Below, piece by piece: positions 1 through 36,463 of a stretch of 36,463 nucleotides of DNA (the stretch's first letter is position 1; every line of letters begins with the position of its first letter). The stretch lies in contig JAHJGX010000195.1 in assembly GCA_018824205.1 (NCBI GenBank), positions 1 to 36,463 on the forward strand, written 5' to 3'. The translations under genes and the position numbers were made by a program. Below the pieces are notes generated by a model. That model made no database searches and was not told the DNA's origin. It was given only the letters and a program-made list of their open reading frames with translations. This DNA is from a bacterium. Lineage in GTDB: Bacteria > Fidelibacterota > UBA2242.

Positions 1-908
1 AGTTCTTTCAGTACTGCGGAAGCGGTCTGAACCGTGTTAGCATCGGACTGTTTTTGTAAGAACATAAACAGCGCCGGGACACCATTATTGCGAACAATTT
101 CCGTCTGTTCCTTGTAGCCATCAATCACTTCAGCAACATTTTTCAAATATATCGGTGAACCTGCCTTTGAACCGATGACAGTATTGCGGATTTGATCAAC
201 TGATTCGAATTCACCGTATGTTCTGACAGCGTATTCAGTATATTCATCGTCAACAAGGCCACCGGGAATCTGCAGGTTTTCCATTCCAAGAGTCTGTATG
301 ATTGTGCTCAACGATACGCCGTGAGCAGCTACTTTCCGGGGATCAACCAGAACACGGATCTGGCGCTGTAAACCGCCTGAAGTACCCGCCGATGCCACAC
401 CATCAATACGCTCTAATGCTGGTTCAACCCGATCAGTCACCAGTTTCCGTAGTTCCGCCATGCCAAGTTTATCGGAGCTGATGGTAAAAAACATGATGGG
501 TTGCATCGAGGGATTAAATGCAAATGTCATCGGATCGGAGGCTTCATTGGGAAGGTATCCTCTGACAAAATCTATCATTTTCCGGACATTAATCTCCGCC
601 TGGTCCATATCAGTGCTCCAGTTAAATTCAAGTAGCAGAGTTGAAGAACCTGATTTGGACCAGCTGGTAATTTTTTCCAGATTTTCTACACTGACGACAG
701 TCTTTTCCAGTGGACGGGAAATTGTATTTTCAATATCTTCCGGACCGACGCCGGGATAATCCGTTAAAATACCAATCATTGGGAAAGTAATGTCAGGATA
801 GAGGTCAAGCTTTAACTGGCTAAGCCCAAAGAAACCAAAGCCAATCGCAATGATATATATCATCGCAAATGTGATTCCTCGTTGAATTGCTATTTTAGAT
901 ATTTTCAT
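1..908 (-). CDS. RND-family efflux transporter, N-terminal part (3' end outside window)
   Basis: This is the inner-membrane pump of a tripartite efflux system. It begins at an ATG at 908-906 and runs off the left edge, so about 302 residues are visible. The N-terminus reads MKISKIAIQRGITFAMIYI, a first transmembrane helix typical of AcrB/MexB/HAE-1 proteins. It is followed by the hallmark stretches LYPDITFPMI, YPGVGPEDIENTISRPLE and, later, the porter-domain run ending in ERIDGVASAGTSGG. Complete family members are about 1000-1050 residues, so roughly two thirds lies outside. It starts 2 bp after the stop of the adaptor gene, so the two are probably translated together. Family knowledge: proton-driven export of drugs, detergents or metals. 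The substrate cannot be told from this part. The product is most like the HAE1 drug-efflux group rather than heavy-metal pumps, but that is a soft judgement. Confidence 0.95.
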   Translation of the reverse strand, partial: MKISKIAIQRGITFAMIYIIAIGFGFFGLSQLKLDLYPDITFPMIGILTDYPGVGPEDIENTISRPLEKTVVSVENLEKITSWSKSGSSTLLLEFNWSTDMDQAEINVRKMIDFVRGYLPNEASDPMTFAFNPSMQPIMFFTISSDKLGMAELRKLVTDRVEPALERIDGVASAGTSGGLQRQIRVLVDPRKVAAHGVSLSTIIQTLGMENLQIPGGLVDDEYTEYAVRTYGEFESVDQIRNTVIGSKAGSPIYLKNVAEVIDGYKEQTEIVRNNGVPALFMFLQKQSDANTVQTASAVLKE

Positions 909-910
909 AC

Positions 911-2050
911 TTATTTTCCTTCTTCAACAATATTGACCCATGTAGAATCTGAGATGTCAAACTGACCGATTGTTACGATCGTCTCACCTTGAGTCAAGCC
1001 AGTAAGTACCTCTACCCTGTTATCACTGTCAAGTCCGGTTTGAATTTCTCGCATGAATGCCATTGAATCCTGGACGACAAAAACATATTTATTAATAATG
1101 ATCCGATTGTTTCTGATTTCACCGCCAAGATACTCCAGAGACGTTTTTTCTATAATTGCATGTTTAGGTACTATTAGCACATTTTCATGCTGATCAACGA
1201 CGATTTCGACACGCGCGAAGCCACCGGGTTTCAAACGCAGATCGGAATTGTCAATCACTATTTCACATTTGACTGTACGGGTCATCGGATTAATTGTCGG
1301 GTATTTTTTGTCAACTTTACCAACAAACACTTCACCGGGATAGGTATCGACTTTGATATAGACTTTCTGGTTCGGTTGAATCTGCAAGATTTGAGCTTCA
1401 ACAATATCAATCATAATCTTTATTTTGTTCATTTGTACAACAGTAAAAACCGGAAATTGCGGTGTAGTTTGATCACCAATATTGAAATTACGAGCCGATA
1501 TAATGCCGGTTATGGGTGCTTTGATAAAACTGTCATTTAGTTGTTCTTTCGCTGATTTCATCCCGGCTTTAGCCTGATTGACCATGGCTTCAGCAGCCTC
1601 CTTTTGTGTCTTAATGCCATCATACTGGGATTTACTGACAGCATTCTGTTCAAATAATTTCTGAATGCGTTGCCACTCAGTTGCTATATTCTCATATTGT
1701 GCCTGAGCAGATTTCAAACCGGCTTCAGACTGAAGCAATCCCTGTCTGATTTTTAAATTTTCGACAACAGCCAAAACATCACCCGCATTCACCAAATCGT
1801 TCACATCCACTTTCAGTTCTGTTATACGGGTGGGAATCGTAGAATAAACCTGAACTTGTTTATAGGCTTCCAGGTTTCCAAGATAAGCTGTTTTACTTTC
1901 CACATTTCCCTTTTCAACAGTTGTGACTCTTACAGGAAATATTTCTTTTTCTTCGGTTATTTTATTGGCTTTCGATTTTTCACAATTATTAAACATGAGG
2001 ATAACTCCCAGGAATGCCATAATAATCAGATGTTGGTATTTACGTTTCAT
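911..2050 (-). CDS. RND efflux periplasmic adaptor (membrane fusion protein)
   Basis: This 379-aa HlyD/AcrA-type adaptor links the inner-membrane pump to the outer-membrane channel. It has an N-terminal signal with a cysteine at residue 23 (FNNC), suggesting a lipoprotein. A lipoyl-like half follows (RITELKVDVNDLVNAGDVLAVVE), then an alpha-hairpin rich in A/Q/E (about residues 105-170), the second lipoyl half with FIKAPITGIISARNF, and a beta-barrel/membrane-proximal part ending in a GLTQGETIVTIG motif usual for this family. The SD GGAG lies 7 nt before the ATG. The gene sits 9 bp after tolC and 2 bp before the RND gene, in the usual efflux-operon order. Substrate is unknown. Function is secure at family level. 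Confidence 0.95.
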   Translation of the reverse strand: MKRKYQHLIIMAFLGVILMFNNCEKSKANKITEEKEIFPVRVTTVEKGNVESKTAYLGNLEAYKQVQVYSTIPTRITELKVDVNDLVNAGDVLAVVENLKIRQGLLQSEAGLKSAQAQYENIATEWQRIQKLFEQNAVSKSQYDGIKTQKEAAEAMVNQAKAGMKSAKEQLNDSFIKAPITGIISARNFNIGDQTTPQFPVFTVVQMNKIKIMIDIVEAQILQIQPNQKVYIKVDTYPGEVFVGKVDKKYPTINPMTRTVKCEIVIDNSDLRLKPGGFARVEIVVDQHENVLIVPKHAIIEKTSLEYLGGEIRNNRIIINKYVFVVQDSMAFMREIQTGLDSDNRVEVLTGLTQGETIVTIGQFDISDSTWVNIVEEGK

Positions 2051-2059
2051 TTGATGCTC

Positions 2060-3394
2060 CTATAACTGATTGATTGCTTTTTTCAAATTGGCTAATGCGA
2101 CATTGTATTCAAACAGCGATTGCTGATAGTTCATCTGTGCCTGCTGAACGGCAAGGTCTGCGTTGATAACATCAAGTTGGGTGCTTGAACCCTCTGAATA
2201 TAATAGACGGGCAAGACGTTGAGCTTCCTTTGCCTGTTCAATAGTTTTTTGCTGTGTTTGCACCTTTTCCATTGCTTCCTGTATACTAAAATACGCAGCT
2301 TTTACTTCAAGTTTGATACCATTGACCAAAGACTCTGTCTGATGTTCAGTCTCTTTTACAGCAATCTTGGCCTGCTGATATTTGGCGCTGCTTTTCATTC
2401 CATTGAAAATGGGAATGCTGATACTGACAGACGAGTTGAAGGATTTGAAAAAATCATCTCCGGTAAATTTAAAATCGTCACGCTGTCCCTGATATTGATA
2501 GGCTGTACCAAACATTACCGATGGAATAAATGCGGCCCTTGACATTGATACCTGCTTTTGAGCAATATATTTCTGATTATCCATCATTACAATTTCAGGT
2601 CGTGATGTTAAAGCCAAATCTATCAAAACGTTGAGCGATTTTTCTGTCAATTCAGAGTATACCAACTCAAGTTTTTCAGTATAATTAAAATCAATAGAGT
2701 CATTAATTCCTATAACCATTCGAAGATGAGATTCAGCAAGTTTGAGATTATTTATAGTTGAGATAACCATAGGTTTCATGTTTGCCACCTGTACTTCGGC
2801 ACGTAAAACGTCAAATCTGGAAGATTTACCAACATTAAAATATTGGGTGACCTGATTAAGATTTTCCTCTGATGATTGTAATGCTTCTTCCGATACTGCA
2901 AGAGTAGAGTTCATAAATAATACTCCATAATAGGAAGAAGTTACATCACTGAGGATTTTCTGCTCAGTTGCTTTCAATTGAGATTCAGTAATGGTATATC
3001 CCAATTTTGAGATTTTATAGCTATTCATAATCAGTCCACCGGTATAAACAGGCTGACTTATATTGATTCCTGATGCAATGGTATTCTCACTTCCCATCTT
3101 GAAATACAACTTACCACCTGCTGGTGAAAAGGGATTGTTCATAACCATAGTTGCAAGTTCCCAGGCATGCTGCAAACTGGAAAAGGCACTGACAGTTGGC
3201 AGTAAATTTCCACGAGCTTCTATCACCTGCTGACTGGATTTTCGGACCCCTTCCCGAGCCAGCTTCAGGCTGGGATTATTAGCAAATGCAATCTCTTTCG
3301 CTTTTTCTAAGGTCAGATTTAAGGTTTCTGCCTGGGTAAAAGTAACGATAATCAATAGTATGCAAAACAGTATTATATTTTTTCTAAATATCAT
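2060..3394 (-). CDS. TolC-family outer-membrane efflux protein
   Basis: This 444-aa protein has a cleavable signal peptide ending near TQAE. It carries the two internally repeated OEP halves of the TolC family: LTLEKAKEIAFANNPSLKLA at the start and a second LIDLALTSRPEIVMM near residue 260. Each is followed by long alpha-helical coiled segments (QQAKIAVKETEHQTESLVNG and the C-terminal QLDVINADLAVQQAQMNYQQ). The mature protein would trimerise into the outer-membrane barrel and periplasmic tunnel that the adaptor docks to. The SD AGGAGAG is close to the ATG. It lies 14 bp downstream of the TetR gene and 9 bp upstream of the adaptor gene, so it is very likely in one transcript driven from the promoter at 4028-4056. 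Confidence 0.95.
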   Translation of the reverse strand: MIFRKNIILFCILLIIVTFTQAETLNLTLEKAKEIAFANNPSLKLAREGVRKSSQQVIEARGNLLPTVSAFSSLQHAWELATMVMNNPFSPAGGKLYFKMGSENTIASGINISQPVYTGGLIMNSYKISKLGYTITESQLKATEQKILSDVTSSYYGVLFMNSTLAVSEEALQSSEENLNQVTQYFNVGKSSRFDVLRAEVQVANMKPMVISTINNLKLAESHLRMVIGINDSIDFNYTEKLELVYSELTEKSLNVLIDLALTSRPEIVMMDNQKYIAQKQVSMSRAAFIPSVMFGTAYQYQGQRDDFKFTGDDFFKSFNSSVSISIPIFNGMKSSAKYQQAKIAVKETEHQTESLVNGIKLEVKAAYFSIQEAMEKVQTQQKTIEQAKEAQRLARLLYSEGSSTQLDVINADLAVQQAQMNYQQSLFEYNVALANLKKAINQL

Positions 3395-3408
3395 TGAACT
3401 CTCCTGTT

Positions 3409-4002
3409 TTATTGGGCTGGTTTCCCAACACCCTGAATTATTTGTTTTATTATTTGATCTGCCTGCTCCTCATTAACAGGAGCTGCATTATTCATTAAAT
3501 TATCTCTGGTATATAAATTGATCGTCCCAATAAATGCATAAAGAAGACTTTTTTTATTCAGGTCCGCCCGAAAATGTCCTTCATCAATTCCTTGTTGTAT
3601 AATTGCAAGGATAATATTTTCCTGAGCTTCGAACATGTTTTTGTGGTCAAATTTCATACCATGTTTGACACCATTTGTGAACATTCCATGTAGAAATCGT
3701 CTGGTTGTCGATTGATTACTTAAAGGCTGAAAACGTGCAACGATAATCTCTTTTAATTTACTGATCGCGTCAGTCTTTTTGTTTTTGATATTTTCAAGGG
3801 CGTTGGTGAAACTGTTTAGTACAAATTCAACAATCCCCTGGAACAGGTGTTGCTTGTCTGGGAAATAATAATAAATAGCAGGTTTACTAATCCCGGATTT
3901 TTCAGCGATCAATCGCATGGAAGTGCCATCGTATCCTAACTCGCCAAAGCATTCGATGGCAACTTCAATTATCTTTACTTTTGTGCTTTCATCGTGACTC
4001 AT
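3409..4002 (-). CDS. TetR/AcrR-family transcriptional regulator of the efflux operon
   Basis: This 197-aa protein has an N-terminal TetR helix-turn-helix (residues about 28-47: TSMRLIAEKSGISKPAIYYY), followed by the conserved FPDKQHLFQGIV and a C-terminal ligand-binding helical domain (about residues 60-195). The family represses its own and neighbouring efflux genes and is released by pump substrates. It is the first gene of the efflux operon, which fits auto-repression, and an inverted repeat overlaps its -10 box (4011-4034). The start at ATG 4002-4000 is supported by GGAG 6 nt upstream. The ligand is unknown. Confidence 0.95.
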   Translation of the reverse strand: MSHDESTKVKIIEVAIECFGELGYDGTSMRLIAEKSGISKPAIYYYFPDKQHLFQGIVEFVLNSFTNALENIKNKKTDAISKLKEIIVARFQPLSNQSTTRRFLHGMFTNGVKHGMKFDHKNMFEAQENIILAIIQQGIDEGHFRADLNKKSLLYAFIGTINLYTRDNLMNNAAPVNEEQADQIIKQIIQGVGKPAQ

Positions 4003-4010
4003 TCCAGCTC

Positions 4011-4034
4011 CTTACTTACCGGTCGGTAAGTTAG
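4011..4034 (-). promoter_or_regulatory. Palindromic TetR-type operator
   Basis: An inverted repeat with 11-bp arms (CTTACTTACCG and CGGTAAGTTAG) around a 2-bp GT centre; the arms pair at 10 of 11 positions. It lies 9 bp before the tetR start and overlaps the proposed -10 box, so a bound TetR dimer would block RNA polymerase. The size and position fit operators of the AcrR/TetR family. That this is the operator of the adjacent regulator is inference. Confidence 0.8.
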
Positions 4035-4056
4035 ATTTCCCATTTTAAAGATGCAA
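4028..4056 (-). promoter_or_regulatory. Promoter of the tetR-tolC-MFP-RND operon
   Basis: Read on the minus strand, TTGCAT (4056-4051) and TAACTT (4033-4028) are spaced by 17 bp, matching a sigma70-like -35/-10 pair with moderate similarity to consensus. The -10 hexamer lies inside the right arm of the operator. The start point would fall about 20-25 bp upstream of the tetR ATG, giving a short leader that includes the GGAG ribosome-binding site. Confidence 0.6.
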
Positions 4057-4296
4057 GAATATTCTTTTTTTGATGATTAAGCCAATCAAAGGTTGTCCAC
4101 CATTAGTTGACGTATATCACAGAATAATATTGTGCGTTTTCGCTCGTAGACAGGCTGGTAGTGCATGGGCTTTGTTCGCAAATGCGTTAGGCAACCCCTA
4201 TCTGTTCCAACCGAAATTGCCACAAGCCCAACGGAGCACATCAAACGTCCAACGGAAGTTGCCGAACCTCTAACGGAATGTGTTTAAGGTGTTTCT

Positions 4297-4380
4297 AACG
4301 CGTACAAATGAGTAACGGAAGACACAAAATGAGTAACTAACGCATACAAATGAGTTTCGTATGACCCAAAATGAGTAACT
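4297..4380. repeat. Two tandem 42-bp repeats
   Basis: Copy 1 (4297-4338) and copy 2 (4339-4380) abut exactly. Both start AACGC, contain TACAAATGAGT, and end CAAAATGAGTAACT; most differences lie in the middle. Each copy contains two half-units sharing CAAATGAGT / AAAATGAGT, so the array can also be read as four imperfect units of about 21 bp. The related string TAACGGAA occurs just before (4271-4278). No coding role is visible. Confidence 0.8.
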
Positions 4381-4539
4381 CAAGCGTATTTTGTTCAACT
4401 GAAACTGTCGAAAGTCAAAGGGGAAAGCAAAACCCAATATTAATTTAATCGCCCCAAGCGGATATCTATGAGATAAAAAGTCCTACAACTGTCATTCTTG
4501 AAGCGGTGAGATAAACACTTTGGACTAACAAGATTCTTC

Positions 4540-4553
4540 CCCGATAAATCGGG
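4540..4553. repeat. Short perfect palindrome CCCGAT-AA-ATCGGG
   Basis: Six-bp arms with a 2-bp centre. A related hairpin with the same CCCGAT core occurs at 6947-6972, suggesting a dispersed intergenic palindrome family. There is no adjacent T-tract, so a terminator role is not supported. Confidence 0.5.
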
Positions 4554-4778
4554 ATAAACTAATTTTGTCGAGAAATACTCCGAACTTTTTTACCGAGGGT
4601 TTTGAGAACTTTGGCGAAACTGAAGACGGATTTGATCCCGGGATTGTCCTGGAAGACCCGCCGGGCAAGCAGATCGCGGGCTGTGCCGGTCCGGGGATTT
4701 TCATATTATTGTCGATCAGGGATCGATTTTATGGATAGGGTGAAAATACCGTTTACGCAAAATTATTTTCAGTTCAGA

Positions 4779-4961
4779 TTACATTCCAAAATGTTTCAAT
4801 GCATCAAAAATAAGAAAGGCCGGCCAAACAATCGCTTTGAAGAAACCGAATACGCCCATCCAAAAGCCAGTTGCATGGGAGATATAATAGACAAGAGCAC
4901 CAATTAGCCCAAGTCCATAAATTGCATTTGACTGGGCATTACTTTGAATGTCATTTTTCAT
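4779..4961 (-). CDS. Small membrane protein, 60 aa
   Basis: The product is a short polar N-terminus followed by two hydrophobic segments, AIYGLGLIGALVYYI (about residues 13-28) and FWMGVFGFFKAIVWPAFLIF (about 33-52), joined by a short SHATG turn. A Shine-Dalgarno AAGGGA lies 7 nt before the ATG, which supports translation despite the small size. The fold would be a two-helix inner-membrane hairpin with the KHFGM tail outside the second helix. The pattern G-FWMGV-GF-KA-VWPAF resembles small uncharacterised membrane proteins I have seen annotated as hypothetical in many bacteria, but I cannot name a function. It stands alone in a gene-poor region, not in an operon. Confidence 0.75.
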   Translation of the reverse strand: MKNDIQSNAQSNAIYGLGLIGALVYYISHATGFWMGVFGFFKAIVWPAFLIFDALKHFGM

Positions 4962-5057
4962 AGTCTTATCCCTTTATTTTTTGATTACTACACATATAGT
5001 TTATCGCTCAGCCACGCCGAGTGGGAAAAAACGCATTTCATATATTTGTTGAACTAA

Positions 5058-5075
5058 GCCCGGCAGCTGCCGGGC
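5058..5075. repeat. 18-bp perfect palindrome
   Basis: GCCCGGCAGCTGCCGGGC is fully self-complementary. No T-tract follows on either strand. A similar core (TCCGGC, GCCGGA) appears at 11782-11797, so it may be one member of a dispersed palindrome type. Confidence 0.6.
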
Positions 5076-5235
5076 ATCCGTCGGTAAAACAACAGAATAA
5101 TTCGCTCCTTTAATATTCCTGCCGGTCTTTCCATCTTATTTTAATCTACTGATTTCTAGCGGAAATTACACAAAAAAAGAAAGGTCAGACATGACATCAC
5201 TACAAAAACATTTCATCCCCGCCCGCGCCGGGCAG

Positions 5236-5260
5236 GCCCGACTGAATGACACTGTCGGGC
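5236..5260. repeat. GC-rich hairpin next to the orphan gene
   Basis: GCCCGAC and GTCGGGC form perfect 7-bp arms around an 11-nt loop, within a C/G-rich block. It lies about 40 bp beyond the stop of the gene at 5303-5998, in the position where the body of an attC site would be expected if that gene is an integron-type cassette, but it lacks the second core site. Confidence 0.5.
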
Positions 5261-5301
5261 GGGCAACCCCTACGTTGCGCGATCAGGTGCGAAGCAGGTT
5301 T

Positions 5302-5310
5302 GTTAGGTGT
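5302..5310. repeat. attC-like core site GTTAGGTGT, 3' side of the orphan gene
   Basis: Read on the gene strand this is ACACCTAAC, which fits the R'' consensus RYYYAAC that begins an attC site just after a cassette gene; it overlaps the end of the gene. Its exact inverted copy is at 6002-6010. No matching GTTRRRY site was found in the next 200 bp, so a complete attC is not shown. Confidence 0.35.
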
Positions 5311-5998
5311 TACTTGTCTTAGTGGACAAATATTTATCATTTTTCTCAAGCCATTTCTCCAACGATTCAAATAACTCCGGCCACACATTGTTATATTCCA
5401 ATTCGAAAGTTGAAATACAGGTTAATGTCAGATGCTCTAAATCATTGGAATATAGCTCTTTCCAACGGTTTCTAAAATGTGTTATGTATTTTTCATCATC
5501 TATCTCTGAATATCCCATACTCATCCCCTCAAAATTAGGGTGTGAACTTTCAGAAAGGTCTTTATATATATCAAATATTCCAGGATACTTCTTATCACAT
5601 TTTTGAAGCACAGTGACAATGTTGATAGATTCAACTTTGGAATCAGACTGTTTAGTACCAAGAATAAGTCGAACTGTTATAGAATCAAAATCTTCGTATT
5701 TAATTGATCCATCTAACAACGCTTTCATTTTTTGATTTAAATAGATTAATATCCCTAGAGTCTCGATTGCACTGCGTAATAAAATTCTAGCACCTAGTAT
5801 ATAATCATTTTTTGCTAGTAGTACCGTCTGGTCAATTAGATCGATTATTCGCCAGAATACAAGTTCTCGAGTAACGAGACTTCTGTATGGAGCTTTCCAT
5901 TTATGTGCTATAGGATTTCGTGAATAAACGCTTCCTTTTTCAATCTTATTCAATTTCTCTGATTGCCATTTACTTATGATAGTTTCAATTTCTTCCAT
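5303..5998 (-). CDS. Uncharacterised protein with HEPN/DUF5677-like helices
   Basis: This 231-aa, mostly helical, soluble protein has no signal peptide. The central helix ILGARILLRSAIETLGIL (about residues 67-84) with Arg75 and Glu79, plus the later SESSHPN (149-155), resemble the helical pattern of DUF5677 and distant HEPN-type proteins. I cannot assign a function. I chose the ATG at 5998-5996; a GTG at 6016 would add six residues but reads through the flanking 9-mer. The only SD-like sequence is AGG inside GTTAGGTG, as in integron cassettes where the core site provides the start region. The gene is flanked by inverted 9-bp attC-like sites (5302-5310, 6002-6010), which hints at acquisition as a cassette. 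Confidence 0.75.
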   Translation of the reverse strand: MEEIETIISKWQSEKLNKIEKGSVYSRNPIAHKWKAPYRSLVTRELVFWRIIDLIDQTVLLAKNDYILGARILLRSAIETLGILIYLNQKMKALLDGSIKYEDFDSITVRLILGTKQSDSKVESINIVTVLQKCDKKYPGIFDIYKDLSESSHPNFEGMSMGYSEIDDEKYITHFRNRWKELYSNDLEHLTLTCISTFELEYNNVWPELFESLEKWLEKNDKYLSTKTSNT

Positions 5999-6001
5999 TA
6001 T

Positions 6002-6010
6002 ACACCTAAC
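6002..6010. repeat. attC-like core site ACACCTAAC, 5' side of the orphan gene
   Basis: On the gene strand this reads GTTAGGT followed by GTATAATG, so it fits the R' core (G^TTRRRY) that precedes a cassette gene by a few bases. Exact inverted copy of 5302-5310. No upstream R'' partner was seen in the next 200 bp. Confidence 0.35.
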
Positions 6011-6221
6011 ATACACATGAGCAGCTACGCTAAAACCTTTTAGTAAAATAATTATCTACGATAAAATTCCACATGTCATTTCAAGAACAGTCTGCTTTAG
6101 ATTTGGCTTTCCACATAAGGATCCTTATATATCCATTTTTCTGAGATATCCGGGTTTATTGAACCCTGAAGTGAATATGACAGAAACGTCGTTGTAAATA
6201 CTTATTTGAGATATTGCCATT

Positions 6222-6914
6222 TTATTCGCTTTTAATTGGGCCAAAGAGTTTTACTCGAATCTGTCGTGCAAGATTGTCCAAATAGAGAAAGTAGTCTGGC
6301 GCATATACTTTGGCCTGCATTGCCTGAATGATGCTTTGACCTATGGGCAAAGCAGCAACAAATGGCTTGGCCTCCTGATCTAACCGCAACTTATCATTTT
6401 CGAGCTGAATTCCTTTCATGGGTACTGTTAAATCTCCAAAAGTTTTTTTCTTATCAGCGTGACCGTAGGCATTCCGAAACTGCTTTCTAAAAGCATGCAG
6501 TTGTTTCTTTTGCTTTTTCGTGATTAGACCCAAACTACAAGCCTGGTTGATGTTATTGCTGAGGTCTGCATTGTCATATTTTTTTATTACATCAGCGAAG
6601 TGATTAACCAAAGAATCTATAACTTGCCCCTTGACAACTGCATCGTCAGGTGCTTTGACTTTTGATTCTTTGGTAATGAGCGCATTTTTCAAAAGACTCT
6701 CCATAAAATGATTAGTTAGTGTAATGGCAGATTGGAAGAGACCAAGCATGACACAGACGCTGATCTCATCTCGAAGTGTATCAAGATTTGGCCAATCATA
6801 ATGATTTTGATAAGCGTCTCGTACAGCAGGATAGTATACCTGCATGTACTCAATGCGTTCTTTCAGAATCTTATTGGCTTCCTCCACCCATTTTTTCCGA
6901 GTCGCTTCGTCCAT
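6222..6914 (-). CDS. HEPN-like protein with an RX4H motif
   Basis: This 230-aa helical, cytoplasmic protein has no signal peptide. Near residue 147 it has RNAYGH (Arg147, His152) following the helix KKQLHAFRKQF. The spacing fits the RX4-6H motif that forms the RNase active site in many HEPN proteins. Upstream, the helix SAITLTNHFMESLLKNAL (about residues 62-79) fits the first long HEPN helix. HEPN proteins act as RNA-cleaving toxins, Abi-type phage-defence effectors or CRISPR-associated nucleases. No MNT-type antitoxin partner is encoded beside it, so its role is open. GGGGA lies 4 nt before the ATG. It is transcribed in the same direction as the orphan gene at 5303-5998, but 223 bp separates them. 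Confidence 0.7.
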   Translation of the reverse strand: MDEATRKKWVEEANKILKERIEYMQVYYPAVRDAYQNHYDWPNLDTLRDEISVCVMLGLFQSAITLTNHFMESLLKNALITKESKVKAPDDAVVKGQVIDSLVNHFADVIKKYDNADLSNNINQACSLGLITKKQKKQLHAFRKQFRNAYGHADKKKTFGDLTVPMKGIQLENDKLRLDQEAKPFVAALPIGQSIIQAMQAKVYAPDYFLYLDNLARQIRVKLFGPIKSE

Positions 6915-6946
6915 TTATCCCCACAATATGGCTACAAGTTATAGGC

Positions 6947-6972
6947 ATCCCGATAGCAGAGCGTATCGGGAT
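6947..6972. repeat. Perfect 9-bp-arm hairpin after the FISUMP gene
   Basis: ATCCCGATA (6947-6955) and TATCGGGAT (6964-6972) are perfect inverted arms around 8 nt. It lies 6 bp beyond the stop of the minus-strand FISUMP gene. There is no U-run after it on that strand, so it may be a 3' stabiliser, a weak terminator or simply a dispersed palindrome sharing the CCCGAT core with 4540-4553. Confidence 0.55.
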
Positions 6973-6978
6973 AGTCAA

Positions 6979-8502
6979 CTAATTCCTCACGCAACGCACA
7001 GAATATCCATCTCCCTTACCGGAGGATCTACTTATGTTTGAATTATTATAAATCAGACACCTGGCATATGCACCACTACTTTCTAATCCTGTAGAAGACC
7101 AAAAGTAAGCTCTGTAGCCCGGGAGACTCCAATCACTAAGGCCGTCTCGGTAACCGCCAGCCAGCGCGGTAAAACCGCTTACATTGGTCGCCCCGGTATT
7201 TGGACTGTTCCAGTGGTTTGTACCAGTTTCTTTGAGTTTACCACCCTCATCGGTCCCGCGCCAACCGAAAGTATCAGCTTCTGACTGGCTCATGCCAAGA
7301 TACATTTCCAATTCTTTCCATTCCTCGTCACTGGGTACATGCCAGCCTTCGGGTGCAATATTGCGACTGTCATTAACTGCATATCCGTTGTATAAAGCAC
7401 CATAGACGTTACCGTAATATTCAATATTAAAATTGTTACAATAGGCGCCAGTTTCCAAATTCGCCCATGTCATACCATCTGTAACATTTGGTATAAGATT
7501 ACCATTTCGGTATCGTTTTACTTTAAGATTCTCAGCCATCCACCATTGATTACCAATCTTTACAACTTTATAAACATTATCGTCAATATCAGTTACACTT
7601 CTAATGACTTCAGCAATATTGGAATATTCTGACTGATTATTTGCAGAATTAGCAAAAACTCGATAAGTGTAATTAATATTCTGTGTTAACTCTTGATCTG
7701 TATAATTCGTAGTATTAGCGCCCATGTCAGCAATCTCAGAATATTCTCCACTTTCTTCTTTTCGCTCTACTTTAAATCCCGCCTCGAAAATACAATTATC
7801 CGTCCAGGTTAGATGTACCGAATGTTCATCTAAAATCTCAGCAATAAGGTTGGTTGGGGCTAGTATAATCATTTTTATGGAATTTGATACATTGGAATAA
7901 TTACTCTCATTCTGATCTGTATAGGCTTTTACACGGTATGAATAACTTTGACCATAAGTCAAACCTTCATCTTTATAGGTTGTCACATCAGCACTCAATT
8001 CAGTGATATTGCTAAATCCACTGCCGTCATTACGTTCAATTCGATATCCAGATTCATAGGCGCAGTTGTCTGTCCAGGTTAACCGCAGAGACTGGTCGTC
8101 TATCGCTGTGGCTGTGAGATTGGTTGGAGTGGGAATTTTCACCGTTGCTTGTAATTCATTGGAATAATTGCTCTCATTCCTGTCCGCAAAGGCTTTCACC
8201 CGGTAGGCGTAATTCTTTCCGTAGGTCAAATCTGTATCAGTATAAGTCTCAGTATTCGCATTCAGATCAGCAATTTCAGCGAAAGCGCTGCCTTCAATCT
8301 TACATTCGACTACAAAACCCTCCTCTTGTTTACAATTATCATCCCAATTCAGGCAAACTGATTGGTCATCAATAAGGATTAGTGTCAGATTTGACGGTGT
8401 TTCCAGCACAAAATTGGGATCAACCGGATTCTTGCGCTCCAGGTCCTCACAAGCAAAATATCCGCTGATTATTAACGCTATTAATAATATTTTATAGTTC
8501 AT
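6979..8502 (-). CDS. Secreted lipoprotein: three FN3 domains plus FISUMP domain
   Basis: This 507-aa protein has a signal peptide ending in a lipobox-like SGYFAC (Cys18). Three fibronectin type III domains follow, each starting with a TPTNLTATAIDDQSLRLTW-like strand and a Y-YRVKA strand (about residues 33-120, 125-208 and 213-300). The C-terminal 200 residues form a FISUMP domain (Fibrobacter succinogenes major paralogous domain), recognisable from VKIGNQWWMAENLKV, GWHVPSDEEWKELE, GFTALAGGYR, FWSST and the final YSVRCVRN. FISUMP proteins are cell-surface proteins of unknown exact role, often in large paralogous families. AGGAG sits 7 nt before the ATG. It is likely anchored in the outer membrane facing out and binding a glycan or protein; that role is inference. 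Confidence 0.93.
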   Translation of the reverse strand: MNYKILLIALIISGYFACEDLERKNPVDPNFVLETPSNLTLILIDDQSVCLNWDDNCKQEEGFVVECKIEGSAFAEIADLNANTETYTDTDLTYGKNYAYRVKAFADRNESNYSNELQATVKIPTPTNLTATAIDDQSLRLTWTDNCAYESGYRIERNDGSGFSNITELSADVTTYKDEGLTYGQSYSYRVKAYTDQNESNYSNVSNSIKMIILAPTNLIAEILDEHSVHLTWTDNCIFEAGFKVERKEESGEYSEIADMGANTTNYTDQELTQNINYTYRVFANSANNQSEYSNIAEVIRSVTDIDDNVYKVVKIGNQWWMAENLKVKRYRNGNLIPNVTDGMTWANLETGAYCNNFNIEYYGNVYGALYNGYAVNDSRNIAPEGWHVPSDEEWKELEMYLGMSQSEADTFGWRGTDEGGKLKETGTNHWNSPNTGATNVSGFTALAGGYRDGLSDWSLPGYRAYFWSSTGLESSGAYARCLIYNNSNISRSSGKGDGYSVRCVRN

Positions 8503-8529
8503 TTATGTTCTCCTGTTTTGGAGTGTTTT

Positions 8530-8578
8530 GGAGTGCACCGACTGCGTCGGTACAGCATCAACACAGTTGATGTACTCC
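8530..8578. repeat. REP unit A (49 bp, two hairpins)
   Basis: The unit is bounded by GGAGT and ACTCC and holds two adjacent hairpins: GCACCGAC / GTCGGTAC with loop TGC, and GCATCAAC / GTTGATGT with loop ACA. It has the same plan as unit B (8935-8983), with paired changes in the second stem. It lies beyond the 3' end of the broken RAYT gene, where REP units normally flank such genes. Confidence 0.85.
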
Positions 8579-8723
8579 AAATCCAAATCAAAAATCATCA
8601 AATACGTTTACTTTGTCACAGGGATAGAGTTTCATAATTTTACCGAGATACTCTTTCTCATCCTGATGCCGGTAATAAAAACTACTGTATTTCCATTCTA
8701 ACGGATGCTTTACATAGCCGTGC

Positions 8724-8831
8724 TTCACCCTGTTAAATATTTCTCCTCTATCACTTTACCTTGTTAAATATTTTCATAATATATGTTTCTTTATGGTGAA
8801 TCCCTTTTTCTTCTGTATTTAACGGGGTGAA
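8724..8831. mobile_element. Small inverted-repeat element (MITE-like) inside the RAYT gene
   Basis: The terminal inverted repeats are TTCACCCTGTTAAATAT (8724-8740) and GTATTTAACGGGGTGAA (8815-8831), which pair at 15 of 17 positions. Inside, a degenerate copy of the left end (8755-8771) repeats 31 bp further on. Rejoining the RAYT reading frame requires removal of 8729-8832 (104 bp), which nearly coincides with the repeat boundaries and restores NPVKHG. There is no coding capacity, so it would depend on a transposase elsewhere. Confidence 0.75.
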
Positions 8832-8934
8832 CCGGATTATACCAGAGATAATGCAGCCGCGCATAATAAGAATTTTCGTAAGTAATACAAGAGTCCCAGT
8901 AGTTGTGGAACATCTTTTTTATGGAGTGCGCTAT

Positions 8935-8983
8935 GGAGTGCACCGACTGCGTCGGTGCGGCATTGACACAGTCAATGCACTCC
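8935..8983. repeat. REP unit B (49 bp) inside the RAYT gene
   Basis: Bounded by GGAGT and ACTCC, with hairpins GCACCGAC / GTCGGTGC (loop TGC) and GCATTGAC / GTCAATGC (loop ACA), both perfect 8-bp stems. It lies in the middle of the RAYT coding frame and is translated through without a stop (ECIDCVNAAPTQSVHS). A truncated GGAGTGCG copy lies just to its left (8923-8930). Confidence 0.9.
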
Positions 8984-9316
8984 AAAGTTTCCAAAGGCTC
9001 CAAAAAAGACTTAATCCCACTCGAACTAAAGCGATGCACATTATTTATCACTTGCGCCAGTGTTTCGGCATTTTCAGGTGCATTTGCCATCAGATGATAA
9101 TGGTTATCTAAAACTACCCAGTCCTCAATTTTCCAATTGTAATGTTCAAAACTTTTAAACAGGTAATTCAGGAAAATATCTTTCGCTTCATCGGATTTCA
9201 TGTAATGAACATGCTCGTAGGTCGCGCCGGTAATAAAATATTCCGCGTTATTTCGAAAAAGATGCGGTGGATTGTGTTCGTATGTTTTATAAGTTTCGTC
9301 TATCATTTGTAGTTAT

Positions 9317-9340
9317 GCATTGACACAGTCAACGCACTCC
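9317..9340. repeat. REP half-unit C between the RAYT and PEGA genes
   Basis: It contains one hairpin, GCATTGAC / GTCAACGC with loop ACA, followed by ACTCC, matching the second half of units A and B. It lies 10 bp upstream of the RAYT start and contains the TGA stop codon of the PEGA-protein gene (9331-9329). It is therefore the 5' flanking REP of the RAYT locus. Confidence 0.8.
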
Positions 9341-11482
9341 ATACAGTATTCCATACAGTTTTCCAATATCCAGCTGCCATTTGATAATTGGCGCAGCAGA
9401 CAGCCCGGCGGCGATACCAATATAACCGGAAAGTTTGTTCAGACTGTTGGCTTTATCGTAGAAGTCCAGTGCATCAGCCGTAACTGTTGTATTTTCATAA
9501 TCCTGATATGCTTTGATACTCATGATTTTCATGACTCCGGCGGTAATGCCGAGCAGGCCGGTGCTTGCGATATTAATATTGCGTTTCCATTTTACCTGAT
9601 CGATTTCCTGCTGAATACTGCCCGCATAGGTCATGAGTTTGATGTCGAATTCCTTGCGTTCATTCAATGCGAGATCGAAATCCCTATTCACGGATAGATA
9701 ATCCGGATGAGTGATTGTTAGATCATATAAGCCGGTTGGCATATCCTTCAATATCCTCGGTGAATCGCCATAATTCTTATTGTTTAGATCAACCGTTGCT
9801 CCCGGAGGAGCAGTTAAAACAACAATAGTCCCGGTGTGTCTTTCAAGTTGAATATCAAGGTCATGCATATCGCCAATGTTCACTTGCCGGGATAGTGTCT
9901 TATCATGGAACATATCTTCTTTCACGGTGATCTCTGCCAAACCTGCAGATACTTTATAATTTCTAAACGGCAACACACCGGCGTCATTTCCATTTATTAT
10001 CACTTGAGCGCCAATAGGTGTTCCGGTAATATTCAATGTTCCAAACCTTGATTCAAGTATATAGTCCTGTTTATTTTTCTTTCCATCTTCTATTGTTATT
10101 GCTGACTCCACAGCTTGGTACAAATCCTTCACAATGCGTAAAGTATATGTTCCCGAAGGAAGCTCATTGAAAGATGCGGGCGTCTGACCTTTAATCTGTC
10201 CATCGAGATATATGCTTGCCCCAATTGGCTCAGTAACTATTAGCAGCTGACCAAATGCCGGTAATAGAGTTATGTTACGGGTATTATTACTTCCATCTGT
10301 AATGATAAATCTCTCGGTATGAATATGATACAGGTCTTTCGTAATAGTGATTTCATATTCTCCCGACGCCAGTTCATTGATTGTTAAAGGTGTACGTCCC
10401 TTTATTTGCTCATTTAGAGATATTACAGCGCCATCAGGTGTGGATATAATTGTTAAAGAACCAAACGCAGCATCCAGCTCCGCAAGCGCCTGAATGATTC
10501 CATCCGGTTGAACACTGATTTCTTCAAGATAGTCATGATGAAGCGTTTTTTCGATACGTAAAAGATGTTTACCTGCTCCGGCTTTGGGAATCTGCACAGG
10601 CGTGGTACCCACATCACGACCATCGAAATAAACCCTGGCGCCTTCTGGAATGGAGCGAATTACGACAATTCCCGTGCTAATATCTGAAACACTTTCAGCA
10701 GTACCCGGCTGCATTTCAACGGTATATTCAATGTTTTGATCCGGTAATATAGATATCATCTTTTCGTAATCCTGATGCCCCGGTGCTGACAATTTAATCG
10801 TGTGATCGCCCATAGGCAGAGATAAACTGACTGTTTTCGTGGTGTTCTCCCCGCTATAATTACCGTCAATAAACACATTTACGGGAGAAATGTTGAGCGT
10901 AAAACTCACTTGTCCGGTTTTTGTGATTACTTTTTTTGTAATTTCTCCACCACTGCCACTGCGGCTTGTTCTGGCTTCTGCGGCAAGTTTTAAAGCTGCA
11001 TTTCGAACTGTTCCGGTCACAAAATCACGGACCGATCCTTCATAATCTTCAATAACCTGAGCAATAACCTCGCCGCTTTCAACACTAATTATTCGGACAT
11101 GCAAAGAATACAGATCAAATGTTTTCGATACCTCACCGGCAATCATATATTTTACACTAAGCAGTTGTCCGACTTGAATGACACACTCACTGGAAGTACA
11201 ACCTGACAGTTGAAACTGCTGTTCCTTCAATATCTCTTCCATCATTTGTCGTTCTGTAATTCGGAAGCGGTTTGTTTTTGAAAGTTCATACCCAAAGCGG
11301 GAAGTAATGTTGGATGCATCAGTTTCGCTCATTCCCGATGATTCAAATTCCATGATTGCCACAGTTGGCAAATCCTGCGCGATTAATGGGGATAAACACA
11401 AGCTCATCAGAAATATCCAGCAAATCAGCCTGTTTGTTTGTTGGACATTTATTGGGTTAAGTATTCGATAAAGAATCTTCAT
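9329..11482 (-). CDS. CsgG/FlgO-like envelope protein with six PEGA domains
   Basis: This 717-aa protein has an N-terminal signal (hydrophobic WIFLMSLCLSPLIAQ, cleavage near residue 36). A CsgG/FlgO-like domain (about 38-170) follows, with PTVAIMEFESSG, the paired cysteines SGCTSSECVIQVGQLL and YMIAGEVSK. Six PEGA domains then lie at about 191-257, 271-338, 341-408, 411-478, 481-548 and 551-618. Domains two to six repeat at a strict 70-residue period, each beginning G-x-L-x-I-x-x-x-P-x-GA. Two weakly hydrophobic segments near 638-655 and 683-700 could form a membrane hairpin. Family knowledge: PEGA domains occur on surface/periplasmic proteins and are thought to bind cell-wall or surface components. 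The last residues, YGVR and the stop, come from a REP half-unit, so the native C-terminus may have been altered. AAAGGA is 5 nt before the ATG. Confidence 0.9.
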   Translation of the reverse strand: MKILYRILNPINVQQTNRLICWIFLMSLCLSPLIAQDLPTVAIMEFESSGMSETDASNITSRFGYELSKTNRFRITERQMMEEILKEQQFQLSGCTSSECVIQVGQLLSVKYMIAGEVSKTFDLYSLHVRIISVESGEVIAQVIEDYEGSVRDFVTGTVRNAALKLAAEARTSRSGSGGEITKKVITKTGQVSFTLNISPVNVFIDGNYSGENTTKTVSLSLPMGDHTIKLSAPGHQDYEKMISILPDQNIEYTVEMQPGTAESVSDISTGIVVIRSIPEGARVYFDGRDVGTTPVQIPKAGAGKHLLRIEKTLHHDYLEEISVQPDGIIQALAELDAAFGSLTIISTPDGAVISLNEQIKGRTPLTINELASGEYEITITKDLYHIHTERFIITDGSNNTRNITLLPAFGQLLIVTEPIGASIYLDGQIKGQTPASFNELPSGTYTLRIVKDLYQAVESAITIEDGKKNKQDYILESRFGTLNITGTPIGAQVIINGNDAGVLPFRNYKVSAGLAEITVKEDMFHDKTLSRQVNIGDMHDLDIQLERHTGTIVVLTAPPGATVDLNNKNYGDSPRILKDMPTGLYDLTITHPDYLSVNRDFDLALNERKEFDIKLMTYAGSIQQEIDQVKWKRNINIASTGLLGITAGVMKIMSIKAYQDYENTTVTADALDFYDKANSLNKLSGYIGIAAGLSAAPIIKWQLDIGKLYGILYGVR

Positions 11483-11550
11483 CTGTTTCCTTTATTAAAA
11501 TAGTAATTCGAGCATTATGCCGGTGATTATCCAACTATTTACTATATGCA

Positions 11551-11579
11551 ATTTTAACTCTAAGCATCTATTATGTCAA
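11551..11579 (-). promoter_or_regulatory. Promoter of the six-PEGA gene
   Basis: On the minus strand TTGACA (11579-11574), then 17 bp, then TAAAAT (11556-11551): a consensus -35 and a 5-of-6 -10 box of sigma70 type. The expected start point is about 60 bp before the ATG at 11482. This is the strongest promoter match I see in the window and shows that the organism uses ordinary sigma70 boxes. Confidence 0.75.
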
Positions 11580-11613
11580 GTATTTATTCTAATCCTAAAC
11601 CAAGGAGGTTCTC

Positions 11614-11652
11614 ATGAACACTACTCTAACCGGGCAATCAAAGCCCATATAA
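11614..11652 (+). CDS. Possible 12-residue leader peptide or gene remnant
   Basis: A perfect SD AAGGAGG (11602-11608) sits 5 nt before an ATG that opens MNTTLTGQSKPI and then TAA. The SD is the best in the window, yet the frame ends after 12 codons. A nested inverted repeat (11661-11739) and a terminator-like hairpin (11782-11818) follow on the same strand. It could be a leader peptide, a small stand-alone peptide, or the 5' end of an element whose body is lost. No plus-strand promoter is obvious, and no downstream plus-strand gene follows that it could attenuate. Confidence 0.3.
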   Translation: MNTTLTGQSKPI

Positions 11653-11660
11653 ACTATAAA

Positions 11661-11739
11661 AGAAAATTCTAAAAGTTCCTATCCCCGCTGCAAGCAACGG
11701 GGTATTACGAAACTTTTCCCTTCGGGTTCAGAATTTTCT
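11661..11739. repeat. Nested inverted repeat, about 79 bp
   Basis: The outer arms AGAAAATTCT (11661-11670) and AGAATTTTCT (11730-11739) are perfect 10-bp inverted repeats. An inner hairpin pairs CCCCGCTG (11683-11690) with CAACGGGG (11695-11702) around CAAG, with one mismatch. This plan is typical of intergenic palindromic repeats or very small non-autonomous elements. There is no coding content. Confidence 0.65.
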
Positions 11740-11781
11740 ATATATGGAATTGTTTAATTTACAAATTCTTCCCAACCGCAG

Positions 11782-11818
11782 TCCGGCAGCCGCCGGATGG
11801 GGTATTCTTTTATTTTTT
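11782..11818 (+). terminator. Weak terminator-like hairpin
   Basis: TCCGGC / GCCGGA arms (11782-11787, 11792-11797) with an AGCC loop, followed after 15 nt by a run of six T (11813-11818). The gap between stem and T-run is too long for a classic Rho-independent terminator, so it may equally be another dispersed GC palindrome. Confidence 0.3.
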
Positions 11819-11829
11819 GATAAATCTTG

Positions 11830-11884
11830 GCGGAGAGAGAGGGATTCCTCCAAAGGAGTTCCTATGGAAGAACCCCCATCCCGA
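11830..11884 (-). repeat. Second copy of the tRNA-Ser 3' end, interrupted by 22 bp
   Basis: Positions 11830-11847 match tRNA positions 12148-12165 exactly (18 bp), and 11870-11884 match 12166-12180 at 14 of 15. Together they are a 33-bp direct repeat of the tRNA-Ser T-arm and acceptor 3' strand. The match is broken at 11848-11869 by 22 bp made of two tiny hairpins, CTCC-AAA-GGAG and TTCC-TAT-GGAA, placed exactly within the T-loop between TTC and GAA (tRNA strand). The repeat lies 9 bp beyond the GIY-YIG stop codon, so the nuclease gene is bracketed by tRNA-end repeats, as islands inserted at tRNA genes are bracketed by att sites. Confidence 0.85.
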
Positions 11885-11893
11885 ATTAGTTTA

Positions 11894-12145
11894 CTATAAC
11901 TCTAATTCTTTGAGGTAATTTCGCAACCAAATGTTACCTTCTCCCCTCTTTAAATAATATTCTCTCTGTTGTGCTTTAGATTTTGTTGAATAATCTTCTG
12001 TATATATGACTGAATAAGGTTTATGAGCTTTTGTTGATCGGACTTTACCATAGTTGTGTTGAATCAACCGAGATGAGATATCTTTTGTATGACCGATATA
12101 ATGATAGTTATCGACTCGGCTTTTTAATACATAAACCTGATACAT
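11894..12145 (-). CDS. GIY-YIG nuclease-family protein, 83 aa
   Basis: This is a compact single-domain GIY-YIG protein of the UPF0213/YhbQ size class. It has YQVYVLKSRVDNYHYIGHT at the N-terminus (the first motif half is VYVL instead of GIY, the second is YIG at residues 16-18). Arg26 (SSRLIQHN) and Glu62 (QREYYLK) match the conserved catalytic arginine and metal-binding glutamate of the superfamily. I chose the ATG at 12145-12143. The frame extends upstream only through the tRNA-Ser gene, which would be spurious coding. The ATG is just 3 nt after the tRNA 3' end and has no Shine-Dalgarno. The gene is bracketed by the tRNA 3' end and its duplicate at 11830-11884. In this family some members are DNA-repair-like or uncharacterised and others are homing-type endonucleases. 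A tRNA-targeting role here is inference. Confidence 0.85.
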   Translation of the reverse strand: MYQVYVLKSRVDNYHYIGHTKDISSRLIQHNYGKVRSTKAHKPYSVIYTEDYSTKSKAQQREYYLKRGEGNIWLRNYLKELEL

Positions 12146-12148
12146 TTG

Positions 12149-12235
12149 CGGAGAGAGAGGGATTCGAACCCCCGTCCCGACACGTCGGGAAACGACTTTC
12201 GAGGCCGCCGCATTCAACCGCTCTGCCATCTCTCC
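12149..12235 (-). tRNA. tRNA-Ser (anticodon CGA)
   Basis: This 87-nt class II tRNA has acceptor arms GGAGAGA and TCTCTCC, a D-arm with GGCAGAGCGGTTGAATGC, and an anticodon loop CTCGAAA giving anticodon CGA (reads UCG). A long variable arm with a CCCGAC/GTCGGG stem and a T-arm with the loop TTCGAAT complete it. The long variable arm and G73 identify serine. CCA is not encoded: the bases after G73 are CAA. It lies 33 bp after tadA on the same strand and is immediately followed by the GIY-YIG gene, so all three may be one transcript. Confidence 0.95.
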
Positions 12236-12268
12236 GTTAAAAAAGCGCTGTAATTTAATTCTATTCTG

Positions 12269-12754
12269 TCAATAATCAAGATCACTTTTAGGGGTGCGGA
12301 TAGTGTTAAAAAATGAAGTCAGAATGGATTGACATTTATCTGCTTCTACCCCACCTTTTACTATTGTCTTATGATTTAACAAATTCATATCACACAGATT
12401 ATCGACCGATCCGCACATGCCCGCCTGGGAATCATAGGCGCCAAAAACCAGCCTCGGAATACGGGCATTTAATACAGCACCGGCACACATAGCACAAGGT
12501 TCAAGTGTTACATAAAGTGTGCAGTCATCCAGACGCCAGGAATTAAGTGTGGATGCTGCTGAAGTAATCGCAATAATTTCCGCATGGGCAGTTGGATCAT
12601 TGAGACTCTCTCTCATATTATGCCCCCTGCCGACTATCTGGTTGTTGTGGATAATAACAGCGCCGACGGGGATTTCTTTCTTTTCAAACGCTTTCTCGGC
12701 TTCTTTAAAAGCAAGATTGATCCAGTATTCATCGTTATGTGGTAAAATATTCAT
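12269..12754 (-). CDS. tadA: tRNA-specific adenosine deaminase TadA
   Basis: This 161-aa cytidine-deaminase-fold enzyme converts the wobble adenosine-34 of tRNA-Arg(ACG) to inosine. Motifs are clear: TAHAEI with zinc ligand His57 and catalytic Glu59, and LEPCAMCAGA with zinc ligands Cys87 and Cys90. The N-terminal EIPVGAVI and the C-terminal helix LTSFFNTIR fit TadA rather than a guanine or cytosine deaminase. Length is normal. The gene stands upstream of tRNA-Ser and diverges from the symporter gene at 12934 across 179 bp. No strong SD precedes the start. Confidence 0.95.
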   Translation of the reverse strand: MNILPHNDEYWINLAFKEAEKAFEKKEIPVGAVIIHNNQIVGRGHNMRESLNDPTAHAEIIAITSAASTLNSWRLDDCTLYVTLEPCAMCAGAVLNARIPRLVFGAYDSQAGMCGSVDNLCDMNLLNHKTIVKGGVEADKCQSILTSFFNTIRTPKSDLDY

Positions 12755-12933
12755 GGCTAATTATAATTATCCCACTTTTCTAAAACAATGTTTCATCACT
12801 GAATTTTGAAAAAAATCGTCCCTTTTAATCTGTCTTTGGCAATGGAAGCAAATTTGCGCTTCGACTTTCCAATAATAGTGTTAAATTCGCACTGGTCATT
12901 TTTAGTGTATTAATAATTGAAGGATTACAAGTA

Positions 12934-14316
12934 ATGGATATCGCTATTATTATCGTCTATTTACTGGGCATTCTGATTCTGGGACTCTGGGCTGGTAGAG
13001 GAATTAAAAATATCACACACTTCTCTGTTGCCGGTCGTTCTTTTGGGAAATGGATAATTTTTGCCACACTTTCCGCATCGTTTATTGGAGGCGGTTTTTC
13101 AATTGGCAATGCTGAAAAAGTATTCATTTTCGGTATTGTAAATATATTCGCCCTTTGGGGATTCAGTCTTAAAGAAATCCTGGTATCCTATTTTATTGCA
13201 CCCCGAATGGGTAATTACCCCAATGCAATTTCCGTTGGTGATATCATGGAATTTCATTATGGAAAACTGGCTAAAATCGTTACCGGTGTAATGTCGGTTC
13301 TGGTTTGTGGCGGAATTCTAGGGGCACAGGTTGGTGCGATCGGATATATTTTCAATTTATTTCTCGGCATCCCTCATCTTTATGGGATTTTAATTGGCTG
13401 TGGCATTGTGATCCTTTACTCGACGATAGGTGGCATGCGCGCTGTTGTTTTTACCGATATTGTTCAATTTATTGTCCTGGTAGTCGGTATACCATTAACC
13501 TTGATAATTGGCATCCATTACGCCGGTGGTTGGGGTGCAGTCCAATCGGCTGTTCCGGCTGGTCACCTTACATTTCTTGGTACTCAGAAAACACTTCTTC
13601 AATTTATCGTATTGTTTTTATCGTTTTTGCTGGGTGAAACCCTGGTTCCGCCATACGTACAGAGGCTGTTTCTTTCAGAAAAGCCGTCTCATACAGCAAA
13701 AGCGACACTATGGAGTGGTTTGTTTTCGATTCCATTCTTTGCTATAACCGGATTTATCGGTCTGGTTGCATTGGCTATTAAACCTGATCTTGATCCAAAT
13801 CTCTCAATGCCGTTTCTAATTAATACAGTCTTACCAGTCGGTATAAAGGGCTTTGTAATCGCCAGCATAATATCTATTGTCATGTCTTCCGCTGATTCAT
13901 TTTTGAATGCAGCTTCAGTAGCATTTACCCATGATATCCTTATACCTATAAAAAAAGGCATCATGACTGAAAAGCAGGCACTGATCTCAGTGAGATTAAT
14001 TACCATCTTTGTTGGCATTCTGGCAGTGGTGTTTGCCATTAAGATCAAAAGTATTCTGGACATTCTGCTGTATTCCTATAATTTCTGGTCACCCATAATT
14101 CTGGTCCCTTTAGTGACAGCCATTCTCGGAATGAAAACAAATCGGAAGCAATTTATAATCGGTGGATTATCGGGAATTTCATCCGTATTCATCTGGAACA
14201 TTCTGCTGCAAAATCCTGCGGGAATCGATGGGCTGATCATTGGTATAGCCAGTAACTTTATTGCCTTTATGACTGTTTACCAACTCGACAAAAAAAACAG
14301 AGTTGTGATTCAATAA
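12934..14316 (+). CDS. Sodium:solute symporter (SSS family)
   Basis: This 460-aa integral membrane protein has about 12-13 hydrophobic segments spread over its whole length. SSS-family marks include the N-terminal GRSFGKWIIFATLSASFIGGG, YSTIGGMRAVVFTDIVQF in the middle and the sodium-site helix VMSSADSFLNAASVAFTHDI near residues 315-335. The family couples Na+ entry to uptake of sugars, amino acids, pantothenate or organic acids. The substrate cannot be told from sequence alone. The adjacent inositol monophosphatase gene (19 bp downstream) makes a polyol or myo-inositol substrate worth considering, but that is inference. AAGGA is 9 nt before the ATG. Confidence 0.93.
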   Translation: MDIAIIIVYLLGILILGLWAGRGIKNITHFSVAGRSFGKWIIFATLSASFIGGGFSIGNAEKVFIFGIVNIFALWGFSLKEILVSYFIAPRMGNYPNAISVGDIMEFHYGKLAKIVTGVMSVLVCGGILGAQVGAIGYIFNLFLGIPHLYGILIGCGIVILYSTIGGMRAVVFTDIVQFIVLVVGIPLTLIIGIHYAGGWGAVQSAVPAGHLTFLGTQKTLLQFIVLFLSFLLGETLVPPYVQRLFLSEKPSHTAKATLWSGLFSIPFFAITGFIGLVALAIKPDLDPNLSMPFLINTVLPVGIKGFVIASIISIVMSSADSFLNAASVAFTHDILIPIKKGIMTEKQALISVRLITIFVGILAVVFAIKIKSILDILLYSYNFWSPIILVPLVTAILGMKTNRKQFIIGGLSGISSVFIWNILLQNPAGIDGLIIGIASNFIAFMTVYQLDKKNRVVIQ

Positions 14317-14335
14317 ATTCAAAAAGGATATTGTT

Positions 14336-15154
14336 ATGATGTTTTCTGACAATTTACTGACAACCATCTTTCAAACTGCCTTGATCGCCGCTCAAAGCGC
14401 CGGGCAGTTCATCATGGAAAATGTTGGTAAGGCGATAGAAATCAATTATAAAGGACGAGCAAATGCTGTGACTGAGATAGATCGTCGTTCCGAAGAAATC
14501 ATAGTCTCCCAGATTCACGACGCCTTTCCGAATCACCGGATTATCGCTGAGGAATGCGGTGAAGTACAGACCAATTCAGAGTTTCGCTGGATAATCGATC
14601 CACTGGATGGCACCACCAATTTTATCCATGGCTATCCCTGTTTTTCTGTTTCTATCGCAGTTGAATACCAGAATGAAATTATCATCGGAGTAGTGTACAA
14701 CCCGGTGCTGGATGAACTATTCACAGCCATTCAAAACCGAGGTGCATTCCTGAATAGGAAGCCTATTCATGTATCGAAGATTTCTACCCTTGCTGATTCT
14801 TTAACCGCCACTGGATTCCCCTATGAAACCGATACTATATTTGAATCAAATATGGAGATATTTCGTGCTGTCTATAGAAAATGTCAGGGTGTTCGGAGGG
14901 CCGGGTCAGCCGCATTGGATGTGTGTTATGTTGCGGCCGGTCGGTTTGATGGATTTTGGGAATTCGGACTGAATCCCTGGGATATATCTGCCGGCGCCCT
15001 GATTGTTCAGGAAGCCGGAGGAATCGTTGGAGATTTTAACGGAGTAAAATTCAAACCTGATAATGTGTCACAAATTATCGCGACGAATGGAAAAATACAT
15101 GCAGAGTTATTGAAAATAATAAACCAAACACTCTCTGTATTTAATGGTGAGTGA
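14336..15154 (+). CDS. suhB: Inositol monophosphatase family protein (SuhB-like)
   Basis: This 272-aa metal-dependent phosphatase hydrolyses myo-inositol phosphates; in many bacteria the SuhB member also binds the antitermination machinery. Visible motifs are the metal-binding IIAEECG (Glu), IDPLDGTTNF with its DxxDGT core, and the C-terminal NPWDISAGALIVQEAGG with its WD metal ligand. The start at 14336 is preceded by AAGGA 7 nt upstream; a second in-frame ATG follows at once. It overlaps no gene but is 19 bp after the symporter gene, suggesting co-transcription. Whether it is a true inositol phosphatase or acts on a related phosphate (such as fructose bisphosphate) cannot be settled here. 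Confidence 0.93.
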   Translation: MMFSDNLLTTIFQTALIAAQSAGQFIMENVGKAIEINYKGRANAVTEIDRRSEEIIVSQIHDAFPNHRIIAEECGEVQTNSEFRWIIDPLDGTTNFIHGYPCFSVSIAVEYQNEIIIGVVYNPVLDELFTAIQNRGAFLNRKPIHVSKISTLADSLTATGFPYETDTIFESNMEIFRAVYRKCQGVRRAGSAALDVCYVAAGRFDGFWEFGLNPWDISAGALIVQEAGGIVGDFNGVKFKPDNVSQIIATNGKIHAELLKIINQTLSVFNGE

Positions 15155-15173
15155 TAGAAATAATATTTCTATC
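15153..15173. terminator. Possible terminator hairpin between convergent genes
   Basis: GATAGAAAT (15153-15161) and ATTTCTATC (15165-15173) are perfect 9-bp arms around AAT, starting inside the suhB stop codon and lying between the convergent suhB and PEGA genes. AT-rich and without a following T-run on either strand, so termination efficiency is doubtful. Confidence 0.4.
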
Positions 15174-15195
15174 TACGATTCATATAAATGATTGT

Positions 15196-16716
15196 TCAAT
15201 AATAAAAATTCAGTGACAAACCGATTCTGTTCCCGGTCAAATTGACCTTATCTAATTCTAAATCATCAGAAGTACTGAAATCTTTAAAACGATCTGTAAC
15301 TTCATCAACATCCATAATTTGCATGTCCGAATTTTTTCGACTCCATTCTAATGACAATCCAAAATAACGAATTGGTCTAATTTCAAAACCTATACCATAG
15401 GTAAATCCCCACGACTGATACATCGGTCCGCCAAGTGATTTTTCATCATCATACAAGTTCATTATTAATAGACTATAACCAAATCCGACATCGAAATATG
15501 GATAAAATAAAGGATATCGAATGGGTGCTATTCGCAAATTAAGCATAATCTGAGGACTCCAGGTTACAAGATTATATCCGCTGTTGTTACCTTTACTAAT
15601 TTCCGAAAACCAGTCATCCAGATCGGCGCGGTACAAGCCAAAGCCAAATTCAAAACCGATGTTATCCTCAACTGAACTGGAATTATATACCTCGATACCA
15701 TTAAAAGATTTAATAGTACCTAGAGTTGTGCCGCTCAATGGTTTCTCTTTAAACAGTTTGTTTTTGTCACTATGGACTTTATTTATATCAGTGATGATTG
15801 CGTTAATTTCTGCCGGCTCGCCAGTAGAAATGTACTTTAATCGGAAACCTTTCGATATCGATCGTTTCTCTTTTTTAATTTCTTGAACAATAACCTGGGG
15901 CTCTACAATTTTCGATAGGGAAATGTTCATATCCAGTTGTTGAGATTTAGTTAATGCGAAGCGTTTCTCCAATGGCTCATATCCGTTATTTTCTACTCTT
16001 AAAACGTACTCATTGGCTGGAGCGAGTTCAATTTTGATTGGTGATTCACCTTGATACTTACCGTCAATATAAATTGATGAATAGGCAGGCTCAACAGATA
16101 TATTCACCGATGATTTTACTACTTCTGCGCGAATGTCAAGACCGGCTTGACCGGAGATTTTTCGGGCAATTGAAGGCATTGCCTTTGTCAGAACTATTCC
16201 AAGACTGCCTTCAACATCTTCAATTGCAGTTGCTTCAATTTTACTGGTCTCAACATCGATCAAACGGGCACTGACAGTGAAATATTCACCCACTTTACTG
16301 ATTGATCCGGCGATGATTTTATTGACGCCAATTAATCGTCCGATTTCAATTGCACACTCATCAGTAGTGCAGTCATTCAGGTGAAACTGCATTTCATCCA
16401 GAATCCGGTTCATTTTGTCCCGTTCCATGACTTCAAAAACGCCGGCATTAAATATTTCGATCCGAAGCCTGTCCGACAAAGCTCTTGCTTCTGAATCGGA
16501 TACGCCGTTGGGATCAAGTTCAAGAACTGCGACAGCTGTCTTTGAAGCAATTGGAATTTGGGGGGCTTTTATGGAGCTTGTGTCCTTTTTTACCTGATCT
16601 GTCGATTCGGATTTATTGGAGCTATCGGGATTAACAACCTGGTATAAATCCTGTGCAGTTAAAACTCCTGAAATTAGAAAAAGAAGTATGAAAAAATACC
16701 CTATCTTGCGTGCCAT
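15196..16716 (-). CDS. CsgG-like/PEGA protein with C-terminal barrel-like region
   Basis: This 506-aa protein has a signal peptide ending near LTAQ, a Ser/Lys-rich linker, then a CsgG/FlgO-like domain (about residues 60-195). That domain has TAVAVLELDPNGVS and the paired cysteines NDCTTDECAIEIGRLIG, followed by IIAGSISKVGEYFTVSARLIDV. One PEGA domain follows (about 203-270: NISVEPAYSSIYIDGKYQGE). The remaining 220 residues are rich in alternating hydrophobic strands (FGFGLYRAD, FDVGFGYSLLIM, WGFTYGIGFEIRPIRYFGLS) and end in NRIGLSLNFYY, as outer-membrane barrels do. The CsgG part is clearly related to the protein at 9329-11482. GAGGGA precedes the ATG. Its role may be as an envelope-spanning or surface-sensing protein; this is inference. 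Confidence 0.85.
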   Translation of the reverse strand: MARKIGYFFILLFLISGVLTAQDLYQVVNPDSSNKSESTDQVKKDTSSIKAPQIPIASKTAVAVLELDPNGVSDSEARALSDRLRIEIFNAGVFEVMERDKMNRILDEMQFHLNDCTTDECAIEIGRLIGVNKIIAGSISKVGEYFTVSARLIDVETSKIEATAIEDVEGSLGIVLTKAMPSIARKISGQAGLDIRAEVVKSSVNISVEPAYSSIYIDGKYQGESPIKIELAPANEYVLRVENNGYEPLEKRFALTKSQQLDMNISLSKIVEPQVIVQEIKKEKRSISKGFRLKYISTGEPAEINAIITDINKVHSDKNKLFKEKPLSGTTLGTIKSFNGIEVYNSSSVEDNIGFEFGFGLYRADLDDWFSEISKGNNSGYNLVTWSPQIMLNLRIAPIRYPLFYPYFDVGFGYSLLIMNLYDDEKSLGGPMYQSWGFTYGIGFEIRPIRYFGLSLEWSRKNSDMQIMDVDEVTDRFKDFSTSDDLELDKVNLTGNRIGLSLNFYY

Positions 16717-16990
16717 CGTTTGTCCCTCAATTTATAAATCATTTGACTAGATTAATTTAAGGCTTTTCAGTTGTCATTACATAATTTCTGTTGAAAATAA
16801 CGTGATAATCATCACTTATAATATCATATTGTGTAGAAAACCATGACAAGAAATTAGTACGCCGGACATTAATATCCAACAATTTAGATGAAATCCTCAG
16901 ATGTAACTTGTAACGAAAGGTTAAATTTGATAGATTTCACTCCATGGTAACATCAATCAAATTAAGTATAAACGATTTTTAGAAATACCC

Positions 16991-18403
16991 ATGGCAGGCG
17001 AAGTACAAATACTGGAATTATTAGCATCTAACTTTAACCTGATCAGGGTTTACGAAACTTTAGATGAAAAATGTCAGGTGCTGCTGGATACGTTAAGGAA
17101 AAGTGGCTGGGAACGTGTAACACTGTCCTTTTTAAATAACAAATATGAGACCAAGAAGACCCTTTATTCAGGGTATACTAATGATTTAATTCAGATAGCC
17201 GAAGAGAAAAAATTAAATCCTTTAAAACGGAAGGAACTTCTAAGCTCACTTGTAGAACGATACCGGCTTGCAACTTTTTACTATATGCCCTGGAAAGATG
17301 TACGTGCCAGAACAATTGTTTCCAGCGGTCGGACGACCGAGATACCTATTTACGCGAAAGATCAGTGGCATCCCATGGATTTGCTTTATGCGCCACTCTA
17401 TTACAAAGCCCGCCCGGTAGCCGTGCTGACACTGGATGGTCCCAAAGATAAAACAACACCTGATAAAGTGAGAATGCGGATTCCCCAGATCATTCACAGC
17501 ACATTGATCCAGGTCATCAGCGAATACATATCACAGGAATATTTTTCCTACTCCCAGGAGCTGAAAGAAGCCATTATGGCTAAAGGTACTATTGGTATAA
17601 TTGAGATAAGTCATGATGGAAAGATTAAAAATATTAATCTGGCCGGCGAGCATATGCTGAAATTGAGGCAACGGAACATTGAAACCCTCTTCTTTTTGAA
17701 GTATTTCGATGACCGGTTTACCAAAAAAATAGCGCCGGTGTTTCGGAATGTTGCCGAGACATTAGTACCCGAAAAAATTGAATCCACATTCCTGTATGCC
17801 GATGGTACGAGTAAAGAACTGGTACTGGAATTTTTTCCTCAGCATGTTCTCTATGAGTATTCCGGTATGATTTGTACAATATCCTATCCGGAAAGTGAGG
17901 ATTTATACCGTATCTATTCCAACGTCGTGAATCGGTTAAAAGAGATGAGCGATACAATGACGGGTGATTTTTCTGAAATCCAGCGAAAAGTTGTCTTTCT
18001 GCTTTGCCGCCAATTCCATTTCCGGTTTCCCCGCATCTATAAAGTATCCGATGATAAATTAACCCTTGAATGTATTTTATCTTTTAATGAAGAAACGCAG
18101 GATTTGGCTTTTTTTGATCATGACTATAACCGGAACAGTCTCGGAGCAACGGCGATTATTGATGATGAAATTGTTTTTGCGACGAAACTGGATCGCCAGA
18201 TACGGGATATCCGGCGAATCTGGCTTAAGCTGGATACACCCGGAGCGATCGCGATTCCCCTGCATATAAATGAAACTGTCAAATCCGTGCTGGTCTGTGA
18301 TTTTCTTGAGCCGGTTTTTGAATTAGATATGTCGAAGGAAATCATCTTCAAGTATTTTGCAATTGTTCTAAGTATGACTCTAAAACCCTATTTTAAAAAT
18401 TAA
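16991..18403 (+). CDS. GAF-PAS-GAF-like sensor protein without an output domain
   Basis: This 470-aa soluble protein has no signal peptide or membrane helices. The N-terminal third looks like a GAF domain (about 15-180: YETLDEKCQVLLDTLRKSGWERVTLSF and PLYYKARPVAVLTLDGP). A PAS-like stretch follows (about 195-305: AKGTIGIIEISHDGKIKNINLAGEHML, then TFLYADGTSKELVLEFFP). The last third again resembles GAF (about 320-465: FHFRFPRIYKVSDDKLTLE and AIAIPLHINETVKSVLVCDF). No HATPase, HisKA, GGDEF, HTH or receiver domain follows. Such proteins usually sense a small molecule or redox state and work through a partner. No SD is evident before the ATG. The only gene close behind is the lipoprotein at 18461. 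Assignment rests on fold-like patterns, not on catalytic motifs. Confidence 0.6.
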   Translation: MAGEVQILELLASNFNLIRVYETLDEKCQVLLDTLRKSGWERVTLSFLNNKYETKKTLYSGYTNDLIQIAEEKKLNPLKRKELLSSLVERYRLATFYYMPWKDVRARTIVSSGRTTEIPIYAKDQWHPMDLLYAPLYYKARPVAVLTLDGPKDKTTPDKVRMRIPQIIHSTLIQVISEYISQEYFSYSQELKEAIMAKGTIGIIEISHDGKIKNINLAGEHMLKLRQRNIETLFFLKYFDDRFTKKIAPVFRNVAETLVPEKIESTFLYADGTSKELVLEFFPQHVLYEYSGMICTISYPESEDLYRIYSNVVNRLKEMSDTMTGDFSEIQRKVVFLLCRQFHFRFPRIYKVSDDKLTLECILSFNEETQDLAFFDHDYNRNSLGATAIIDDEIVFATKLDRQIRDIRRIWLKLDTPGAIAIPLHINETVKSVLVCDFLEPVFELDMSKEIIFKYFAIVLSMTLKPYFKN

Positions 18404-18406
18404 CAA

Positions 18407-18435
18407 TTGCATGTTCATCTAAACTCTGCTATCTT
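18407..18435 (+). promoter_or_regulatory. Possible promoter before the lipoprotein gene
   Basis: TTGCAT (18407-18412), 17 bp, TATCTT (18430-18435). The -35 is identical to that of the tetR promoter, but both boxes are only partly consensus. A TTAACAATT string occurs twice around it (18400-18408, 18440-18448). It may let the lipoprotein be transcribed apart from the sensor gene. Confidence 0.3.
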
Positions 18436-18460
18436 TCTGTTAACAATTAGGATTTTAAAA

Positions 18461-19519
18461 ATGAAGCAATTATTCTCTGTTGTTAAACGAATCGCTTTAT
18501 TTATAATACTGCTAATTGCTCTCTCCTGTACTCCTGAAATATCTGTTTCAGTAATTGTACCGGAAAGCCGTTTATCCAAGGAAAAGAATCCAATACAAAT
18601 CTATTTATTGTCGCCCGAAGAATATACAAGTATCGAAAATGTTAAAACTCGCAATAACGCTTACTTCCGTACAAAACTATTATCAATAAGTGATAGTTTG
18701 AAAGTTCTTAAATCCGCATATAATTCAATCTCCAGTCAGCTATCCTCTACCTTAGAAAACTGTTCAACACTTATGCAGCGGCTTCCAATCGAGTATTGTT
18801 CTAAAGTAGATGCAGCACCGGTTCAAATTGCAAAATACGGTGACGTATGGCAGTTATCCGCAAGTATAAATAATAACGGGATTGATGATATCTGGGGACT
18901 TGTATTGTCTGCTAAATACAAAGACAATGTTATTATTAATCACAAGGAATATTCAATATTTTTACAGCCAAATCAAAGGTACCTGTTTAACGCTATTAAT
19001 TTTGATCTCAGCAACAATATACCATTACAATATTCGATGTCAACATATCCCGGCGGCCTGAATAAAATGCTTGAGGAGGCACTGACCATAGAAGTTGACT
19101 CCGTTATGTCAATGTTCAGCTCCAGCACGTCTGATTGCGTAAATAAAACGGTCAGACTAGAACAGGATTTGGAAACCATCGGTATCACAATCGATGTTTA
19201 TTCCGAGCAAGCGGCGGAATATCTGGATGACGCAATCATCAAACCGGTTAATCGGATACTCCAAGAAAACCTGCGTCGAGTCGAACATAAATCCATTACG
19301 ACTGTAAAGGACACAATTATATTTAAGGAATTAACAAGAGGCGGTTACCATCTTTTGGTCTATTCCGATATCAAAGCCGATTCAACTCAGTATGTAATTC
19401 CGGTTGACTTAACACAAGCCAACCAGGCGACGGTAAATATTGGGAAATATTCTCCAAACCTGTTTTTCTTGAATAAGGATAGATTTTTAGCGAGGATTCC
19501 GAGGTTTTTCAATCAATAA
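18461..19519 (+). CDS. Lipoprotein of unknown function, 352 aa
   Basis: The N-terminus is a clear lipoprotein signal: positively charged MKQLFSVVKR, a hydrophobic core IALFIILLIALS and Cys22 in the lipobox IALSC. I chose the ATG at 18461, which directly gives this signal; upstream in-frame codons would only add a hydrophilic extension. AGGA lies 8 nt before. The mature part has a helical, coiled-coil-prone segment near residues 60-95 (SDSLKVLKSAYNSISSQLS) and another around 230-280, then a beta-rich end (IIFKELTRGGYHLLVYSDI, which resembles a PEGA/carboxypeptidase-regulatory-like strand pattern). I do not recognise a family. It sits 57 bp after the sensor gene and overlaps the convergent nuclease gene by 7 bp. 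Confidence 0.8.
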   Translation: MKQLFSVVKRIALFIILLIALSCTPEISVSVIVPESRLSKEKNPIQIYLLSPEEYTSIENVKTRNNAYFRTKLLSISDSLKVLKSAYNSISSQLSSTLENCSTLMQRLPIEYCSKVDAAPVQIAKYGDVWQLSASINNNGIDDIWGLVLSAKYKDNVIINHKEYSIFLQPNQRYLFNAINFDLSNNIPLQYSMSTYPGGLNKMLEEALTIEVDSVMSMFSSSTSDCVNKTVRLEQDLETIGITIDVYSEQAAEYLDDAIIKPVNRILQENLRRVEHKSITTVKDTIIFKELTRGGYHLLVYSDIKADSTQYVIPVDLTQANQATVNIGKYSPNLFFLNKDRFLARIPRFFNQ

Positions 19520-20994
19520 ACCGTATTGGAGAATCTAAGCTTCAACCCTACCGGCCTGTGATCGGAAATTGTCAGGGCATATCCATTCCAACCACTGCTA
19601 AAATATTGATCAATCAGAAGGGTTTGGACGGTTGTATTGCTTCCAGTAAACTCGTCAAATAATTCATTGCTGATAATAATATGATCGAGGTGGCTTGGCC
19701 ATGCCGGATAAGACCACTGAGTACTGCTTCCGTTTGCGATATTTATATCAGTTATAATGAAATCAGTTGACTGGTTAATGAATGGTTGAAACACATTATT
19801 ATTTTGATAATCAGTGATCTCATCATTAAAGTCACCAACGATAATAACCCGGTCATTTGCGAAGTGATCCTGGATATAGCTGACCAGTAATTCACTGGCC
19901 CGGAAACGACGATATTCCTCATCATCGTCATCATTTCTGTTAATCACTCCATCACCACAACATTTGAAGTGGTTGTTAATGATTATGACAGGGATGTTTT
20001 GCCAGCGACAATGTAGTACTAATGGCCTTCTGGGGAATGCAGAGTATTCGCGTGAGTAAATCTCATAAATAGAATCAACGGTCACATATTTTGTATTATA
20101 AAGATACGCCAGGTCCAGATCGGCATAGGCCGAATTTGCTCTGAATCCCTGATAATTATCTAAAGAATCAATTAGAGTATTGAAATCGCTATTGGATTCA
20201 ATTTCCTGAAGTGCAATGATATCAACATGCAACGCATTGATTGCCTGGGCGAGACTAATGATTGTGTCGCCATTTTTTCGGGGAAAATTCTGAACATTCC
20301 AGGTCAGAATTTCGAGAGTTTGATCACTGCCAAAGTATAAATTATCAAGACTTAAGGAACCAAGTTTTAATGCTATACCTGCACTATACTGGGAAGAACT
20401 TTTTCCGGATACCGCCGAAATTCTATACGAGATTGAATCACTGGATGCGGCTTTATCAATATATTCGGTCAGATTAGCAGTAATTGCTTTATAAGATAAA
20501 ATCCAGTCTTTGCTTCCTGTTTTTTTATCGAGCACAAAAGACTCTTCCCCAATGCTGTTATCAGTCCATGTCAGCAAAATATTTTCCGAGTCGATCTGTT
20601 TTCCTGAAAAGTTTGACGGCATGGTTTCAGAACCAAAATAGGCCATGATGTCAGAATAATCGGACGTATCATTTAAAGTAAAGGCACGTAATCGATAAGA
20701 AATGATAATATTTAAGACAATCTCCAATGAATCTGTATAATTGGTCACACCGGAAGGTAATTCGCGATAGTTATCATCCCATTCTTCCTCACCGATTTTT
20801 CTGGAAAGTATCAACCCTTCAATCTCCTGATTTTCCGGATTTTCCCATGTTATTTCCAATTCCGCATTTGACTGGGCAGAAACTGATTGTGGCGTCGGTA
20901 TTAAAGATTCTGTTTTTATAGTATCATTATCTGGACAATAACTAAGTAAGACAACACTAATAAATGTAAAGAATAGTAAATATTTTTTGAACAT
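19513..20994 (-). CDS. FN3-fused EEP-family nuclease lipoprotein
   Basis: This 493-aa protein has a lipoprotein signal with Cys20 (VVLLSYC). Two FN3 domains follow (about 32-118 and 124-207). The rest is an endonuclease/exonuclease/phosphatase (EEP) domain (about 225-490) with its catalytic set in place: TWNVQNFP (Asn233), ALQEIE (Glu264), NNHFKCC (His342), VGDFND (Asp388, Asn390), SHLDHIII (Asp437) and ISDHRPV (Asp478, His479). EEP enzymes cleave phosphodiester or phosphomonoester bonds of DNA, RNA or small phosphates with Mg2+. The short length and HFKCCG / DHRPV patterns fit secreted nucleases. It is the last gene of the long minus-strand cluster, 26 bp after the 5'-nucleotidase gene. No strong SD; translation may be coupled. 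It is likely surface-anchored. Confidence 0.9.
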   Translation of the reverse strand: MFKKYLLFFTFISVVLLSYCPDNDTIKTESLIPTPQSVSAQSNAELEITWENPENQEIEGLILSRKIGEEEWDDNYRELPSGVTNYTDSLEIVLNIIISYRLRAFTLNDTSDYSDIMAYFGSETMPSNFSGKQIDSENILLTWTDNSIGEESFVLDKKTGSKDWILSYKAITANLTEYIDKAASSDSISYRISAVSGKSSSQYSAGIALKLGSLSLDNLYFGSDQTLEILTWNVQNFPRKNGDTIISLAQAINALHVDIIALQEIESNSDFNTLIDSLDNYQGFRANSAYADLDLAYLYNTKYVTVDSIYEIYSREYSAFPRRPLVLHCRWQNIPVIIINNHFKCCGDGVINRNDDDDEEYRRFRASELLVSYIQDHFANDRVIIVGDFNDEITDYQNNNVFQPFINQSTDFIITDINIANGSSTQWSYPAWPSHLDHIIISNELFDEFTGSNTTVQTLLIDQYFSSGWNGYALTISDHRPVGLKLRFSNTVY

Positions 20995-21020
20995 AACGAT
21001 CTGAAATACTTTACGTGAGG

Positions 21021-22661
21021 CTATTTTCCAATTTCTTTCCAGCGTCCATCCGTTCCAGGTTTGATTGGAGAATGGGTTTTGATATAATCAATCAGGGATT
21101 GGCGCAGCAGAAGTCCGGTATAGTTAATTTGTTCCGGGGAAATTGCCGTCAACCGGTCGTAACCGGAGTTGCCTTCAGCCAGATAATCGGATACCGCCAG
21201 TGTGTATTCCTGATCTATAACGATAGGTTTGCCACCGATATAAAATTTTACAACCCGTGAACCGTCTGGTTTTGAGCGGTCAATAACAATTTCAGCGCCG
21301 GAGATAAGCATTCCCCGGCTGTTGCCGGAAACCCGATCTTCAACAAGGGCTTTGAGAAATTCACCGGTAACTTTTAGTATGACTACCCGGTTCCCAAAGG
21401 GCATTACCGAAAATATATGACGCGGGGTGATTGCACCTGCGCTTAAATCTGCCCGCACTCCGCCATGATTAGAAAAAGCGATATCGGCGCCGGCAGCTTC
21501 CCGCATGGCATCGGTTAGCAGGTTTCCCATTGACGATTCGCCGCTGTTTGACCGCGATATCGGACCAGTCGATGATCCGATTATCTCATCAAATCCGGCT
21601 TCGGCCTTTTGAACCCAAAAATCAATTTGCCGGGCAATTGCGGTATCGGGCAAAAAGTCATCTTCAAACAGTGTGAAGATTGCGCCGTCGTCTGATACAA
21701 AATCATAGCCTGCCAGGGTCCCGGTCTTGCGGTGAATATAGAAATTCACATGTCCAAGGTTGCTGCCATTAGCGTAATTCTGGAAAATCAGAGTGTGATT
21801 TACCGGATCTTCCCAGGGTTTGTAAAATCCACGGTGCAGATGCCCTGAAAACATAACATCCACTCCGGGCACACGGTGTGCGATGGCCTGAGCACTGGAG
21901 CCGTAATCGTCACCCGTCTCCCCTGATTCCAATTTCGCCAGCATCTCCTTATACCCTTCCTCAGGATTGTATGCCAGCCAGGCGTGGGTCAGGAATATCA
22001 CCATGTTGACACCCCGGGCTTTTAATTCCGGCAGAAAACGTTTCAGCCCCTCTTCCTCTGTCTTAAAATCCAGATCTTCCACATGTTCCGGAAAACTCAT
22101 GCCTGGTGTTGAAGCAATCGTGGCGCCGATGATTCCGATTTTTATTCCCTGAATTTCCTTTACAATATATGGCTTCACAAACTCAGCCAGTTCGCCGGTG
22201 GATTGCCGGTATAAATTGGAGCCTAAAAACGGGAATTTAGCCATTTCCGATAATTTTTTCAGATTCTTCCAGCCATTATCAAAATCATGATTGCCGACAG
22301 TTAGCGCATCGTATCCGACGGTATTCATGTACTCAATGACCGCTTCGCCTTCAGATTTGGTGCCCATGGGTGTTCCCTGGTAGAAGTCTCCCGCATCAAG
22401 TAACAGAAAACCCCAGCCCTTTTCTTCGGCATCCCGACGTTTTTGAAGAATATAGCGACCGGCCACGGCGCCACCGCCTAAAGCAGGCGGGAAATCGGGA
22501 TTGATAAAACTGGCTTCCCTCCTGTCAATTCCGCCGTGTACATCATTAGTAAAAATAGTCACGACTTTCAGAAACTCATTGTCAGGATAATCCATAGCTG
22601 GTAACGAAGGTAGAACCAGTAAGGAGATAATAAAAAATGATATATAGATTGTTGGTTTCAT
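21021..22661 (-). CDS. UshA-type 5'-nucleotidase / UDP-sugar hydrolase family
   Basis: This 546-aa secreted enzyme has a signal peptide (cleaved near PAMDYP). The N-terminal metallophosphatase domain carries the dimetal ligands FTNDVHGG (Asp40, His42), LLDAGDFYQG (Asp92), TVGNHDFD (Asn125, His126), FLTHAW and SGHLHRGF. The C-terminal 5'-nucleotidase domain (about 360-540) carries NSGESSMGNLLTDAMRE, FSNHGGVRADL and SVMPFGN, which form the substrate pocket. The family releases phosphate and nucleosides from nucleotides outside the cytoplasm. It is 3 bp downstream of the barrel gene and 26 bp upstream of the nuclease gene; together nuclease and nucleotidase would convert nucleic acid to nucleoside plus phosphate. 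Length is typical. Confidence 0.93.
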   Translation of the reverse strand: MKPTIYISFFIISLLVLPSLPAMDYPDNEFLKVVTIFTNDVHGGIDRREASFINPDFPPALGGGAVAGRYILQKRRDAEEKGWGFLLLDAGDFYQGTPMGTKSEGEAVIEYMNTVGYDALTVGNHDFDNGWKNLKKLSEMAKFPFLGSNLYRQSTGELAEFVKPYIVKEIQGIKIGIIGATIASTPGMSFPEHVEDLDFKTEEEGLKRFLPELKARGVNMVIFLTHAWLAYNPEEGYKEMLAKLESGETGDDYGSSAQAIAHRVPGVDVMFSGHLHRGFYKPWEDPVNHTLIFQNYANGSNLGHVNFYIHRKTGTLAGYDFVSDDGAIFTLFEDDFLPDTAIARQIDFWVQKAEAGFDEIIGSSTGPISRSNSGESSMGNLLTDAMREAAGADIAFSNHGGVRADLSAGAITPRHIFSVMPFGNRVVILKVTGEFLKALVEDRVSGNSRGMLISGAEIVIDRSKPDGSRVVKFYIGGKPIVIDQEYTLAVSDYLAEGNSGYDRLTAISPEQINYTGLLLRQSLIDYIKTHSPIKPGTDGRWKEIGK

Positions 22662-22664
22662 AAA

Positions 22665-23990
22665 TTAAAAATCATATTTCAGGATTAACATGCCAACCAG
22701 ATATCCTTCGCGGACTGTATCGTAAGCAACCCGTTCTTCATTGGTAAGCGGGATGAATAGATCACCGTATTGATATTCGGTGTTTGCAAAGGCCCCGGAG
22801 ATTTCCAGGGTCAGATTGTCCCACTGATAGCCTGTGCCTGCGCTGAACCAGTTGCGGTCCATTCCTGCATCGATGGGATTGGGATCATGGAAAAATCCCA
22901 CTCTGAACGGAATTCCGGAAAAGAACACATGTTCCACACCAACACTGATTTTCCAGATATTGCGGAAATTGAATACTTCGGTCGACTTCAGATCACTCGT
23001 AGATGTAAACCGGTATTCCAGATCTTCCCAGTTCTGATTGACAAATTCAAAAAATATCCGGGTAGGTACAATATTCTTTGCCCGCAGAGCCAGTCCCAGC
23101 CGCAATTCACCGGGATAATCCCGTGACATACTCGAAACCAAGCTAGTGCCGTCAACAGTGTTTTGTGGCAGCAGTTCTTCTTCATTAAAATGTGGATAAA
23201 TCAAACCCTTTTCCTGCTCGGTTTCCGAGGCAAAACGATAGGCTGCTGATAGTGTTATATATTTGCATACTTTAGCGATAACACCAAAATTAGGAACAAT
23301 CCGTGATGATATTTCCGGCTCTGTTGTGTATGATACTGTAGTATCAGAAGCCAGGATATTACTCTCCTGCCGGACTTCAATCTCATATTTCTCAGTATAA
23401 TTCCCCGGAATAATTGAGGTAATTCCGGCGCCCAGCCAAATTCCCTTGAATAACTTTATTGAAGCACCGGCTGAAATATCGGCATCGGAACCAGTGTTTT
23501 GAATCCGATGAAAACCCACGAGGGGATCGCGATTGTACTGACCGAAAACCGAACCACGGACTTCTTCTTCATAAATGAAATTCCGTTGATATTTCTGCTG
23601 ATACAGCAATGCCAGTCTCAAGCGGGAAAACAATTGGTAATTGACGCCGAACTGAAATTCGGGAAACCAGTTATTGTTTACTACATAGCTGTTATCTGCC
23701 AGAAAATCACCGAAACTATCCTGCACCGGAAATGAACGTTTTTCCTTGACCGAATAACCATTTATTCCGATAAAAACCGAAACCTTTCGGGAGCTCATAC
23801 CGGTAAGTGCGGGATTTGTTGCCAATGCTGTAGCGCTGCCGGAAGTACCCCAACCGGAAAACCCCAGTGCCATTTGCCTGGATTCACCTGAACCTGGTAA
23901 ATCGCCCACCATCGGACTGAAATAACTCTGCCCGAAGCCCTGTGAGTAAATCATCAAAATAATTGTTGAAATGAGTAATCGCTGTTTCAT
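22665..23990 (-). CDS. Outer-membrane barrel protein (FadL/PorV-like)
   Basis: This 441-aa protein has a signal peptide ending near GFGQ. The region after it (RQMALGFSGWGTSGSATALATNPAL) is the N-terminal pattern of FadL/PorV-type proteins, in which an aligned loop precedes the barrel. Alternating hydrophobic strands run to the end, which closes with an aromatic residue (LVGMLILKYDF), as expected for an outer-membrane strand. About 14 strands are likely. The ATG follows directly on the stop codon of the HhH gene (0 bp gap). It could carry hydrophobic or nucleoside-type solutes, but I see no specific motif. Confidence 0.8.
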   Translation of the reverse strand: MKQRLLISTIILMIYSQGFGQSYFSPMVGDLPGSGESRQMALGFSGWGTSGSATALATNPALTGMSSRKVSVFIGINGYSVKEKRSFPVQDSFGDFLADNSYVVNNNWFPEFQFGVNYQLFSRLRLALLYQQKYQRNFIYEEEVRGSVFGQYNRDPLVGFHRIQNTGSDADISAGASIKLFKGIWLGAGITSIIPGNYTEKYEIEVRQESNILASDTTVSYTTEPEISSRIVPNFGVIAKVCKYITLSAAYRFASETEQEKGLIYPHFNEEELLPQNTVDGTSLVSSMSRDYPGELRLGLALRAKNIVPTRIFFEFVNQNWEDLEYRFTSTSDLKSTEVFNFRNIWKISVGVEHVFFSGIPFRVGFFHDPNPIDAGMDRNWFSAGTGYQWDNLTLEISGAFANTEYQYGDLFIPLTNEERVAYDTVREGYLVGMLILKYDF

Positions 23991-26555
23991 TTAAAACCTA
24001 TAATCGAATTGAAGTCTGAAATCAGACGTGAATTTTTCATAATTAATCTCTTCTTGAGGCAAAATAACCGGGTTCTGAGGAGTTCCAGTAGTATACCCTG
24101 CCCCAACGATATTGGTCATTGGATCATGCAGATCGAAACTGTATTTAAAGCGGACTGAGAAGTCCCGGGACAAACGTGAAAAGACCGAAATCCAGCCGTG
24201 TAGCGCCCTGGTATCGGTATTGAAAATCCGGAAATCCGTATCCTCAAAGTTCCACAGAAAGCCTTTGTAAGTCATCAGAGAACCCATAATTTTCAGGCGT
24301 TCGTTGACATTATGGGTCACGGTCATGCCTAGGGCATCACTGGGTGAACCGGCATTGCCCACGAAGGATGTTTCGCCGGTTTCGGCATTGGTCACCAATC
24401 TTGAGCGCGGCGTGAATTCGGTAAAGCCCACCGAATACAGCACCCGAATCTGGTTAAATTTGGACATCCGGACTATAGCTTCCATCCGGGTCTCATTTGC
24501 TTGGTAAAAAACCGGTGAAAGCGTATTGGTCTTGTCCCGGTGCTGCCATTTCTGACGAATCCGAAAACGGTATTTGAAAACCGGGCGATACTCCACATTC
24601 AGCACCAGCCGGTTATACTGTGCATTATCGGCAACCCGCCGCCAGATATCGTGCTCAGCCGTCATGACTAATGACCTGTGTAGCTGATAACGGGTCGAAT
24701 AATACAATCCCCGCTCTGCCTGTGGCTGGGCTGTCCCGGAGTACAGGTAGCCAAGTACCGGATCTTTGAGGTAAAATACATCCTCGTAAATCGTTCCTTT
24801 AAACCGTTGATAATTGCTGAATGAACGCTGATAAGGATTGTCAAAATCCAGATCGTAATCACGGTAAATCACCAGAAAATTCAGATTATCAAACTGCATG
24901 AATCCTGAGAGGACGAGTGCTCCGGGATTTGAGGAGATATTGAGCATATCCGAATTTTTTACCAGAGTCGCGTATTCCCCCTGCAATGTCATGTTTTTAA
25001 TGACTGTCATAAATTCCAGGCCGGCGACTTTGCGCACCGCTCTGACTTTGGACCAGAGACCGGAACCTTCAGATGATTCATAGCTGGACGCAATCTCGGA
25101 ATCAGCAGAATTACCGATTTGGGTTAAATATTTACCAACATAGTAATCTGCCAGCAAACTCTCTTTAACCTGGAGATCCAGCGGCCGGTCATACATGCTT
25201 TGATACATCGTGAAACCAAGGTAAGTCCCCGGCACAAACGAATAATTGACATTGCCGCCCAGCAGCAATTCTTTGACGGAATTGGTTATCGGCATCGAAA
25301 TGCTGTCGTATAAGCCATGATTCAGACGTGGATACATCGTTATCAGCGTTGAAAAGGAACTGTCGTTGTTCACGATCGCGTCCCGTGAATTGTACGAGAT
25401 AAAACCCGTTCCGATAAGATTGCCGGCCTGCACTTCCGCCGCGACGCCGCGCAGGCTGTACTGAGTCGTGCGGGAGGCATTGCCGCTGATACCGTTCAGC
25501 CGCTTACGCCAGGCATACCCGGTCTTCCGGGGCATGAAAAAATCAGTCGCCTCAAACGTCACACCCTGTCCGAAGGAGGCAATATAATCACCAACAATGA
25601 CTTTATTCAGTTTCACGATACCATCGCTGAGTTCGTTGGCTTCGAAAAATGCCTTGAACTGCGGATAATTCCATGCATTAGGGATATATTTTCCAATTGC
25701 ATTATCTAATTTAGGATGCTTTTCAATATTTCGATTTAATTCCTCAAATGTGATTTCTCTATAAATCGTCGGTTCGCCCATATTGCGCAGATAGGAACTT
25801 TCGAGCCGGTACTTTGTACCCCAATGCAGACGCAGTTTGTAGTAGGCATCCAGCGGATGGTCCAACCGGATAAAATCGGAGTATGAACTGGCATCGTCGC
25901 TGGGCGTCTGACTGAGAGTGATATTCTTAATCACTGTGGAAAAACTGCCGCCAAACGAGCGCGCCACCTCATCATCGGAATACTGGATGAAATCCTCAAG
26001 ATTTGAAAATCCGTAATAGGATAAATCCTCGGTGCTGCGCAAATCCGTACGATTTTTAATTTCCCCCTGCTGCTGCCGCTTGACGACCGCTACCGCGTCG
26101 ATTGGGGATAAGCCGGCGAGATTCAGCATTTCAAAATAGCCGATACTGTTGACGTTCACCGGATTGGAAAGCATATCGATCCAGTTGTTCACAAAATTCT
26201 CACTGGCGCCGTCGTCGGAAATCCACTGTTCGACTTTGTAATAATTGTCTTCGACACGCTGCTGCGATTGGGCCAGAAAAACCGGCGACAACATGGTCAT
26301 TTCCTTCAGATTCAGAAATGTCGCGTAGTCAATACTTTCGATCTTGCGAAGTTCATAAATACTCTCAAAAGGTCCTATAAACTCTCGCCATTCCATAATA
26401 TCCAGCAGCTGCTGTTCGTTGATTGGCAGCATTGCAATTTCCGAAGCAGGCGCGGTATTTAAATCGATTTTCCCGGTTTGCGCCATGGCAAAAACACAAA
26501 GCATCAACGTCAGGACGAAGAAAATCCCTTTTAACCGGATATTTGTTTTTATCAT
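23991..26555 (-). CDS. HhH (ComEA-like) protein fused to an outer-membrane barrel-like domain
   Basis: The product is about 854 aa. I chose the ATG at 26555, directly after the stop of the PorV-like gene, giving MIKTNIRLKGIFFVLTLMLC and a signal peptide ending near AMAQ; an ATG at 26567 overlaps that gene. A ComEA-type helix-hairpin-helix follows (about residues 28-85: IDLNTAPASEIAMLP and EWREFIGPFESIYELRKI). A second HhH-like repeat lies around 125-195 (NVNSIGYFEMLNLAGLSP and TDLRSTEDLSYYGFSNLEDF). The next 600 residues are rich in Tyr-containing beta-strands and end in RLQFDYRF, an outer-membrane barrel end. ComEA HhH pairs bind double-stranded DNA without sequence preference. A barrel with tandem HhH in the periplasm would suit DNA capture, but this is inference. 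Confidence 0.85.
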   Translation of the reverse strand: MIKTNIRLKGIFFVLTLMLCVFAMAQTGKIDLNTAPASEIAMLPINEQQLLDIMEWREFIGPFESIYELRKIESIDYATFLNLKEMTMLSPVFLAQSQQRVEDNYYKVEQWISDDGASENFVNNWIDMLSNPVNVNSIGYFEMLNLAGLSPIDAVAVVKRQQQGEIKNRTDLRSTEDLSYYGFSNLEDFIQYSDDEVARSFGGSFSTVIKNITLSQTPSDDASSYSDFIRLDHPLDAYYKLRLHWGTKYRLESSYLRNMGEPTIYREITFEELNRNIEKHPKLDNAIGKYIPNAWNYPQFKAFFEANELSDGIVKLNKVIVGDYIASFGQGVTFEATDFFMPRKTGYAWRKRLNGISGNASRTTQYSLRGVAAEVQAGNLIGTGFISYNSRDAIVNNDSSFSTLITMYPRLNHGLYDSISMPITNSVKELLLGGNVNYSFVPGTYLGFTMYQSMYDRPLDLQVKESLLADYYVGKYLTQIGNSADSEIASSYESSEGSGLWSKVRAVRKVAGLEFMTVIKNMTLQGEYATLVKNSDMLNISSNPGALVLSGFMQFDNLNFLVIYRDYDLDFDNPYQRSFSNYQRFKGTIYEDVFYLKDPVLGYLYSGTAQPQAERGLYYSTRYQLHRSLVMTAEHDIWRRVADNAQYNRLVLNVEYRPVFKYRFRIRQKWQHRDKTNTLSPVFYQANETRMEAIVRMSKFNQIRVLYSVGFTEFTPRSRLVTNAETGETSFVGNAGSPSDALGMTVTHNVNERLKIMGSLMTYKGFLWNFEDTDFRIFNTDTRALHGWISVFSRLSRDFSVRFKYSFDLHDPMTNIVGAGYTTGTPQNPVILPQEEINYEKFTSDFRLQFDYRF

Positions 26556-26559
26556 ACTG

Positions 26560-27474
26560 TTAATCATGTTTTTTAAATGTATAACCAATGCTGAATTGAT
26601 GGGTTTCCGGCAGCACCGGGTGGCTGATAAAGGCATAATCCATCAGAACGCCCCACTTTTCAATTCCAAATCCAAGGCCGATTCGATTGGGATCGGTATT
26701 AACGCCGGTTCTCAGAACCAGCCAGTCCATAACACGGTATTCCAATCCGGCGCGGTATTGGGTTTTCTGATTTCCGATGGCCTGGAATATCATAAAATTG
26801 GTCGTCAAACCGTAATAAGGCTCGTAACCAAATCCAATCGCCAGGCTGCGCGGTAATCGTGAACTGGATAGCGCACTGCCCATTTCGGGACTGTTCACGT
26901 TTTTCGCAAAAAGTCCGACCCAGCTACGCTCATGCAAACTGCCCAGAATTCCCAAATCAAGGCCAAAACCAAATCCGCTTCCTAAATCCATTCCGTCACT
27001 GCCGTCACCGGAAGTTCCGGCGGACTGTCCGTAATCCAACTGGTAGAGATTAACCGTATAGCCGATTGACAGTGTCGAAATTATATCCTTTTGCAGATAA
27101 AATGCATGAGAAATACTGAAAGCCGATTCCGAAGCAAGCGTATTTCCGGAATATTGGGTCGAACTTCCCTGATACGCTAGAGAAACTGTGCCGAGTTTGC
27201 CAACCGGCATCGCGGCAACGCCAATCTGACTGTTGAAATAGCCTACGCCATAGGGTTTATGAAAGCCGGTCATCAGTTCCAGTGATTCGACACGGGCTAA
27301 TCCGGCCGGATTCACCAATGCGGCCAGAGCATTGCTGACAGTTGCCATATTTGACGATCCGGTACCACTAATGGGTGCCGCAATATCATTGATCTGAGTG
27401 AAGACCTGACCATATCCGGAAAATGTTACGGCAATAACCAATAGCATTAAAATGTATAATTGTCTGTTTTTCAT
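26560..27474 (-). CDS. PorV/UPF0164-family outer-membrane protein
   Basis: This 304-aa protein has a signal peptide ending near GYGQ and the UPF0164/PorV beginning SSNMATVSNALAALVNPAGLARV, in which the NPAGLA loop is the family mark. Repeated beta-strands follow (GTVSLAYQGS, SFGYTV-like strands, LGFGIEKWGVLMDYAF), with a final aromatic strand HQFSIGYTF. PorV-type proteins carry type IX secretion cargo in the outer membrane. The start codon overlaps the stop of the upstream lamin-tail gene by one base (TGATG), a sign of translational coupling. It could be a shuttle for the secreted lamin-tail proteins next to it. Confidence 0.85.
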   Translation of the reverse strand: MKNRQLYILMLLVIAVTFSGYGQVFTQINDIAAPISGTGSSNMATVSNALAALVNPAGLARVESLELMTGFHKPYGVGYFNSQIGVAAMPVGKLGTVSLAYQGSSTQYSGNTLASESAFSISHAFYLQKDIISTLSIGYTVNLYQLDYGQSAGTSGDGSDGMDLGSGFGFGLDLGILGSLHERSWVGLFAKNVNSPEMGSALSSSRLPRSLAIGFGYEPYYGLTTNFMIFQAIGNQKTQYRAGLEYRVMDWLVLRTGVNTDPNRIGLGFGIEKWGVLMDYAFISHPVLPETHQFSIGYTFKKHD

Positions 27475-29462
27475 CAGAACTTCACTCCTATCACTACCGG
27501 CGCTATATCGACCTTTGTTTTTCCGGTGTTTCGGTTCGTCGTTTCCAGGTGCAGCAGATAGGTTCCCGGCGGCACCTGCTGATTCAACTCATTCCGGCCG
27601 TCCCAGGTATTTTCCTGTGTCCAGGAAAGCGCATAGTAATTGTCATCCAGCGTCGTTATGAATCGTCCCGACATATCATAGACTCGTACAATAGCCCGGC
27701 TGTTTGACGGATATTCATAAGTATATTTAATGACTTCGCCCAATTGCGGAACGAACGGATATGGTGCGGTTGATATTACTGTCCGCTCATTGCCGGGTTC
27801 GCCGGGTTCATAGGGTCCGACGTCTGAAGTATAGCCGAGAAGTACCTGTGGACTTGCATTGTACAGACTGCCAACGCCTCTTACAAAAACCATATTACCA
27901 ACTTGTATCAGAGAATCGAGATATGTATTCACCAGTTGCCCAAGACTGTTGTATAAGACATTTGTTGAATTCCAAAGCCGCACAGTCGTTCTGCCGGTCA
28001 CATCTTCGATGATAATATTCGAACCGCCACCAACATTATCTGCACGCTCGGCAACAGTTCCGTTTATCTGAAAATAGCTGCCTTCCCAATAAGTCGGCGC
28101 ATCATTTAATGCGGAAATCGGGATTTCCTGAACAGACGGGATAGGAATTGAATCCGCAATAACAGAATAACTTGTTCCCCACCCTGTCAATTCAATAACA
28201 CCCAGATATTCTTCCAGTGTACCGGTAATTTCAATGGAATCGCCTTGCGCCAGGTCCGTAATATTGTAATCAAACAGATTCAGTCCGGAGCCTGAAATAT
28301 CCTGCATATACGCCGAAGTCCGGTCGGTACGCAGAACATTGGAACCGATGGACATTACGCCATTCAGTGTCACGGTCTCTCCGTTCCAGCTACTCCAGTT
28401 ATCCCGGATTGTCCGAATCGTAAGCACCTCGGGTGGCTCCTGGATCGTAACTGAATTGATCAGTGTGGAATCCTCCAGGCCGGTCGCATCTTCAGCAATG
28501 ATATAATAATCCAATGTCGCCGCGGCATTGAACGGGCCAACCGTTGCCGAATATTTATCATTGATACCTTCGGTCATTGCCTGTGTTGCCCGGACGCTTT
28601 GAAAAATATAAACAAGGTTCACTGCCGTCACCAGGCTGTCATCGGTCACTGTTGCTGAAACTGTGATCGTATTACCGATTACAGGCGACGCCGGGCTGAT
28701 CGCTAAACCTGAGATTTTCGGCTTTGTATTGGAAATTGAAACAACTGACCAGGTTTCATCGAGATTTTCACTGGTCTCATTATGGCCGGTGATGCCGTTG
28801 CCGCCGGATTGAGTCTCACTGCCCTCTTCAGCAACCCGTTTCAGTTTTTGTCCGTCCACATGAATCGGCGCAAACTTCTGATCTGCTACCGCTGTATCAT
28901 TTAGATAAGTGGCGATGCCGGATTTGTCAATGGCGTAGGCATTGCTGCCCCAGAGCATGTAATCCACATCCTGAACAGTATTGGCCGAACCGTCCCATTT
29001 AAACAGAACCAATGTTTCCGCTGTGTTGTCAAGGTAATAGGGCGCAGTACCGATGGTGCTTTGTCCATCGATTGCAGGCAGAAAATCCTCCTTGAGGGAT
29101 AAATCCGGCGTCACGACATGGGTGCCTGTGAAACTGGCTTTTGCAGGAATACAGATCACCAGAGAGGATTTTGCATTGACGCTGCTGCCCGCAGGAAACC
29201 GCGCTGTAAAATCCGTTGATGAGGTGCTCCGGTAGTTTGCGGCTGTGGGAAGATTGTAATAATACAGTTGATTTGCGGGATCGGTCGCATCGGTGATGTA
29301 ATAATCCGTCAAATCAATGAAATTATCCGTGGGATTATAGATGACAAAATATTCGCTGGTGCTGGGCTGCAGGACAATTTCCGAAATCAGCAAATGGTCC
29401 GCACTGCCGAACAGCACAGTCATCAATATCAGCCAGGCAATTGCTAGATGTTTTTTTTTCAT
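27474..29462 (-). CDS. Secreted lamin-tail / OB-fold protein with FlgD-like end
   Basis: This 662-aa protein has a signal peptide (cleaved near residue 20), then a lamin-tail domain (about 22-210: HLLISEIVLQPSTSEYFVIY). An Ig-like segment follows (about 245-340), then two OB-fold-like repeats (about 345-440: TVTLNGVMSIGSNVLRTDRT and 450-550: WEGSYFQINGTVAER). The end is an FlgD-type/type-IX-like Ig strand domain (VRVYDMSGRFITTLDDNYY, EQNTWDGRNELNQQ). The OB-fold pair is closely related to that in the protein at 29466-32054. Lamin-tail and OB folds are found together in ExeM-type extracellular nucleases. It lies 3 bp after that gene and is translated in coupling with the PorV-like gene. Confidence 0.85.
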   Translation of the reverse strand: MKKKHLAIAWLILMTVLFGSADHLLISEIVLQPSTSEYFVIYNPTDNFIDLTDYYITDATDPANQLYYYNLPTAANYRSTSSTDFTARFPAGSSVNAKSSLVICIPAKASFTGTHVVTPDLSLKEDFLPAIDGQSTIGTAPYYLDNTAETLVLFKWDGSANTVQDVDYMLWGSNAYAIDKSGIATYLNDTAVADQKFAPIHVDGQKLKRVAEEGSETQSGGNGITGHNETSENLDETWSVVSISNTKPKISGLAISPASPVIGNTITVSATVTDDSLVTAVNLVYIFQSVRATQAMTEGINDKYSATVGPFNAAATLDYYIIAEDATGLEDSTLINSVTIQEPPEVLTIRTIRDNWSSWNGETVTLNGVMSIGSNVLRTDRTSAYMQDISGSGLNLFDYNITDLAQGDSIEITGTLEEYLGVIELTGWGTSYSVIADSIPIPSVQEIPISALNDAPTYWEGSYFQINGTVAERADNVGGGSNIIIEDVTGRTTVRLWNSTNVLYNSLGQLVNTYLDSLIQVGNMVFVRGVGSLYNASPQVLLGYTSDVGPYEPGEPGNERTVISTAPYPFVPQLGEVIKYTYEYPSNSRAIVRVYDMSGRFITTLDDNYYALSWTQENTWDGRNELNQQVPPGTYLLHLETTNRNTGKTKVDIAPVVIGVKF

Positions 29463-29465
29463 AAC

Positions 29466-32054
29466 TTACTTTATTAATAATACTTTTTGGGTAATATGTC
29501 GATCCTGAGCGTCCAATTGGATAAAATAAACGCCCGACGGTAACTGTCTTGCATTCCAATTGATGGTGTAAGCGCCGGCAGGCCCGAAACTCTTGCTGAT
29601 GACGTCCACTTTTTGACCGAGCATATTGTATGCTGCCAGTTCATAGTCGCCGGCACGATCCAGATTCCAGCTAATCGTTGTAGATGGATTAAAGGGATTG
29701 GGATACGCCGGTTGCAGATCAAATTTCATCGCAACGGCGATCTGATCATCAACTGCTGTAGCGCCCCAGATATCTTCCTGATAAGCAACCAGCAGCTGAA
29801 AATCGCTGTAGTAGGGATTGACGACACCCTGGAACCAGTAGGATGAACCAATATTGATAGACGCGAAGTCAATGCCTGTGGATTCCCAGATGCGAACAGT
29901 CGTTGAATCATCACCCTGTTTAACATAAACACTGACGCCGCCGCCGGCAACCGATGTATCTTTAATAACACCGTTGAATTTGACCAGTGTGCCTTCATAT
30001 TCCAGGCTATTTGCCTCGGCAATGCTGATGGTCTGTACTTCCGGCAGATTATTCCCGGTGGAGACTGTTTCAAAACTGAATTCCGTCAATTCAAGCACTG
30101 AATTATATTCGGTTACTGTTCCGACCATATGCAGTTCATCACCCCGGTCGATGCCTGAAATCAGACTGTAATCAAAAAGGTTAATGCCTTTGCCGGAAGC
30201 GTCTTGTAAATACGCTTTAGTCATTCGACTGTCAATAACATTGGTCCCGATTGTGACGATTCCCTGCACCGTGACCATATTGCCAATATAAGTATTTCTA
30301 TTTGCCCGGATGTCGGCTATATTGGTCATTGTTGCATCGGCAATCAGAATTGAGGACGCAGTTGATTCCCCGCTGTTGCTTTCATTATCAGTTGCTACGA
30401 TTTTATAATCTAATTCAGTGTAAGCAGCCTGGGCCGGGATGACTCCCATCCAGGTATTGCTGTTGTCCAGCCACATTTCCCGCTCATTAGGAAAAGAACC
30501 TCCGGTACCGTATTTGATCAATGCAACTGATATTTCTTTGCCCTCGGCCGCTACAATTTCTGCAGAAAGTTCAATCTCCATGGCGCTGGTGATGAAATCC
30601 GATGCCAGTGTCACATTGGAAATCGCCGGGGCATAAGGATTCGTAGAGTGAATGCCCAGGTTTTCGATATTGTCCTGTCCAAACTCTTCCCACTCACCCA
30701 CTGAATAAGTTGAATTACCGAAAAGGGATGTATTCTTACGACGGAGTGTCATGTCCTTAATAATATCAGCTGTATTATTCGGATCACCGATAACATCTAC
30801 CAGCCAACCGTCACGAAATAATCCAACTGCGTCGTTGCCATTGAAGCTCATTACTGAATAGGTCCCTTCAACGACAATATCGGGGTTGGTATAAATTACA
30901 TGGCTCACGTGTGCAAGAACTATTGTCTGTCCGCTTTGAAGTATATTATTATCACCCCAATCAGTAAACTCGTTATCGGTATCAAAGGCACCTGATCCAT
31001 TCGTCGCTTTCTTAATTGAGTAGCCTTCATCCGTAAGGTTAATTGAAGCATCCGCGGCATTATATAATTCGAGGTATTTATTATTCGATGAACCTTCCAC
31101 GTATTCGCTGATGATTATCGGGCTGGGATTAACATAGATCGTGACATAATCTTTTACTACGGCGCTGCTGTCATCGGTCACCGTCAGTTCAAATTTCAAT
31201 TCGGCCACACTGGATGGTGATGTGAATGTTACTGTGGCCAGATTGGTCGCCGATAAAGTCACGGACGTCCCGGAAACCTGTGCCCAGGCATAGCTGACAA
31301 TCGAGCCGTCCGGGTCATTACTGGCCGAGCCGTCCAATGTCACGGTCGCATCGAAGCGTTCTACTCGATCTATTCCGGCCGAGGCCACAGGGACAACATT
31401 CGCTCCGCCCTCACAAACGTGTGAACCTAAATAGGTGAATGTGTCCTTTGCATATACAATCCACTCGGAATCATCTGCCGAAGTACCGGCCGATGCAGTC
31501 CAGTCAGTATTTCCTTGCTGTATTGTAGATTTGCGAACAATTGTATGGTCGAGAGTTCCTAGGCTTGTTCCTGCAACTGCCCAGCCAGTACCGGGATCTG
31601 TCGTCGGAACTCCAATTACATCAATTAGAACACCATCTTTAAAAAGTCCCAAAGCATCATCACCGTTGAAACTTGGAACGTTACTCCCGTATTTTGTTGT
31701 ATCGCTTGAATAAACAAAACCGGTATCGCCAACACTAGTAATAGATGATGCAGCACTAAGATGATATATTACATAAACGTCTCCAGCATTTAATGCCCCA
31801 CTAAGCGGTAATATATAGCGTTTATCCGGCGAATATAAAACATTATCAATCGTAACGCTACCCCATCCAGAGCCACCATTCGCCTGTTTAACAGTATAAT
31901 GGCTTAGATCGACGGCCGCACCGGTGGGATTATAGATTTCCAGAGCTTTATTATTACTTGATCCTTCGATGTATTCGCTAAAGAACAAATCGCCGGCAAA
32001 AAGGAATTGGCCGACTAAAATCGACGTGACGATAATTGGTAAAAAACGTTTCAT
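29466..32054 (-). CDS. Secreted multidomain protein: lamin-tail x2, PKD/REJ, OB folds, T9SS-type end
   Basis: This 862-aa protein has a signal peptide ending near LFAG. Its first lamin-tail domain (about 22-205) begins LFFSEYIEGSSNNKALEIYN. A PKD/REJ-like domain (about 215-308: DRVERFDATVTLDGSASNDPDG) and a second lamin-tail domain (about 312-470: PIIISEYVEGSSNNKYLELY) follow. Next are an Ig-like spacer and two OB-fold repeats (about 585-680 and 690-770) with NMVTVQGIVTIGTNVI and EGTLVKFNGVIKDTS. The C-terminus PAYPNPFNPSTTISWNL followed by MLGQKVDVISK and ITQKVLLIK is a type IX-like sorting region, suggesting surface delivery. A GGAAAGG site precedes the ATG. Family knowledge: lamin-tail plus OB-fold occurs in bacterial extracellular nucleases; no nuclease motif is visible in this protein itself. 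Confidence 0.88.
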   Translation of the reverse strand: MKRFLPIIVTSILVGQFLFAGDLFFSEYIEGSSNNKALEIYNPTGAAVDLSHYTVKQANGGSGWGSVTIDNVLYSPDKRYILPLSGALNAGDVYVIYHLSAASSITSVGDTGFVYSSDTTKYGSNVPSFNGDDALGLFKDGVLIDVIGVPTTDPGTGWAVAGTSLGTLDHTIVRKSTIQQGNTDWTASAGTSADDSEWIVYAKDTFTYLGSHVCEGGANVVPVASAGIDRVERFDATVTLDGSASNDPDGSIVSYAWAQVSGTSVTLSATNLATVTFTSPSSVAELKFELTVTDDSSAVVKDYVTIYVNPSPIIISEYVEGSSNNKYLELYNAADASINLTDEGYSIKKATNGSGAFDTDNEFTDWGDNNILQSGQTIVLAHVSHVIYTNPDIVVEGTYSVMSFNGNDAVGLFRDGWLVDVIGDPNNTADIIKDMTLRRKNTSLFGNSTYSVGEWEEFGQDNIENLGIHSTNPYAPAISNVTLASDFITSAMEIELSAEIVAAEGKEISVALIKYGTGGSFPNEREMWLDNSNTWMGVIPAQAAYTELDYKIVATDNESNSGESTASSILIADATMTNIADIRANRNTYIGNMVTVQGIVTIGTNVIDSRMTKAYLQDASGKGINLFDYSLISGIDRGDELHMVGTVTEYNSVLELTEFSFETVSTGNNLPEVQTISIAEANSLEYEGTLVKFNGVIKDTSVAGGGVSVYVKQGDDSTTVRIWESTGIDFASINIGSSYWFQGVVNPYYSDFQLLVAYQEDIWGATAVDDQIAVAMKFDLQPAYPNPFNPSTTISWNLDRAGDYELAAYNMLGQKVDVISKSFGPAGAYTINWNARQLPSGVYFIQLDAQDRHITQKVLLIK

Positions 32055-32207
32055 GGGATACCCTTTCCTTTAATCAATTAGCGAAGAAAATTAGGTTATT
32101 CCATCTAAAATAACAAATGATTTAAGCTATTTAAACTTTAGATATTTTATCATAGAAAAGGATACAAATATTGTTTGTTCAGAGGATAGATATTATTAAG
32201 AATCAAA
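32055..32207. other. AT-rich gap within the long minus-strand cluster
   Basis: 153 bp, the only sizeable break in the cluster from 19513 to 36463. It could hold a promoter for the lamin-tail gene: TATGATAAAAT on the minus strand would make a -10 box, but I see no matching -35. It has no open frame of note. Confidence 0.4.
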
Positions 32208-33350
32208 TTAATTTGTTGATAGACGAAACAACATTATCCGGTTATTACCCGTATCAGCGATATAGACCATCTGATCATCAAGAAATGGCGATACGGCAAT
32301 TCCTTTTGGATTGTTGAATTTTTTCGGTTCCGTTCCAAACCCGACAACGGTTTGCAACAGGGTTCCGGAACTGGAAAAACGGAAAAAACCGGGATTATAA
32401 AGAGTTAAATCCGATGGCGGCGAATCCATCCCTGCGTCGACGACAAATATGAAACCCTGACGGTCAATAGCGATATCCTCAGGATTCCAGAAATATTCCG
32501 GGGAATAAATATGAGTACCCAGAAATCCGGTATAAGGTACGAGAACTTCCTGCCCTTCAAAAAGTACCGTGGAGATATACTGGACTTTAAAACTGTTAAA
32601 AAGCAGACTGGTCTTGCCGGATTGGGTGAAATAGAAAGCGCGGGAATCCTCTTTAGTCCCTGAGATGTCCTGGTACATTTCCCGGATGGACAGCACTGAT
32701 GTTGGAATAATCGCGGAAAAAAGGCCGGTGCCATTCATATAAAGCGGAATTGTTCCTTTTAATTTATGGATGTACTGGTCTTTTTTATCACGATAAAAAT
32801 CGTAGATAAAACTAAATTCCAGATAGTTCGTATTACTGTCGGCAACATCAATAACCGTCACATAGTATTCGAATCCGTTATGTACTGAGATACCGGTAAA
32901 CTGACGTGTCGGCTTACTGGTCTGCTGATAAACCAGTTCAATCGGAGCATCTGCGATAAAATGATTGTATTTCAAGAGATTGATTTTATAAACTTTATTG
33001 GTCTTATTCACGATCAACAGATTCAGGCTGTCATCCTGAGAAATTGCTTCAGGATGATCGATGTACTGTGAAATGCCTTGTAAACCGCCACCGGCATCCA
33101 GCATGACAATCCGATTGTTATCCGTATCGCAGACATATACAAAATTATCGACGCCAAAATAAATATCTGAAGGATGGTTGAATGCATATCCGCTTTCGGC
33201 ATCCAGGATCGGGTAGATCAAGTTATATACCTGTTTGCCGATATTGGCGTAACGGTCGTCAATATCCGGAATGGATGGTAATGGATATTTATCACTGGAA
33301 CAGGTCATATACAAGAGACTAAAAAGTAATATAATTATGGTTTTCTTCAT
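32208..33350 (-). CDS. Beta-propeller (NHL-like) lipoprotein
   Basis: This 380-aa protein has a lipoprotein signal and Cys17 (LLYMTC). Beta-propeller repeats of NHL type recur: FNHPSDIYFGVDNFVYVCDTDNNRIVM near residues 58-85, the STVLSI region, NPEDIAIDRQGFIFVVDAG and FNNPKGIAVSPFLDDQMVYIADTGNNRIMLF near the end. The pattern x-x-P-x-x-I-A-x-x with x-V-x-D-x-x-N-N-R is the NHL signature. Such proteins are commonly binding scaffolds at the cell surface. It lies 12 bp after the PorV-like gene, with AGGT 7 nt before the ATG. I cannot say what it binds. Confidence 0.85.
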   Translation of the reverse strand: MKKTIIILLFSLLYMTCSSDKYPLPSIPDIDDRYANIGKQVYNLIYPILDAESGYAFNHPSDIYFGVDNFVYVCDTDNNRIVMLDAGGGLQGISQYIDHPEAISQDDSLNLLIVNKTNKVYKINLLKYNHFIADAPIELVYQQTSKPTRQFTGISVHNGFEYYVTVIDVADSNTNYLEFSFIYDFYRDKKDQYIHKLKGTIPLYMNGTGLFSAIIPTSVLSIREMYQDISGTKEDSRAFYFTQSGKTSLLFNSFKVQYISTVLFEGQEVLVPYTGFLGTHIYSPEYFWNPEDIAIDRQGFIFVVDAGMDSPPSDLTLYNPGFFRFSSSGTLLQTVVGFGTEPKKFNNPKGIAVSPFLDDQMVYIADTGNNRIMLFRLSTN

Positions 33351-33362
33351 TGTGATTACCTG

Positions 33363-34364
33363 TTAAAAAAGCAGATGCATTGCGAATTGATTCACATAGC
33401 CGAGCCTGCCAAAATCAGAAGATGAATAATCAAACCGGAAACGACTTCCGAAGACCGGTACATTCAAGCCAATACCAAAGGAAATATCACGCTCCATACG
33501 ACCGGTTATATATCCGGTACGCACCGCCAGCAAATTGTTCCACCAGTATTCGATCCCGATATTCAGATTTTCAGTATTATCATTCGGATGATTTAGTTGG
33601 ATGGAAGTAGTGAGTTTATGAGCAGACAGTTGAATCGGATCAGCGGCAACGCCAATCCGGAATATGATAGGCGGCGTGAATTTCTGAAATTTGCTGACTT
33701 TTATTTGTTCATTGTTCAGGTTTTTATAATAAAAGTGTCCGGAAGGCGCAATTTCCGGTCCGAAATTAGTAACGGAAACAGCAAACCGGGTTGTTTTCCA
33801 ACCTGTTTTATAGTACGTTCCGAGATCAAACAGAACGGATGACATGGTGAGTTCCGCCAGGGTTTCCTGAAAATATTTTGTGGTAATACCAAAACTGAAT
33901 TTATCGGTCATGTTACGGGCGTAGGTGATTCCGGCAAGCAGATCGCCATAATTGAAGTATCGGCCGGTTCCGAAAGGCTGAAATTCTGTTGTTTCCATCA
34001 TATCACCGGTATTCAATGCACTGAAAAATATTCCGATTGAATTGGTGGGATTCAGATGAAAAACAGCTCCGGCATAATCTATTTTTATATCGATAAACCA
34101 GTCGATGTGCGCAAAGAAGAAATCGTGGGTTTCAAACTGAGATATTCCGGCCGGATTCCAGTATAATGCTTCGGCATCATTGGCAATCGCAACATAGGAT
34201 TCTCCCATCCCCAGCGCTCTTGCTCCAATGCCAATCTTTAAAAACTGAGCCGTAGATGTGCCTACTCTCTGTCCACCAAGGTTCGGAAACAGCTGTGCAT
34301 ACGATGGCTGGAGTGTTGTGAACATCGCTAAGATTAGTACTATTTTTTTCAGGTGTGTCCTCAT
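33363..34364 (-). CDS. PorV/PorQ-family outer-membrane protein
   Basis: This is a 333-aa protein from the ATG at 34364, which gives the signal MRTHLKKIVLILAMFTTLQPSYAQ. An upstream TTG at 34376 overlaps the TonB gene stop but is less likely. The classic PorV mark GARALGMGESYVAIANDAEALYWNPAGIS lies near residues 47-75, followed by regular beta-strands and an aromatic end (FAMHLLF). Family members are type IX secretion outer-membrane carriers or general lipid/solute barrels. It starts 8 bp after the TonB-receptor stop codon and precedes the propeller lipoprotein. Confidence 0.88.
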   Translation of the reverse strand: MRTHLKKIVLILAMFTTLQPSYAQLFPNLGGQRVGTSTAQFLKIGIGARALGMGESYVAIANDAEALYWNPAGISQFETHDFFFAHIDWFIDIKIDYAGAVFHLNPTNSIGIFFSALNTGDMMETTEFQPFGTGRYFNYGDLLAGITYARNMTDKFSFGITTKYFQETLAELTMSSVLFDLGTYYKTGWKTTRFAVSVTNFGPEIAPSGHFYYKNLNNEQIKVSKFQKFTPPIIFRIGVAADPIQLSAHKLTTSIQLNHPNDNTENLNIGIEYWWNNLLAVRTGYITGRMERDISFGIGLNVPVFGSRFRFDYSSSDFGRLGYVNQFAMHLLF

Positions 34365-34372
34365 GAGACTGA

Positions 34373-36463
34373 TCAAAACTCCAGGGAGATTCCAAAGCGA
34401 ATGTTGCGCGGCACCCTGTACCGTGCCGGATTAGTGGGATACGGAGCGGATACAGGATAGGTCAGATCCGGGTAAAGCGGATCATTCCAGATGCTGGGAG
34501 TCGGATCCCCGTATTCATAGGCTTTTCCCGTCACCGGATTGATAATATTCGCATTTTTATCATTAAACAGGTTGAGTATCTCGACAGAAAAAACATATTT
34601 GAAATGCTTTAAATCATAAAATTTCTTGATGCTCAGATCAGCCCACTTCCAGGGTGTCGCGATTTTACTATAGGATAATGTCTGATCCTGAACATAAGTA
34701 TAAATCGGGCGGCCATTCTGCGGGCTGTAGTAAACAAATTCGGTCGGTGTATACCGTTTCCCTGCCTGAGCAAACAAGCGTAGATTGATATTCCAGTTGC
34801 TGAATAATTTCATACCCAGCAACGATGGACCGGTATCCTTTGGCAAGCGTAAATTGGCATTGACCGAAATCTGCCAGGGGCGATCCCAGACGGCAAAAGT
34901 CTCTTTAATAGGCTGCTCCGCAATGCTGCCCTGAGCCACCAGCATACCGACATCAGGAGAGGATGATTTGGTAGTGGCAATGGAATAGGAACCATTCAGA
35001 CTGCCGGAGAAATATTTCCCGATGCGGGTTTTATATTCGGCTTCAATACCTCTTGAACGGGCGTAGTCCAGGTTGATATAAAAAACCGCTGATCCAACGC
35101 GCGGAATACCGCTGATGGTGGTTGTCTGAACATAATCGAAAATGTCTTTATAGTAGCCGGTGACGCTGATGACGTCGTTTTCCGTAAATTTATGCCGGAT
35201 CCCAAGCTCATAAATGACCGATGTTTCCGGATTTAAATTGGGATTACCGAATTTCTGATAAGAGGATTTGGAACTGACACCGCCCAGTTTGGCATAAACA
35301 AACTGAGGCTTTGGACGTTTTGAAAAATGACCGTAATTAAAAAACAGCATTTGATTATCAGAAATTGGATGAGATACTCCCAGTCGCGGCATCAACCGCA
35401 TCTTGAAGTGACGATCACCTAAGGAATAGGTTTCATCATCATATTGCTGGCGCATGGCATCGGTTAAAATATTGTTCGGGTCTTTAATCGCATCATCAAC
35501 ATACTTCCCGGGAAACCAGTAATCCAGGCGTAAACCCAGATTAAGATAGAATCCTTCAAATTTGATATCATCCTGAACATATACGGCCCCATCAGCCGGG
35601 TATACCCGATAGATATCCTGGCTGGAACCAAAACCACCTTCCATCCAGGGATCGATGATATCGATCAGTTGCATTTCCTGAAAAGATGATTCAAAACCGG
35701 CTTTGAAAGAATGGATGTCACCAATGCGGCTGGTAATGTCACCTTTAAATAGATACCACTCCACATAATGATCATGCCAGGTGTCATCATTGCCATAATC
35801 GTAAAAGCCGTCTCCGGGAATGACCCGGACTTTTGTAGTATCATAGGGAGTATAATATTCGACCGGGATGCGGGACACATCCGTCGGAAACATTTGATCG
35901 GTCCAGGGTTTCCCCTCCCAATCAGAACGTAGATGAGCCCAGTACCGGCTGCATTTTAATTCGTAGAAGGTGCGTTTGTTAATTGTATGCGACCAGGTGA
36001 TAGAAGCGATTTCATTGTTGTGGGTATAGGTATTGAACAGATTCAGATTTTTTGAATAATTGTAAGGAAATCCGGGTCCCGGTTCCACATATTCCAGATT
36101 TGTCTGCAATGACTGGGTATTTTGATTGACCACCAGAGACCGGTTGTAGGAATATATCAATTTGTGTGTTTTATCAATTTTCCAGGTCAATTTGTACAAA
36201 CCGACCCAATTATTGTTCTGACGCGGGGAAAAAGTTGTCGAATTAAAGAGTTCTTTTCCGAACAGGTTCACGCGGGGAGTTATCGGACTGGATAACTGGT
36301 CCGCAGTGGCTCTTGTGTAATCATCGGAAATCATTCCGTAAAAATTAAAAAAGAAGTAAAAATTTCCCGGTAATGTCAATCCGATCCCCGGCAGCAGGAA
36401 AGAAGTGAGCGGTTCTCTGCCTCCAAGGTTGAATTCGAAGATATCCGTATTGAAACTCCATGG
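34373..36463 (-). CDS. TonB-dependent receptor, C-terminal part (5' end outside window)
   Basis: The reading frame is open to the right edge, so about 696 C-terminal residues are visible. They show TonB-dependent-receptor barrel features: repeated aromatic strands such as FYDYGNDDTWHDHYVEWYLF and SHPISDNQMLFFNYGHFSKR, then QKFGNPNLNPETSVIYELGI, which is a mark of the family. Also present are SRGIEAEYKTRIGKYFSGSLN, LNLFNDKNANIINP and the terminal RNIRFGISLEF with a final Phe. The plug domain and TonB box would lie outside the window. These receptors import large ligands (iron chelates, vitamin B12, glycans, possibly nucleic-acid fragments) using TonB. It is the first visible gene of the long minus-strand cluster. 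The substrate is not determinable here. Confidence 0.92.
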   Translation of the reverse strand, partial: PWSFNTDIFEFNLGGREPLTSFLLPGIGLTLPGNFYFFFNFYGMISDDYTRATADQLSSPITPRVNLFGKELFNSTTFSPRQNNNWVGLYKLTWKIDKTHKLIYSYNRSLVVNQNTQSLQTNLEYVEPGPGFPYNYSKNLNLFNTYTHNNEIASITWSHTINKRTFYELKCSRYWAHLRSDWEGKPWTDQMFPTDVSRIPVEYYTPYDTTKVRVIPGDGFYDYGNDDTWHDHYVEWYLFKGDITSRIGDIHSFKAGFESSFQEMQLIDIIDPWMEGGFGSSQDIYRVYPADGAVYVQDDIKFEGFYLNLGLRLDYWFPGKYVDDAIKDPNNILTDAMRQQYDDETYSLGDRHFKMRLMPRLGVSHPISDNQMLFFNYGHFSKRPKPQFVYAKLGGVSSKSSYQKFGNPNLNPETSVIYELGIRHKFTENDVISVTGYYKDIFDYVQTTTISGIPRVGSAVFYINLDYARSRGIEAEYKTRIGKYFSGSLNGSYSIATTKSSSPDVGMLVAQGSIAEQPIKETFAVWDRPWQISVNANLRLPKDTGPSLLGMKLFSNWNINLRLFAQAGKRYTPTEFVYYSPQNGRPIYTYVQDQTLSYSKIATPWKWADLSIKKFYDLKHFKYVFSVEILNLFNDKNANIINPVTGKAYEYGDPTPSIWNDPLYPDLTYPVSAPYPTNPARYRVPRNIRFGISLEF

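Follow-up and report, generated by a model that had tools for sequence, protein, structure and literature searches.

What does the gene for a small nuclease do between a tRNA gene and a second copy of that tRNA's own end? The question is raised by a locus in the window, the whole stretch of 36,463 nucleotides of bacterial DNA analysed here, in which a tRNA-Ser(CGA) gene is followed by a GIY-YIG nuclease gene and then by an interrupted duplicate of the tRNA 3' end. The explanation that we regard as likely is a homing-type chromosomal element, intron-less and with a single gene, which lives inside the tRNA gene and whose GIY-YIG protein would cut DNA.

Layout of the tRNA-Ser(CGA) locus

All features of the locus lie on the minus strand. 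The functional tRNA-Ser(CGA) gene (12148..12235; detected by ARAGORN and by Rfam RF00005 with 55.5 bits) has no encoded CCA, and the part running from its T-loop to its end, GAATCCCTCTCTCTCCGC, forms the left direct repeat (12148..12165) in the repeat alignment. The ATG of the 83-aa GIY-YIG gene (11894..12145) stands two bases past the tRNA 3' end, and its stop codon 9 bp ahead of the tRNA-end copy. This copy consists of TCGGGATGGGGGTTC, corresponding to the 5' half of the T-arm with one mismatch (11870..11884), a 22-bp insert (11848..11869), and then GAATCCCTCTCTCTCCGC again (11830..11847), the right direct repeat, which is identical to the functional tRNA at 18 of 18 positions. The insert falls exactly in the T-loop, at TTC^GA, and reads as a double hairpin, TTCC-ATA-GGAA CTCC-TTT-GGAG. 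The tRNA-end repeats are 318 bp apart. Upstream of the tRNA lies tadA (12269..12754), a conserved neighbour that provides an anchor for the orthologous site. The earlier note on this DNA had given the layout of tRNA gene, 83-codon nuclease gene and 33-bp tRNA-end copy (32 positions matching) exactly, including the insert and both spacings.

The tRNA-end repeat scores 24.9, whereas the best of 500 shuffles reached 15.0, and none of 31 other tRNA genes of the source genome has a similar repeat (up to 3 mismatches, within 900 bp downstream). A chance repeat was ruled out on these two grounds. The displaced copy reads on as CCGCCA, with a CCA (11828..11830) encoded in this copy only, whereas the functional tRNA reads CCGC-AA-ATG. 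The CCGCCA ending also occurs in the relatives G007, G010, and G014, which have neither the GIY-YIG gene nor the repeat there. A CCA confined to the displaced copy, together with a functional copy joined to the ATG, is consistent with an original end that was displaced and a rebuilt one fused to the nuclease gene, although the encoded CCA varies among relatives.

The putative element would span 318 bp (11848..12165), with borders placed from the repeat alignment and from the T-loop junction of a filled and empty pair of loci (L039 and L259, below). It would comprise the 3' part of the tRNA from the T-loop, the GIY-YIG gene, the T-arm copy, and the hairpin insert, and the GIY-YIG gene is its only gene-like ORF, with neither a tyrosine nor a serine integrase present in it. 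Like integrase-borne islands at tRNA 3' ends, the insert is flanked by tRNA-end direct repeats and the tRNA appears to stay functional; unlike them, it has no integrase and the GIY-YIG ORF is its sole gene. The site-specific insertion at a tRNA gene that had been proposed for this locus is borne out in so far as the site lies inside the tRNA gene, but the point of insertion is the T-loop and not the tRNA end, and therefore the element rebuilds the tRNA 3' part. The sequences show that the element supplies or duplicates that part, which keeps the tRNA functional, that its nuclease gene begins directly behind the rebuilt tRNA, and that the original 3' end lies displaced downstream with a hairpin in its T-loop.

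Occupied and empty sites

Related genomes provide alleles with and without such a segment. At tRNA-Met, genome G014 (L039) carries a segment that is absent from the same-genus G010 (L259), whose locus is continuous. The alignment of the two breaks at the T-loop, and homology between the right copy and the empty site begins at GAATCC. The repeat in L039 is a 55-bp direct repeat that starts at the T-loop, takes in the terminator, and reaches the ATG of the GIY-YIG gene, which here begins behind the tRNA terminator and not directly behind the tRNA; its two copies are identical, and a carried and a duplicated tRNA end look alike at this locus. A second case is found at tRNA-Pro, which is filled in G013 and plain in G002. 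At the window's own tadA-linked site, G002 (L057) is empty, G013 has a GIY-YIG remnant, G012 has a GIY-YIG gene of another family, and in G001 the tRNA end is split by a hairpin and the GIY-YIG gene is absent. Present and absent alleles at a fixed site, as in homing elements, are thus seen both in L039 against L259 and in the empty L057. The earlier note had taken an empty site lacking the repeat to speak against the proposal; such sites were found (L057, L259), but they are what insertion predicts.

The tRNA-Ser(CGA) genes of G001 and G002 (L055 and L057) have a tRNA body only 74-75% identical to that of the window, despite the shared genus and against 82-86% protein identity for tadA, which suggests replacement of the tRNA gene in these genomes.

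The occupied and empty sites bear on a reading of the nuclease gene as one resident in the host, such as a gene for a UPF0213- or SLX1-type repair nuclease, that makes use of tRNA promoters, with the tRNA-end copies as ordinary tandem duplications. The solved structures nearest to the window protein are indeed those of UPF0213 (1zg2, 1ywl) and SLX1 proteins, and the position of the ATG, immediately after the tRNA, points to expression through tRNA processing. These nucleases share the GIY-YIG domain with the window protein, but they have no known tie to tRNA genes, and presence or absence at orthologous sites, the many different tRNAs and the tmRNA involved, tandem arrays, and truncated or stop-bearing copies make a resident host gene quite improbable.

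Recurrence of the arrangement across the phylum

The window protein belongs to the GIY-YIG family (PF01541, E=3.3e-14) and retains the catalytic Tyr, Arg, and Glu; Y16, G18, R26, H30, and E62 are invariant among 22 relatives. It is a bare catalytic domain without a DNA-binding module. In most close pairs of GIY-YIG genes dN/dS lies between 0.14 and 0.53, with the exception of the nearly identical pair L012/L099 (dN/dS 1.97, resting on few changes), and comparison of the window protein with L012 gives pS 0.87 and pN 0.18. These values indicate purifying selection. Viral contigs yielded no close relative of the window protein, and the GIY proteins in 16 phage records are only distant ones (below 60% identity), none of them pointing to a close relationship with phage SegB.

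Homologues are present in 40 of 61 Neomarinimicrobiota genomes, mostly draft assemblies; a scan of genome contigs with the single protein as query gave no more than two loci. Adjacency was assessed for the 82 small GIY-YIG ORFs in the 61 genomes that have at least 300 bp of flank on each side. A tRNA or tmRNA lies on the same strand within 250 bp upstream of 48 of these, compared with none upstream on the opposite strand, four downstream on the same strand, and one downstream on the opposite strand. Since there are only about 43 tRNA genes in the 3.9 Mb source genome, this upstream excess is far beyond chance. The partners include tRNA genes for Ser, Pro, Asp, Asn, Met, Glu, Gly, Ala, Arg, and Val, as well as tmRNA, and a later search added Leu. 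In the source genome, one GIY-YIG clade occurs at tRNA-Ser with the CGA, TGA, and GGA anticodons, the GGA copy having a stop codon and lying at a contig end. About a third of the small GIY-YIG genes have no tRNA nearby, and a recognizable displaced end was not seen at many of the tRNA-adjacent ones (L015, L025, L040, L109).

On the protein tree the isotype label changes 20 times, while 300 label shuffles gave 34.7 changes on average and never fewer than 30; GIY-YIG clades therefore track tRNA isotype. Such a tight tie, together with the altered T- or anticodon loops of displaced copies, might suggest a protein that acts on tRNA itself, an RNase with a defence or toxin-like role for which the neighbouring tRNA and the hairpin pieces would be protected or decoy RNA. 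The direct repeats at the DNA level and the empty sites record a history of insertion, the family matches DNA nucleases, and the displaced pieces lack their 5' halves, so that an RNase of this kind is the least probable of the explanations considered.

Before further loci were fetched, tRNA adjacency and a T-loop-interrupted tRNA end were set as the prediction. A new search of 245 genomes of the phylum gave nine new loci, and all nine have a T-loop-interrupted tRNA end beside the GIY-YIG gene; an intact tRNA adjoins the gene in eight, the ninth (L273) being at a contig edge. Over all loci, 82 GIY-YIG loci with a tRNA near yielded 28 displaced ends, in a count that includes tandem repeats more than once. 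With few exceptions the displaced end is broken by a hairpin, most often precisely in the T-loop (TTC^GA). Automatic classing gave 13 clean T-loop inserts, one with a 3-nt gap, 11 that are unclassifiable, and three with an intact T-loop. In several of the 11, a hairpin is visible in place of the T-loop, and two of the three intact cases have an anticodon-arm hairpin when read by eye. The search for other tRNA genes followed by a GIY-YIG gene and a repeat of the tRNA end, which the earlier note had suggested, thus found the arrangement at many tRNA and tmRNA genes. Its idea of a minimal, one-gene GIY-YIG element at a tRNA gene, lacking an integrase, is well supported by the filled and empty pair, this recurrence, the isotype clades, and the signature of purifying selection.

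An assembly artefact was rejected as a general explanation, since the single-contig genome G036 has tRNA-linked copies and arrays too. In that genome, L110 (G036:C1:2679670-2681988) has four GIY copies in a 692-bp tandem array with tRNA-Asp-like pieces. Tandem arrays of displaced tRNA-Asp and tRNA-Val ends lie beside GIY-YIG genes in L128 and L107, each end having a hairpin that replaces the T-arm or the anticodon arm. In the tmRNA-linked genes (L029, L037, L126, L130, L131, L133, L147, L158), the leader, about 110-180 nt long, contains GTAG..GAAGC palindromes that recur, and is possibly a structured RNA.

Hairpins, mechanism, and known systems

The 22-bp split of the repeat, present as first described, is not incidental: it is a structured double hairpin, and independent elements repeatedly have inserts of 20-24 nt at this T-loop position. 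Seven of them, in Ser, Pro, and Met genes, share a pattern of two hairpins, each with a 4-bp stem and a 3-nt loop. Four of the pairs show changes on both sides, and pairing is found in 93% of cells, compared with 30-70% in slid controls. This covariation is supportive rather than conclusive for the double hairpin, coming as it does from seven related sequences. Folding as a single long hairpin fits worse (88.6% against 93.3% of cells paired, and 6 against 10 both-side changes). In other lineages the insert is one longer hairpin, and in Asn and Val cases the hairpin is in the anticodon arm and not the T-loop. Displaced copies are often otherwise identical to the functional copy (L012, L016, L100), which indicates that hairpin and duplication are equally young.

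Similar double hairpins are dispersed in the source genome, with 20 matches (up to 2 mismatches) against 2 in the control. At L163 (G000:C273:20564-20659), an extra full-length tRNA-Met copy has a 22-nt double hairpin in its T-loop and no GIY-YIG gene beside it. At L264 (G000:C241:7238-7327), a displaced 3' end with a hairpin ahead of it (CCCGGCGTAG..GAAGCCGGG) lies about 90 bp past tRNA-Ser(GCT), again with no GIY-YIG gene; such hairpin-split ends occur in G001 and G008 as well. A pattern search for T-loop inserts returned mostly unrelated sequence, and a single match (C37) was used. Because they are dispersed, and because one sits in the T-loop of an extra tRNA-Met copy, the double hairpins may be a repeat of their own that is used or attracted by the element.

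These same observations, namely the dispersed hairpins, the tRNA-Met copy on C273, and the split ends without a nuclease gene in G001, G008, and at tRNA-Ser(GCT) of the source genome, would also suit a protein that is only a passenger. The element would then move while recombination by the host among tRNA pieces, or another enzyme acting in trans, makes the tandem tRNA pieces, and the hairpins would be an independent dispersed repeat inserting in hairpin loops. We consider a passenger role unlikely, given that GIY-YIG clades track tRNA isotype, that 31 source-genome tRNAs without a GIY-YIG gene are also without a displaced end, and that kept catalytic residues and low dN/dS would not be expected of it.

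For the favoured homing-type element, the nearest parallel is found in fungal mitochondria. The mORFs of Allomyces atp6 and of Glomus atp6, atp9, cox2, and nad3 are intron-less endonuclease ORFs (GIY-YIG in atp9) that bring a replacement 3' end of the host gene and push the native 3' end downstream (PMC3630166). The loci analysed here share the replacement 3' end with the native end downstream, and in this respect the element resembles mORFs more than it does integrase islands. In contrast to mORFs, which occupy protein genes of mitochondrial DNA, the elements described here lie in tRNA and tmRNA genes on the bacterial chromosomes of Neomarinimicrobiota, with a nuclease of 83 aa and with a displaced copy that contains a hairpin. 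Organelle genomes also contain double-hairpin or repetitive hairpin elements, in which two adjacent short hairpins are dispersed; unlike these, the present hairpins are bacterial and lie in the T- and anticodon loops of displaced tRNA copies.

The second parallel is SegB of T-even phages, a free-standing GIY-YIG endonuclease tied to tRNA genes. According to the SegB report (PMC13096335), the phage T6 enzyme cuts within these genes, the motif RAWTSGAAC describes 23 of 83 sites, and tRNA-segB units amplify in tandem with a 718-bp repeat; no isotype preference is reported there, and the sections consulted name no T-loop and describe no carried tRNA 3' end. The reverse complement of the motif given there is GTTCSAWTY, and the window's T-loop, GTTCGAATC, fits it. 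We would therefore read the SegB motif as the T-loop consensus, a reading that is ours and not that of the SegB authors. The two systems have in common a GIY-YIG enzyme at tRNA genes, a motif readable as the T-loop, and tandem units, whereas SegB is phage-borne, with no isotype preference reported, and the present elements are chromosomal with clades that follow isotype.

Cutting and repair are proposed because the anatomy matches mORFs and the target fits SegB. The GIY-YIG protein would cut tRNA genes of its own isotype that lack the element, in their T-loop, and repair of the break by recombination with a copy that bears the element would insert it. The hairpin would remove a second T-loop target from the displaced copy and may stabilize the duplication, and tandem arrays could arise by repeated cutting and recombination between tRNA pieces. 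The T-loop is broken in the displaced copy and intact in the rebuilt tRNA, which means that insertion does not destroy the presumed target; the element has no evident self-immunity, and this counts against the scheme. Possible answers are that cutting is weak or limited to certain alleles, that recognition extends further than the T-loop, or that cutting depends on structure, as it does in SLX1 relatives. The lack of a DNA-binding module, the GIY-YIG genes without a displaced end or a tRNA, the anticodon-arm hairpins, and the draft state of the genomes also count against it.

A broader proposal, which we put forward tentatively and with less confidence than the homing-type element itself, is that these loci represent a large class of autonomous bacterial elements, unreported so far and about 320-370 bp long, with each lineage tied to one isotype (or tmRNA) and one tRNA loop, expressed by tRNA processing, and with the leftover tRNA copy disarmed by a structured hairpin in the cut loop. 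No report of tRNA-linked GIY-YIG elements in bacteria was found in the open-access literature. If the explanation is correct, the mORF strategy of carrying the 3' end of the host gene would extend from mitochondria to bacterial chromosomes, and elements among the smallest one-gene mobile elements would be targeting the most conserved genes in the cell, in connection with the recently reported cutting of tRNA genes by phage SegB. The explanation would also account for the many 'GIY-YIG family protein' genes that lie next to tRNAs, and would open to experiment how a catalytic domain of 70-100 aa chooses an isotype and what lets a host survive when a nuclease targets one of its essential tRNA genes.

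A GIY-YIG homologue also lies beside tRNA-Leu and hairpin-bearing tRNA-Leu pieces in L098, on a contig that reads TGA as sense; Gracilibacteria read TGA as sense.
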